From positions 286,398 through 335,482 of the forward strand of contig CP070693.1 in assembly GCA_020353235.1 (NCBI GenBank): 49,085 nt of DNA, written 5' to 3'. Origin of the DNA: Dehalococcoidia bacterium. Lineage in GTDB: Bacteria; Chloroflexota; Dehalococcoidia; Dehalococcoidales; JAUYDJ01. This document shows, one piece after another, positions 1 to 49,085 of this stretch (positions are counted from its first letter, which is position 1; each line of letters starts with the position of its first letter). The position numbers and the translations under genes were made by a program. The notes below the pieces were generated by a model. That model was given only the letters and a program-made list of their open reading frames with translations. It had not been told where the DNA came from and did not search any database.

Positions 1-26
1 GCTCTAACCAACTGAGCTAACCGCCC
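1..26 (-). tRNA. Partial tRNA, 5' half only, anticodon outside the window
   Basis: The reverse complement gives the start of a tRNA: a GGGCGGT acceptor strand, then TAGCTCAGT and GGTTAGAGC of a typical D arm. The window edge cuts it before the anticodon, so the isotype cannot be read; Ile, Val and Thr tRNAs often begin this way. It lies just downstream of tRNA-Arg on the same strand, so the tRNAs probably form one transcript. Confidence 0.75.
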
Positions 27-29
27 GAG

Positions 30-106
30 TGGCGCGCTTGGCGGGGCTTGAACCCACGACCTCAGCCTCCGCAGGGCTGCGCTCTATCCAACTGAGCTAC
101 AAGCGC
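30..106 (-). tRNA. tRNA-Arg (anticodon GCG)
   Basis: On the minus strand a full cloverleaf can be folded: acceptor GCGCTTG pairs with CAAGCGC (positions 100-106 with 34-40), a GTAGCTCAG D arm, anticodon stem CAGCC/GGCTG around loop CTGCGGA giving anticodon GCG, and a GTGGG TTCAAGC CCCGC T arm (one G-U-type imperfection). The 3' CCA is encoded (30-32). It is the middle gene of the minus-strand tRNA cluster. Confidence 0.93.
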
Positions 107-110
107 TTTA

Positions 111-196
111 TGGTGCCGAAGGGGAGATTTGAACTCCCATGCCCTTACGGACACTACGCCCTGAACGTAGCGCGTCTGCCATTCCGCCACTTCGGC
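111..196 (-). tRNA. tRNA-Leu (anticodon CAG)
   Basis: A class II tRNA on the minus strand: acceptor GCCGAAG pairs with CTTCGGC, D arm GGCGGAAT..GGCAGAC, anticodon stem CTACG/CGTAG around loop TTCAGGG (anticodon CAG), a long variable arm typical of Leu, T loop TTCAAAT, A discriminator and encoded CCA (111-113). It is the first gene of the tRNA cluster, directly behind the promoter at 225-254. Confidence 0.95.
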
Positions 197-224
197 CCAA
201 AGCTTGCCTCCTGGCGCAACCAAG

Positions 225-254
225 ATTATACTTGGCTTTAGGTTCCAGTGTCAA
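225..254 (-). promoter_or_regulatory. Near-perfect sigma-70 promoter for the tRNA cluster
   Basis: The minus strand has TTGACA (249-254) and TATAAT (225-230), both exact consensus hexamers, separated by 18 bp. Transcription would begin near 218 and enter tRNA-Leu at 196. Such strong promoters are usual for stable RNA genes. Confidence 0.85.
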
Positions 255-268
255 TGTAATTTTAAACC

Positions 269-297
269 TTGCCTTGCCCACCCAAGACAGCTAAAAT
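269..297 (+). promoter_or_regulatory. Likely promoter of the Trm112-like gene
   Basis: TTGCCT (269-274) and TAAAAT (292-297) lie 17 bp apart on the plus strand, about 20 bp upstream of the ATG at 319, with a GAAGGA ribosome binding site (305-310) between. It is divergent from the tRNA promoter. Only the hexamers support it. Confidence 0.45.
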
Positions 298-318
298 ATA
301 AGCTGAAGGAAGTAAACT

Positions 319-501
319 ATGAAAAGAGAGCTTACCGAAATTCTGGCCTGTCCGGTATGTAAGGGGGAGCTTGAGCTCAGCGTTAAAGAGGAGAAGGCAA
401 AGGAGATAATCAAAGGCTCCCTCTACTGCGCCAAGTGTAAAGTGCACTACCCTATTGAGGACGCCATCCCCAACCTGCTGCCACCGGAAGAGAGCGCTTA
501 G
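319..501 (+). CDS. Trm112-like / YcaR (UPF0434) zinc-ribbon protein
   Basis: A 60-residue protein with the Trm112-family pattern: paired cysteines C11-x2-C14 and C37-x2-C40 that would bind one zinc, then the family's conserved YPIEDAIPNLLP tail. The family includes bacterial YcaR and the eukaryotic/archaeal Trm112 activator of methyltransferases; the bacterial role is not settled. The start is an ATG behind GAAGGA. The stop overlaps by 4 bp the stop of the convergent queD-like gene, with no room for a terminator between them. No methyltransferase partner is adjacent. Confidence 0.85.
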   Translation: MKRELTEILACPVCKGELELSVKEEKAKEIIKGSLYCAKCKVHYPIEDAIPNLLPPEESA

Positions 502-869
502 TCCGGGGTATAGATAACACCGCTCTGGGGGGATTCCCATACCTCCACACTGGAGAGGGTAACCGGAGCCCCGCTTAATTTCGGTTTCAGTTCGGCATAG
601 ATAGTGGCCGCGATATGCTCCGAAGAGGGGGTTATCTTATCAAAGGGCGGCACTTCGTTGAGGCAGGTATGGTCAAAGCGGGCCAGAACCTCAGCCAGGT
701 GCCGCTTCAGGTCGGCAAAGTCATAGGCTAAGCCGATATCGTTAAGCCCGGCCGCCTCTACCCGGACCACCACCTGAAAGCGATGCCCATGCATTGCTTC
801 ACACTTGCCCCGATAACCCCTTAGGAAATGGGCAGCATCAAAGTGCTGCTCAATAGCAATCTGATACAC
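498..869 (-). CDS. queD: 6-carboxytetrahydropterin synthase / 6-pyruvoyltetrahydropterin synthase homolog (QueD family)
   Basis: 123 residues, the usual QueD length. Zinc ligands H14, H27 and H29 (HGH motif) are present, with the Cys nucleophile C23 four residues before the HGH. A DHTCLNE segment and the C-terminal EVWES substrate-binding Glu are also in place. QueD makes 6-carboxy-tetrahydropterin from dihydroneopterin triphosphate for queuosine; close relatives feed pterin or folate synthesis. The gene lies 10 bp downstream of folK in the same direction, so a role in folate (PTPS-III-like bypass of FolB) is a real alternative. The C-x3-HGH spacing favours QueD, but the exact reaction is not proven. 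Confidence 0.85.
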   Translation of the reverse strand: MYQIAIEQHFDAAHFLRGYRGKCEAMHGHRFQVVVRVEAAGLNDIGLAYDFADLKRHLAEVLARFDHTCLNEVPPFDKITPSSEHIAATIYAELKPKLSGAPVTLSSVEVWESPQSGVIYTPD

Positions 870-879
870 GCTGTCTCCT

Positions 880-1380
880 CTAGCTGTCTTCCTCCCACTT
901 GAAAACGCCCTGCTCCTCTTTCAGTCCCTGCAGCAGCTCTTTAATGGTCTGGCCGCTTACCGGATGCACCACCTCGGGCGCAATCTCGGCCAGCGGCACC
1001 AGGACAAAGGCTCTCTCCATCAGGCGGGGGTGGGGGATAACCACCTTGGGGTTTTTGAAAGTCTCATCGCCGTAAAGGAGAATATCAATATCAATGATGC
1101 GGGGAGTATTAGGTTTAGCCGGCCCCCGGCCCAGTTTGCTCTCAATTCCCTTAATCAGCGTTAGTAGTCCCATTGGCTCCAGCACCGTGGTCGCCTGACA
1201 CACCAAGTTGAGAAAACGGGGCTGGTCAACATTACCCAGCGGCTCAGTCTCATACACCGATGATACCTTCTTTACTTTCAGTCTCTGTGACAGCAGTTCT
1301 AGCGCCCGGTCCAGATTGGCACAGCGATTACCCAGATTTGAGCCAAGACCGAGATAAATAGTGACTGGTTCCGTACCCAC
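880..1380 (-). CDS. folK: 2-amino-4-hydroxy-6-hydroxymethyldihydropteridine pyrophosphokinase
   Basis: This enzyme transfers pyrophosphate from ATP to 6-hydroxymethyl-dihydropterin in folate synthesis. The 166-residue protein has the family N-terminus (YLGLGSNLGN), the mid-protein pterin/ATP loop and the signature PRIIDIDILLYG at about residues 92-103 with its paired Mg-binding Asp residues. The start is a GTG preceded by AAGGAGG with a 4-nt spacer. It is the first gene of a folK-queD pair driven by an extended -10 promoter (TGC-TATAAT on the minus strand, 1415-1423). Confidence 0.93.
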   Translation of the reverse strand: MGTEPVTIYLGLGSNLGNRCANLDRALELLSQRLKVKKVSSVYETEPLGNVDQPRFLNLVCQATTVLEPMGLLTLIKGIESKLGRGPAKPNTPRIIDIDILLYGDETFKNPKVVIPHPRLMERAFVLVPLAEIAPEVVHPVSGQTIKELLQGLKEEQGVFKWEEDS

Positions 1381-1414
1381 TTGCCCTCCTTACATCGTGG
1401 CGATAACTGCCCTC

Positions 1415-1423
1415 ATTATAGCA
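1415..1423 (-). promoter_or_regulatory. Extended -10 promoter upstream of folK
   Basis: The minus strand shows TGC followed by TATAAT (1415-1420), an extended -10 element, with no good -35 hexamer 17 bp upstream. The start site would be near 1408, leaving a leader of about 28 nt with an AAGGAGG ribosome binding site. Confidence 0.5.
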
Positions 1424-1449
1424 CAACGCCAATGCCACTTCTGGTTAAC

Positions 1450-1479
1450 TTGTCGGTCGCCGAAGCAGTGTGCTATGAT
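1450..1479 (+). promoter_or_regulatory. Likely promoter of the carboxyltransferase operon
   Basis: TTGTCG (1450-1455), an 18-bp spacer ending in TGTGC, and TATGAT (1474-1479). The predicted start of transcription, about 1486, is only a few bases before the ATG at 1490, so the message may be leaderless or nearly so. Confidence 0.45.
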
Positions 1480-1489
1480 TATGGTGGCA

Positions 1490-3037
1490 ATGACGCAAGA
1501 CAAACTGGATAAACTGGCTGAGCTGGAGGCAAAGGCAAAGGCGGGTGGCGGCGAAGAACGCGTCCAGCAGCAGCACAGTTCCGGTAAACTGACGGCACGA
1601 GAGAGGATTGACCTTCTCTTTGACCCAGATACTTTTCAGGAGCTGGACCTTTTTGTCCAGCACCACTGCACCAACTTTGACATGGATAAGGTATCTGTCC
1701 CCGCCGACGCCGTGGTTACCGGCTTTGGCAAGGTCAATGGGCGCACGGTATGCGTCTTTTCCCAAGACTTCACCGCCCGCGGCGGGACTCTGGGTGAGAT
1801 GCACGCCAAGAAGATAGCCAAGGTTATGGACATGGCGATGTCAATAAAAGCCCCCATCGTCGGCTTTGTTGATAGCGGCGGTGCCCGTATTCAGGAAGGC
1901 ATCAATGCACTTGATGGCTACGGCAAAATCTTCTTCCGCAATGCCGGTGCCTCGGGTATTATCCCCCAGATATCCGCCATTATGGGACCGGCGGCGGGGG
2001 GTGCCGTCTATTCCCCGGCGATGACCGACTTCGTCTTTATGGTGAAGGGAACCAGCTATATGCATATCACCGGTCCCCAGGTAGTTAAGGCGGCCACCGG
2101 TGAAGAGATAACCAGCGAGGAACTGGGCGGCGCCATGACCCATGGCAGCAAAAGCGGGGTGGCTCAGTTTGTCTGTGATAACGACGAGAAGACAATTGCC
2201 GAAATCAAAAAACTGCTGAGCTACCTGCCGCCAAGCTATGAGGAAAGACCACCCGACACCACCCCCAGCGACTCGTCAGACCGTACCGACCCGGCCTTGG
2301 ACAAAATCATACCGGAGAGTGCCCAGAAGACCTACAATATGAAGGACGTGATTCAGTCAATTGTGGATAACGGGGAGTTTCTGGAGCCGTCACGGCTCTA
2401 CGCCCCCAATATTATCAACGCCTTCGCCCGCCTAAACGGACACGCTGTGGGCATCATTGCCAGCCAGCCCAGCCACCTGGCCGGCTGTCTGGATATTAAC
2501 GCCTCGGACAAGGCCACCCGCTTCATCCGCTTCTGCGATGCTTTTAATATCCCGCTGCTCACTATTGCTGATGTCCCCGGCTTTCTCCCCGGCAGCCACC
2601 AGGAGTGGGGAGGTATTATTCGGCACGGTGCCAAGCTGCTGTGGTGTTACTCCGAGGCAACGGTGCCCAAGATTACCCTGATTACCCGTAAAGCCTACGG
2701 CGGGGCGTACATCGCCATGTGCAGCCAGAGCCTGGGGGCTGACTACACCCTCGCCTGGCCTCAGGCTGAAATCGCGGTTATGGGCGCCGAGGGTGCGGCG
2801 GCCATTATCCACCGCCAGGAAATCCAGACGGCGAAAGACCCCAAGGCGAAAGAGGCGGAGAAGATAGAAGAGTACCGCCAGCTATTCTATAACCCCTATA
2901 TCGCCGCCAACCAGGGGTATATCAACGCCGTGGTCTCTCCCCGAGATACTCGCCCGAAGATAATTGCCGCTCTTGAGGCACTGCTTAATAAAAAGGAGAC
3001 CCGCCCGGCCCGCAAGCACGGCAATATCCCAATGTAA
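1490..3037 (+). CDS. Acyl-CoA carboxyltransferase beta subunit (propionyl-CoA carboxylase / methylmalonyl-CoA decarboxylase type)
   Basis: A biotin-dependent carboxyltransferase of the PccB/MmdA family that moves CO2 between carboxybiotin and an acyl-CoA such as propionyl-CoA. From the chosen ATG it is 515 residues, the normal family length. It has the N-terminal K/R-E-R motif (LTARERIDLLFDP), the acyl-CoA oxyanion loop SGGARIQEG near residue 130 and the second loop AYGGAYIAM near 402. In-frame ATGs lie at 1475, 1481 and 1490; none has a clear ribosome binding site and 1475 overlaps the -10, so 1490 is preferred. No biotin carboxylase or biotin carrier gene is in the window, so carboxylase and Na+-pumping decarboxylase roles cannot be separated. 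It heads a TCA-type gene run. Confidence 0.85.
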   Translation: MTQDKLDKLAELEAKAKAGGGEERVQQQHSSGKLTARERIDLLFDPDTFQELDLFVQHHCTNFDMDKVSVPADAVVTGFGKVNGRTVCVFSQDFTARGGTLGEMHAKKIAKVMDMAMSIKAPIVGFVDSGGARIQEGINALDGYGKIFFRNAGASGIIPQISAIMGPAAGGAVYSPAMTDFVFMVKGTSYMHITGPQVVKAATGEEITSEELGGAMTHGSKSGVAQFVCDNDEKTIAEIKKLLSYLPPSYEERPPDTTPSDSSDRTDPALDKIIPESAQKTYNMKDVIQSIVDNGEFLEPSRLYAPNIINAFARLNGHAVGIIASQPSHLAGCLDINASDKATRFIRFCDAFNIPLLTIADVPGFLPGSHQEWGGIIRHGAKLLWCYSEATVPKITLITRKAYGGAYIAMCSQSLGADYTLAWPQAEIAVMGAEGAAAIIHRQEIQTAKDPKAKEAEKIEEYRQLFYNPYIAANQGYINAVVSPRDTRPKIIAALEALLNKKETRPARKHGNIPM

Positions 3038-3094
3038 CCGGGCGGCCTAGCCATAACTTCAATGAACTTTTCATAGCTGGGAGCTCCCAAAGGT

Positions 3095-4348
3095 ATGGGT
3101 AAGACGCTAGCGGAAAAAATACTGAGTCAGAAAAGCCAGAGCGAAGCAAAATCAGGCAGTATTGTTATTGCCCGGGTAGACCTAGCCTTCGTCCAGGACA
3201 CCACCGGCCCGCTGACGGTAAAGCAGTTCCAGAACAGCGGCTTTGAGCGGCTGGCTAATCCCACCCGGAGTGTCTTATTTATGGACCACGCCGCCCCCAG
3301 CCCCAATTACGGCCTGTCCAACGACCACAAGCTGCTGCGTGACTTTGGCCGCCAGAGTGGCGCCACTGTCTCCGAGGTCGGCGGGGGGGTGTGCCACCAG
3401 ATAGTTGCCGAGTCCCTGGCTAAGCCGGGCGATGTTATCATCGGCGCCGATTCCCACACCGTAACCGCCGGCGCCCTTAGTGCTTTCGCCACCGGGATGG
3501 GCTCAACCGATGTCGCCATCGCCCTGGCGCTGGGCGAGACCTGGCTACGCGTCCCGGAGAGCATCAAGATAGTGCTCTCGGGTAATTTCCCCGATGGTGT
3601 CTATGGCAAAGACCTCATTCTCTATCTTATCGGGCAGATTGGCGCCGATGGCGCCACCTATAAGGCGCTGGAGTTTGGCGGTAGTGGCGTTGATAATATG
3701 TCAATGTCAGCCCGCCTGACCATCGCCAACATGGTGGTCGAAGCCGGGGCCAAAGCCGGGCTCTTTGCTTCAGATAAGATCACCCGGGAGTATCTGGCTT
3801 CTCAGGGGCGGAGTAATGAATACCAGCCCATTTCATCGGATGATGACGCCAGCTACGAAAAGACAATCAATATTGATATGGCTAAACTGGAGCCGATGGT
3901 AGCCAAACCCCACACCGTGGATAACACCGCCCCGGTAACAGAGGTCAGGGGAACTAAAATCAATCAGGTGGTAATCGGCACCTGCACCAACGGGCGCCTG
4001 GATGATTTGGCAATAGCGGCTAATATTTTACGGGGGAAGAAACGCCACCCCCAGACCCGCCTGATCATAGCGCCGGCTTCGCGGCAGGTTATACTGGAAT
4101 CAATCCAAGCCGGTTATATCCAGACCCTGATTGAAGCCGAGGCGGTCATTTTGCCGCCCGGCTGCGGGCCCTGCCTCGGTCTGCACCAGGGGGTGCTGGG
4201 GAGCGGGGAGGTCTGCCTTTCCACTTCCAACCGCAATTTCCGAGGCAGGATGGGTAGCCCGAAAGCCTTCATCTATCTGGCCAGCCCGGCCACGGCGGCC
4301 GCCAGTGCCCTGACCGGTGAAATCACCGACCCCAGGGAGGTGATTTAG
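3095..4348 (+). CDS. Aconitase/homoaconitase large subunit (LeuC/HacA family)
   Basis: The Fe-S hydro-lyase catalytic chain, 417 residues, matching the split archaeal/bacterial LeuC2-HacA type. The [4Fe-4S] ligands are C297 (GTCTNGR) and C357/C360 (PPGCGPCLG). N-terminal substrate and aconitase motifs (FMDHAAPSPN; GADSHTVTAGAL) are present. It interconverts citrate and isocitrate or homologous substrates. The small subunit follows with no gap and isocitrate dehydrogenase comes next, with no leuA or leuB, so aconitase is favoured over isopropylmalate isomerase. A GGGAGCTCCC palindrome sits just before its start. Confidence 0.85.
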   Translation: MGKTLAEKILSQKSQSEAKSGSIVIARVDLAFVQDTTGPLTVKQFQNSGFERLANPTRSVLFMDHAAPSPNYGLSNDHKLLRDFGRQSGATVSEVGGGVCHQIVAESLAKPGDVIIGADSHTVTAGALSAFATGMGSTDVAIALALGETWLRVPESIKIVLSGNFPDGVYGKDLILYLIGQIGADGATYKALEFGGSGVDNMSMSARLTIANMVVEAGAKAGLFASDKITREYLASQGRSNEYQPISSDDDASYEKTINIDMAKLEPMVAKPHTVDNTAPVTEVRGTKINQVVIGTCTNGRLDDLAIAANILRGKKRHPQTRLIIAPASRQVILESIQAGYIQTLIEAEAVILPPGCGPCLGLHQGVLGSGEVCLSTSNRNFRGRMGSPKAFIYLASPATAAASALTGEITDPREVI

Positions 4349-4846
4349 ATGCTTAAAGGCAGAGCCCTTAAATTCGGTGACAGTATCTCCACCGACCATA
4401 TCATACCGGGGCGCTATGCCCACCTCAGGAGCAACCCGTCCGAACTGGCCAAGCATGTTCTGGAAGATGCCGACCCTACCTTTGCCGCCAAAGTGAAGCC
4501 GGGGGACTTTGTCGTCGCCGGCAATAACTTCGGGCTTGGCTCCAGCCGGGAGCACGCCGCGCTGGTCATCAAAATGGCTGGGGTCAGCGCCGTTTTGGCC
4601 AAATCGGTGGCCCGTATCTTCTTCCGAAACGCCATAAATTCAGGGCTGCCGATATTAATCTGCGATACGGCTAAAATTAATGATGGGGATGAGTTGGAGA
4701 TAGACCTGACCGCGGGCACTGTTAGAGATATCACCAACGGCAAAGAGCTTGAATTTAATAAAATTCCGGCGGTGATGCTGGCGATACTTAACTGCGGCGG
4801 GCTTATCCCCTATATTAAAAAATATGGTAGTTTTAAACTAGAATAG
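4349..4846 (+). CDS. Aconitase/homoaconitase small subunit (LeuD/HacB family)
   Basis: The swivel-domain subunit, 165 residues, starting at the ATG directly after the large-subunit stop. It carries the family motifs STDHIIPGRY near residue 14, the GLGSSREHAA loop and ARIFFRNAINSGLP. The specificity loop reads AHLRS. From what is known of this family, an Arg here (as in the YLRT loop of homoaconitase) recognises a tricarboxylate, whereas isopropylmalate isomerases have hydrophobic YLV-type loops. This agrees with the next gene, isocitrate dehydrogenase, and supports aconitase activity. Confidence 0.85.
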   Translation: MLKGRALKFGDSISTDHIIPGRYAHLRSNPSELAKHVLEDADPTFAAKVKPGDFVVAGNNFGLGSSREHAALVIKMAGVSAVLAKSVARIFFRNAINSGLPILICDTAKINDGDELEIDLTAGTVRDITNGKELEFNKIPAVMLAILNCGGLIPYIKKYGSFKLE

Positions 4847-4857
4847 AGGATAAGGCA

Positions 4858-5943
4858 ATGGCTTATCGTGTTACCCTTATTCCCGGTGATGGCATCGGCC
4901 CCGAGGTCACCGAATCGACACGACGGGTACTGGAGGCAACCGGCGTTGCTTTTGACTGGGAGATAGCCTATGCCGGTGCCGATATTATGGATAAATACGG
5001 CACTCCCCTGCCCGAGAGCGTGCTTGATTCTATCCGCAAAAATAGGGTTGCCCTGAAAGGCCCGATTACAACACCAGTCGGCCACGGCTTCCGCAGTGTT
5101 AATGTAGCCATGCGCAAGGCCTTGGACCTGTATGCCTGCCTGCGCCCGTGCAAGCTTTATCCCGGTGTTCCCTCCCCTTTCAAAGACGTTGATATCGTGA
5201 TGGTCAGGGAAAATACCGAAGACCTCTATGCCGGCGTTGAGTTTGAGAAGGGCAGCGATGAAGCCGCCAAATTAGCCAAGCTAATTACCCAGGCAAAGGG
5301 AGAGCGGGTCAGGAGTGACTCCGGCTTCAGCCTGAAGATGATTTCAGAGACCGCCAGCCGCCGTATCGTCCACTTTGCCTTTAAATATGCCCGTAGCTAC
5401 GGGCGTAAGAAGGTAACCGCCATTCATAAAGCCAACATCATGAAATTTTCTGATGGCCTGTTCTTAGCGGTCTCCCGCGAGGTCGCCCAGGAATACCCCG
5501 ATATTGAGTTTGAAGATAGGCTGGTGGACAACATGACCATGCAGCTGGTGAAAAAGCCATACCAGTTTGATGTCATCGTGGCGCCCAATCTCTACGGGGA
5601 TATAATTTCGGATTTATGTGCCGGGCTGGTCGGCGGGCTGGGGGTGGCACCGGGAGCTAATATCGGCGACGAGATTGCCCTTTTTGAGCCCACCCACGGC
5701 AGTGCCCCGAAATACACCGGGCAGAATAAGACCAACCCGATGGCAATGATGCTCTCCGGGGTGATGATGCTGCGCCACCTCGGCGAGGTGACGGCGGCTG
5801 ATAAATTAGAGGGGGCTATCGCCGAGGTCATTGCCGAAGGCAAGAGTGTCACCTACGACCTGAAACCAGAAACGGCTACCGAACCACCGGTAGGCACTTC
5901 CCAGGTAGCCGATGCCATAATTAAAAAACTGGCGAAAAAATAG
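4858..5943 (+). CDS. Isocitrate dehydrogenase (NAD-type, IDH/IPMDH family)
   Basis: A 361-residue beta-decarboxylating dehydrogenase oxidising isocitrate to 2-oxoglutarate. The N-terminus VTLIPGDGIGPE is diagnostic of the family. The substrate segment RSVNVAMRKALDLYACLRP has the Ser-x-Asn-x3-Arg pattern of isocitrate enzymes rather than the leucine-pathway pattern. The Mg-binding NLYGDIISD and cofactor loop HGSAPKYTGQNK are present; the loop lacks the basic residues of NADP-specific enzymes, which suggests NAD. It starts 11 bp after the aconitase small subunit behind a GAGGATAAG site, so the pair likely works as a unit for 2-oxoglutarate and glutamate supply. Confidence 0.88.
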   Translation: MAYRVTLIPGDGIGPEVTESTRRVLEATGVAFDWEIAYAGADIMDKYGTPLPESVLDSIRKNRVALKGPITTPVGHGFRSVNVAMRKALDLYACLRPCKLYPGVPSPFKDVDIVMVRENTEDLYAGVEFEKGSDEAAKLAKLITQAKGERVRSDSGFSLKMISETASRRIVHFAFKYARSYGRKKVTAIHKANIMKFSDGLFLAVSREVAQEYPDIEFEDRLVDNMTMQLVKKPYQFDVIVAPNLYGDIISDLCAGLVGGLGVAPGANIGDEIALFEPTHGSAPKYTGQNKTNPMAMMLSGVMMLRHLGEVTAADKLEGAIAEVIAEGKSVTYDLKPETATEPPVGTSQVADAIIKKLAKK

Positions 5944-5945
5944 TC

Positions 5946-6953
5946 ATGAACGGGAAAAAACTCATCCCACCGGGGCTGGTTTATCTGGCCGATAATATTA
6001 CTGCCAAGCAGAATATACTGGGCACCGCCAAGAAAGAGGGCGCCCGGTGGGCCCAAGAACTTAATCTCCCCCCGAAGGCAGAGACGGTATTCTTTGCCGG
6101 CTGTGGCTACCAGTATTCCAGCCAGCTGGCAAGTTTAATGTCGCTGATACGGATGATGGACAAGAGCGCCGTCGGCGCCGAACTACCGATGCGCCTGGCT
6201 GCCCTGCCCAGGAAGCTGGGCGCTGACCTGGCCGGGCTATACAGCAAGGTATCCACCAAGGGTGGTGATGCCGATATTCAGCCCCTCATCGCCGCCGTTA
6301 AGGTGCTGGGTAAGTTGGGGGTGAAGTTTGGCTACCTGGCGGAGGACGAGCCCTGCTGCGGGGCACCCCTCTACTACATCGGGCTGCACAAAGACTTTGC
6401 CCAGAACGCCGAGAAGGCTTACCACAAGCTGAAGTCTCTAGGAGTGAAGCGAGTAATCAGCATTGTCCCCTCCTGCACCTATGCCCTGCGCAACTTGTTT
6501 CCCCTCTTTATTGACGGCTATGACCTTGAGGTAAAGCACTTCTCCGAAGTGGTGCTGGCAAATATTTCCGGGCGAAAACTAAGTTTCCCGCGTAAGGTGA
6601 AGGTTACCTACCACGACCCCTGCCAGCTCGGGCGCTACTTAGAACTTATTGATGAGCCACGGCAAATCCTGAGCGCCATCAATAATATTGAGCTTATCGA
6701 AGCCGAGTGGACCAGCGGGGAGTGGTCCACCTGTTGCGGGGGCGGGGGCGGCTTTGAAGCCGCCTTCCCCGAGCTCAGCCAGATTCTGGCTACCAATAGA
6801 GCCCGCGAGTTGGCAGAGACCGGTGCCCAGATTATCGTCACCCACTGTCCGGGGTGTATTATGCAGCTGAAGTCAAGCCTGAAGGAACTAAAAGCGGATA
6901 GTATCGTAGTCCTTGACCTGGCCCAGGTAGTAGCCATGGCTATGGAGAAGTAG
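5946..6953 (+). CDS. CCG-domain Fe-S oxidoreductase (HdrB / LutA / GlpC-like)
   Basis: 335 residues with two cysteine-rich CCG domains: first EPCCGAP near 137 with a later SCTYA, second DPCQLGR near 224, CCGGGGGFE near 263 and HCPGC near 300. In the family these bind an unusual [4Fe-4S] cluster and pass electrons to heterodisulfides, quinones or flavin subunits. The gene begins 2 bp after the IDH stop and ends 3 bp before a LutB-like gene, so the two form a LutA-LutB-like pair. No flavin subunit (LldD, GlcD) or LutC is adjacent, so the electron donor (lactate, glycolate or other) is unknown. Confidence 0.75.
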   Translation: MNGKKLIPPGLVYLADNITAKQNILGTAKKEGARWAQELNLPPKAETVFFAGCGYQYSSQLASLMSLIRMMDKSAVGAELPMRLAALPRKLGADLAGLYSKVSTKGGDADIQPLIAAVKVLGKLGVKFGYLAEDEPCCGAPLYYIGLHKDFAQNAEKAYHKLKSLGVKRVISIVPSCTYALRNLFPLFIDGYDLEVKHFSEVVLANISGRKLSFPRKVKVTYHDPCQLGRYLELIDEPRQILSAINNIELIEAEWTSGEWSTCCGGGGGFEAAFPELSQILATNRARELAETGAQIIVTHCPGCIMQLKSSLKELKADSIVVLDLAQVVAMAMEK

Positions 6954-6956
6954 CGA

Positions 6957-8156
6957 ATGTCTGCTTTCCGCGATTACAAGAAGGAACTGATGGCCGCTGC
7001 CCGTAACGAGCGGATAAGACTGGCTCTGTCCCGGGCGATTAAGAGCTACCGCGCCAACACCGATAAAGCCCTGAAGAAATTCCCCCACACCGTTAAGATG
7101 GCGGAGGAGGTCAGGGAGATAAAAGAAAAGGCTATCGGCGAGATGGCAAAGCTAGCCGAGCAGGCGAGCGCAGCGATTGAAGAGAACAAGGGCAATGCCT
7201 ATATTGCCCAAACCGCCGCTGATGCCCTGAACATCATCGCCGAACTGGTCGGCAGCAACAAGCTGATTGTCAAAGGCAAAAGCATGACCGGGGAAGAAAT
7301 CGGGCTGCGCCAGCACCTGGAAGAAAAGGGTAACGATGTTTACGAGACTGACCTGGGGGAATTCATCCTGCAGAAACTGGGGGGAAAGCCGATGCACATT
7401 ACCTCACCGGCCATCCATGTGCCCCGGGAAGACGTTGCCCAGCTCTTTGCCCGCATAACCGAAGCGGAGTTAACCTCAGATGTAGAGGAGCTGGTCGCCA
7501 CCGCCCGCAAGCTGCTCCGCGATAAATTCTGCCAGGCCGACATTGGCATCAGTGGTGCCAATGTGGTGGCGTCAGACACCGGCACCCTGTTTCTGATTGA
7601 GAACGAGGGCAATATCCGCCTGGCCACCGGCTTCCCACCGGTTCATATTGCTCTGGTGGGTATGGAGAAGCTGGTGCCAACCCTGAATGATGCCTATAAG
7701 ACCACCGAGGTAACCTGGCGCTACGCCAACTATACCGTTCCCAGCTACGTCAGCCTGGTCTCCGGTCCGAGCAAAACCGGTGATATTGAGAAGGTAACCA
7801 CCTACGGCGTCCACGGCCCGAAAGAGTTCCATGTCATCTTCCTGGATGACGGCCGGACCGAACTGGCCAAGCACCCGATACTGCGCCAGGCCCTCTACTG
7901 CCTGCGCTGCGGCGGCTGCCTCTATGAGTGCCCTACTTTTGCCGTCACCGCCGGCCACTTCGGTGACAAGTACTTCGCCGGCATCGGTGCCATCTGGGCA
8001 GCCATGATCAGCCAAGACGTAGAGAAGGCAGCCTCAATCGCCTATACCTGTCTTACCTGCGGCCGGTGCAAGGTAAGATGCCCGGTAAAGATTGATGTAC
8101 CGGAAACCATAATTGAACTGAGAAAGCTAATTGCCCAGGGAGACAAGAAAGATTAA
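6957..8156 (+). CDS. LutB-like LUD-domain protein with C-terminal 2[4Fe-4S] domain
   Basis: 399 residues. The N-terminal two thirds is an LUD-type domain (SGANVVASDTGTLFLIENEGN is typical), and the C-terminus has two ferredoxin motifs, CLRCGGCLYECP near 315 and CLTCGRCKVRCP near 364. This is the architecture of LutB/YkgF, which works with a LutA-type CCG protein in lactate oxidation. It directly follows such a protein here. Its placement between isocitrate dehydrogenase and fumarase suggests coupling of a 2-hydroxyacid or TCA-intermediate oxidation to the electron-transfer chain, but the substrate cannot be read. Its 3' end overlaps the upstream start choice for fumarase by 26 bp. Confidence 0.82.
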   Translation: MSAFRDYKKELMAAARNERIRLALSRAIKSYRANTDKALKKFPHTVKMAEEVREIKEKAIGEMAKLAEQASAAIEENKGNAYIAQTAADALNIIAELVGSNKLIVKGKSMTGEEIGLRQHLEEKGNDVYETDLGEFILQKLGGKPMHITSPAIHVPREDVAQLFARITEAELTSDVEELVATARKLLRDKFCQADIGISGANVVASDTGTLFLIENEGNIRLATGFPPVHIALVGMEKLVPTLNDAYKTTEVTWRYANYTVPSYVSLVSGPSKTGDIEKVTTYGVHGPKEFHVIFLDDGRTELAKHPILRQALYCLRCGGCLYECPTFAVTAGHFGDKYFAGIGAIWAAMISQDVEKAASIAYTCLTCGRCKVRCPVKIDVPETIIELRKLIAQGDKKD

Positions 8157-9003
8157 ATTGAGAGAGATTGAAGCCAGCAAGATTACTCAGACCGTCGCCG
8201 AGCTCTGCCAGTGGGCCAATTTTGAGCTGGGGGAAGACGTCCTCTCGGCATTAAGGCAGGCCCTCAAAACCGAGCCGTCCCCGCTGGGCAGAGAGGTCTT
8301 GAGCCGGCTCCTGGAAAATGCCGGCATCGCCCGGGAGGAGCGGGTGTCACTCTGCCAGGACTGCGGCACGGCGGTGGTCTTTCTGGAGATGGGTCAGGAT
8401 GTCCACATCAGCGGCGGTGATTTATATCAAGCCATCGCCGAAGGGGTGAGCCAGGGTTATACCCAGGGCTACCTGCGTAAGTCTATCGTCAGCCAGCCCT
8501 TCTCCGACCGAATAAATACCAGAGACAATACCCCGCCGGTGATTCACACTGAGATAGTCCCCGGTGACCGGCTGAAGATTGCGGTTTTGCCCAAGGGGGG
8601 CGGCGCCGAGAACATGAGCCGCCTGGTCATGCTCAAGCCAACCGATGGCAGAGAAGGGGTCATTGATGTGGCCTTAAGGGCGGTCGAGGAAGCGGGGGGC
8701 AATCCCTGTCCCCCGATAATCGTCGGTCTGGGCATCGGCGCTACCGCCGAAAAGGCAATGCTGCTGGCCAAGAAGGCACTGCTGCGCCCGGTGGGCAAGC
8801 CCAACCCCGACCCTGAAATTAACCAGCTGGAGAAGGAGCTTCTGGACCGAATCAACGACCTGGGCATCGGTCCGCTCGGCTTCGGTGGCGGCACCACCGC
8901 CCTGGCGGTGCATGCCGAGGTAACCCCGGCCCACCTGACCAGCCTGCCGGTAGCGATTAATTTCCAGTGCCACAGCGCCCGCCACCAGGAGGCGGTACTA
9001 TGA
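8131..9003 (+). CDS. Class I fumarate hydratase, alpha (N-terminal) subunit
   Basis: The Fe-S subunit of the two-gene class I fumarase that interconverts fumarate and malate, up to 290 residues. Cluster-type cysteines are seen in SLCQDCGTA, in GGNPCPP and in NFQCHSARH near the end, together with the PKGGGAENMS motif. The longest reading starts at a TTG at 8131 inside the LutB-like gene. Another TTG at 8158, just after the LutB stop with AGGGAG upstream, is equally possible and would remove nine residues and the overlap. The beta subunit follows with an ATGA overlap. Oxygen-sensitive class I enzyme suits an anaerobe. Confidence 0.9.
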   Translation: MPRETRKIKLREIEASKITQTVAELCQWANFELGEDVLSALRQALKTEPSPLGREVLSRLLENAGIAREERVSLCQDCGTAVVFLEMGQDVHISGGDLYQAIAEGVSQGYTQGYLRKSIVSQPFSDRINTRDNTPPVIHTEIVPGDRLKIAVLPKGGGAENMSRLVMLKPTDGREGVIDVALRAVEEAGGNPCPPIIVGLGIGATAEKAMLLAKKALLRPVGKPNPDPEINQLEKELLDRINDLGIGPLGFGGGTTALAVHAEVTPAHLTSLPVAINFQCHSARHQEAVL

Positions 9004-9560
9004 AGACGATAAACATCAGCTCACCAATTGATGCCGAAATCATTGCCAAATTAACTGTCGGCACCCAGGTGCTGATTTCGGGAGTTATCTACACCGCCCG
9101 CGATATGGCCCACCGCCGGCTTATCCAAGCCCTGGATAAGGGGGAGAGGCTCCCCTTTGACCTTGACGGGCAGACCCTGTACTATGTGGGGCCATCCCCC
9201 GCCCCGCCGGGGAAGGTTATCGGCTCTGCCGGACCGACCACCAGCAGCCGCATGGACATCTACACCCCGCGCCTGCTCGCCGCCGGGGTTAGAGCCATGA
9301 TTGGCAAGGGTAGCCGCTCCCCGGAAGTGCGCCAGGCTATCCAGAAGCATAAAGCGGTCTATTTGGCCACCATCGGCGGTGCCGGTGCCCTGCTCGCCAG
9401 AGCCATCAAGCAGGCCGAGGTCATCGCCTATGAAGACATGGGAACGGGGGCTATCTTCCGGCTTGAGGTAGAGGGCTTCCCAGCCATTGTCGCCAACGAT
9501 ATCTATGGTGGCGACCTGTTTGAGCAGGGTAAAAGAGAATACCAGAGGGAGAGGAAGTAA
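9000..9560 (+). CDS. Class I fumarate hydratase, beta (C-terminal) subunit
   Basis: 186 residues from the ATG that overlaps the alpha-subunit stop (ATGA), the typical sign of coupled translation; an upstream in-frame start at 8967 would lie inside alpha and is rejected. Family motifs are visible: GPSPAPPG near residue 61, the SAGPTTSSRMD substrate loop, MIGKGSRS and the ATIGGAGALLA segment, ending with the NDIYGGDLFE motif. It completes the heterodimer with the preceding gene. Confidence 0.9.
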   Translation: MKTINISSPIDAEIIAKLTVGTQVLISGVIYTARDMAHRRLIQALDKGERLPFDLDGQTLYYVGPSPAPPGKVIGSAGPTTSSRMDIYTPRLLAAGVRAMIGKGSRSPEVRQAIQKHKAVYLATIGGAGALLARAIKQAEVIAYEDMGTGAIFRLEVEGFPAIVANDIYGGDLFEQGKREYQRERK

Positions 9561-9562
9561 AA

Positions 9563-9904
9563 ATGGAGTGCGTCTTCTGTCAGATTGTCGCCGGCAAATT
9601 ACCCAGCGACATAATTTACCAGGATGACGAGGTGATTGCCTTCCGCGACATCAACCCCCAGTCACCGACCCATGTGCTGATTATCCCCCGAAAGCACATC
9701 GCTTCGCTGGCCGAGCTAGCCGAAGGCGAGGCATCGCTTATGGGACATATGGTCAACATCGCCAATCAGCTCGCCACAAAGGAAGGGGTGGCTCAAAACG
9801 GGTATCGTCTGGTGGTAAACTGCGGTCAGGAAGGCGGACAGCTGGTACCCCATCTCCATCTCCATCTTCTGGGAGGCCGCCAGCTCTCGGGGACAATGGG
9901 CTAG
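9563..9904 (+). CDS. HIT-family nucleotide-binding hydrolase (Hint/PKCI type)
   Basis: 113 residues with the N-terminal zinc-associated CVFCQIVAGKLPS and the histidine triad HLHLHLL near residue 96, the hallmark of Hint-type purine nucleoside phosphoramidases. Length and both motifs match the family. It starts 2 bp after fumarase and its end overlaps by 4 bp the end of the convergent NUDIX gene, so the long plus-strand operon ends here without an obvious terminator. The cellular substrate is not known. Confidence 0.92.
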   Translation: MECVFCQIVAGKLPSDIIYQDDEVIAFRDINPQSPTHVLIIPRKHIASLAELAEGEASLMGHMVNIANQLATKEGVAQNGYRLVVNCGQEGGQLVPHLHLHLLGGRQLSGTMG

Positions 9905-10443
9905 TCAGCACCGCCCCTTTTGAAGTCCAGAAAGGCAAGCAGCCCGGCGATGCTCTTGGCATCACAGATATCGCCGGCAGCAATCATACTGCGGAGCTGG
10001 CTAACGGGCACCCGAACTACCTCTATGCTTTCGGTATCCTCAGCGTTCAGCCGGCTGGGCACCAGGTCGGTAGCCAGATAGAGGTGAAGGTATTCGGTGC
10101 AGTAGCCCGGCGTGGAATAAAAGCCACCCAGCCTCTCTATCTTACGGGGTAAGTAGCCAATCTCCTCACGTAGCTCACGGCGGACCGTAGCCACCGCATC
10201 CTCGCCCGGCTCAATGCCGCCGGCCGGTATCTCCAGCAGCTCTTTCTCCACCGGCTTGCGGAACTGGTTGACCAGCAGGATATTATCCTCGGCATCAATG
10301 GCGATAACGGCGACGCAATCGCTATGCTCCACAATCTCGCGGCTGGTCTCGCCACCACCGGGCACCCTGACCGTATCCACCCTCAGCCTTACCGCCCGCC
10401 CGTCATAGATTAGCTGACTGGATAGGGTCACCTCTTCCGCCAA
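9901..10443 (-). CDS. NUDIX hydrolase, ADP-ribose pyrophosphatase type
   Basis: Contains the Nudix box (GIEPGEDAVATVRRELREEIGY, matching Gx5Ex7REUXEEXGU) followed by the GGFYSTPGYCTEYLHLYLA segment typical of ADP-ribose diphosphatases (NudF type). I place the start at a TTG at 10443, preceded by GGAGG with a 6-nt spacer and overlapping the stop of the GNAT gene (TGACTTG). This gives 180 residues, the usual length. A longer reading to 10515 would lie inside the upstream gene. It hydrolyses ADP-ribose or related nucleotides and is co-transcribed with an acetyltransferase and NAD kinase, hinting at an NAD-housekeeping cluster. Confidence 0.88.
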   Translation of the reverse strand: MAEEVTLSSQLIYDGRAVRLRVDTVRVPGGGETSREIVEHSDCVAVIAIDAEDNILLVNQFRKPVEKELLEIPAGGIEPGEDAVATVRRELREEIGYLPRKIERLGGFYSTPGYCTEYLHLYLATDLVPSRLNAEDTESIEVVRVPVSQLRSMIAAGDICDAKSIAGLLAFLDFKRGGAD

Positions 10444-10444
10444 G

Positions 10445-10906
10445 TCAGTCCTCCATCTCACAGAGTAGCGCCACCTCATCACAATTGGGGAATTTGGGAC
10501 AGCGACTACACTCACCCCAGACCTTACGCGGTAGCTCCATCTTATCTATCAGGCAGAAGCCGAGCTTCTCAAAAAAGGCGGGCTGATAGGTAAAGCAGAA
10601 AACACGCCGGATACCGAGCCCTCTGGCTTCATTCAGGCAGGCGTCTACCAGCTGGGCACCGATGCCCTGCTTCTGGCTGGCCGCGGTTACAGCCAGCGAT
10701 TTTATCTCCGCCAGGTCTTCCCAGCTAACATGCAGGGCGGCACAGGCAATCACCCGCTCATCCTGCCTGATGACAAAGTAGTTGCGAATGTTCTCGTATA
10801 TCTCACTCAGCGAGCGGGGCAGCATCTCGCCCCTATCGGCAAAGTAGTTGACCAGCTGATGTATCGCGGTGGCATCCTTGATACCGGCTTTCTCTACTGC
10901 TTTCAA
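10445..10906 (-). CDS. GNAT N-acetyltransferase, N-acetylglutamate synthase-like
   Basis: 153 residues with a GNAT fold: the acetyl-CoA loop is in SLAVTAASQKQGIGAQLVD near 73-90, and FTYQPAFFEKLGF is the late beta-strand motif common to ArgA-like enzymes. The C-terminus bears KVWGECSRCPKFPNCDE, a cysteine cluster found in short stand-alone ArgA-type acetyltransferases. It may make N-acetylglutamate for arginine synthesis, but no arg genes are nearby. It overlaps NAD kinase upstream by 4 bp and is coupled to the NUDIX gene downstream. Confidence 0.8.
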   Translation of the reverse strand: MKAVEKAGIKDATAIHQLVNYFADRGEMLPRSLSEIYENIRNYFVIRQDERVIACAALHVSWEDLAEIKSLAVTAASQKQGIGAQLVDACLNEARGLGIRRVFCFTYQPAFFEKLGFCLIDKMELPRKVWGECSRCPKFPNCDEVALLCEMED

Positions 10907-11739
10907 TCTACTGACTCCTCTTTAAAGCTTTGTTCCAGAGAACGATAGAATTTCTCGGCATGAATTCGCAAAAAGCGAATTTTGTTCGGGCTATGTTTCA
11001 CCGTGACCACCGCCCCGCTGGGCAGTGGTAGATTGATATGACCGTCAATGCTCAGGGTTGCCTTGTGGGTGGTTTTGATGCACAGCCTGACCACCGTTTT
11101 CGCCGGCAACACCAGGGCATGCGCTGGACTGAGGTGAGGCAATATCGGCACCAGCAAAAATTCCTCCGCCCGCGGATGGAGAACCGGTCCCCCCGCCGCC
11201 AGGGCATAGCCGGTGCTGCCGGTGGCGGTAGACACCATCACCCCGTCTGCCTTGTAGGTGGCCAGCGGCTCATTGTCAATGCTGGCGTCCACATAGACCA
11301 CCCGGGCTATTTCGCCCCGGGCCAGCACCACATCGTTCAGGGCGTGAAACCAGCGGGGGGCTTCTTGGTCAGCCGCCACCAGCTCAGCCTCAAGCATAGA
11401 CCGCTCATCGAGCCAGCCCTTCCCCGCCAGCAGAGCAGGTAGCTTAGTCTTGACCTCGGCTGCCTCGAGTTCGGTCATAAAGCCCAGCTTGCCCAGATTT
11501 ACCCCGGTAATGGGAATCGGCGCCGGCACCACCACTTCAGCTGCCCGCAGAATCGTGCCATCACCGCCAATGGTCAGAATTAAATCGGTGTTATCTAGCT
11601 GAGCCCTGGCTTCATCACACTTCCAGGCAGAGCACAGCCAAGCGGAAACGCCCTTGGCCTCCAAGAAACCCTTCAGTCCCTCAGCCAGCGGATAGGCAGC
11701 TTCATTCAGCGGATGATAGAGAATGCCAATTTTTTTCAC
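10903..11739 (-). CDS. nadK: NAD kinase
   Basis: Phosphorylates NAD to NADP. The signature GGDGT lies at residues 58-62, with the NE/D-like GVNLGKLGFMTE region and the DGVMVSTATGSTGYALAAGGP motif further on. I start at the GTG at 11739 (VKKIGILYHP), giving 278 residues and matching the family N-terminus. The ATG-type extension to 11823 adds 28 residues unlike the family and is rejected. It is first in a nadK-GNAT-NUDIX operon with 4-bp and ~3-bp overlaps. Confidence 0.93.
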   Translation of the reverse strand: MKKIGILYHPLNEAAYPLAEGLKGFLEAKGVSAWLCSAWKCDEARAQLDNTDLILTIGGDGTILRAAEVVVPAPIPITGVNLGKLGFMTELEAAEVKTKLPALLAGKGWLDERSMLEAELVAADQEAPRWFHALNDVVLARGEIARVVYVDASIDNEPLATYKADGVMVSTATGSTGYALAAGGPVLHPRAEEFLLVPILPHLSPAHALVLPAKTVVRLCIKTTHKATLSIDGHINLPLPSGAVVTVKHSPNKIRFLRIHAEKFYRSLEQSFKEESVD

Positions 11740-11825
11740 AATTAGTAGCCTGCTTCTTAATTTAAAAATTAAAACGTCACGCGAAGGCAAATGAAGTGTA
11801 ACATCGGTAATTTGAGGTGTCAAGG

Positions 11826-12275
11826 CTAGCCGGAGACTGATTTACCGGCCAGCCGGCGCCCCCTTAGCACCAGCACGATAGTGCCAATGGCGCCGACCAG
11901 AAAAGCCAGCGGGCACACTACAATGGCCATGAAAAAGAAGAAAGGCTCATCACCGAGACCGACTCGGTCCCAAAAGTTGGCACCGAACCAGGCAATAAAC
12001 AGCCCGTAGATAGCGTTATGCAGCACAACGCTGACGGGTATGCCGACAACCGAAGCCCCGGTCAGTATCAAGAACTTTTTAAGCGCTCCGGCCACTTTTT
12101 CCTTTACGGTTAATAAAATCAAAGCCACCCCTAAGGCAAGGAAAACAGCCCCGGTAACAATAAGAAAAGTAATGCCCATCAGTAATTCTCTCGCCGCCGG
12201 AATTAAAAATACGCTGTCTATGACCAAAAAAGCGCCCATCAACAACCAGAACACCACCCAGCTCCATTTCATCAT
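11826..12275 (-). CDS. Membrane protein of unknown function
   Basis: 149 residues with about four hydrophobic helices: one at the N-terminus (5-27), one near 35-58, one near 68-95 and one near 110-138, ending in a basic GRRLAGK tail. I do not recognise the family. Translation begins at the ATGATG pair behind GAGGAAC. It is preceded by a 39-residue small ORF and the 82-residue membrane protein on the same strand, and is followed after 86 bp by the chosen nadK start. Confidence 0.6.
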   Translation of the reverse strand: MMKWSWVVFWLLMGAFLVIDSVFLIPAARELLMGITFLIVTGAVFLALGVALILLTVKEKVAGALKKFLILTGASVVGIPVSVVLHNAIYGLFIAWFGANFWDRVGLGDEPFFFFMAIVVCPLAFLVGAIGTIVLVLRGRRLAGKSVSG

Positions 12276-12295
12276 CAGTTCCTCTTCAAAGCAGC

Positions 12296-12415
12296 CTACG
12301 GCTTGCCTTTCTTCTCTTTTTTCAGCGGGTAGCGGTCGGCATTCTTCTGGAACCGCTTTATCGCCCGACCCGATTTATACCGATTCAGATTGACAAAGCC
12401 CTTGCTTCTATCCAC
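12296..12415 (-). CDS. Possible 39-residue basic small protein
   Basis: A GTG-started frame between two membrane-protein genes encodes 39 residues rich in Lys and Arg, ending KKEKKGKP. A GGGGGAG sequence precedes the GTG but only 2-3 nt away, which is short. The frame fills an otherwise empty 150-bp gap in an operon and has no internal stop, which mildly supports it. No family is recognised; the charge suggests nucleic-acid or ribosome contact, but that is a guess. Confidence 0.35.
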   Translation of the reverse strand: MDRSKGFVNLNRYKSGRAIKRFQKNADRYPLKKEKKGKP

Positions 12416-12424
12416 CGCTCCCCC

Positions 12425-12673
12425 TTACTGCCCGGCAGGTTCCACGTCTGCAGTCGGCTTCTGCTGGCTGAAGGCAAAGATGTAGATGATGGGCAGTATG
12501 CCCATAGTATTGAAGATGAATATGCAGATAAACCAGACAAGGTGGCCGTTCTGACCCGCTTTCCACAGCGCTATCCCCTTCCATACCATCTCCCACGCCA
12601 CCGCCAAAGCTATTACCCACATGCCCCACCAGAATGCACCCAACCAAAACGGGCAACTCCAATCCACTGGCAT
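12425..12673 (-). CDS. Small two-helix membrane protein (DUF5652-like)
   Basis: 82 residues with two hydrophobic segments, about 8-32 (rich in Trp) and 45-68, separated by a short hydrophilic loop with KAGQNGH. The pattern W-KG-ALW-AG-x-H..WF and the late IYIF resembles the small DUF5652 family, many of which occur in Chloroflexota and candidate phyla; function unknown. A well-placed AGGAGG lies 7 nt before the ATG. It sits downstream of rmuC on the same strand. Confidence 0.6.
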   Translation of the reverse strand: MPVDWSCPFWLGAFWWGMWVIALAVAWEMVWKGIALWKAGQNGHLVWFICIFIFNTMGILPIIYIFAFSQQKPTADVEPAGQ

Positions 12674-12701
12674 CTCAACACCTCCTTTTGCCTGAATTCA
12701 T

Positions 12702-13664
12702 TTACTCAGGCTGGCTACTGGTTTCCTCATCCCCTTCGGGCAACTCCCGGGGAGCCGCTTCACCGGTAAGCTGTAGCTTATCGCCCAGCCTGGTTAACCG
12801 GAACGAGGCCTCGTCATATTTGGCCGCCGCCCGGTGAATATGCCCGCCCAGCGTCTCATAATCACGCTGGAAAGAACCAAACTCACCCTGAAGACGCTGC
12901 AGCCGCCCCAGAATCTCACGGGTAGCCCGCTCAATGCGCAGCCCCCTCAGCCCCAGGACAATCGCCTGCAGGTAGGCATTGAAGCTGTTCGGTGAGACCA
13001 GAAAGACCCTCTTCTCCAGGCACTCGCTGTAGATATCGGGCTGGAGGATGGTCTCGTAATAGATGTTCTCGGCAGGCACATACATCAGGGCAAAGTCAAA
13101 GGTATTCTCATCGGGCCGTATATATTTGGCGACATCGTCAATATGCTTCTTTACCGTGCGCGCAAACTGCTTTCTTATGGCCGCCCGTTCCTCATCCGAT
13201 TCGGCAGCGGCCATTCGCTCAAAGTCCTCTAGAGGGAACTTGGCATCAATCGGCACCATACTGCCGCCAATCCGCACCACCGCGTCCACCGTCTCGCCGC
13301 TGTGAAAGCGCCACTGCAGGGCGTAAACATCGCGGGGCAGGCTGTCAGCCAGCAGTCTCTCCAGCAAAAATTCACCGAGACCACCCCTCGGCTTGGGTGT
13401 CCGCAGAATCTCCTGCAGGGTCAAAATATTTTTACCGGCTTCCTCAATGCCCTTCGCCTTCTCAGCAAGCTCCCCTATCCCCTTCTGCAGCTCGCCAAAG
13501 ACCTTGATGGTGCCGTCTATCCGGTCCCCGACTGCCTTGGAGAGGGCATCCCCCTGCTGTTGCCACCTCTGTCCCTGACGCAGCCTGTCCCAGAGAAGAA
13601 AGCCGACCAGCAGCAGCAACAGGCCGCCAAAAACCAGAAAGGCCACCGTTATGAGCATTTCCAT
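12702..13664 (-). CDS. rmuC: RmuC-family DNA recombination protein
   Basis: An N-terminal membrane anchor (about residues 3-25) is followed by a coiled-coil stretch and then the RmuC nuclease-like core: GGLGEFLLERLL, the active-site-like VPIDAKFPLEDFERM, ALMYVPAENIYYE and LVSPNSFNAYLQAI. The family limits DNA inversion/rearrangement and has a PD-(D/E)XK-like fold. I choose the ATG at 13664, which has GGAG six nt upstream; a TTG at 13676 would add four residues. Length 320. It lies downstream of nuoN across a 120-bp gap with a TATAAT-like element (13719-13724) on its strand. Confidence 0.88.
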   Translation of the reverse strand: MEMLITVAFLVFGGLLLLLVGFLLWDRLRQGQRWQQQGDALSKAVGDRIDGTIKVFGELQKGIGELAEKAKGIEEAGKNILTLQEILRTPKPRGGLGEFLLERLLADSLPRDVYALQWRFHSGETVDAVVRIGGSMVPIDAKFPLEDFERMAAAESDEERAAIRKQFARTVKKHIDDVAKYIRPDENTFDFALMYVPAENIYYETILQPDIYSECLEKRVFLVSPNSFNAYLQAIVLGLRGLRIERATREILGRLQRLQGEFGSFQRDYETLGGHIHRAAAKYDEASFRLTRLGDKLQLTGEAAPRELPEGDEETSSQPE

Positions 13665-13718
13665 GACTTGCTCCAATTACCGCCCAATATAAACTGTCCC
13701 GGCTAAATACTCAAGCCA

Positions 13719-13724
13719 ATTATA
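13719..13724 (-). promoter_or_regulatory. Possible -10 element upstream of rmuC
   Basis: An exact TATAAT on the minus strand about 55 bp upstream of the rmuC ATG, in the gap after nuoN. No matching -35 hexamer is evident, so this is a weak call. Confidence 0.3.
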
Positions 13725-13784
13725 CACCATTGCCAAAGCCAAAATTAGCTTGGGATGCGCGGGGAATTTGCTTCAGGCCGGAAG

Positions 13785-15245
13785 CTAGAAGCCGAACATC
13801 TTGGCGGCTATCTCGGCCAACCTCATCACTATGCCGGGGAGAATGCCCAGCAGGAGCACACCGAAGCAGGAAAGAGCCAGGGCTAGCTTCAGGGCTCCCG
13901 AAGAGGGCACCTTTTCCGCCGAGGCGGGCTCGCCGAGCCACATCACTTTGACCACGCGGAGATAGTAGTAAGCGGAGATAACGCTGTTTATCACCGCAAT
14001 AATCACCAGCCACAATAGCCCGTGCTGTACGGCGCCACTGAAGATGTAGAACTTGGCCATGAAGCCGGCCGCCGGCGGCATGCCAATCAGGGAGATAAGA
14101 CAAAGGGTCAGCCCCAGCGCCAGCAGCGGCGCCCGCTTGCCCATACCGGAGTAATCGCTGATTTGGTCACTCTTGAGCTTGTCCGAAATGGCAATAATAG
14201 CGATAAATGCCCCCATATTGGTCAGCGCATAGCTGGCCAGGAAAAAGAGAACGCTGCTCCGCCCGACCACATCAGCCGCCGCCGACAGGCCAACCGTGGC
14301 TACCCCCACCAGCAGGTAGCCTGCCTGAGCCACACTGGAGTAACCCAGCATGCGCTTGATGTTGGTCTGGGGAATAGCGGCCACATTGCCCACGGTCATG
14401 CCGATGGCGCTGAGCACGGCGAAGATTATGCCCCAGTTCAGGCTGAGCCAGTCGGGGAAGCCGAAGGCAGAGTAGAAAACCCTGAGCACCAGGGCGAAAC
14501 CGGCTGCCTTGCTGGCAACGGAGAGATAGGCGGTTATCGGCGTCGGTGCCCCTTCGTAAACATCGGGCACCCACATATGGAAGGGTATCGCCGCCATCTT
14601 GAAGCCGAAGCCGGCTATCATCAGCACAATGCCCACCATGAACGCCGGGCTGGCCAAAAGGGTAGCCAGGGACATCCCCTGAACGACCCGGGCAATCTCG
14701 CCCAGCCCGACCTCGCCGGTAAAACCGAAGACCAGCGCCATACCGTAGAGCATTACTGCCGAAGCTACCGCGCCCAGCAGCAGGTATTTAAGCGAGGCTT
14801 CGGTTGACTTGGCATCTTTGAGCAAGCCGACCAAGATATAGAGGGAGATGCTGGTCAGCTCGATGGCGATATAGATGGAGATTAAACTGGTCGTTGCCGC
14901 CATCAGCATCATGCCCAGCGCCGCCAGCAGCACCAGGGCATGGTATTCACCCCTGAAGTTAGCGAACTTGGCGGTGTAATCCACCGAGGCCAGAATAACC
15001 AGGGCGGCGATGCCCAAAAATAGCAGCTTGAAGAAGATGGCAAAGCTATCCACCGCCATCTGGTTGTTGAAGATAGCATAAGAGCCCCAGCCCCACATGC
15101 CCAGAGTGAAGCCAGCCGATATCACTATGCCGAACAGGCTGACCCAGACCAGTACCTCCTTCTTCTGGGTGACCAGGTCAACCAGAATCACGGCGATGGC
15201 GAACACCAGCAAAGTCAGCTCTGGTAAAATCAACCCTAGATGCAA
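13785..15245 (-). CDS. nuoN: NADH-quinone oxidoreductase subunit N (complex I antiporter-like)
   Basis: 486 residues, about 14 transmembrane helices, one of three Mrp-antiporter-like proton-pumping subunits. The conserved lysine helix region KYLLLGAVASAVMLYG, the PFHMWVPDVYEGAPTPITAYLS motif and SSVAQAGY are all present. Translation starts at a TTG with GGAG seven nt before it. It is the last gene of the nuo operon, 28 bp after nuoM. Confidence 0.95.
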   Translation of the reverse strand: MHLGLILPELTLLVFAIAVILVDLVTQKKEVLVWVSLFGIVISAGFTLGMWGWGSYAIFNNQMAVDSFAIFFKLLFLGIAALVILASVDYTAKFANFRGEYHALVLLAALGMMLMAATTSLISIYIAIELTSISLYILVGLLKDAKSTEASLKYLLLGAVASAVMLYGMALVFGFTGEVGLGEIARVVQGMSLATLLASPAFMVGIVLMIAGFGFKMAAIPFHMWVPDVYEGAPTPITAYLSVASKAAGFALVLRVFYSAFGFPDWLSLNWGIIFAVLSAIGMTVGNVAAIPQTNIKRMLGYSSVAQAGYLLVGVATVGLSAAADVVGRSSVLFFLASYALTNMGAFIAIIAISDKLKSDQISDYSGMGKRAPLLALGLTLCLISLIGMPPAAGFMAKFYIFSGAVQHGLLWLVIIAVINSVISAYYYLRVVKVMWLGEPASAEKVPSSGALKLALALSCFGVLLLGILPGIVMRLAEIAAKMFGF

Positions 15246-15273
15246 AACCCAGCTCCTTTATTCATCTAATTCT

Positions 15274-16758
15274 CTAGCCTCCAACCATGGGTAAAACACC
15301 CAGCTTGATAACATCGGTCAAAATTGCCGGGTAGATGCCGACAAGCATAATTACGGCGATAAAGCAACCGGCATATACCTTCTCCAGGATATCGGCATCA
15401 GACACCCAGTTAAACTCCTCCAGTACCGGGCCGTAGAACACCCGCTGCACCAGCCACAGTATGTAGCCGGCGGTCAGCACAACCCCCAGCACCGCCAGGA
15501 TAGTCAGCACCTTGATGCCGACTACCATTGTGCTGGTGAAACTGCCCAGGAAAACGAGAAACTCGGCGGCAAAGCCGCTGGTGGAGGGTAAGCCGAGGGC
15601 ACCCAGCCCGCCCACGGAAAAGATGATGGCAACAACCGGCATCTGCCGGGCCAGACCGCCCAGCTTGCTCAGGTTGCGCTCCTCAGTGTTGTGCATCACC
15701 AGACCGGCCACGGCAAAGAGGAGGCCGGTGATAACCCCGTGGCTGAACATCTGCAGGGTGGCTCCGGTCAGGCTCACCTGGGTCAGGGCAAAGATGCCCA
15801 GAAAGACATAACCCATATGGCTGATGCTGCTGTATGCGATGAGCCGCTTTAAGTCAGTCTGCCTCAGCGTCACCGCCGCCCCATAGAGCACGGTGAAAAC
15901 GGCAAATATCGCCAGCAGGCTGGCAAACCGGAGGGCAACCTCAGGGAATATCCCCAGACAGATACGAATCATGCCGTAGCCGCCCATCTTAAGCAGTGCC
16001 CCGGCCAGCACCACGCTGACCGCGGTGGGGGCATCGGTATGGGCATCGGGTAACCAGGTATGCAGCGGGAAGACCGGCAGCTTGACGGCAAAGCCGCCCA
16101 AGAGGAAGAAGAACATCGCCGCCACCGGAATAACCGCCCGGAACGAGCCAATGCCCGCCCCGGCGATGTCCAACATGCTGAGGCTGCCGGTGGTGAAGTA
16201 GAGGCTGAGAATCCCGGTCAGCATCATGGCACTGCCGAACAGGGTAAAGATAACGTATTTTATGGCGGAGTATTCTTTCCGGCCCGAGCCCCAGATAGAA
16301 ATCAGGAAGTACATCGGGATGACTTCTATCTCCCAGAACAGGAAGAACAGAAGCAGGTCAAGAGCACAGAATACGCCCAGGATGCTCGCCTCAAGCAGCA
16401 ACAGCCAGGCGAAGTACTCCCGGACCCTGAGGTCAATCTTCCAGGAGATGAGCACCACCATAAGGCCGAGGAAAGCCATCAGCAACACCAGGGGCAGGTT
16501 GAGCCCGTCCACCCCCAGGTGGTAGTTGGCATTAATGGTCGCAATCCAGGAGACCTTCTCCTCAAACTGCATTACGCCCACGGCCGCCGATGAGCGGTCA
16601 AAGCTGACGAACATAATCAGTGCCAGCAGCAGCGGCACCGAGGTAAAGACAGCCGCTATCCACCGCACCATCCGCTGCGACAGGTCAGGGATGAAGGCAA
16701 TCAGAATTGCCCCCGCGATGGGCAGAAAGATTATTAAACTGAGATAAGGAAAATCCAA
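15274..16758 (-). CDS. nuoM: NADH-quinone oxidoreductase subunit M
   Basis: 494 residues, antiporter-like membrane subunit. Motifs seen: the conserved Glu helix FFLFWEIEVIPMYFLI near 135-150, KLPVFPLHTWLPDAHTDAPTAVSVVLAGALLKMGGYG, and the RLIAYSSISHMGY lysine/serine helix. The start is a TTG (LDFPYLS) behind AGGAGAGAAGG. It lies between nuoL and nuoN as in canonical complex I operons. Confidence 0.95.
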   Translation of the reverse strand: MDFPYLSLIIFLPIAGAILIAFIPDLSQRMVRWIAAVFTSVPLLLALIMFVSFDRSSAAVGVMQFEEKVSWIATINANYHLGVDGLNLPLVLLMAFLGLMVVLISWKIDLRVREYFAWLLLLEASILGVFCALDLLLFFLFWEIEVIPMYFLISIWGSGRKEYSAIKYVIFTLFGSAMMLTGILSLYFTTGSLSMLDIAGAGIGSFRAVIPVAAMFFFLLGGFAVKLPVFPLHTWLPDAHTDAPTAVSVVLAGALLKMGGYGMIRICLGIFPEVALRFASLLAIFAVFTVLYGAAVTLRQTDLKRLIAYSSISHMGYVFLGIFALTQVSLTGATLQMFSHGVITGLLFAVAGLVMHNTEERNLSKLGGLARQMPVVAIIFSVGGLGALGLPSTSGFAAEFLVFLGSFTSTMVVGIKVLTILAVLGVVLTAGYILWLVQRVFYGPVLEEFNWVSDADILEKVYAGCFIAVIMLVGIYPAILTDVIKLGVLPMVGG

Positions 16759-16789
16759 CTTGACCTTCTCTCCTGTTTAATTGTTTTAT

Positions 16790-18679
16790 TTAGCCCAAGA
16801 AAAGCACCGATAGAATAATTGCCAGAATACCAATCCCGATAAACAGGCCATAAAGCTGAAGCTGTCCGGTCTGAATCTGCCGGACGGCTCGGCCGCCGGC
16901 GATAGTGCCGTCAGCGACCCCGTTTACCGTTCCATCGACCACATTGGTATCAAACTGCTGCAGTCCAGCGAAAAAGCCATTGAGCATAGAAGTTCTGACG
17001 AAAACATCCTCATAGAGCTCATCAAACCAGTATTTGCGTGCCAGCATGGTGTGTAGCGGGCCAAACATGCCCCTCAGTTTTTCCGCCGAAAGCCACTTGG
17101 CACTGTAAACGGCGTAAGCCAGCACAATACCCAGTATCGCCACCATCAGTGATAGCAGGGGCAGCGGATGGGTCAAAACGGTAAAGAAGCCGGGACCGTG
17201 CCCCCCACCATGCCCCATAAAGGCGTCAAACTGTCCACCAACATTCCAGAAGCCGGAAACCACGGACAGAACCGCCAGAATTACCATTGGAACCACCATT
17301 ACCGGCGGTGATTCATGGGGGTGACCGTGAGCCTCGGGAGCACCGCCCCGATACTCGCCACCGAAGGTCATAAAGATGGCCCGGAACATATAGAAGGCGG
17401 TCATAAAGACGGTTATCAGCGCCAGATAGAACAGGATGGGCTGGCTCTCCAGAGAGCTGGCCAGTATCTCATCCTTGCTCCAGAAACCGGCCAGCGGCCA
17501 GACGCCGGCCAGACTGAGCGAGGCAATGACAAAGGTAGCGTATGTCCAGGGCATCACCTTGCGCAGCCCACCCATCTGGCGCATATCAAAGGTCCCGGTG
17601 GCGTGATTGACGCTGCCGGCACCGAGAAAGAGCAGTGCCTTGAAGAAGGCGTGGTTGAACAGGTGGAAGATGCCGATGGCTACCCCGCCGGTGCCCAAAC
17701 CCAGCATCATATAGCCCAGCTGGCTGATGGTGGAATAAGCCAGCACCCGCTTGATATCGGTCATCACCAGACCGATGGAAGCGGCAAAAATGGCGGTGAA
17801 GCCGCCGATAATAGCCACCGTGGTCATCGCTTCCATAGAGTGCGCAAACAGGGGGAAGGTGCGGGCGACCAGGAAAACACCGGCGGCCACCATGGTGGCG
17901 GCATGAATTAAGGCGCTGACCGGGGTCGGGCCTTCCATAGCGTCGGGCAGCCAGACATGGAGCGGGAACTGGGCGGATTTACCCACCGCACCAGAAAAGA
18001 TGCCGATGGCTACCCAGGTAAGAATCGTCCCCGAGATAGCCCCGGTTATGGCCAGATGATGGAGTTCAGCAATATCAAAGGTCCCGGTATTGAAATACAG
18101 CGCCAGTATGCCCGCCAAGAAGCCGAAGTCGCCCAGACGGGTGACGATAAAGGCTTTCTTGGCGGCGTTGGCTGCCGACGGCTTGTGGAACCAGAAGCCT
18201 ATAAGAAGATAGGAGCAGAGCCCCACCCCCTCCCAGAAGACGAACATGAAGACCAAGTTATCGGCTAGGACCAGCCCCAGCATGGAGGCGGTGAACAGCG
18301 ACATAAAGGCGAAGTAGCGGTGATAGCCGGGGTCGCCGTGCATATAGCCCTGCGAGTATATCTGCACCATCAGGCTGACCAGGGTAACCACAATGAGCAT
18401 CACTGCGGTCAGCGAGTCAACCAGCAGCCCCAGGTGAATGCTGAGCCCGCCCTCAATGAGCACCCACTCAATATCGGGTACGGGCAGGGCATGCCCCTCG
18501 TTAGCCATCACGGCAAAGAGGGCAAAGACGGAGATAACGAAAGAGCCACCAATAGCGGCAATGGTGGTGTAGCCACCAAGCTGGGGCTTATCGTTAAAGA
18601 AGGGCCGCAGCACAAACGATATTATGATAAAGGAGAAGAGCGGTAGCAGAAATATGAGCCAGAGTAACTGATGTGGCAT
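16790..18679 (-). CDS. nuoL: NADH-quinone oxidoreductase subunit L
   Basis: 629 residues, the usual length for NuoL including the C-terminal long lateral helix. Motifs: FVFWEGVGLCSYLLIGFW near 145, GKSAQFPLHVWLPDAMEGPTPVSALIHAATMVAAGV, and VLAYSTISQLGYMMLG. A His/Gly-rich insert (GHGGGHGPG) sits before the C-terminal helices near residue 490. Starts at an ATG with GGGAGAG upstream. Confidence 0.96.
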   Translation of the reverse strand: MPHQLLWLIFLLPLFSFIIISFVLRPFFNDKPQLGGYTTIAAIGGSFVISVFALFAVMANEGHALPVPDIEWVLIEGGLSIHLGLLVDSLTAVMLIVVTLVSLMVQIYSQGYMHGDPGYHRYFAFMSLFTASMLGLVLADNLVFMFVFWEGVGLCSYLLIGFWFHKPSAANAAKKAFIVTRLGDFGFLAGILALYFNTGTFDIAELHHLAITGAISGTILTWVAIGIFSGAVGKSAQFPLHVWLPDAMEGPTPVSALIHAATMVAAGVFLVARTFPLFAHSMEAMTTVAIIGGFTAIFAASIGLVMTDIKRVLAYSTISQLGYMMLGLGTGGVAIGIFHLFNHAFFKALLFLGAGSVNHATGTFDMRQMGGLRKVMPWTYATFVIASLSLAGVWPLAGFWSKDEILASSLESQPILFYLALITVFMTAFYMFRAIFMTFGGEYRGGAPEAHGHPHESPPVMVVPMVILAVLSVVSGFWNVGGQFDAFMGHGGGHGPGFFTVLTHPLPLLSLMVAILGIVLAYAVYSAKWLSAEKLRGMFGPLHTMLARKYWFDELYEDVFVRTSMLNGFFAGLQQFDTNVVDGTVNGVADGTIAGGRAVRQIQTGQLQLYGLFIGIGILAIILSVLFLG

Positions 18680-18706
18680 TATCTCTCCCTTATTACCTCA
18701 CAAAAT

Positions 18707-19018
18707 TTACCATTTCATTAGATTAATTTTGGTGGCGTCAATCGTCTCATAGCCACGATAGATAGCGATGATTATGGCCAGCCCCACCGCCGCCTCAGCC
18801 GCCGCCACCACCATAATAAAGATGACAAAGACCTGTCCGGTCAGTGCCAGCGGCACAATATAGCGGGAGAAGGCAACCAGGGCGATACTCACCGCCACCA
18901 GCATAATCTCAATCGACATCAGGATGACGATGGCGTTGCGCTTGGACAGCGCCCCGTAGAGCCCGATGGCAAACAGGATGGTTGATAATATCAGATAGTG
19001 TTCCAAACCGACTAACAT
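18707..19018 (-). CDS. nuoK: NADH-quinone oxidoreductase subunit K
   Basis: 103 residues, three transmembrane helices, matching NuoK. The conserved Glu of helix 2 lies in VILMSIEIMLVAVSIALVAFSR and the Glu of helix 3 in VAAAEAAVGLAIIIAIYR; both are needed for proton pumping in characterised complexes. It starts 6 bp after the nuoJ stop. Confidence 0.95.
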   Translation of the reverse strand: MLVGLEHYLILSTILFAIGLYGALSKRNAIVILMSIEIMLVAVSIALVAFSRYIVPLALTGQVFVIFIMVVAAAEAAVGLAIIIAIYRGYETIDATKINLMKW

Positions 19019-19024
19019 ACTGGG

Positions 19025-19513
19025 CTACTTCTCCCTCACCAGAACTATCGCTCCCAAAATGGCGACCAGCAAAAGAACCGCCGCCATCTCCACCACCAGA
19101 ATAAACCCGCCTTCGCCGAAAAGCTTGCCGGCAAGGATGGGGGTGGTCGGCACCAGGGGCATTGCCGTTGATACCGCCCACGGGGTACTGACCATGGTGT
19201 ATATCAGCGCCCCCAGCAGCAAAACCACCACCACCACGACGGGGAGCTGCAGTTTATTGCTGAGACCCCCCCGCTGGACTTCCCTGGTCAGCATAATGGC
19301 CAGGATAATCAATATGGCGATAGCGCCGACGTAAATCAAAACCTGCACCGCCGCCAGAAAGTCGGCGCTCAAGGTGACATAGAGCCCGGCTATGGTCAGG
19401 AAGCACAGGATTAAGGCCAGTGCCGCCCGGAAGATGTCGCGCAGCAGTACTACCGCCAGGGCGGCGGCGACACTAACTATGGCCAGTATCCAGAAAGCAA
19501 TTGCCACGCCCAT
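19025..19513 (-). CDS. nuoJ: NADH-quinone oxidoreductase subunit J
   Basis: 162 residues with five predicted helices; includes the conserved third-helix glycine/tyrosine region LSADFLAAVQVLIYVGAIAIL that carries the pi-bulge in known structures, followed by IMLTRE. The start ATG overlaps the stop of the upstream NuoI-type gene (TAATG), so translation is coupled. Part of the membrane arm. Confidence 0.94.
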   Translation of the reverse strand: MGVAIAFWILAIVSVAAALAVVLLRDIFRAALALILCFLTIAGLYVTLSADFLAAVQVLIYVGAIAILIILAIMLTREVQRGGLSNKLQLPVVVVVVLLLGALIYTMVSTPWAVSTAMPLVPTTPILAGKLFGEGGFILVVEMAAVLLLVAILGAIVLVREK

Positions 19514-21423
19514 TATGTTTGCCTCTTAGCCTTCTTCTCGTTATACACCAGCAGTGTCTGCTTCGGTAGCGTTTCGGCAACCTCGGGGTGATAGTAACCG
19601 CTCGCTGGCACCTTCTCATCCCGCTTGATATCTTCTTTCTCTAAAATAAGCTCCCGGCTGCGGTACGCCGCCTGCTCGTAGACATGACCCAGGAACAGGG
19701 CATCAAAGGGACAGGACTCAATACACAGGCCGCAGAAGATGCACTTCCTGGTGTCCACCTGGTACTTCTCCGGGTGATAGGCGAGGTCACACCTCAGGCA
19801 CCGCTCCGCTTCTTCTATCGCCAGCTGCTCCGCCAGGCTGAGCTCCACCCCCTTAAAGGTAGACAGCCGTTCTTTGAGCGGGATGAAGGGTATCTCGGGG
19901 CGGAACGCCTCTCTCGGTCCCTCAACCCTAGTCGGCATCGCCTCAACCGGCGCCAGCGCCTCATCAATATTCCCATCCCCACCGAGGTATTTGTCCATCG
20001 CGGTGGCTGCCTTCCGGCCGGCGGCTATCGCCGTGATGACCAGGTCAGTCCCGGTCACGGCGTCACCGGCGGCAAAGACGCCTTTCTTACCGGTCGCCTT
20101 GGTTTCTTCATCAACCTCAATGGTGCGTCCCCTGACCGTCTTGACCTCGTCCATACCCTCCACCAACCCCAGTTCAGGCCACTGCCCCACGGCGAAAATG
20201 ATGGTATCGGCGGGCAGGGTATGCTCCGAGCCGGCGATGGAGTCAACCTGCAGCTTGCCATCTTTATCAAAGGCGAAGGAGCGCACATCAAGGCACTCCA
20301 CACCACTAACATGCCCGTTATCACCGGTAATCTTGGTGAAGGAATGGGACGGATGAACGAGCACCCCTTCGTGCTCGCCTTCTTCAATCTCTTCGGCGCT
20401 GGCCAGCATGCCAGAGCGGCACTCCAGACAGGCAACATGGACTTCCTCCGCACCCAGTCTCAGGCTGGTGCGGGCACAATCAAAGCCAACGTTACCACCG
20501 CCAATCACCACTACCCTCTTGCCGACCTTAACCGGCTTGCCCAGCGCCACGTCGCGCAGAAAATCGGTGGCAATTAATATCCCTTCTAAATCAGAGCCGG
20601 GCAGGGGTATCTTCACCCCGCGGTGGGCACCAACCGCAATCAGAACCGCGTCATAGCCATCCTTCAGCAGTTTATCGACGGACTCAACTTTAGTATTCAG
20701 CTTAATCTCGACACCGACTCTTTTTATCTCATCAATCTCATCATTGATTATCTCCGGGGGCAGGCGATAATCGGGGATACCTACCCGGATCATACCGCCG
20801 ACGATGGATAATGACTCAAAAACGGTTACCTTATGACCCTGCTTGGCTAAGTAATAGCCGGCAGTCAGTCCGGCCGGTCCGGCGCCGACAACCGCCACCT
20901 TCTTACCGGTGGGCGGCAGCTGCTTGCCTTTCTGGCGCCAGAGGCCGTTGTCATGCTCCCAGGCGAACCTCTTCAGTGCCCGGATGGTAATCGGCTGGTC
21001 AATCTTGCCCCGGTTACACTTATCCTCACAGGGATGGGCACAAATGAAACCACAGACCGAAGGGAAGGGAATTCTTTCCCTGATTACAGCCAGGGCATCA
21101 GCAAACTTGCCCTGGGCAATGAGACGGACATAGCGGGCCGCATCCACGCCCGCCGGGCAGGTATCATGGCACGGCGCTATAATTTCCCCCTGGACTGCCG
21201 TCTCCGGGGTTTCAATTTCAATGGCGCTAATCGGGCAGCTGCGGGCACAGGTATAACAGCCGACACACTTGTCTTCATCCCAGGCAAACTTGGTGCCCCG
21301 GGCGCGACGAGAGATGTCCAGCTTCTGCTCTGGGTATCGGGTGGTAATTGGCCCCCGCAACAGGTTTCTCAGGGTTACCGAGAGACCCTTGGCAATACCA
21401 ATACCGTAGCGCTCAAACCTCAA
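19513..21423 (-). CDS. NuoI-type ferredoxin subunit split by an inserted GltD/NfnB-like FAD, NAD(P) oxidoreductase module
   Basis: A 636-residue single frame in the nuoI position. Residues 1-70 are the N-terminal half of NuoI: an amphipathic start, the GPITTRYPEQ loop and the first cluster motif C53-x2-C56-x2-C59-x3-C63-P. Residues about 555-620 are the NuoI C-terminal half: second motif C561-x2-C564-x2-C567-x3-C571-P, then YEQAAYRSRELILEKE. Between them lie about 480 residues of a glutamate-synthase small-chain-like module: the Cys-rich Fer4_20 domain (C85, C89, C124, C128, C132, C136), FAD-binding GAGPAG at 180-185, a second dinucleotide fold IGGGNVGFD at 308-316, an AAGD motif, and an ERCLRCD end. 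NuoI is normally ~150-180 residues. The module resembles NAD(P)H-reducing subunits such as NfnB; it lacks the RR pair that marks NADPH use in GltD, so the pyridine nucleotide is uncertain. Start TTG, overlapping nuoH by 11 bp. I infer NAD(P)H input to complex I. Confidence 0.9.
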   Translation of the reverse strand: MRFERYGIGIAKGLSVTLRNLLRGPITTRYPEQKLDISRRARGTKFAWDEDKCVGCYTCARSCPISAIEIETPETAVQGEIIAPCHDTCPAGVDAARYVRLIAQGKFADALAVIRERIPFPSVCGFICAHPCEDKCNRGKIDQPITIRALKRFAWEHDNGLWRQKGKQLPPTGKKVAVVGAGPAGLTAGYYLAKQGHKVTVFESLSIVGGMIRVGIPDYRLPPEIINDEIDEIKRVGVEIKLNTKVESVDKLLKDGYDAVLIAVGAHRGVKIPLPGSDLEGILIATDFLRDVALGKPVKVGKRVVVIGGGNVGFDCARTSLRLGAEEVHVACLECRSGMLASAEEIEEGEHEGVLVHPSHSFTKITGDNGHVSGVECLDVRSFAFDKDGKLQVDSIAGSEHTLPADTIIFAVGQWPELGLVEGMDEVKTVRGRTIEVDEETKATGKKGVFAAGDAVTGTDLVITAIAAGRKAATAMDKYLGGDGNIDEALAPVEAMPTRVEGPREAFRPEIPFIPLKERLSTFKGVELSLAEQLAIEEAERCLRCDLAYHPEKYQVDTRKCIFCGLCIESCPFDALFLGHVYEQAAYRSRELILEKEDIKRDEKVPASGYYHPEVAETLPKQTLLVYNEKKAKRQT

Positions 21424-22480
21424 CTCGGCCCCCTCCTAACCGGGAGAACCTTGACCAGAAAAGTATCAGAACGGCCATTATGGCTATGTTCAGGAATATT
21501 ACCAGCCAGGGCAGCGTCCCCTTCCAGACCAGCACTTCCAGAGCGGTAATCAGCAGGTTTATCAGGGCTAAGGGCAACAGGCCCTTCCAGGCAAAGCCCA
21601 TTACCTGATCGATTCTCAGCCTCGGGATGGTGGCCCGTATCCAAGCAACGAACATGAACACGGCCACTACCTTGATGATAAACCAGAGGAAAGGCGGCAG
21701 TAGCGGCCCCCTCCAGCCACCGAGGAAAAGGGTGGTGACCAGCGCCGAAAGCACCAGCGCCTCACAGTATTCGGTCAGGAAAAACATGGCGAACTTCATG
21801 CCGGAGTATTCAATATTGAAACCGGCCACTATCTCCGAGTCAGCCTCAAGCAGGTCAAAGGGGGTGCGGTTGACCTCGGCCAGAGCGGCGATAAAGAATA
21901 TCAGGAAACCCAATGGCTGAAGCAGGATAAAGGGGATGCTCTGTGCCTCCACAATCCGGGTCAGTGATAGTGAGCCGGCGAGCAGGACGACACTGAGGAT
22001 AGCCAGACCGAGCGGAATCTCATAGCTGACCAGCTGAGCAACATCGCGCATCGCCCCAACCAGAGAATACTTATTGTTGGAACTCCACCCCGCCATAAAC
22101 ACGCCCACGGCGATGATGGAGCTGACGGCAACGACATAGAGAATACCCACATTGAGGTCGGCCAGCAGTGCCCCCCTCTGGAACGGCACTACGGCGAAAA
22201 TCATAAATACGGGCACAAAAGCCACCAGTGGTGCCAGCCAGAAAACCAGCTTGTCCCCCTTGGCCGGTATGATGTCCTCTTTAAGCAATACCTTGATGGC
22301 ATCCGCCACCGGCTGAAGTAGACCGAAGGGGCCAGTCCGATTTGGACCCATACGGATCTGGATAAAGCCGAGAAAGCGCCGCTCAATGTAGATAAAGCCC
22401 ATCACCATGGTCAGGACGAAGGCAATGATGACCACCGTAAATACGGCAAAGTGTATCCAGTAGTTGTCCAGCAAATACAC
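21413..22480 (-). CDS. nuoH: NADH-quinone oxidoreductase subunit H
   Basis: 355 residues, eight or so helices, the membrane subunit that forms the quinone chamber. Conserved pieces: YIERRFLGFIQIRMGPNRTGPFGLLQPVADAIKVLLKED near 30-70, the E-rich loop AEVNRTPFDLLEADSEIVAGFNIEYSGMKFA near 205-235, and RATIPRLRIDQVMGFAWK. It starts with a GTG that overlaps the nuoD stop (TAGTG). Confidence 0.96.
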   Translation of the reverse strand: MYLLDNYWIHFAVFTVVIIAFVLTMVMGFIYIERRFLGFIQIRMGPNRTGPFGLLQPVADAIKVLLKEDIIPAKGDKLVFWLAPLVAFVPVFMIFAVVPFQRGALLADLNVGILYVVAVSSIIAVGVFMAGWSSNNKYSLVGAMRDVAQLVSYEIPLGLAILSVVLLAGSLSLTRIVEAQSIPFILLQPLGFLIFFIAALAEVNRTPFDLLEADSEIVAGFNIEYSGMKFAMFFLTEYCEALVLSALVTTLFLGGWRGPLLPPFLWFIIKVVAVFMFVAWIRATIPRLRIDQVMGFAWKGLLPLALINLLITALEVLVWKGTLPWLVIFLNIAIMAVLILFWSRFSRLGGGRVEV

Positions 22481-23583
22481 TATCTGTCTACCTCTCCCAT
22501 ACAGATATCAATACTGCCAAAGGCAATGATGGCATCGGCTATCTTCCAGCCGATCGCCATATCCCGAAGAGCGGTTAGGTTTATAAACGAGGGGGCTCTG
22601 ATGTGAAAGCGATAGGGATTGGGCGAGTAGTCGGACACCAGATAGAAGCCGAGCTCACCCTTGGGAGCTTCAATGCGCCCGTAAGCTTCCCCCTTGGGTG
22701 GACGCAGCCGCAGCGGCACCTCGGTCAATACCTCACCCTCGGGAAGCTGCTCCATCGCCTGCTTGATAATGCGCACGCTCTGGCGCATCTCCTCAACCCT
22801 TACCCGGTAGCGGTCGTAGCAGTCACCGACGGTGCCGGTGGGAATATCAAACTCAAAGCGGCCATAAATCGAGTAAGGGTCAGCCTTACGAATATCCCAC
22901 TTGACCCCGCTGCCGCGCAGCACCGGGCCGCTGGCACCGATATTTATGGCCAGCTCTTTGGGCAGGATACCCACCCCTTTCGCCCGCGCCAGCAGTATCT
23001 CGTTCTCGGCCAGCAGCCGGTCATATTCATCAATGAAACCGGGCATCTCGGCGATAATCTTCTCCAGCGCCGGCATAAACTCCTCGGGAATATCCTGGCT
23101 CACCCCGCCGAAACGCATGAAGTTATAGGTAAGCCGCTGACCGGAGACCATCTCAAACAGGTCCAGAATCTTCTCCCTCTCCCTTATCATATAAAGGATA
23201 GGGGTCATAAAGGCACCGCAGTCATTCAAAAAAGCGCCAACCGCAATCAAATGGCTGGCGATGCGCTGCATTTCAGCTATAATCACCCGCAGGTACTCCG
23301 CCCGTTCCGGAACCGGAATACCCGCCAGCTTCTCCACCGCCAGGCAGTAAGCCAGATTATTGCTCATTGAAGCCAGGTAATCCAGCCGGTCGGTAAAGGG
23401 GATATTCTGCTTATAGGTGCGCTCCTCGGCTACCTTCTCAATGCCCCGGTGCAGATAGCCGAAAACCGGCTCCATATCAACCACCACTTCCCCGTTAAGG
23501 GTCATTCTCATCCGGAACACCCCGTGGGTGGAGGGGTGCTGAGGACCAAAATTGAGAACAAAGGACTCAGTCTTAATCGCCAC
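22480..23583 (-). CDS. nuoD: NADH-quinone oxidoreductase subunit D
   Basis: 367 residues, the 49-kDa subunit that lines the quinone site. N-terminus [16 protein letters not shown] and the [13 protein letters not shown] motif carry the conserved quinone-site His; the C-terminus ends [13 protein letters not shown]. It lacks the CxxC pairs of [NiFe] hydrogenase large subunits, so it is a true NuoD. It starts at GTG and overlaps nuoC by 11 bp. Confidence 0.95.
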
Positions 23584-24022
23584 CTTGCCAGTCCTTTCGC
23601 AACGGATGACCGGGGAAACCCTCCCAGAGAACGATGCGCTTCAGATTGGGGTGACCGTCAAATTTAATCCCGAAGAGGTCAAAGATTTCCCGCTCCTGCA
23701 GGTCGGCGGCCCGCCACAGGCTGAACACCGAAGGCAGGGAAGGATTTTTTCGGTCGTGACAGCGCGCCTTTAATTTAAGGCTGTGGTTATGCTCCAGTGA
23801 AGTTAAGATATAGACCACCTCAAAGTAGTCACGGTAATCAACCGCGGTGATGGTGGTAAGGTAGTTGAAATTAAACTCGGCTGTCGTCTTGAGAAAAGAA
23901 GCTAAATCCAGTAGGGATTCCGGCTTAATCAGGAGACTATCTTCACTTGACTCAATAACACTTCCCGGAAACTGCTTTTCCAGTTTAGGGGCAATTTCCT
24001 TACCGGAAAGGGCTACCGTCAT
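23573..24022 (-). CDS. nuoC: NADH-quinone oxidoreductase subunit C
   Basis: 149 residues, the 30-kDa peripheral-arm subunit. The conserved C-terminal signature [30 protein letters not shown] followed by PLRKDW is present. It is separate from nuoD (not fused), and its ATG directly follows the nuoB stop (TAGATG). Confidence 0.95.
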
Positions 24023-24628
24023 CTATTTGCCCTCCTGAAGCAGGCTTCTCTTGGCTATCTTGCGTTGCAATGTCCTTATCCCGTGAAGCAGCGCCTCCGG
24101 GCGAGGGGGACAACCGGGGATATAGACATCAACCGGTATGATGCGGTTATAACCGGGCACCACCGCATAAGAGCCAGTAAAGATGCCACCGCTGACAGCA
24201 CACGCCCCCATGGCGATTACCCACTTGGGCTCAGCCATCTGGTCATAGATTCGCTTCACCTGGGGTGCCATCTTCCAGGTTAGGGTGCCGGCGGTAATCA
24301 TCAGGTCAGCCTGCCGCGGCGAAGCGCGCATGATTTCCATACCAAATCGGGAAATATCAAAACGGGAGGCAGCGGTACAAATCAGCTCAAAAGCGCAGCA
24401 AGCTGGGAAACAAAGTACCGGCCACATAGAGGAACGCCTTGCCCAGTTAAGCAGGGCATTCACGGTGGTCAGCAAAATGTTGGCCCTAAGCTCCTCCTCC
24501 AGCCACTTATCCGGGTCGGGGATAACTTCCTGACTGTGCGCCTTCAGCGCCTCTATCCCCTCACCCTCACTCCGGTCAAGTTCCTTATCATCATAAATAT
24601 ATCGTCCCGGTAGTTTCTCTACTGCCAT
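24023..24628 (-). CDS. nuoB: NADH-quinone oxidoreductase subunit B
   Basis: 201 residues from the ATG at 24628; the longer frame to 24739 runs through nuoA and is rejected. It binds the terminal cluster N2: the tandem-Cys motif [17 protein letters not shown] and [14 protein letters not shown] supply the four ligands. An N-terminal extension of ~60 residues (acidic, ending before the [15 protein letters not shown] segment) is longer than in many NuoB. Overlaps the end of nuoA by 10 bp. Confidence 0.95.
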
Positions 24629-24990
24629 TCCAGCACTCTCTTTCTCCAGGCATAGATATAACCAACGATAACGATGGCAATAAAAATCAACATGCCGACA
24701 AAGGCGAAAAGGCCCAGATCTCTCAGGCCCACTGCCCACGGGTAAAGGAAAAGGACGAGCACATCAAGCGCCACAAATAAAAGAGCGTAAAAATAGTAGC
24801 GGAAATTAAACTGAACCCAGGTCTTGCCGATGGTGGTCATGCCGCATTCATAGGTAGAACTCTTGGCGGCGCTGGGCTTCTTGGGGACAACTCTGATGTA
24901 CTTGAGGGTAACCGGAATAAGAATAGTGCTAACAGCGAAAATAATGGCGACTATCAGGAACAAAGCGACGAGCCCGAAGTCTGCCAGCAC
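24619..24990 (-). CDS. nuoA: NADH-quinone oxidoreductase subunit A
   Basis: 123 residues, three helices, with the family's long loop containing YECGM and the second-helix [27 protein letters not shown]. First gene of the nuo operon. The start is a GTG with GGAGG six nt upstream; the promoter at 25022-25050 lies 30 bp further upstream. Confidence 0.95.
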
Positions 24991-25021
24991 TATATGCCTC
25001 CTGTCTTAAATAGCCCGCCAT

Positions 25022-25050
25022 AGTTTATCACAATAATTTTTTGGTGACAA
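25022..25050 (-). promoter_or_regulatory. Likely promoter of the nuo operon
   Basis: On the minus strand TTGTCA (25045-25050), a 17-bp AT-rich spacer and TAAACT (25022-25027), placed about 30 bp before the GTG of nuoA. It sits in the 235-bp gap shared with the divergent apbE-rnf genes. Confidence 0.5.
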
Positions 25051-25106
25051 GAGGTTTTTACCTCAAAACTATTGCTTTTTTTTCTTTTTTATGGCAGAAT
25101 AACGTC

Positions 25107-25225
25107 GAATGCTTTCAGCATTCCCAGCCTTTACCAAAAAGCTATAAGCACGTGCCACCGTGGAGGGGAATAATTGCGTTAAGGGGAGGTGGTGCCGAAG
25201 CGATGGTGAATTGGTGTAAGAAATA
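25107..25225 (+). promoter_or_regulatory. Structured 5' leader of the apbE-rnf operon with a possible 7-codon leader peptide
   Basis: This stretch holds a perfect hairpin AATGCT-TTC-AGCATT (about 25108-25122), a GCCACC/GGTGGT pairing flanking a GCGTTAAG loop, and a purine-rich GGGGAGGTGG. A small frame from ATG 25203 (MVNWCKK) stops with a TAA that overlaps the apbE ATG (TAATG), which would couple their translation. I could not match it to a riboswitch family with confidence. Confidence 0.3.
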
Positions 25226-26221
25226 ATGAAGAGAGCCTATCAAGTCATAGCGGGTCTGCTGATACTATTCATTGTGGTACTCGGTTCAACTACCTGCTCC
25301 GCCCAACCAATCAGTAAATTTGAAGAGACCCGCTCTTTAATGGATACCTACGTTAAAATCATCGTTTACACTGACGCCGACACCGCTGAAGCCGCCCTGA
25401 ATGCCGCCTTCACCCGAATGGAAGAAATAGAGCAAATTGCCTCAATTTATGATAGTGAGAGCGAAGCCTTCCAACTCAACCAGAACGGATACCTGGAAAA
25501 CCCCTCTGAAGACCTGTTTCAGCTGATGACCCTGTCCCTCGACTACTATGAACTTACTGACGGAAACTTTAACATCGCCGTACAGCCACTTCTGGAATTG
25601 TGGCAGGGTGGTCTCTGGAAAGAGAGCCCAGAGGTTCAGCAAATTAAGATAGATGAAACACTGGCACTGGTTGACCTGGCCAACATTGCCATTGCCGAAA
25701 ACCGCATTGACTTCCAGAAAGAAGGCATGGAAATTACCCTCGGCGGCATCGCCAAGGGCTATGCCGTTGACGAGGCGCTCGCCGTCCTCAGCCAGATGGG
25801 CATTGAGCATGCCCTACTGGATGCCGGTGGTGACATGGCCGCCATAGGCGCCAAACCAGAGAGCGAGCTGTGGAATGTTGCCCTGGTGAATCCGGATGAT
25901 ACCAGCCAGTCCCTGGCTGCCTTTCAATTCGCCGATAAAGCCGTCGCCACCTCAGGAAACTACCAGCGCTACTTTAACCCGGAGAAAACAGCCCATCACA
26001 TCATCAATCCCAAGACCGGTTTCTCAGCCGGAGAATGCCTCAGCGTTACCATTATTGCCGGCAGCGGCACTCAGGCTGACGTGCTGGCAACCTCGGTATT
26101 TGTGATGGGGCCTATAGAGGGCATGAAGCTGGTGGAATCGCTGGATGGCGTTGAGTGCTTAATAGTAGATACGGAGCGAAATATACACCGCTCTTCTGGA
26201 TTATCAAGCTATCTCATGTAG
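25226..26221 (+). CDS. apbE: ApbE-family FAD:protein FMN transferase
   Basis: Transfers FMN from FAD onto a Thr of flavoproteins, and here the obvious targets are RnfG and RnfD encoded downstream. 331 residues: N-terminal hydrophobic signal (5-24) ending LGSTTC, a weak lipobox, so it is probably anchored outside the membrane; then LMDTYVKI, the GGIAKGYAVDEAL motif near 173, LLDAGGDMAAIG, SGNYQRY and HHIINPKTG, all typical of ApbE and its Mg/FAD site. Start ATG overlaps a short leader frame. It leads the rnf genes with a 13-bp gap. Confidence 0.92.
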   Translation: MKRAYQVIAGLLILFIVVLGSTTCSAQPISKFEETRSLMDTYVKIIVYTDADTAEAALNAAFTRMEEIEQIASIYDSESEAFQLNQNGYLENPSEDLFQLMTLSLDYYELTDGNFNIAVQPLLELWQGGLWKESPEVQQIKIDETLALVDLANIAIAENRIDFQKEGMEITLGGIAKGYAVDEALAVLSQMGIEHALLDAGGDMAAIGAKPESELWNVALVNPDDTSQSLAAFQFADKAVATSGNYQRYFNPEKTAHHIINPKTGFSAGECLSVTIIAGSGTQADVLATSVFVMGPIEGMKLVESLDGVECLIVDTERNIHRSSGLSSYLM

Positions 26222-26234
26222 TGAGGTTAACTGA

Positions 26235-27563
26235 GTGGATATCAGGCTAAAACTAACCGGGGCGCGACGCGGGGCAAAGGTGCCGGAGAGCAAGATTACC
26301 GCCGGCAGTCCCATTGAGCCTCTCCCGCTACCGGAAAAGGTAATTATCCCCATGCAGCAGCATATCGGGGCCGAGAATGCTCCCCTCGCCTCCAGAGGTA
26401 CCGAGGTGCTGACCGGGCAGAAGATAGGCGAATCAGAGAAGTTTATCAGTGCCCCGGTCCATGCCACCCTCTCCGGTGAGATAAGTGGCGGCAGCGTGGT
26501 CATAAATCCGCCCACCGGAGAACTGACCAAGACTCTGGCCATAACTTCTGATGGTGCTGACAAGTGGGTGGAGCTAACAATAGCCAAGGACCCGAAGTCG
26601 CTCTCGGTCAAGAAGATTATCGAAATGGTCAAAGAGGCTGGCATCGTCGGCATGGGCGGCGCTGCCTTCCCCACCCATGTTAAACTGCAACCCCCCAAAG
26701 ACAAGAAGATAGACAGCGTAATTCTCAACGGCTGCGAGTGCGAGCCATTCGTTACTGCCGACCACCGGATTATGCTGGAATACGGTGAGCAGGTGCTCTC
26801 CGGACTTAATATCATCCGCAAGGCGCTCGCCCCCCAGAATGTCTATATCGGCATCGAGGATAACAAAGAGGATGCCATTGAGCACCTGGAAGAGCTGATT
26901 TCCAAGTCAGATTTTGCCCGGGACTTCAAAATAGTCCCCCTGAAATCACAATACCCGACCGGTGCCGAAAAAACCCTGATTGAGGTAATACTGGGACGGG
27001 AAGTCCCCATCGGCGGGCTGCCGATGGATGTTGGCGTGGTCGTGCAGAACGTGGGCACGGCTAAGGCAATCCATGACACCATCTTTGAGGGTAAACCTCT
27101 GGTGGAAAGGGTGGTTACTGTCACCGGCGCGGTCAAGCAACCGAAAAACCTGCTGGTCAGAATCGGCACCCCGTTAAGAAATCTGATAGAATACTGCGGG
27201 GGCATGGAGGAAGGCGCCAACGAAATTATCCTGGGCGGGCCGATGATGGGTATCGCCCATTTCGACCTTGACTTCCCGGTCACCAAGGGGACCAGCTGTG
27301 TGCTGGTCAGGGAAAGCGCCCCGGTAAAAGAGCAGGAGTGCATCAGCTGCGGGCGGTGCCTAGGGGTCTGCCCGATGCGACTCATGCCGACCCTGCTCAC
27401 CAAATACGCCAAGACCGGCCGATATGATGCTGCGGAAGAGGCTTATGTCAATAACTGCGTGGAGTGCGGAAGCTGCGCCTATGCCTGTCCCGCCCGCATA
27501 CCGATAGTGCAATATATAAAGGTAGCCAAGAAAGAGCTCGTCAAGAGGAAAGCCAACAAGTGA
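26235..27563 (+). CDS. rnfC: Rnf electron-transport complex subunit C
   Basis: 442 residues, start GTG. The peripheral subunit that binds NADH/FMN and two [4Fe-4S] clusters: NAD/FMN region with GMGGAAFPTHVKL and NGCECEPFVTADHR near 135-180, SLBB-type middle, and cluster motifs CISCGRCLGVCP near 372 and CVECGSCAYACP near 410. It couples ferredoxin oxidation to NAD reduction with ion pumping as part of Rnf. Gene order C-D-G-E-A-B matches the clostridial-type rnf cluster. Confidence 0.95.
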   Translation: MDIRLKLTGARRGAKVPESKITAGSPIEPLPLPEKVIIPMQQHIGAENAPLASRGTEVLTGQKIGESEKFISAPVHATLSGEISGGSVVINPPTGELTKTLAITSDGADKWVELTIAKDPKSLSVKKIIEMVKEAGIVGMGGAAFPTHVKLQPPKDKKIDSVILNGCECEPFVTADHRIMLEYGEQVLSGLNIIRKALAPQNVYIGIEDNKEDAIEHLEELISKSDFARDFKIVPLKSQYPTGAEKTLIEVILGREVPIGGLPMDVGVVVQNVGTAKAIHDTIFEGKPLVERVVTVTGAVKQPKNLLVRIGTPLRNLIEYCGGMEEGANEIILGGPMMGIAHFDLDFPVTKGTSCVLVRESAPVKEQECISCGRCLGVCPMRLMPTLLTKYAKTGRYDAAEEAYVNNCVECGSCAYACPARIPIVQYIKVAKKELVKRKANK

Positions 27564-28654
27564 CCGAAGAAGAAGAAGCGACTCCCCAAGAAGAGGCAAC
27601 AGCCGAAGAGGCGCCTAAAGAAGAAACGCCGGCCGAAGCCGCGCCCGTAAAAGAAGAAGCGCCGGCGGAAGCGGAAGCAATCAGCGAGGCAGAGGCGATA
27701 AGGCAGCGGTTCTTAATCTCAGCCGCGCCCCATCTGAAGAGTTGGTACTCCACCAGCAAGATAATGTACCTGGTGGTCGCCGCCCTCCTCTTCCCTACCG
27801 CCGCCGCGGTATATTTCTTCGGTTTCTATGCCCTCACCGTGTGTGCCGTCGCCATTGTCAGCGCCGTCGCCACCGAGTGGGCGGTCAAGAAACTAAGGGG
27901 GCGGCCCTTCATTATGGATGGCAGCGCCGTGCTTACCGGGCTTCTGCTCGCCCTGATCCTCCCACCCACCCTGCCGCTGTGGATGGTCGCCATCGGCGCT
28001 ATCTTTTCCATTGCCATCGTTAAGGAAGCCTTCGGCGGGCTAGGCTTCAATATATTCAACCCGGCTCTGGGCGGCCGAGCCTTTCTGATGGCCTGCTGGC
28101 TGGCAGCGACCACCACCTTGGTGGCACCGATGGGCTTCACTTGGGACGCGGTAACCACCGCCACGCCACTCGGCTTGAGCTTCGTCCCGCCCGCCGATAC
28201 CGGCACGCTGTACTGGAATCTATTTCTGGGTAACATCGGAGGCTCACTGGGTGAGACCTCGGTCCTGGCGATACTGATTGGCGGGGGAATACTGTTAGCG
28301 GTGGGGATAATCAGCTGGCATATCCCGGTAACCTACATTGGCACCGTGGCTCTGCTCACCCTCATCTGGCCCGGTCAGGACCCCCTGTTTCATGTCATGG
28401 CGGGGGGAGTCATGCTGGGGGCTTTCTTTATGGCTACCGATTATGTCACCTCCCCCATTACTATTAAAGGTAAAATAATATTCGGCATCGGCTGCGGGTT
28501 GGTCACCGTAATCGTTAGAATACTGGGCGGTATGCCGGAGGGGGTATGTTTCTCCATACTGCTGATGAACGCGCTCACCCCGCTTATTGACCGCTATACT
28601 ATGACCAAGACGCTCGGTCTAAAGAGTTTAAAGAGGGCAAGCAGTGAAGGATAA
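27560..28654 (+). CDS. rnfD: Rnf electron-transport complex subunit D with an acidic N-terminal extension
   Basis: 364 residues from the GTG at 27560, which overlaps the rnfC stop (GTGA); the reading from 27464 would begin inside rnfC and is rejected. The first ~50 residues are a Glu/Ala/Pro-rich, nearly helix-free acidic tail not usual in RnfD. The membrane core follows from about residue 60, with ~10 helices. The VTTATPLG segment at 198-205 corresponds to the covalent FMN-threonine site, a likely ApbE target. MDGSAVLTGLLLALILPPTLPLW and FGGLGFNIFNPALGGRAF are characteristic of RnfD/NqrB. Confidence 0.93.
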   Translation: MTEEEEATPQEEATAEEAPKEETPAEAAPVKEEAPAEAEAISEAEAIRQRFLISAAPHLKSWYSTSKIMYLVVAALLFPTAAAVYFFGFYALTVCAVAIVSAVATEWAVKKLRGRPFIMDGSAVLTGLLLALILPPTLPLWMVAIGAIFSIAIVKEAFGGLGFNIFNPALGGRAFLMACWLAATTTLVAPMGFTWDAVTTATPLGLSFVPPADTGTLYWNLFLGNIGGSLGETSVLAILIGGGILLAVGIISWHIPVTYIGTVALLTLIWPGQDPLFHVMAGGVMLGAFFMATDYVTSPITIKGKIIFGIGCGLVTVIVRILGGMPEGVCFSILLMNALTPLIDRYTMTKTLGLKSLKRASSEG

Positions 28655-29177
28655 GTTAGGCCAATATTATCCCATACTAGCCCTTACCGTGGTCGTTTTC
28701 ATATCGATAGCGGTGCTTTCCGGAATGGACAGCTTTACCCGCGATACCATCCAGTACCAGAAGGAACTGAAGATTCAGCGAATGCTCAACCAGCTATTCC
28801 GGGAAATGAGCGCCTATGACTTTGATGAATCTACCGAGATATACACCATAACCGCCGATGATACCAAGATAGGTTACGCCTTTCTGGGGGTGGGTGTCGG
28901 CTACGGCGGGAATATTGATATCGTGGTCGGGCTGGAGAATAAGACCACCCTGAGAGGTATTGCCGTAATCGCCCATGCTGAGACCCCGGGACTGGGCGAC
29001 AAGATACTTTTGCCTGACTTCACCGATAAATTTGTCGGCCTGGATATCAGCGAGGTAAATCTGACCCGTGATGGCGGCAAAGTAGACGCCATCACCGGGG
29101 CAACGATAAGCTCCCGGGCCGTGGTTGACGGCGTTAGAAACGCCGCCATGGAAAAGGCGGAATTTTTACCGGACTAG
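28644..29177 (+). CDS. rnfG: Rnf electron-transport complex subunit G
   Basis: 177 residues from a GTG that overlaps the end of rnfD. One N-terminal helix (about 8-28) anchors an FMN-binding domain with the flavinylation motif TGATISS (T151-S157), where T154 is the expected covalent FMN site modified by ApbE. AETPGLGDKI precedes it as in other RnfG. Electron relay within the Rnf complex at the outer membrane face. Confidence 0.95.
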   Translation: MKDKLGQYYPILALTVVVFISIAVLSGMDSFTRDTIQYQKELKIQRMLNQLFREMSAYDFDESTEIYTITADDTKIGYAFLGVGVGYGGNIDIVVGLENKTTLRGIAVIAHAETPGLGDKILLPDFTDKFVGLDISEVNLTRDGGKVDAITGATISSRAVVDGVRNAAMEKAEFLPD

Positions 29178-29190
29178 GAGAAAGGATTAA

Positions 29191-29820
29191 ATGGCTAAAT
29201 TCTGGAAACAGTTTCTGTCCGGGATAGTGATTACTAACCCGCTGTTTGTCCTTGCTTTAGGCTTATGTCCCGCGCTGGCGGTAAGCGTGACCGTTACCAA
29301 CGGGATTGGGATGAGCCTGGCTACCGCTTTCGTCCTGCTGGGTTCAGCCATTGTCGTATCCAGTATCAAGAATTTTGTCCCCAACATAGTCCGAATACCG
29401 ATATTCATCGTGGTCATCGCCAGCTTTGTTACCATTGCTGACCTCACCCTTAAAGCCTTTATTCCAACTCTAGCCGACTCGCTGGGGATATTCCTTCCCT
29501 TGATTGTGGTCAACTGCATCATCATGGGGCGGGCGGAGGCTTTTGGTTCCAAGCACCCGGTGCACCTGGCTATTGCCGATGCCCTGGGCGCAGCGGTTGG
29601 CTTTGCCATCGCCATGATTATCATCTCTTTCCTGAGAGAGGTACTCGGCACCGGCCAGCTAGCCTTCAAGGTGGTGCCCTATTTTGACATCCACCTGTTT
29701 ACCCTGCCCGTTCTGGGTACGGACCCGATGGCGCTATTTATCCTGCCACCGGGGGCGTTCTTACTCATCGGGCTGCTTTTAGCACTATTCAGACGATTGG
29801 GGGTATTGAAGAGTGAGTGA
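29191..29820 (+). CDS. rnfE: Rnf electron-transport complex subunit E
   Basis: 209 residues, six helices, homologous to NqrD. The NPLFVLALGLCPALAVSVTVTNG motif near 12-35 has the conserved Cys that helps hold an Fe-S centre between RnfA and RnfE; a second conserved Cys lies in LIVVNCIIMGRAEAFGSKHP. ATG with AGGAGAAAGG upstream. Overlaps rnfA by 8 bp. Confidence 0.95.
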   Translation: MAKFWKQFLSGIVITNPLFVLALGLCPALAVSVTVTNGIGMSLATAFVLLGSAIVVSSIKNFVPNIVRIPIFIVVIASFVTIADLTLKAFIPTLADSLGIFLPLIVVNCIIMGRAEAFGSKHPVHLAIADALGAAVGFAIAMIIISFLREVLGTGQLAFKVVPYFDIHLFTLPVLGTDPMALFILPPGAFLLIGLLLALFRRLGVLKSE

Positions 29821-30391
29821 CCTACTGCCGATCTTCATCAGAATGATCACCACCTCCAACATCGTCCTGGTGATGTATCTCGGGCTTTGCCCCTTCTTTG
29901 GCGTTTCCAAGAAACTTGGCCCCGCCATCAGTATGGGGTTGGCCGTCACCCTGGTGATGACCATTGCCGCCATTGCTACCTGGGTCATCAACTACTACAT
30001 CCTGATTCCCTTTGATGTTGAATTCATGTACATCGTCCTCTTTATCCTGGTGATTTCGTCGCTGGTGCAGATGGTCGAGATGACCATCAAGCGGACGAAT
30101 GCTACTCTCTATAATGCCCTGGGGATATATCTGCCCCTGATTACCACCAACTGCGCTATTCTAGGCCTCACCTTTCTCAACATCAGAGAGGAATACACCA
30201 TCATCCAGAGCATCGTCAACGGGATAGGTGCTGGCGTTGGTTTTGCCATCGCCCTGATTATGATGTCCAGTATCCGGGAGAAACTGGAGTTGGCTGACCT
30301 GCCGAAGTCAATGAAGGGGTTGCCCATCGCCTATATCGCCGCCATGATTCTGGCGCTCATCTTCGTCTTTACCTTTGGCGGGGTGGTCTAA
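29813..30391 (+). CDS. rnfA: Rnf electron-transport complex subunit A
   Basis: 192 residues, six helices, homologous to NqrE and inverted relative to RnfE. Conserved Cys in VLVMYLGLCPFFGVSKK near 25 and in YLPLITTNCAILG near 110 contribute to the intramembrane [2Fe-2S] centre known in this family. Start GTG overlaps the rnfE stop. It is followed by a 127-bp gap before rnfB. Confidence 0.95.
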   Translation: MSDLLPIFIRMITTSNIVLVMYLGLCPFFGVSKKLGPAISMGLAVTLVMTIAAIATWVINYYILIPFDVEFMYIVLFILVISSLVQMVEMTIKRTNATLYNALGIYLPLITTNCAILGLTFLNIREEYTIIQSIVNGIGAGVGFAIALIMMSSIREKLELADLPKSMKGLPIAYIAAMILALIFVFTFGGVV

Positions 30392-30405
30392 TCCATATGG
30401 GCTTT

Positions 30406-30435
30406 TAGACATAAACAATGACCGGGTGATATAAT
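30406..30435 (+). promoter_or_regulatory. Likely separate promoter for rnfB
   Basis: TAGACA (30406-30411), 18-bp spacer ending TGA, and exact TATAAT (30430-30435), an extended -10. The start would be near 30442, leaving a ~75-nt leader with GAGAGGGA before the rnfB ATG. This lies in the only sizable gap inside the rnf cluster. Confidence 0.6.
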
Positions 30436-30518
30436 TAAGATAGAAATCGGAGCGTTTAGCGCCCATAAACAGGCATAAAATTAAATCTCATCTGGCTGTT
30501 TCGAGAGGGATGTCATAG

Positions 30519-31373
30519 ATGCTAATCACGATGCTGATACTAACCGCCATCGGGCTCACCGCCGCCATATTAATCTACATCGTAAATGTGGTTGTGCCGC
30601 GTAAGGTGCAGGGGCTGGAGAAAATGGAGGAGGTAAACGAGCACCTGCCGGGGATGGACTGCGGTGCCTGCGGCTATCCCGGCTGTTTCGCCTACGCCCA
30701 GGCAGTGGTCAAGGACCCTGATGAACTCAGCAATGCCCCCTGCGCCACCTTACTTCAGGTCGAAGAGAACGTGAAAAAAATTGAAGCCGCCCTCGGCATA
30801 ACCGTTGACACCGAAAGCCTGAACAAAAAAGCGCTCGTCCACTGTGGCGGCAAATCAGAGGTTATCTGCGATTACTCCGGAATTGATACCTGCAAGGGAG
30901 CCGCCCAGCTCCTCCACGGCTACAAAAAATGCCCCTATGCCTGCTATGGCCTGGGTGACTGCATTGACGTGTGCCCTCAGGATGCCATCTTCATGGATGA
31001 AGAGAAAGACATCGTCGTTGTTGACCCGCAGAAGTGTAACGGCTGTGGACTGTGTGTACCCGAATGCCCGCTGGACCTGATTGAGCTGGTGCCGGCCGGG
31101 ACCAAGATTGCCTTCCTCTGTAGCTACGGACCATTAAAAGATATTCCGGGCAGAGAGAAATGCCAGTACGGTTGTACCCACTGCCGCAAGTGCTTCAAGG
31201 CCTGCGAGGAAGAGGGGATAAGCGCCATCGAGTGGGATAAGGAGAGAGCCCTCCCCATCATTGACCAAGATAAATGCACCCTCTGCGGTAAATGCATTGA
31301 AGTCTGCGAATCAAATACCCTGGCTGATTTCACCAAAGTCAAAAAGCCAAAAGTCCCTGCCCTGAGCGCCTGA
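30519..31373 (+). CDS. rnfB: Rnf electron-transport complex subunit B
   Basis: 284 residues, the ferredoxin-docking subunit. N-terminal membrane helix (3-28), then the special 4-Cys motif GMDCGACGYPGCFAYA near 45-60, and four further cluster motifs: ACYGLGDCIDVCP near 145, CNGCGLCVPECP near 175, CQYGCTHCRKCFKAC near 215 and CTLCGKCIEVCE near 255. It receives electrons from reduced ferredoxin. The extra cysteines beyond the basal set match the multi-cluster RnfB of clostridial type. Confidence 0.95.
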   Translation: MLITMLILTAIGLTAAILIYIVNVVVPRKVQGLEKMEEVNEHLPGMDCGACGYPGCFAYAQAVVKDPDELSNAPCATLLQVEENVKKIEAALGITVDTESLNKKALVHCGGKSEVICDYSGIDTCKGAAQLLHGYKKCPYACYGLGDCIDVCPQDAIFMDEEKDIVVVDPQKCNGCGLCVPECPLDLIELVPAGTKIAFLCSYGPLKDIPGREKCQYGCTHCRKCFKACEEEGISAIEWDKERALPIIDQDKCTLCGKCIEVCESNTLADFTKVKKPKVPALSA

Positions 31374-31403
31374 GCCGAAAGGTAGTGAGAGCAAAAGCGA
31401 ATA

Positions 31404-31958
31404 ATGCGTGTCATTGCTGGTGAGGCGAAAGGTCACCGACTTAAAGTACCCAAAGGGGTTGCTATTCGACCGGCAACCGACCTAGTCCGGGGAGCCATCT
31501 TCTCCATCCTGGAAAACACTACCCGTAACTGGGAACTAGTGCTTGATTTATTCGCCGGTAGCGGAGCGCTGGGTATTGAGGCGCTCAGCCGGGGGGCGGG
31601 CTGGGTTGATTTTGTAGACCATGAGCCCAGATGCTGCGCCATAATCAGGCAGAACCTAGCCAAGACCAGACTAACCGCCCGGGCACATGTTTACTGTTGC
31701 AGTGTGAGCAAAGCAGTTTCTTTTCTGGACAAAGAGTACGGCATCATTCTGATGGACCCGCCCTATGCCAACTCAACCATCGGCCGGGTGATAGACCAGC
31801 TGGCCATCTCCAAACTGGTGGGCGGCGATTCGGTCCTGGTGGTAACTCACTCCCCCCATCTATCTCTGGAGGCGAGCTATGCCAAATTAAGCCTGACCAA
31901 AGAGCACCGCCATGGTGATAGCTGTATTGCCATCTACCAAAAGGAGGCCAATTCTTGA
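31404..31958 (+). CDS. rsmD: 16S rRNA (guanine(966)-N2)-methyltransferase
   Basis: 184 residues, N6/N2-MTase fold. Conserved N-terminus RVIAGEAKGHRLKVPKG, the SAM loop LDLFAGSGALGIEALSRGA near 47-65 and the catalytic DPPYAN near 117. Modifies G966 of 16S rRNA. Starts at ATG 31404, 30 bp after rnfB, and overlaps coaD by 4 bp; rsmD-coaD is a very common pair. Confidence 0.93.
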   Translation: MRVIAGEAKGHRLKVPKGVAIRPATDLVRGAIFSILENTTRNWELVLDLFAGSGALGIEALSRGAGWVDFVDHEPRCCAIIRQNLAKTRLTARAHVYCCSVSKAVSFLDKEYGIILMDPPYANSTIGRVIDQLAISKLVGGDSVLVVTHSPHLSLEASYAKLSLTKEHRHGDSCIAIYQKEANS

Positions 31959-32440
31959 CGATTGCCATCTACCCGGGTACTTTTGACCCGATAACCAACG
32001 GGCACCTTGATATTGTGGCCAGGGCGGCCAAGCTCTTTGCCAAGCTGGTCATTGGTATCTATGATTCCCCCGATAAGCAGCCCCTGTTCACCGTGGCGGA
32101 AAGGGTTGAACTGGCCCGAGAGGCGGTTGCCAATTTACCCAATGTTGAGGTAGAATCCTTCAGTGGGCTAACGGTTGATTTTGCCAAGAAGGTAAAGGCA
32201 AAAGCCATGGTGCGCGGCTTGCGCATGAGCGCCGACTTCGAGCGGGAATTTGATATGGCCATGATGAACAAAAGGCTTTTCCCCGAGCTTGAGCTGGTCT
32301 GCCTGATGGCCAACGTGGAATATCAGTTTCTCAGCTCTACCCTGCTCAAGGAAGCCGCCAACCTGGGTGGTGATATCAGCGACCTGGTCCCAGAACATGT
32401 CGCTAAAGCACTAAGAAAGAGGGTGAAAGGCAAAATGTGA
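31955..32440 (+). CDS. coaD: Phosphopantetheine adenylyltransferase
   Basis: 161 residues, catalysing the fourth step of coenzyme A synthesis. Nucleotidyl-transferase motifs AIYPGTFDPITNGHLDIV (HxGH type, residues 4-21) and VRGLRMSADFEREFDMAMMN, plus QFLSSTLLKEAANLGGD near the C-terminus. The start is a TTG (shared TTGA with the rsmD stop) preceded by AAGGAGG with a 7-nt spacer, a clear case. Confidence 0.95.
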   Translation: MTIAIYPGTFDPITNGHLDIVARAAKLFAKLVIGIYDSPDKQPLFTVAERVELAREAVANLPNVEVESFSGLTVDFAKKVKAKAMVRGLRMSADFEREFDMAMMNKRLFPELELVCLMANVEYQFLSSTLLKEAANLGGDISDLVPEHVAKALRKRVKGKM

Positions 32441-32505
32441 AGCAGTTGCAAAAAGACTACCCGAAACCAATTGATTTTGTAAAAGAAAAAAGGAGGTAAA
32501 CTTCT

Positions 32506-32754
32506 ATGGCGTATATGATTACCGATGAGTGCATCAGCTGTGGTGCCTGCGAGCCGGAGTGCCCGAATAAGGCCATCCGTGAGGAAGAGACCCTTTATGT
32601 CGTTGACCCCGACAAGTGCACTGAGTGTGTCGGTCACTTTGACTCACCAAAATGTGCTGAGGTCTGCCCAGTTGATATGTGCTGCGTACCCGACTCGAAA
32701 CATAAAGAGACCAAAGAACAATTGATGGAAAAATACAAGAAACTTAACCCGTAA
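32506..32754 (+). CDS. 2[4Fe-4S] ferredoxin (Fdx / YfhL type)
   Basis: 82 residues with C-x2-C-x2-C-x3-C in CISCGACEPECP near 10-21 and the second motif split by a six-residue insert (CTECVGHFDSPKCAEVCP), typical of the Alvin-type/YfhL ferredoxins with low-potential clusters. A strong AAAGGAGG lies 6 nt before the ATG. Plausible electron carrier for Rnf and other ferredoxin enzymes, though that is inferred. It is followed by a strong terminator. Confidence 0.93.
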   Translation: MAYMITDECISCGACEPECPNKAIREEETLYVVDPDKCTECVGHFDSPKCAEVCPVDMCCVPDSKHKETKEQLMEKYKKLNP

Positions 32755-32791
32755 GAAATTCCCGAGTACCTGAATAAAAAAGCTTACTTGA

Positions 32792-32830
32792 AGACTACCC
32801 CCGAGGACTAACTGTGGGGTAGTCTTTTTA
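32792..32830 (+). terminator. Rho-independent terminator after the ferredoxin gene
   Basis: A perfect 10-bp stem, AGACTACCCC (32792-32801) with GGGGTAGTCT (32816-32825), 14-nt loop, then TTTTTATT. On the reverse side, AAAAAA at 32776-32781 gives a T-run for the convergent cvpA-like gene, so it may work in both directions. Confidence 0.9.
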
Positions 32831-33319
32831 TTCAAAGAAAGAGCGCACCGCGTCAAACTCTTGCGGAAGCAGGCTCAGCACCAGGGGGAGGTAATTCAGC
32901 AAGACATTGGCCAGAGCTGAGCTGGCTACGGTGTGCCCGATGCCGAGAAACTTGACCCAGGTGGCGAGCATGGCGCCGCAAAAGGTCGCCCCCAGCATCA
33001 GACCGAAGAGTGCCCCACCAAGGCGATTGACCCAGCCCAGCATCACCAGTGTAGCCGCCCACTTCATCAGTGAGGCCACCACCCCGGCGACCACCATTAC
33101 CCCCACCAGTATGATGGCAAAGGCGATAATCTTAGCCATACCCTCGTGAGGCACGAAGGCTAACTGCCCGGCCAGGGGAGCGTAGAAGCGCCCGGCCAGG
33201 ATGACACCGACAATTACGCCGGCGAGTGATATTACCGCCTTAATGATGCCGGTCTTAAATCCCTGAAAGGTAGCAAAGGCAAGCATTATGATGAGGACGA
33301 TATCAAGAAGTCCGCTCAT
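32828..33319 (-). CDS. CvpA-family membrane protein
   Basis: 163 residues with four hydrophobic helices and the start LLDIVLIIMLAFATFQGFKTGIIKAVISLAGVIVGV, characteristic of CvpA (colicin V production) proteins, followed by the GWVNRLGGALFGLMLGA segment. The family is a widespread small integral membrane protein of unclear function. It is convergent to the ferredoxin gene and its stop lies in the terminator. Confidence 0.8.
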   Translation of the reverse strand: MSGLLDIVLIIMLAFATFQGFKTGIIKAVISLAGVIVGVILAGRFYAPLAGQLAFVPHEGMAKIIAFAIILVGVMVVAGVVASLMKWAATLVMLGWVNRLGGALFGLMLGATFCGAMLATWVKFLGIGHTVASSALANVLLNYLPLVLSLLPQEFDAVRSFFE

Positions 33320-33351
33320 GGATTTGCCCCCCTTATTTTTAGTCTATTATG

Positions 33352-34602
33352 TCATCCGTAGCGCAGAGCTTCAATCGGGTCGAGCCGGGATGCTCTCACC
33401 GCCGGATATAGACCTGAGGCAATGCCGATAAAGGCCGAAACCGAAACCGCCAAGATGACAATAAGTGGCGATACCGCCGCATGGAGCTTAAAGCCACCAA
33501 GGTCAATAAGCGAAATCCCCTCGGCCAGCAGCCAGCCACCGGTCAGCCCGATGGCACCGCCGACCAGACTCAACATAGCCGCTTCAATCAGAAATTGAAG
33601 CAGGATGTCTCGCCGCTTCGCCCCGACCGCCTTGCGCAGCCCGATTTCCTTGGTCCGTTCGGTTACCGAAACCAGCATAATATTCATGATGCCGATGCCG
33701 CCCACCACCAGTGAAATGGAAGCAATCGTGCCCAGCAGCAGGGTCAGCACCAGGGTTATCTGCCCGAATATAGCCAGCATCTGCTCCAGAGTGACCACGG
33801 AGAAATCGTCTTTTTCATCGGCGTCAATTTTATGGCGCTTGCGTAACAGTTTTTCAATATCGGCGGTGGTCCGGTCTACATCCTCAGCACTGGCCATCTG
33901 AACCGCAATTGACTGGATGGCATCTTCCCCACCGGCGGTGCGCTGGGAAAAGAGCCTAGTCTGATAGGTGGTTATCGGGGTCACCACCAGATCGTCCCAG
34001 CTAAAGCCCAAAAAGGCAACCCCCCTCGGCTCCAAAACGCCAATAACGGTAAACCGCTTCTCCTTGATTTTGACCTGCTGGCCAATCGGGTCATCATCGC
34101 CAAAAAGTTCCTCGGCCACTTTACTGCCGATAACCACCACCATATCCCGCCGGGCTACATTCACATCGGTAAGAAATTGCCCGGAGCCAACTTCAAATTT
34201 ATATGTATCCAGATACTGGGGGGTGCTGCCGTGTATTACGGCCGTATATTTTTCATCCGCGGTGGTTATCTCAACAAAGTTTTCGTTGGTCGGGGCAATC
34301 CCAACCACCGTGGGCAGGTCGGCGACGGCATTGGCATCATCCAGGGTAAGATTGACCTCGGCATAGCCGGGGGCCATTGCCGCCATTCCCGGCGCCTCCG
34401 GATTACTCGGTTGCACATAGATGACATCGGTGCCCAGCTCTTCAAAACTTGAGGTAACCATCTCCTGGACACCGGTGCCCACCGCCATCAGGGTGATAAC
34501 GGCACCGACCCCGATGACCACACCGAGCATGGTTAACGAGGAGCGCATCTTGTTGGCCATCAGCGACCTTAGCGCCATAACGAAAGAGTCAATAAACTTC
34601 AT
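33352..34602 (-). CDS. MacB-type ABC transporter permease
   Basis: 416 residues: N-terminal helix, a large periplasmic-type MacB_PCD domain (about 45-275) and three C-terminal helices with the FtsX motif ([30 protein letters not shown], then [20 protein letters not shown]). This half-permease uses a separate ATPase, which overlaps upstream by 14 bp, and the adaptor gene lies before that. The set is a MacAB-like exporter; the substrate is not evident. Confidence 0.9.
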
Positions 34603-35386
34603 CGTCTACCTCGCCACAGTCAGCCTTATTACTGCCAGCCTTACCACCGCCAGCCTTACCACCGCCAGCCTTAGCACCGCTAGTCTTGCCACTGTTAGCC
34701 TTATTACTGGTTGTTTTACCAACCTTCTCGTCGCTGACCACCTTGCCATCAAAGAGCCGAATGATACGCCTGGTTTGCTGGGCGACATCCGCCTCATGGG
34801 TAACGATGACTACGGTGATGCCATCACGGTTAAGCTCCCGGAAAATAGAGATGATCTCGGCGGTGACGGCGCTGTCCAGATTACCGGTAGGCTCATCAGC
34901 CAGAATAATCTCCGGGCTGTTCACCAGTGCCCGGGCAATAGCCACCCGCTGCTGCTCACCACCGGATAGCTCAGTGGGCTTATGCCCGGCCCTTCCCCCC
35001 AGCCCGACGCGCTCCAGCGCCTCCAGAGCCAGCTTGCGCTTCTGCCGAAAACCACTATAGATAAGCGGCAGCTCAACATTGGCCACGGCACTGGCCCGCG
35101 TTAAAAGATTATATTCCTGAAAGACGAAACCGAGTTTCTTGTTTCTCATTCCGGCTAACTGGTTATCACCAAACCGACTGACATCCTTACCATCAAACAG
35201 ATAACTGCCCGTGGTCGGCTTATCCAGACAGCCGATAATATGCATCAGGGTTGACTTGCCCGACCCCGAGGCGCCGACGATAGATAGCATCTCTCCATTA
35301 TCTATTTTAAGGTTCACCCCGCGCAGTGCCGGCACATCTACCTTGCCCATGCGGTAAATCTTGGTAACTGAATCCAGTTCAATCAT
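34589..35386 (-). CDS. MacB/LolD-type ABC transporter ATP-binding protein with a repetitive lysine/glycine tail
   Basis: 265 residues. Walker [10 protein letters not shown] near 36-44, Q-loop FVFQEYNLL, signature [15 protein letters not shown] near 142, Walker [14 protein letters not shown] and H-loop VTHE. The core ends near residue 220 as usual, but a 35-residue tail of seven 5-residue units (K-A/T-x-x-x, residues about 224-258) has been added, encoded by 15-bp DNA repeats. The extra tail is unlike known LolD proteins. It overlaps the permease start. Confidence 0.92.
34613..34717. repeat. Tandem 15-bp repeats, seven units, inside the ABC ATPase gene
   Basis: Repeats of the type GCCAGCCTTACCACC (plus-strand view) run head to tail with drift toward the edges; the central two are identical. 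They keep the reading frame and encode the Lys-rich 5-residue tail units. Slippage at this site would change tail length in 5-residue steps. Confidence 0.8.
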
Positions 35387-35447
35387 TTCCCTTAATCCTA
35401 TCCAGCCCGAAAGAGGCAGTATTTCTTATTTATTCAGCTCAGCGGGC

Positions 35448-36689
35448 TTACTTCGGTAGAACGACTGACTCACCCTCACTGAGCCCGCTTACAATCTCGG
35501 TGTAAAAACCGTCACCCAGGCCAGTAAACACCTTTCTTTCCTCGGTCTGGTCATCAACCTTGACCATGACTACGGTATTACCCTCGCTGTCCTCGGTGAT
35601 AGCCCGCTCCGGTACGAGCAGGACATCACTGGCTTCCTCCATTACGATATCAACATCGGCGCTCATACCCACCCTCAGTCCGGTAACTTCGGGAACATCA
35701 AAGCCGATTTTAACCTCATAGATTACGACGCCGGCTTCTTCCCTGGCCACCGAGGAAATGGTGCGCACCTCACCCTCAAACTCAACATCAGGCAAAGCAT
35801 CGACGGTGATAACCGCTTTCTGGCCTACTTTCACGCCGGGGATATCTATCTCGTCGACATCCAAATCCAGCTCCATAGTGCTCAGGTCAACCAGATATAT
35901 GATTGACTGCGTCGTCAGGGTTGGCGGCAGAACAACATCCCCCTCATCAGCATATATATCAGCGATAACACCGGCAAAGGGGGCGCTAATAGTCGCCTCT
36001 TTAAGCTGCTTTTCCGCGTACTTTAGCGACTGCTGAGCTTGCTCCAGAGTCTGCTTGGCCAGCTCAAGGGACTGCTCGGCCAGCCCGACTTTCATCTTCT
36101 CAAGAGCCACTTCTTCAGTGTCATAATCAGTGATCATGGCATCCAGCCTGGCCTCAGCAGCATCCAGCCTGGCCTGGGCATAGATGATGGTGGTCGGTGA
36201 TAGCCCCTTATCCAAGGCATATTCCAGAAAGGCTTCGGCATCGTCCACATCCGCCTCAGCGACCTCAATCTCCGGCCAGGTATAGAGTTCCATCGCCTGG
36301 TCCAGGTTGTACTCGGCTTGCTCTAAATTTAACTCCGCTTGAGTTACGGCTACCTGCTGGCCGGCTAGCGTTACCTCTGCCTGAGTCAGTGCCAGCTCCA
36401 AGTCATCAGTCTCAAGCTGGGCGAGCACTTCCCCCTTGCCAACTATCTCACCCTCTTCAACATATATCCTGTCTATCCGGCCACCGACACCAAACGATAA
36501 CTGCACATCATTCGCCAGCTGAATGTTACCACTACCATCGACGCTAATCCGCACATCACCCCACTCCACCTTAGCCAGCTGCTGGGCAGCTTTATCGCCA
36601 TCACCAGCGAAGGGATTACAGCCGATGGTGCCACCCAGAAGAACCAGACCAAGTAGCAGAAGACCGCTAATTTTTAACCACCTTTTCAT
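35448..36689 (-). CDS. MacA-like HlyD/RND-type efflux adaptor lipoprotein
   Basis: 413 residues. N-terminal lipoprotein signal with lipobox GTIGC (residues about 20-24), so the protein is anchored outside the membrane. A barrel-sandwich region is followed by a long Ala/Glu/Gln coiled-coil hairpin (about 80-205) and a second lipoyl half and beta-barrel. It matches MacA/HlyD adaptors and is next to the ABC genes. Lacking evidence of an outer-membrane TolC, it may work as in Gram-positive MacAB-like systems. Confidence 0.87.
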   Translation of the reverse strand: MKRWLKISGLLLLGLVLLGGTIGCNPFAGDGDKAAQQLAKVEWGDVRISVDGSGNIQLANDVQLSFGVGGRIDRIYVEEGEIVGKGEVLAQLETDDLELALTQAEVTLAGQQVAVTQAELNLEQAEYNLDQAMELYTWPEIEVAEADVDDAEAFLEYALDKGLSPTTIIYAQARLDAAEARLDAMITDYDTEEVALEKMKVGLAEQSLELAKQTLEQAQQSLKYAEKQLKEATISAPFAGVIADIYADEGDVVLPPTLTTQSIIYLVDLSTMELDLDVDEIDIPGVKVGQKAVITVDALPDVEFEGEVRTISSVAREEAGVVIYEVKIGFDVPEVTGLRVGMSADVDIVMEEASDVLLVPERAITEDSEGNTVVMVKVDDQTEERKVFTGLGDGFYTEIVSGLSEGESVVLPK

Positions 36690-36725
36690 TTAAAGCCTCC
36701 CTATTAAAACTAAAAGTTGTTTCAC

Positions 36726-37208
36726 CTACGGATAACCGGCCGCCTTATGCTCTTCCTCCCAGCGCTCCACCAGGGCGGGGAATTCCCGCTCAAAGAAGAC
36801 ATACATATCGCGGGTCTCTTCCAGCCACAGACGGTTAGCATGCTCCCTATCCCCCATCAGCCTGAGTCCGTGCTCCGCCAGCCGGCGAAGCATCGTCATC
36901 TGGTATACCCTCTGCCTCATCAACTGGTGCCAGGTGTCGGGTTTAATGCGGAAGTAGTCCTGCCGGACTCCGGGCAGGCTGCAGCGCTCAATCAAGCCAT
37001 ATTGAATGAGAAACCGGCTCATGGTGCTGATTGAACCCCGACTCGCCATCAGGGCTTCGGCTAACTCATCGGTGGACTGATGAGGGGGGTCAGAAATCAT
37101 GAGACGACCAATAATGCGCCCCGCCATCCGGGGCATATTCATCTGCTCAAAGGCAATACTCACCTCTTCCACAAAACGTTTCTCTTCAAGTTGTAATTCG
37201 GTATCCAT
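36726..37208 (-). CDS. GbsR/MarR-like winged-helix transcriptional regulator
   Basis: 160 residues from the ATG at 37208 (a longer frame to 37256 lacks a binding site). A winged HTH in residues about 38-88 (STDELAEALMASRGSISTMSRFLIQYGLIER) with an N-terminal helix and a C-terminal helical dimer region, as in GbsR-type repressors. It lies 36 bp upstream of the MacA-like gene on the same strand, so it probably controls the exporter and itself. A palindrome over its ribosome binding site and another dyad near its promoter are candidate operators. Confidence 0.8.
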   Translation of the reverse strand: MDTELQLEEKRFVEEVSIAFEQMNMPRMAGRIIGRLMISDPPHQSTDELAEALMASRGSISTMSRFLIQYGLIERCSLPGVRQDYFRIKPDTWHQLMRQRVYQMTMLRRLAEHGLRLMGDREHANRLWLEETRDMYVFFEREFPALVERWEEEHKAAGYP

Positions 37209-37211
37209 ACC

Positions 37212-37227
37212 TTTCCCCCTGGGGAAA
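37212..37227. promoter_or_regulatory. Palindrome over the regulator's ribosome binding site
   Basis: TTTCCCC-CT-GGGGAAA, 7-bp arms and a 2-bp centre, only a few bases before the regulator's start. It could be an operator for the encoded GbsR-type protein or an RNA hairpin that hides the ribosome binding site. Confidence 0.4.
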
Positions 37228-37246
37228 TTTATCTTTATTAAAATAA

Positions 37247-37310
37247 TGTGTAACATATTTAGATAGTTTTGTCAATACTGAAGTTATTAAATTTTCAGTA
37301 ATTTCTGAAA
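37247..37310 (-). promoter_or_regulatory. Promoter and dyad operator of the regulator-exporter operon
   Basis: On the minus strand an exact TTGACA (37270-37275) and TACACA (37247-37252) are 17 bp apart. Just upstream of the -35 lies TTTCAG-N6-CTGAAA (37293-37310), with another CTGAA half-site at 37278-37282. The dyad is well placed for a regulator. Confidence 0.5.
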
Positions 37311-37348
37311 GTTAATCGCTTAACTTGAGAGACAAGAGGGAAAATTAA

Positions 37349-38149
37349 TTAACCGCCCAGTTTCTGGGCCTTCTCGTAAGCCGCCACCACCGCCCCCAGA
37401 ACCAGTTCTTTAAAGCCGCCCTGTTCAAAGCGGGCAATCGCCTCGGCGGTGGTGCCGCCGGGAGAAGTAACCATCCGGCGCAGTTCGGCGGGCGCCCGGC
37501 CCGACTTTTGCAGATAGCCACCTGAGCCGAGCAAGGTCTGCATTACCAGCTCCGATGCCATATCCTGAGGCAGGCCAATTTTCACCGCCGCCTCCACCAG
37601 CGCCTCGACAAATAGAAAGATATATGCCGGCCCGCTGCCGCTCACCGCCGTCGCCATATCCAGATACTTCTCATCGGCAACGTAAAACTCCCCACCCATC
37701 GCCCCCAGAATAGAACCGGCCCGGGCCTTCTGCGGCCCGGTCACCTCCGCCGTCGCCGTCCACACGCTCACCCCCTGGCCAATCTTGGCCGGGGTATTGG
37801 GCATGGCTCTAACCACGGCATTATGGCTTAGCCCACGACACAGCGTATCTATCCTGGCTCCGGCGATAATAGATAAGACCAGCTGGCCTGGCTTTAGCTG
37901 GCCGTTAAGCTCAGCCATTACTTCGGTCAGATTCTGCGGTTTGACCGCCAGAACCACCACCTCCCCCTCCGCCGCCACCGCCCGGTTATCGCCCGCCACC
38001 GAAACAGCGTATGCCTGCTTCAGATGCTGGCGGCGCTCATCTTTAATATCACTGACCCGGATATCAGCCGGCGTGCTCAGCCCCTTGGCTAAGATAGCCG
38101 AAATTATTACCTCCCCCATATTCCCGCCACCGATAAAAGCTATCTTCAT
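37349..38149 (-). CDS. proC: Pyrroline-5-carboxylate reductase
   Basis: 266 residues. NAD(P)-binding Rossmann start IAFIGGGNMGEVIISAIL, VLAVKPQNL near 67, and the C-terminal P5CR motif ATAVSGSGPAYIFLFVEALVEAAVKIG plus RRMVTSPGGTTAEAIARFE. It makes proline from pyrroline-5-carboxylate. It begins 12 bp after the leuS stop and is likely co-transcribed. Confidence 0.96.
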   Translation of the reverse strand: MKIAFIGGGNMGEVIISAILAKGLSTPADIRVSDIKDERRQHLKQAYAVSVAGDNRAVAAEGEVVVLAVKPQNLTEVMAELNGQLKPGQLVLSIIAGARIDTLCRGLSHNAVVRAMPNTPAKIGQGVSVWTATAEVTGPQKARAGSILGAMGGEFYVADEKYLDMATAVSGSGPAYIFLFVEALVEAAVKIGLPQDMASELVMQTLLGSGGYLQKSGRAPAELRRMVTSPGGTTAEAIARFEQGGFKELVLGAVVAAYEKAQKLGG

Positions 38150-38161
38150 TTGCTCATCACC

Positions 38162-40621
38162 TTACTTCACCACAAAGTTGACCAGCCTGCCGGGGACATA
38201 TATTCTCTTGATGATTTTTTTGTCCTCCAGGTACGGCTGCACCCGCGTTGACTCCGCAGCTATTTGCATGGCTTCAACTTCAGTGATAGACGCCGGCACC
38301 ACTTTTCGGTCGCGTAGTTTACCGTTTACCTGCACCACCAGGGTAATCTCCTCCTCTTTGGCCAGCTCTTCATCCCACTGCGGCCAGCGCTGGTTATGAA
38401 TGCTGTATTCCCGCCCCGTTCTCTGCCACAACTCCTCAGCCAGGTGGGGGGTGGTCGGGGCTAATAGCCTAAGCAGGCTATCAATAGCTTCTTCCCACGC
38501 CGAAGGCGAGACCGCCCCGGTTTCGGCTACTTTAGCCAGGTAGTTAGCAAATTCCATCAGGGCGGCAATCATAATATTGAAGCGTATTCTTTCCATGTCA
38601 TCGGTCACCCGGCGAATGGTCTGGTGGGTGAAGCGGGACAACTCCCGTTCCGCATTCTGCCTCACCTCCGGGCTGACGTCCTTACTCCGGCGATAGCCAG
38701 TGAGTACCAGATTCCAGAGCCGGTTGAGCCAGCGGGTTATCCCGCTGATACCGCTATCATCCCACTCACCACCCTGCTCCCAGGGGCCGATAAACATGAG
38801 ATAGGTGCGCACCGCATCCGCCCCCAGCTCGGAAACATACTCATCGGGGGTAATCACGTTGCCCCGTGACTTGCTCATCTTCTGACGCTCCACAATGATA
38901 ACCCCCTGGTTAAACAGACGGGTAAACGGCTCACCAAAATCAACCAGCCCTATATCCCGAATCGCCTTGATAAAGAAACGGGCGTATAACAGGTGCATCA
39001 CGGCGTGCTCCGCACCACCGGTATAAAGATTCACCGGCAGCCAGGACTTCACCCGGTCCGCCTCAAAGGAGGCCGTGTCACACTCGGAACTGGTATAGCG
39101 CAGGAAATACCACGAGGAACACATAAAGGTGTCCATGGTATCCGTCTCCCGTTTGGCTGGCGCCGAGCACTTGGGGCAGGTGGTATTGACGAACTTCTGG
39201 TGGTATTTCAGTGGGGACTCACCGGTCGGCTTGAACTCGGCATCTTCGGGCAGCAGTACCGGCAGGTCTTTCTCCGGAACGGGCACAATGCCGCACTGCT
39301 CACAGTAGATTATCGGTATCGGCGCCCCCCAGTAGCGCTGGCGGGAGATAAGCCAGTCACGCAACCGGTAGCTGGTGGTGTGCTTGCCCCACCCCTTCTC
39401 AGCCAGAAAATCGGTAACGGCATCTATCCCCGCCTCGCTGGGTATCCCGTCAAACTGGCCTGAATTGACCATAACGCCGCTCCCAATAAAGGCTTCTTCC
39501 AGCTCCCCGCCATCCCAATCGGACGGGGCGACCACCACTCTTATCGGCAGGTTATAGCGGTGGGCAAAGGCAAAGTCCCGCTCATCATGAGCCGGCACTC
39601 CCATCACCGCCCCGGTGCCGTAGCTCATCAGCACATAGTCGGCAATCCAGATGGGCACCTTTTCCCCATTGAGCCGGTTGACGACATAAGCCCCGATAAA
39701 GACGCCGTCCTTCTCTCGCTCGGTGGAGAGACGCTCTATCTCGGTTGCCCGCCGCGAGCGGGCAATGTAGCCCTCAACCTCAGCCTTCTTCTCCGGTGCG
39801 GTCAGCTTGGCCACCAAGGGGTGCTCCGGAGCCAGCACCATAAAGGTAACGCCAAAGGTAGTGTCGGGGCGGGTGGTAAACACCAGAATCTCTTTTTCGG
39901 CCACGCCGGGATGATCCAGGGCAAAGGAAATCTCAGTGCCCTCGCTCCGGCCCACCCAGTTACGCTGCATTATCTTGATTCTCTCCGGCCAGTCAATGCC
40001 GTCGTGTTGCATCAGTTCGTCAGCATATTTTGTAATGCGGAAGAACCACTGCTCCAAGTCACGGTGGGTCACCCCCGCGCCGCAGCGCTCGCAGAAGCCC
40101 CCCTCCAGCACCTGTTCGTTGGCCAGTACTGTCTGGCACTGGGGGCACCAGTTGACCGGAGCCTTGGCGCGGTAAGCCAAATCATGCTTATAGAGCTTCA
40201 GGAAGAACCACTCCGTCCATTTATAGTATTCGGGCAGGCAGGTAACCACCTCCCGGTTCCAGTCATAGATGGCGCCGATGCTCTTCAGCTGGCGGCGCAT
40301 ATTGACCACGTTCTGCATCGTCCAGGTGAAGGGGTGAATCCCCCGCTTGATGGCGGCATTCTCTGCGGGCAGGCCAAAGGCGTCAAAGCCCATCGGGTGG
40401 AGTACATTGTAGCCCTGCATCCGTTTAAAGCGGGCGTGGACATCGGACGGCGCCATGGCATACCAGTGCCCGATATGAAGATCACCTGAGGTATAGGGGA
40501 ACATGGTCAGCGCGTACCACTTTGGCCGGGGGTCGCTATCACTGACCTCATAGAGCTTGTCTTCAGCCCACCGCTGCTGCCACTTTGGCTCAATCTCCTG
40601 TGGGTTGTATCTGGCTAACAT
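38162..40621 (-). CDS. leuS: Leucyl-tRNA synthetase
   Basis: 819 residues, class I synthetase of normal bacterial length. HIGH motif in DLHIGHWYAM near 50, zinc/CP1 region with CPQC and CERC cysteines, editing domain with TTRPDTTFGVTFMVLAPEHPLV, and QKMSKSRGNV near 580, then the anticodon-binding C-terminus. It is the upstream partner of proC. The 194-bp leader (40622-40815) shows no T-box signature. Confidence 0.97.
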   Translation of the reverse strand: MLARYNPQEIEPKWQQRWAEDKLYEVSDSDPRPKWYALTMFPYTSGDLHIGHWYAMAPSDVHARFKRMQGYNVLHPMGFDAFGLPAENAAIKRGIHPFTWTMQNVVNMRRQLKSIGAIYDWNREVVTCLPEYYKWTEWFFLKLYKHDLAYRAKAPVNWCPQCQTVLANEQVLEGGFCERCGAGVTHRDLEQWFFRITKYADELMQHDGIDWPERIKIMQRNWVGRSEGTEISFALDHPGVAEKEILVFTTRPDTTFGVTFMVLAPEHPLVAKLTAPEKKAEVEGYIARSRRATEIERLSTEREKDGVFIGAYVVNRLNGEKVPIWIADYVLMSYGTGAVMGVPAHDERDFAFAHRYNLPIRVVVAPSDWDGGELEEAFIGSGVMVNSGQFDGIPSEAGIDAVTDFLAEKGWGKHTTSYRLRDWLISRQRYWGAPIPIIYCEQCGIVPVPEKDLPVLLPEDAEFKPTGESPLKYHQKFVNTTCPKCSAPAKRETDTMDTFMCSSWYFLRYTSSECDTASFEADRVKSWLPVNLYTGGAEHAVMHLLYARFFIKAIRDIGLVDFGEPFTRLFNQGVIIVERQKMSKSRGNVITPDEYVSELGADAVRTYLMFIGPWEQGGEWDDSGISGITRWLNRLWNLVLTGYRRSKDVSPEVRQNAERELSRFTHQTIRRVTDDMERIRFNIMIAALMEFANYLAKVAETGAVSPSAWEEAIDSLLRLLAPTTPHLAEELWQRTGREYSIHNQRWPQWDEELAKEEEITLVVQVNGKLRDRKVVPASITEVEAMQIAAESTRVQPYLEDKKIIKRIYVPGRLVNFVVK

Positions 40622-40815
40622 GCTATTCCTTCCCGATTAAATAAAAACCCTCCGCCGTTCCAAACGCGATAAATAGCGAAGAGTCACACCACTGAAGTTA
40701 CCCCAAAATTGAAAAACGCACTCCACAATTCAGCTATAATTTAACACAAAACGGGTAGCCCAGCAAGGGCGAAGCACCGGTTAACCCGCTCACTATGAGG
40801 CTAAACAGCACCCCT
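40622..40815 (-). other. Intergenic region upstream of leuS
   Basis: 194 bp, AT-rich in the centre. A plus-strand TATAAT near 40735 has no gene to drive within reach. No clear leuS promoter, T-box leader or terminator is visible. Nothing else supported. Confidence 0.4.
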
Positions 40816-41175
40816 TTACGATTCAAACTCCTGCCGGGATAGAGCAGTAAGCACAATGGCGACTACCCCCAGAATACCCACCGGGAAGAAGGCGGCAATG
40901 GCGCCCGCCAGCGCCAGACCCCATTTCTGTCTTTTCAGGGCATAAATGCCGCCCACCAAAGCCAGCACCGCGGCAATCGCCGAGGTTACTAATATCGCCC
41001 CCAGAATAGCCGTGATATTGACCGGAACTCCACCTGACGCCATAGCCGGATCCAGATAGGGATTACTTTCAACCGCAATCATGGCAATAATTAAGCCAAA
41101 AACGGCTGTAATATGCAGGCCGGCACAGATTATATCCAGAATACCGGCCACCGTAGGCATCCATGCCCTGCCCAT
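40816..41175 (-). CDS. Small membrane protein, DUF4064-like
   Basis: 119 residues with three hydrophobic helices: about 10-32, 52-78 and 84-110. The second and third helices are joined by ALKRQKWGLALAGA, a hinge typical of small four-or-three-helix DUF4064-like proteins. Starts at an ATG with AGGAGG upstream. Function unknown. It is divergent from the cyclophilin gene with a hairpin between them. Confidence 0.55.
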   Translation of the reverse strand: MGRAWMPTVAGILDIICAGLHITAVFGLIIAMIAVESNPYLDPAMASGGVPVNITAILGAILVTSAIAAVLALVGGIYALKRQKWGLALAGAIAAFFPVGILGVVAIVLTALSRQEFES

Positions 41176-41243
41176 TTTTACCTCCTGATTAACGCTTTAA
41201 TTTAGCCAAATCTGCCCCCAATTTAACAGAAAATAACAACCAC

Positions 41244-41265
41244 GGCAATCGGACCGGCGATTGCC
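41244..41265. promoter_or_regulatory. Perfect 8-bp inverted repeat between divergent genes
   Basis: GGCAATCG (41244-41251), GACCGG spacer, CGATTGCC (41258-41265). It has no T-run, so it is not a terminator; it may be a regulator site for the membrane protein and cyclophilin, or a transcript hairpin. Confidence 0.35.
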
Positions 41266-41317
41266 TATCCCGTCCAAATAGAGTAAAATGTGGGCAAAAA
41301 TTAACGGAGATGTGCCG

Positions 41318-41884
41318 ATGAAAATTAGCTATCTGCGCCGCATAATTGTTATTATCCTGCTTACCCTCCTGCCCCTGCTGACCGCCTCCTGCGCCGAATC
41401 AGCCCCCCAGCCCAAAAGCTACTCCGAGCCACCACCGATGGTCATTGACCCCGCCAAGCAATATACCGCCACCATTGAAACCGAAAAAGGCAATCTGGTG
41501 CTGGAGCTCTTTGCCCAGGATGTGCCGGTAACGGTCAATAACTTTGTCTTTCTCGCCCGCGAAGGCTTTTATGATAACGTTACCTTCCACCGTGTAATAC
41601 CCGGCTTTATGGCTCAGGGCGGTGACCCGACCGGCACCGGCTACGGCGACCCCGGCTACACCTTTGCCGACGAATTTACCGAGCATACCCACCTGGCCGG
41701 GGCACTATCTATGGCTAACGCCGGTCCTAACAGCAACGGCTGTCAGTTCTTCATCACCTATGCCCCCCAGCCCGGGCTTGACGGCAAACACGCCGTCTTT
41801 GGTCAGCTAATCGAGGGGATGGAAGTTCTGAAACAAATCACCAAGGGTGATGTGATAAAAAAAATCATTATAGAAGAAAGCTAG
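41318..41884 (+). CDS. Secreted cyclophilin-type peptidyl-prolyl cis-trans isomerase lipoprotein
   Basis: Cyclophilin core from about residue 45: [47 protein letters not shown] (catalytic Arg region), and [25 protein letters not shown]. The N-terminus has a signal with lipobox LTASC, so it is probably lipid-anchored outside the membrane. I use the ATG at 41318, which leaves a proper signal peptide; an ATG at 41288 would add ten residues. 188 residues. Folding helper for exported proteins. Confidence 0.88.
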
Positions 41885-41915
41885 TTTAGGATGTCTAAAT
41901 CTTTTTCTTCAGGTC

Positions 41916-41987
41916 TTGACAAAGAAGAGCATAATTTCTTATTCTATACAAAACACCATGTCAAAAGTGCGTGTCTCATTTCTTATT
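41916..41987 (+). promoter_or_regulatory. Putative fdh promoter and 10-bp direct repeats
   Basis: An exact TTGACA (41916-41921) with TTATTC 17 bp downstream lies 115 bp before the fdhA ATG. ATTTCTTATT occurs twice (41934-41943 and 41978-41987), 44 bp apart, about four helical turns. This could be a promoter with a binding site; only the pattern supports it. Confidence 0.35.
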
Positions 41988-42058
41988 TAATCTGTCCAAA
42001 TATAAACATCTATTGGAGGATGCTAAGCAACTGACAACGTAGGGAAAGGAGTACCAAA

Positions 42059-45000
42059 ATGGAGCTAAGCCGAAGAGAGTTCCTGAAAGCCTCAGGGATG
42101 GGTATGGGTGGTGTCTTCCTTTTCGGGATGTTTGACCCCGAATTAGCCCAAGCCCAAGTCCCCAGACTACTCCCCCTCAAGAAGAAAATCGGTGAAAAGA
42201 GCACCATCTGCCCGTATGATGCCTCTGGCTGTGGCTTTCTGGTCGCCGCCGTAAATGGCAAGGTGGTCAACATTGAGGGCGACCCGGACCATCCCATTAA
42301 CCGCGGTGGTGCCTGTGCCAAGGGCGCTTCAATGCGGCAGCTCTCCGCCGATAATCCCTGGCGTCTGAGCAAGGTCCTTTACCGGGCCCCGGGCGGAAAC
42401 CAGTGGCAGGAAAAGAGCTGGGAGTGGGCACTCAATGAGATTGCCCGCCGCATTAAAGACACCCGAGATGCCAACTTTACCGAGCGGAACGATACTGGTC
42501 AACTGGTCAACCGCACCGAGGCCATCGCCAACCTAGGTGGCTCTGCCCTGGATAACGAGGAGTGCTATCTCCTCGCCAAGCTGACCCGGGCGCTAGGTGT
42601 GGTCTATCTTGAACACCACGCCCGTATATGACATTCCCCCACTGTCGCCAGTTTGGCGGAATCATTCGGGCGAGGGGCGATGACCAACCACTGGAACGAC
42701 ATCGCCAACAGCGATTGTATGTTAGCCATCGGCTCCAACCCCGCCGAAAACCATCCGGCTGCCTTCGGTCACATCACCGAAGCCAAAGAGAAAGGGGCCA
42801 AGCTCATCAGCGTTGACCCCAGATTTACCCGAACCTCGGCTAAAGCTGATATCTATTGCCCGCTGCGGTCGGGGACTGACATCGCCTTCATCGGCGGTAT
42901 GATCAAGTATGTGCTGGATGATATTGAACGTAACCCCGGTAACTACAACCTGACCTACATCAAGGAATACACCAACGCTCCCTACCTGATTAATACCAGC
43001 TACAAGGGACCTGCCGAGCTAGAAGGACTGTTCTCCGGTTACGTCGGCAGCCACAATGAAACCGACGGCGGTAAACGGAAATACGACACAGCAAGCTGGC
43101 AGTTCCAGCTTGACCAGAACGGCATCCCCAAGAGAGATATGAGCCTCAAGAGTAAGAACTGCGTGTTCCAGCTTATGAAGCAGCACTTCGCCCGCTACAC
43201 CCCGGAGAAGGTAAGCCAGATCACCGGCGCACCGGTGGATACTTTCCGGGAAATCTGCCGCACCTTCGCCGCCACCGGACAGGTGGGCAAGGCGGGTACT
43301 ATTATGTATGCCATGGGTACCACCCAGCATACCTACGGTGCCCAGAATATCCGCTCTTACTGTATCCTGCAGCTGCTTCTGGGCAATATCGGTGTCGCCG
43401 GCGGCGGCATCAACGCCATGAGGGGTGAATCTAACGTGCAGGGTTCCACCGACCACTGCCTGCTATTTCATATTCTCCCCGGTTATCTCAAAGTGCCGGT
43501 GAATACCGATAGCTCACTTGACACGTATTTAAAACGGGCTACGCCGACCAGCAACGACCCCAAGAGCGCCAACTGGTGGCAGCATACCCCCAAGTATGTG
43601 GTAAGCCTGCTAAAGGCATGGTATGGCAACTCCGCTACCAGAAGCAACCAGTTCGGTTTCCACTATCTGCCCAAGATTGAAGTCGGCAAGAACTACTCCC
43701 ACATTGCCCTGTTTGAAGCCATGGACGCCGGCGTAATCAAGGGACTGATGGTCTGGGGGCAGAACCCGGCGGTAGGTGGACCCAACGCCGAGCTAGAGTG
43801 TCGGGCTATGGGGAAGCTGGACTGGATGGTGGCCGCCGATATGTGGCACACCGAAACGGCTAACTTCTGGCGGCGCCCGGGAGTAAAAGCGGCTGATATC
43901 AAGACCGAGGTCTTCCTGCTCCCGGCACTCTGCTCCTTTGAGAAAGAGGGCAGTGTCACCAACAGCGGACGCTTGAGCCAGTGGCGCTACAAGTGCGCCG
44001 ATGGCCCGGGTAATGCCATGGATGACCTGTGGATGATGGACTGGCTGGCGCGCAAGCTGAAAGCGCTCTACGCCAGCGAGGGCGGTCCCAACGCTGAAGC
44101 AATTACCAACCTTGACTGGAACTACGGTGCTGGACACCCCGATGTCCACGCCGTGGCCAAGGAAATAAATGGCTATGACCTCACCACCGGTGAGCTGCTG
44201 CCCAGCTTCGGTAAACTGAAGGACGATGGCACCACCACCTCAGGTAACTGGCTCTACTGCGCCAGCTACACCGAAGAAGGCAACATGGCGGCCCGCCGCG
44301 ACCTGACCCCGGGGCCGTTTAACATTGGCCTCTTCCCCAAGTTTGCCTGGTGCTGGCCGGTTAACCGGCGCATTATCTATAACCGCGCCTCGGTTGACCT
44401 CAACGGCATCCCCTGGGACAAAGAACAGCCGGTCATCTGGTGGCAGGACGGCAAATGGGTCGGTGATGTCCCCGATGGCGGCTGGCCGCCAATGGCGGTT
44501 GACCCGGAGAATACTAAATATCCCTTCATCATGAAACCGGAAGGGCACGCCCGCGTCTTCGGTCCCGGCATGGCCGAGGGACCACTCCCCGAACACTACG
44601 AACCCTGGGAGTCGCCGATACAGAACCCGATGTCCAAGCAGCATAATAACCCTGCCTTCAAGATATGGAGACCGGAAGAACAGGGCACACCGGATAAATA
44701 TCCCTATGTGTGCACCACCTACCGGCTCTGCGAGCACTGGCAGGGCGGTCAGATGACCCGCAATATGCCGTGGGTGATTGAGATGATGCCCGAACCCTTC
44801 GTTGAGATGAGTGAGGAGCTAGCTGCCGAAAAGGGTATTGCCAACGGAGAAAAGGTCATCGTGGAATCAACCCGGGGTAAGGTAACCGTGAAGGCGATTG
44901 TCACCAAACGCTTCAAGCCATTCCAGCTGAATGGCACCAGGGTACATCAGGTGGGCTTACCCTGGCACTGGGGCTTTGTCGGCCTCTCCACCGGCGACAG

Positions 45001-45088
45001 CGCTAACTCGCTTACCCCCCATGTCGGCGACGCCAACACGATGATACCGGAATATAAAGCCTTCCTGGTTAATATTCGCAAGGCCTAG
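42059..45088 (+). CDS. fdnG: Selenocysteine-containing formate dehydrogenase, alpha (molybdopterin) subunit
   Basis: A 1009-residue protein read through an in-frame TGA at 42629-42631 (Sec191). A twin-arginine signal (SRREFLK, residues 4-10) marks export across the membrane. The N-terminal [4Fe-4S] motif reads C51-x2-D54-x3-C58-x27-C86, with Asp in the place of the second Cys. The Sec environment, HARI-U-HSPTVASLAESFGRGAMTNHW, matches formate dehydrogenase-N. Molybdopterin-binding regions follow (GSNPAENHP, GTTQHTYGAQN, GGGINAMRGESNVQG), with the C-terminal cap domain. AAAGGAG lies 7 nt before the ATG. It oxidises formate to CO2. Reading it as a broken gene would be wrong, because frame and motifs continue. 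First gene of the fdh operon. Confidence 0.95.
42629..42658 (+). promoter_or_regulatory. Sec-coding TGA and bacterial SECIS-like hairpin
   Basis: The TGA at 42629-42631 is followed after 14 nt by the stem CGCCA (42646-42650) and TGGCG (42654-42658) with a GTT loop. The position and the G-T in the loop suit the bacterial SelB-binding SECIS element. Confidence 0.7.
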
Positions 45089-45123
45089 CTGATGAGGAGT
45101 TAAATTTCTAGCTGGAGGTAATG

Positions 45124-45969
45124 ATGGCAGAAAAAGCAATTCTATATGACCCAACCCGGTGCACTGCTTGTCGTGGCTGCCAGGCGGGGTGCAAGCAGTG
45201 GAACGAGAACGATGAGTTTATCCCCACCGTGGAAAACGGGGTAGACGCCACCAACTGGGGCAGCTACGAAAACCCGCCTGACCTCGCCCCCAACACCTGG
45301 CTCAAGATGGAATTCCGTGAAGTAGAGGCGGGGGGAAGGGTGAGGTGGCTGTTTACCCGCCGTGCCTGTATGCACTGCACTGATGCCGGCTGCGTCAAGG
45401 TTTGCCCCTCCGGTGCCCTCTATCATCACGAGCTGGGCTTTGTTGCCTACGATAAGGATATCTGTACCGGCTGCGGCTACTGCGTTGATGCCTGCCCCTT
45501 CAATGTGCCCCGCACCGACCGCAATCTGCTTACCGGGGTCGCCAAAATGGACAAGTGCACCTTATGCACCACCCCCGGCCTAGACCGCATCGCCGAGGGC
45601 TGGCTGCCAGCCTGCGTCAAGACCTGCCCTCCCAAAGCCCTGATGTACGGCAACCGCGATGAGCTGCTCGCTGAGGGGAAAGCGCGGGTTGCCGCCCTTC
45701 AGGCTAAAGGCTGGGTCAATGCCAACCTGTACGGGGAAAACGAGCTGGACGGACTGCATGTCATGTATGTCCTTGATGACCAGCCCGCAGTCTACGGGCT
45801 GCCGGTAGCACCACAGGTCTCCCCGACAGTGGTTGCCTGGCAGGACGTAATCCAGCCACTGGGCTGGGCACTGGGCGGACTGACCCTAATCGGGCTGGGC
45901 TTGAACTACATTGTCGCCCGGGAGGCAAAGATGGCTAAAGAACTACCGCCCCAGAAGGAGGAGAAGTAA
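45124..45969 (+). CDS. fdnH: Formate dehydrogenase beta (Fe-S) subunit
   Basis: 281 residues. Four cluster motifs of the HybA/FdnH type: CTACRGCQAGC near 13, CMHCTDAGCVKVCP near 81, CTGCGYCVDACP near 113, and CTLCTTPGLDRIAEGWLPACVKTCP near 145. A single C-terminal helix (about 237-262) anchors it. GGAGG lies five nt before this ATG but only two nt before the alternative ATG at 45121. It passes electrons from the alpha subunit to the cytochrome b. Confidence 0.93.
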   Translation: MAEKAILYDPTRCTACRGCQAGCKQWNENDEFIPTVENGVDATNWGSYENPPDLAPNTWLKMEFREVEAGGRVRWLFTRRACMHCTDAGCVKVCPSGALYHHELGFVAYDKDICTGCGYCVDACPFNVPRTDRNLLTGVAKMDKCTLCTTPGLDRIAEGWLPACVKTCPPKALMYGNRDELLAEGKARVAALQAKGWVNANLYGENELDGLHVMYVLDDQPAVYGLPVAPQVSPTVVAWQDVIQPLGWALGGLTLIGLGLNYIVAREAKMAKELPPQKEEK

Positions 45970-45970
45970 C

Positions 45971-46630
45971 ATGGTACAAGAAGTAGAACGCTACCCAAAG
46001 GCAACCCGTGTCCTGCACTGGGTACACACCGGTGCTTTTGTCGCCCTGTTTGTCACCGGTCTTATACTGTTCGTGCCTCCGTTAGGCGCCCTGGCCGCGG
46101 ATAGCTGGAGCCGCATCATACACCGGGTGGCCGCGGTTCTCTTTATCGTGGCGCCTCTCATCTATTTCCCCCTCAACTGGAAGGCATCTGTAGGGGGGAT
46201 AAAGGATGCCTTTACCTGGGGTAAGGATGATATCGGCTGGCTAAAAGCAGCCCCCCGCTACTATTTCCTGAGTGACGAAGCAGCCATGCCCCCTCAGGAC
46301 CACATGAACACCGGCCAGAAGATGTGGTGGTTCATGGTGCTTGTCTTCGGGGTGGTCTTTGCCATAAGCGGGCTTATCATGTGGTTCGCCAAGACAACCG
46401 CCCCGCCGGAGCTACTGCAATGGATGGTGCTACTGCATGACGTCGCCTTTATCACCACCGGCTGTATGCTGTTTGTCCATATTTACCTCTCCGTGGCTCA
46501 CCCGATGATGCGCCCACTGCGCACCGGGGCCTGGAACTCCATGTATCGGGGCAAGGTATCAGTTGACTATGCCCGGTCACATCATGGAAAATGGTATGAG
46601 AAGATAGCTAGAGGGGCAGAGAAAAGCTAA
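45971..46630 (+). CDS. fdnI: Formate dehydrogenase gamma subunit, cytochrome b
   Basis: 219 residues, four helices. Haem-ligand histidines lie in RVLHWVHTGAF near 15-25, RIIHRVAAVLF near 50-60 and in MVLLHDVAFITTGCMLFVHIYLSV near 155-180. It anchors the enzyme and moves electrons to quinone or another partner. I start at the ATG at 45971 behind AAGGAGG; a longer reading from 45911 lies inside the Fe-S gene. Confidence 0.93.
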   Translation: MVQEVERYPKATRVLHWVHTGAFVALFVTGLILFVPPLGALAADSWSRIIHRVAAVLFIVAPLIYFPLNWKASVGGIKDAFTWGKDDIGWLKAAPRYYFLSDEAAMPPQDHMNTGQKMWWFMVLVFGVVFAISGLIMWFAKTTAPPELLQWMVLLHDVAFITTGCMLFVHIYLSVAHPMMRPLRTGAWNSMYRGKVSVDYARSHHGKWYEKIARGAEKS

Positions 46631-47491
46631 GTGTCCGCCGTAATAGACAAGATTATTAAAAAGCTAGAGGAAGAGAAAAACAAAAAAGGCAGTTTACCTC
46701 AACTTCTAGAGTTCTATCAGAACTTACTTCGTATTGAATCTAGGCTTGGGACGAAAATAGCCCCCCCCAAGCCTAGATTAACTAAAAAGACAATTAACTC
46801 CCGCCTAGAGCAGGGCTTACCACTACTCGGCTTTGACGACCTCGCCCTGGACCGGTCACTACTGCAAGAAATATATACTGAGGTCAGCAACCTCTTTGCC
46901 CGGTATCCCGCCCTCTTTAGTCCTGCCGTCGAGAAGCTGAAAGAGCTTGACCCCGGCGGTGTTATTGCCCCGGATACACTGAAAGCCTGGTTTGAGGGAG
47001 CTAGGTTACCCCTCGCCACCAGCCTCGATGAATCCGAAGAGGCTCTCCTTAATAACATCATCCTGGCCAGTATCAAGCCGTTCCTGACCAGCTACGCCCA
47101 AGTTCTGCTGCCGCTGGTGAACCAGGAGCGCTGGCGGCGTGGCTTCTGCCCAATTTGCGGCGGTAGCCCCGATTTCGCCTTTCTGGATGAAGAGCGCGGC
47201 GCCCGCTATCTGCTGTGCTCCCGCTGTGATACCGAGTGGCTCTTCCAGCGCCTAGAGTGCCCTTACTGCAGCACCCAGGACCAGAACGACCTGGCCTATT
47301 TCACCGACGAAACCGGCACCTACCGGCTCTACGTCTGCGAGCACTGCCAGCGTTATCTGAAAGCCATTGACCTGCGCCAGGCCCAGGCGGAGACGCTACT
47401 GCCCCTGGAGCGTATTTATACCCTCGACCTGGACAGACAGGCTCAGGAGCGCGGCTATCTTCCCCACGACAAGACCACCGAGATAAAATAG
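46631..47491 (+). CDS. fdhE: Formate dehydrogenase accessory protein FdhE
   Basis: 286 residues from a GTG that directly follows fdnI. The C-terminal half bears the rubredoxin-like zinc knuckles CPICGGSPDFAFL near 174, CSRCDTEW near 196, CPYCSTQD near 209 and CEHCQRY near 237. FdhE is needed for assembly of exported formate dehydrogenases. Last protein gene of the fdh operon, 60 bp before tRNA-Sec. Confidence 0.94.
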   Translation: MSAVIDKIIKKLEEEKNKKGSLPQLLEFYQNLLRIESRLGTKIAPPKPRLTKKTINSRLEQGLPLLGFDDLALDRSLLQEIYTEVSNLFARYPALFSPAVEKLKELDPGGVIAPDTLKAWFEGARLPLATSLDESEEALLNNIILASIKPFLTSYAQVLLPLVNQERWRRGFCPICGGSPDFAFLDEERGARYLLCSRCDTEWLFQRLECPYCSTQDQNDLAYFTDETGTYRLYVCEHCQRYLKAIDLRQAQAETLLPLERIYTLDLDRQAQERGYLPHDKTTEIK

Positions 47492-47550
47492 CCCCACCAG
47501 CCAGTTGTTTGCGCCCCTTTTTATCATTGGTATATAATTTAACTGTTTTC

Positions 47551-47646
47551 GGGGGCGGATGAGTCCCGGTGGGCTTCGCGGACTTCAAATCCGTTGGGGG
47601 GCACTAAAATGTCCCCGGTGGGTTCGACTCCCATACGCTCCCGCCA
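47551..47646 (+). tRNA. selC: tRNA-Sec (anticodon TCA)
   Basis: Anticodon stem GGACT/ATCC around loop CTTCAAA gives UCA. Acceptor GGGGGCG pairs with CGCTCCC, a 6-bp D stem GAGTCC/GGGCTT, a long variable arm GGGGGGCACTAAAATGTCCCC, the T arm GTGGG-TTCGACT-CCCAT, G discriminator and encoded CCA. The eighth acceptor pair is a G-A mismatch. It lies right after fdhE, with the Sec-using formate dehydrogenase. Confidence 0.93.
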
Positions 47647-47650
47647 GCTT

Positions 47651-47723
47651 GAAAGGCAGACGCAGCGGACTTAAAATCCGCCGGACTTAGTCCTTGTGGG
47701 TTCGAGTCCCACCCCCGGCACCA
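47651..47723 (+). tRNA. Degenerate tRNA-Leu (anticodon TAA) missing its 5' acceptor strand
   Basis: The D-arm end GGCAGACGC, anticodon stem GCGGA/TCCGC with loop CTTAAAA (anticodon TAA), variable arm GGACTTAGTCC, T arm GTGGG-TTCGAGT-CCCAC, acceptor CCCCGGC, A and CCA form a normal tRNA-Leu from the D loop onward. The expected 5' strand GCCGGGG is absent: the bases there are the 3' end of tRNA-Sec. A functional tRNA seems unlikely. Confidence 0.75.
47696..47723 (+). repeat. Direct repeat copy 1 (tRNA 3' end)
   Basis: 28 bp: T arm, acceptor strand and CCA of the degenerate tRNA-Leu. It matches the copy at 48484-48511 in 27 of 28 bases. The two copies bracket a 760-bp segment with one gene. Confidence 0.8.
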
Positions 47724-47840
47724 GATAATTCATTCCTTACCTCTACTCCCCCATTGACAAGTCTATTTAGTAAGCCTAAACTCAAGTCCTAACTTGTAAA
47801 ATAGTGTTAAAATAACTTACTGCTTTAGGAGGCAGAGAAA

Positions 47841-48458
47841 GTGACTAGCGAAAATGTTGAGCTAACTGGCGTGGAGAAGCCAGATAAATCCTCCCAAATG
47901 CCAACAAGACCAATCCCTCAAATCCTGAAAGAAGTAGAGGACAATATTAAAGAAGCTGTTGAGGCAGCGAGAAGAGCTGAAGAAGCTGCCAAGTCAGCCA
48001 AACAAGCTGCGGCAACAGCAGCAAAGTCATCTGAGGATGCGGCTAAGAGGTCTCAAGAGACACGTAAAGCCGGGGAAAAAGTTATCCAGAACGCTACCCA
48101 AGCAGCTGGCGAAGCAGCCGCCAAAGCCGAAGAGATGGCTAAGGAAGCTAACAAAGCAGTTCAGGATGCAGAAAGCAAAGCCCAGGATGCTGAAAAGGAA
48201 GCGAGAATAGCGGCTCAAGCGTATAAGAGGGCAATCGCCGCAGCTAGGGAAGCTGCTGAAACAGCGACTAAGACATCCGAGGAGGTAGCCATAAAGGCTA
48301 AGGAAGCTGTACAGGCAGCCACAACGGCAGCTGACCAAGCAACCAAGAGAGCCGAGGAAGCGGGTGCCGCAGGCAAAGAAGCTGTAGAATTGAAGGTTAT
48401 GCTTCAAAAATCCGGTGTAGCCACCAAAACTGACTCTAGCCGAGAGGGCGGCTCTTGA
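47841..48458 (+). CDS. Ala/Lys/Glu-rich long-helix protein, LEA-like or coiled-coil
   Basis: 205 residues with a strikingly biased composition (Ala, Lys, Glu) from residue ~30 to ~190 and no aromatic residues except one Tyr. The 7/11-residue spacing of Ala and charged residues suggests a long amphipathic helix, as in LEA-type or apolipoprotein-like proteins. No signal peptide or catalytic motif. Start GTG behind AGGAGG. No function can be assigned. The gene lies between two copies of a tRNA 3' end. Confidence 0.7.
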   Translation: MTSENVELTGVEKPDKSSQMPTRPIPQILKEVEDNIKEAVEAARRAEEAAKSAKQAAATAAKSSEDAAKRSQETRKAGEKVIQNATQAAGEAAAKAEEMAKEANKAVQDAESKAQDAEKEARIAAQAYKRAIAAAREAAETATKTSEEVAIKAKEAVQAATTAADQATKRAEEAGAAGKEAVELKVMLQKSGVATKTDSSREGGS

Positions 48459-48466
48459 GGTGCCAT

Positions 48467-48511
48467 CCCACGACCTTCGGGTCGTGGGTTCGAGTCCCGC
48501 CCCCGGCACCA
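48467..48511 (+). repeat. Direct repeat copy 2: tRNA 3'-end fragment with a fused 9-bp hairpin
   Basis: 48484-48511 is the tRNA T arm, CCCCGGC acceptor strand and CCA, matching the degenerate tRNA-Leu except one base. No anticodon arm precedes it. Instead CCCACGACC-TTCG-GGTCGTGGG (48467-48488) forms a perfect 9-bp hairpin that uses the T-stem bases. It looks like a tRNA remnant or attachment-site copy. Confidence 0.7.
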
Positions 48512-48541
48512 TACATAAAAGATTTCCAATAAAAAGCCACG

Positions 48542-49051
48542 ATGACTCACAAAGAATGTATATATCAATGGACAGACAGTGATAAGCGACTCTACTTTAT
48601 ATCCTTAATTCCCTTCCTGATTGCTTTTGTAGGTTCGGCATATATATTAACAACAATCTCTATTTACCTAATGCTAATTTTCATAGGACTGTATATTATA
48701 GGCAACTTTTTTCAAGCTGGAGCATGTGTAGGGTGTCCCTATCAAGGCAAATTTTGCCCAGCTGTATTTGGGGTGTATCTAGGGAATGTCATGTCATCAA
48801 TAATCTATAAAAATCGAACTTTTGAACGTCGCTTCTTCAATATTAATGCAAATGCGGCCTCAATAACATGCATATTAGCCCTGCTATTTCCTATTTACTG
48901 GTTAACATTAAGTGGTTGGTATTATGTTGTTGGGTATTTGATCCTTGTGATAACCTATTGGTTTTACTTCTCATCGGTTTTCTGTCTGAAATGTAGTTAT
49001 AGTGATACTTGCCCCGGAGGGCGAACAGCCCACACGATATTTGGGAAATAG
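48542..49051 (+). CDS. Membrane protein with paired cysteine motifs, unknown function
   Basis: 169 residues with five likely helices (about 19-38, 39-58, 100-120, 124-145, and a short C-terminal one). Two soluble Cys sets stand out: CVGCPYQGKFCPA near 62-74 and CLKCSYSDTCPGG near 148-160, the kind of C-x2-C-x6-C-P pattern that could bind metal. I do not recognise the family. The codon use and AT content differ from the rest of the window, which may point to acquired DNA. Confidence 0.65.
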   Translation: MTHKECIYQWTDSDKRLYFISLIPFLIAFVGSAYILTTISIYLMLIFIGLYIIGNFFQAGACVGCPYQGKFCPAVFGVYLGNVMSSIIYKNRTFERRFFNINANAASITCILALLFPIYWLTLSGWYYVVGYLILVITYWFYFSSVFCLKCSYSDTCPGGRTAHTIFGK

Positions 49052-49085
49052 CTCTATTAATATAGTCAGCTTTTTATATGCTATA

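Follow-up and report, generated by a model that had tools for sequence, protein, structure and literature searches.

A single gene lying between two copies of a tRNA 3′ end raises the question of how it came to be there and whether anything could still move it. The case considered here is found near the end of a 49,085-bp stretch of DNA from a Dehalococcoidia bacterium (hereafter, the window; GenBank assembly GCA_020353235.1, contig CP070693.1, positions 286,398 to 335,482), behind selC, the gene for tRNA-Sec. The names selA, selB, xerC, xerD, thrS, plsY, and msrA, as well as those of genes in the intervals described below, were assigned by eye and are to be taken as presumptive.

tRNA-Leu(TAA) pieces behind selC

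ARAGORN called one tRNA in the region of the segment, an intact selC on the forward strand (47551-47646; 77.7 bits with the Rfam tRNA-Sec model), and the last gene before it is fdhE-like (46631-47491, forward strand; Pfam FdhE_central, E = 1.1e-10). A repeat search recovered a direct repeat of 28 nt (47696-47723 and 48484-48511) with 96% identity (27/28) and CCA at the end of both copies, as described in the first-pass annotation; by an arithmetic estimate, such a pair is expected about 4e-9 times per 2.6 kb of random sequence. The left copy forms the last 28 nt of a 5′-truncated tRNA-Leu(TAA) on the forward strand (nt 18-87; 47655-47723), which follows the CCA of selC after 8 bases and is identical to the intact tRNA-Leu(TAA) of the same genome at 67 of 69 aligned bases. 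Its Rfam scores were below threshold with both the tRNA-Sec model (23.7 bits; cut-off, 47) and RF00005 (21.8 bits; cut-off, 29). The right copy corresponds to nt 47-87 of tRNA-Leu(TAA), with 37 of 38 aligned bases identical and two gaps, and belongs to a 53-nt hairpin (48459-48511, forward strand), in which these nucleotides are preceded by an inverted partial copy of themselves. The resulting quasi-palindrome starts immediately 3′ of the stop codon of the bracketed gene, has a minimum free energy of -28 kcal/mol (z, -3.5), folds better than 199 of 200 shuffled sequences, and is a candidate fold-back copy, attachment site, or terminator without a T-run. Judged by these alignments, both repeats derive from tRNA-Leu(TAA), although the segment sits behind selC. 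The intact tRNA-Leu(TAA) gene (G000:C1:1042148-1042234, where G000 is the genome of the window) lies approximately 0.7 Mb away by scaffold coordinates and adjoins plsY, as it does in many relatives. The anticodon arms of tRNA-Leu(TAA) and selC have 15 of 17 bases in common, so that an element tuned to one of these genes could enter the other.

Other tRNA pieces were observed in the same genome. Approximately 190 bp separate tRNA-Leu(TAA) from plsY (L003:1529-1720), whereas 8-15 bp do so in L016, L026, L027, L028, and L031; by comparison, this stretch is a small insert at the target tRNA. Orphan SeC-like and Met-like 3′ halves, remote from any intact gene, were found at L114:7062-7130, L108:3800-3841, L111:1685-1734, and L106:1675-1716 and 1265-1303, and those at L111 and L106:1265-1303 have a CCCACGA..GGTCG stretch in common with the window hairpin. 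Further tRNA 3′ halves occur at 149, 476, and 1005 kb, and a SeC piece at 417 kb is flanked 5′ by a few Leu-like bases. A search for selC across the order gave SeC pieces at 417 and 641 kb of this scaffold, at scaffold distances of 83 and 307 kb from selC.

A putative selC-selB insert

A gap of 100 N closes the window, whose last 139 bp (48947-49085, forward strand) recur without a mismatch at the start of the contig bearing selB (G000:C1:641294 onward). This contig starts directly after another N run, and the scaffold places it 0.3 Mb from the window end (49085). From this overlap, we read the window and the selB contig as one locus that was probably split by the assembler, in which case the scaffold order looks wrong. 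The continuation consists, in order, of 28 bases of the plsY upstream region, 54 bases of tRNA-Leu (nt 22-75), nt 84-96 of SeC, selB facing selC, and selA. Counted across the contig overlap, the insert from selC to this selB-side scar is approximately 1.5 kb long, so we read the window segment as part of a putative 1.5-kb selC-selB insert within which the window stops.

The selB-side scar, Leu(22-75)::SeC(84-96), was located by alignment at L115:7424-7518 of the same genome. It is chimeric, and it switches from Leu to SeC in the T stem (nt 75/84) rather than in the anticodon loop. The plsY-upstream part (28 bp) and the tRNA-Leu part (54 bp) both match the Leu-plsY locus at 100% identity but stand in swapped order, as in a hypothetical circle cut from that locus. 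The first 24 of the 28 plsY-upstream bases have two exact copies in the genome and no further copy with 1-3 mismatches, and the idea of a dispersed promoter repeat was dropped because there were just these two copies. Since the scar junctions have a few bases in common at most, we consider k-mer misjoins unlikely. The perfect identity and swapped order, together with the quasi-palindrome at the right repeat, could also be produced without any mobile element, by replication template switching or microhomology repair at tRNA hairpins that left a patchwork. We regard this as unlikely, since it would leave unexplained the repeated integrases and integrase debris at selC-selB and at other tRNA ends of the order (see below).

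The segment had been described as holding a single long-helix gene, and one open reading frame (ORF) of 205 codons (47841-48458, forward strand), which we presume to be stranded cargo, was indeed found, accompanied otherwise by shorter overlapping or reverse-strand frames. The encoded coiled-coil protein corresponds in alignment to the N-terminal portion of a family found across the order (motif seen by eye, PxPLPxILDEMExNI), which was present in 35 of 61 genomes searched, the best matches being approximately 50% identical. Short forms of this family (approximately 200-290 aa) were seen in eight of nine loci read, and the ninth (L089) gave a wrong frame. A Pfam search with the 205-codon protein gave no match. 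A phage origin of the gene was dropped because no relative was found in phages or in viral contigs (17 pattern matches, none confirmed). The first-pass annotation had proposed a search for the coil gene beside tRNA genes elsewhere. The outcome did not speak for mobility: the gene adjoins tRNA-Leu(TAG) in G008 and G035, which looks like one conserved neighborhood (in G035, an apparent thrS follows the coil gene, and the G008 stretch ends in a similar-looking ORF start by eye), and the idea of a tRNA-linked mobile gene was abandoned. The second gene of the insert, with 169 codons (48542-49051, forward strand), encodes a membrane protein by eye. Among 156 genomes of the order, this protein was found in its own genome alone, and it had no Pfam or NCBIfam match. 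The upstream operon has a GC content of 0.55-0.61 in most windows (0.48 near 46400-46999), compared with 0.48-0.53 in the coil gene and 0.36-0.43 in the 169-codon gene.

Empty and occupied sites and the integrases of relatives

selB was found in 95 of 156 genomes, and 64 of these were counted as type A (53% identity or more). The interval between selC and selB was surveyed in 56 genomes, including that of the window, after omission of eight type A genomes whose match fell short of the selB C-terminus; in G031, where the selB match overlaps selC, the selB boundary was placed where selC ends. The two genes lie at most 43 bp apart in six of the 56 genomes (G005, G031, G057, G062, G096, and G151; selC of G031 is cut at nt 8 by the contig start). 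A full selC with an occupied interval of 0.6-8.6 kb was found in 26 genomes, a partial or broken selC in five (G000, G007, G058, G089, and G109), and no selC in the stretch examined in 19. The site is thus empty in some genomes and filled in others, which supports the earlier reading of the segment as an integration footprint at a tRNA gene, although the genomes compared include no close relatives with and without this exact insert, the one genome of the same family as that of the window (G001) being a fragmentary MAG with a selB match short of the C-terminus.

The intervals carry mixed cargo. Among the 115 ORFs listed, one was transposase-fragment-like (G098) and none was an integrase gene by eye. 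UspA-like genes (G104, G120, and G121) and a MWEWF-type membrane protein (G036, G105, G115, and others) recurred by eye, so part of the content may be inherited rather than newly inserted. Displaced selC pieces were present in G007 (two), G041, G094, G098, G109, G121, G124, and G126, and on a separate contig in G101. These are 3′ pieces with 5′ edges at nt 30-47, except for that of G109 (nt 56, at a contig start). Six pairs of a full selC and a piece within one stretch were 148, 527, 663, 717, 1365, and 2760 bp apart, and the order-wide selC search gave five genomes with both on one contig (G041, G094, G098, G124, and G126), in all cases within 2.8 kb. The relatives are mostly fragmented MAGs, the interval searches reached to approximately 9 kb, and longer elements are hidden by contig ends, so these small sizes may be biased. 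Of the 26 intervals that follow a full selC, only 5 contained a selC piece. A selC trace beside selB exceeded all 200 shuffles at only 2 of 50 loci (G007 and that of the window), which suggests that many gap fillings have lost their ends or came about otherwise.

The motif TAGATTCGGGA was considered as a separate site. It has three distinct occurrences in approximately 1.88 Mb of partly overlapping loci, all touching selC pieces, and it was not counted as such because in G007 it reads as the end of a helix-turn-helix (HTH) frame. The selC gene is split by approximately 340 bp in G058 (L230) and has an internal deletion of nt 34-74 in G089 (L238); from these sequences, both tRNA-Sec genes may be broken.

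The survey also bears on the possibility that a tRNA-Leu once stood beside selC or selB, in a tRNA cluster or an old sel-Leu neighborhood, and then decayed, leaving the coil gene as an ordinary neighbor. The left copy stands almost directly against selC, as tRNA genes in an operon do, and Trp-Leu-Gly-Cys-Leu(TAA)-type clusters occur in relatives. Furthermore, in G017 (L103:3016-7650) and G047 (L032), two genomes of one genus with another selB type, tRNA-Leu(TAA) lies directly behind selB on the same strand (in G017, in the order selC-selD-selA-selB-Leu, gene names by eye), and such an old neighborhood is a possible, differently oriented source of the Leu pieces. However, this tRNA-Leu points away from selB, whereas the scar of the window genome points towards it; ARAGORN called a tRNA-Leu directly behind selC in none of the listed selC loci; and tRNA-Leu(TAA) stands intact beside plsY. 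Decay alone would also not predict the in-register join of Leu 22-75 to SeC 84-96 at selB. We therefore consider this origin quite unlikely. Elsewhere, degenerate 3′ halves of tRNA-Trp or tRNA-Cys were noticed beside the Leu-Gly-Cys-Leu cluster (L022:458-500, L026:1239-1285, and L031:1594-1640), and single ORFs lie between the cluster members in several relatives.

Relatives carry a tyrosine integrase of approximately 290 aa, or debris of it, at selC, Leu(TAA), Lys, Pro, and Gln genes, and a displaced piece of the tRNA often lies no more than a few kilobases away. XerC and XerD, used as tblastn baits, yielded weak matches (best E = 0.002), and homologous remnants served instead. Reading on past the end of selC in the same frame gives related peptides in four genomes (G022, G041, G092, and G126), with the pattern FLxSRRQGLSPxTIxFYRxYL. 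When the 63-aa remnant from G041 was used as the query, 25 of 156 genomes gave matches; among these were a 316-aa open frame that begins within selC of G101 (E = 2.8e-12) and fragments beside tRNA-Leu(TAA) in G039 (E = 1e-8) and G005 (E = 3e-5). Plasmids and viral contigs gave none. Pfam recognized none of three short remnants, whereas all four intact relatives tested were PF00589 integrases (E = 9.7e-18 to 4.9e-28), and eight intact integrases align over their length. With a profile of these eight sequences, debris was detected at i-E < 0.01 in 6 of 31 occupied or broken intervals (G022, G092, G105, G126, G134, and G039), the weakest being that of G039 (i-E = 0.005); in G039, G105, and G134, it lies on the strand opposite selC. 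Where integrase debris accompanied other tRNA genes, the piece was approximately 3.2 kb (Lys, G036), 2.0 kb (Lys, G041), or 1.4 kb (Pro, G022) from the tRNA. Pieces with 72-76% identity were also seen at Gly in G096 (1.4 kb) and Thr in G005 (0.6 kb), two loci in which no debris of the 290-aa family was found; an ORF between tRNA-Gly and its piece in G096 is, by eye, a different kind of tyrosine recombinase, with a weak match to Xer (E = 0.002).

The integrase gene of this family appears to span its own attachment site. A motif pattern found the integrase in 17 of 18 loci tested, missing that at selC of G022. The integrase frame was open across the anticodon of the neighboring tRNA at 12 of the 18 loci, running through the whole tRNA at 11 and from nt 13 in G092. 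Of the remaining loci, those in G104, G026, and G029 had no tRNA matched by the script, that in G084 had a neighboring tRNA-Leu as its sole match, which the frame does not cross, and that in G005 was open only once past the tRNA. In a control comparison of the three open frames, that of the integrase was longest in 16 of 18 motif hits, the exceptions being a second hit at Lys in G041 and the hit in G005. An intact element of approximately 5.7 kb at tRNA-Gln in G104 (L272:2019-7932) offers the clearest view. It encodes a Prim-Pol replication protein (PF09250, E = 4e-16), its ends have an identical 37-base core, and an integrase ORF (68% identical to a PF00589 member) starts at one end and an HTH_3 ORF (E = 1.3e-6) at the other. 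When the two ends are joined, they give one uninterrupted ORF comprising HTH, a tRNA-encoded linker, and SAM-like and catalytic domains, and the G104 integrase gene thus appears to have been split by its own integration. The decayed selC element of G041 is likewise open across the junction, with a weak match on the HTH side (E = 0.04), and in G007, which shows the HTH side alone, an HTH (E = 1.7e-6) lies ahead of the piece, in the frame that encodes the integrase in other genomes. To judge from one clean case (G104) and several consistent ones, an integrase gene broken by its own integration appears to exist in a bacterium.

As remarked earlier, the segment lacks an integrase. The genome of the window, which is 95% complete, contains only two PF00589 genes, both Xer-like, and no PF00239 match; nothing has therefore been identified that could mobilize the segment now. 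We found no integrase debris with the integrase profile, and no HTH debris with HTH baits, in the window or in the scar loci of this genome. An alternative is a single-gene cassette, autonomous or satellite, in which the coil gene and a tRNA-like end would be moved in trans by a resident or visiting integrase, somewhat as in integrons, the well-folded 53-nt hairpin being the recombination site. The very small size of the bracketed units behind selC in relatives (148-2760 bp) would suit it, as would the different genes in five of the six units (the 148-bp unit has no gene of its own) and the selC piece of G094, which shows 100% identity to the full selC throughout and thus looks recent. Nevertheless, integrase debris in several intervals points to decayed integrase-bearing elements, the genome offers its two Xer-like genes and no integron-type integrase, and no like palindrome was noticed at those selC pieces that were inspected by eye. 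We consider a cassette unlikely. As for the two options of the first-pass annotation, a tiny satellite element or a remnant of a larger one, the intact integrases and debris at the same tRNA genes argue for a remnant and make a satellite the less favored option; "tiny" was partly right, since elements with both ends visible are themselves small.

A stranded gene compared with known elements

The explanation that we prefer, and hold to be somewhat more probable than not, is that small elements targeting tRNA genes integrated here in the past and left an insert of approximately 1.5 kb between selC and selB, to which the segment belongs, with the coil gene as stranded cargo. In this mechanism, a circular element would recombine with a tRNA gene, restoring an intact tRNA at one end and displacing a tRNA fragment to the other. 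As the tyrosine integrase gene would run across the attachment site inside the tRNA, as in relatives, integration would cut it in two, separating the HTH part from the SAM-like and catalytic part, and the element would be locked in place unless a whole integrase were supplied from elsewhere. The halves would then decay, and a cargo gene would be left between tRNA pieces. An element tuned to Leu(TAA) or selC could enter the other gene, leaving Leu ends behind selC and Leu::SeC chimeras; given the similar anticodon arms and the presence of the integrase family or its debris at both tRNAs in relatives, the Leu pieces and the chimera of the window genome are understandable as cross-targeting. We infer that the window insert came from the 290-aa integrase family and that the 205-codon gene was cargo of one of its elements. 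Against this stand the lack of integrase and HTH debris in the window and the edges of the Leu pieces, which begin at nt 18 and nt 47 rather than in the anticodon loop. With these edges and the changeover in the T stem, another integrase class or plain recombination could have made the pieces.

By itself, the window segment is a modest scar, and the element family is the more interesting result. For the order as a whole, we see an even chance that few-kilobase elements are widespread in this Dehalococcoidia order, with a suicidal-type HTH-SAM-catalytic integrase cut at a tRNA anticodon-loop site by every integration, and that recurrent one-way insertion and decay, including cross-targeting of tRNA-Leu(UAA) and tRNA-Sec, strand single genes, the window segment being one. 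A bacterial integrase gene split by its own integration would be a simple reason for lone genes between tRNA ends without a nearby integrase, and the gap between selC and selB would then keep a natural record of earlier insertions throughout an order represented largely by MAGs.

Among known systems, an integron gene cassette carries an attC site recombined by an integron integrase; the segment has a hairpin that might correspond to such a site, and the recombinases of the genome are Xer-like only. Parts of a report on Caldiarchaeum (PMC3293823) describe an intron-containing archaeal tRNA-Thr of which a 5′ fragment was scattered by a presumed integrating element, with a 1.8-kb sequence carrying a predicted recombinase. 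Scattered tRNA fragments are common to both, whereas the segment has 3′ ends of a bacterial tRNA-Leu and no integrase. Closer in lineage are the ssrA islands of Dehalococcoides, presented in passages of PMC3146451 as tandem inserts bounded by repeats of the 3′ end of the RNA gene, some without an integration module and suggested by the authors to be possibly cis-mobilizable. The window insert resembles them in its related host lineage, in RNA-gene 3′-end repeats at its bounds, and in having no integration module. The islands, however, target ssrA with the serine integrase DsiB, and the vcr islands are approximately 12 kb long; here the site is selC/tRNA-Leu, the tmRNA gene lies elsewhere (L107), and the genome has no PF00239 match.

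Mx8, mentioned below, is a bacterial phage. In passages of the Islander paper (PMC4383910), an intact tRNA and a displaced fragment mark the ends of an island, an anticodon-centered crossover defines one site class, a tyrosine integrase is expected, candidates shorter than 2 kb or without an integrase are rejected, island sizes peak at 13.6 and 39.9 kb, and the integrases of Mx8 and SSV are said to extend across attP. Our locus has the intact tRNA and a displaced fragment in the same orientation (selC at 47551-47646, and SeC nt 84-96 next to selB on the contig joined by overlap), the Leu pair being two fragments. It has no tyrosine integrase inside the insert, and its approximately 1.5 kb lies outside the 2-200 kb range; five of the six selC units of relatives would also fail the 2-kb filter. 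As Islander discards such inserts, tRNA scars of this kind are possibly undercounted.

The nearest parallel to the integrase itself is the archaeal suicidal (SSV-type) integrase, for which sections of a 2021 review (PMC8371274) describe an attP inside the integrase gene, partition of the gene upon integration, and excision that needs a whole integrase from elsewhere. The attP within the integrase gene and its split on integration are matched by G104 and consistent with G041, while the window itself has no integrase debris. Unlike SSV-type elements, those described here have bacterial hosts (by SelB, the closest named relatives are Dehalococcoidia/Chloroflexi MAGs), and in G104 it is an HTH domain that is cut away. 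A split bacterial integrase would thus extend to bacteria a mechanism that those sections of the review call exclusively archaeal.
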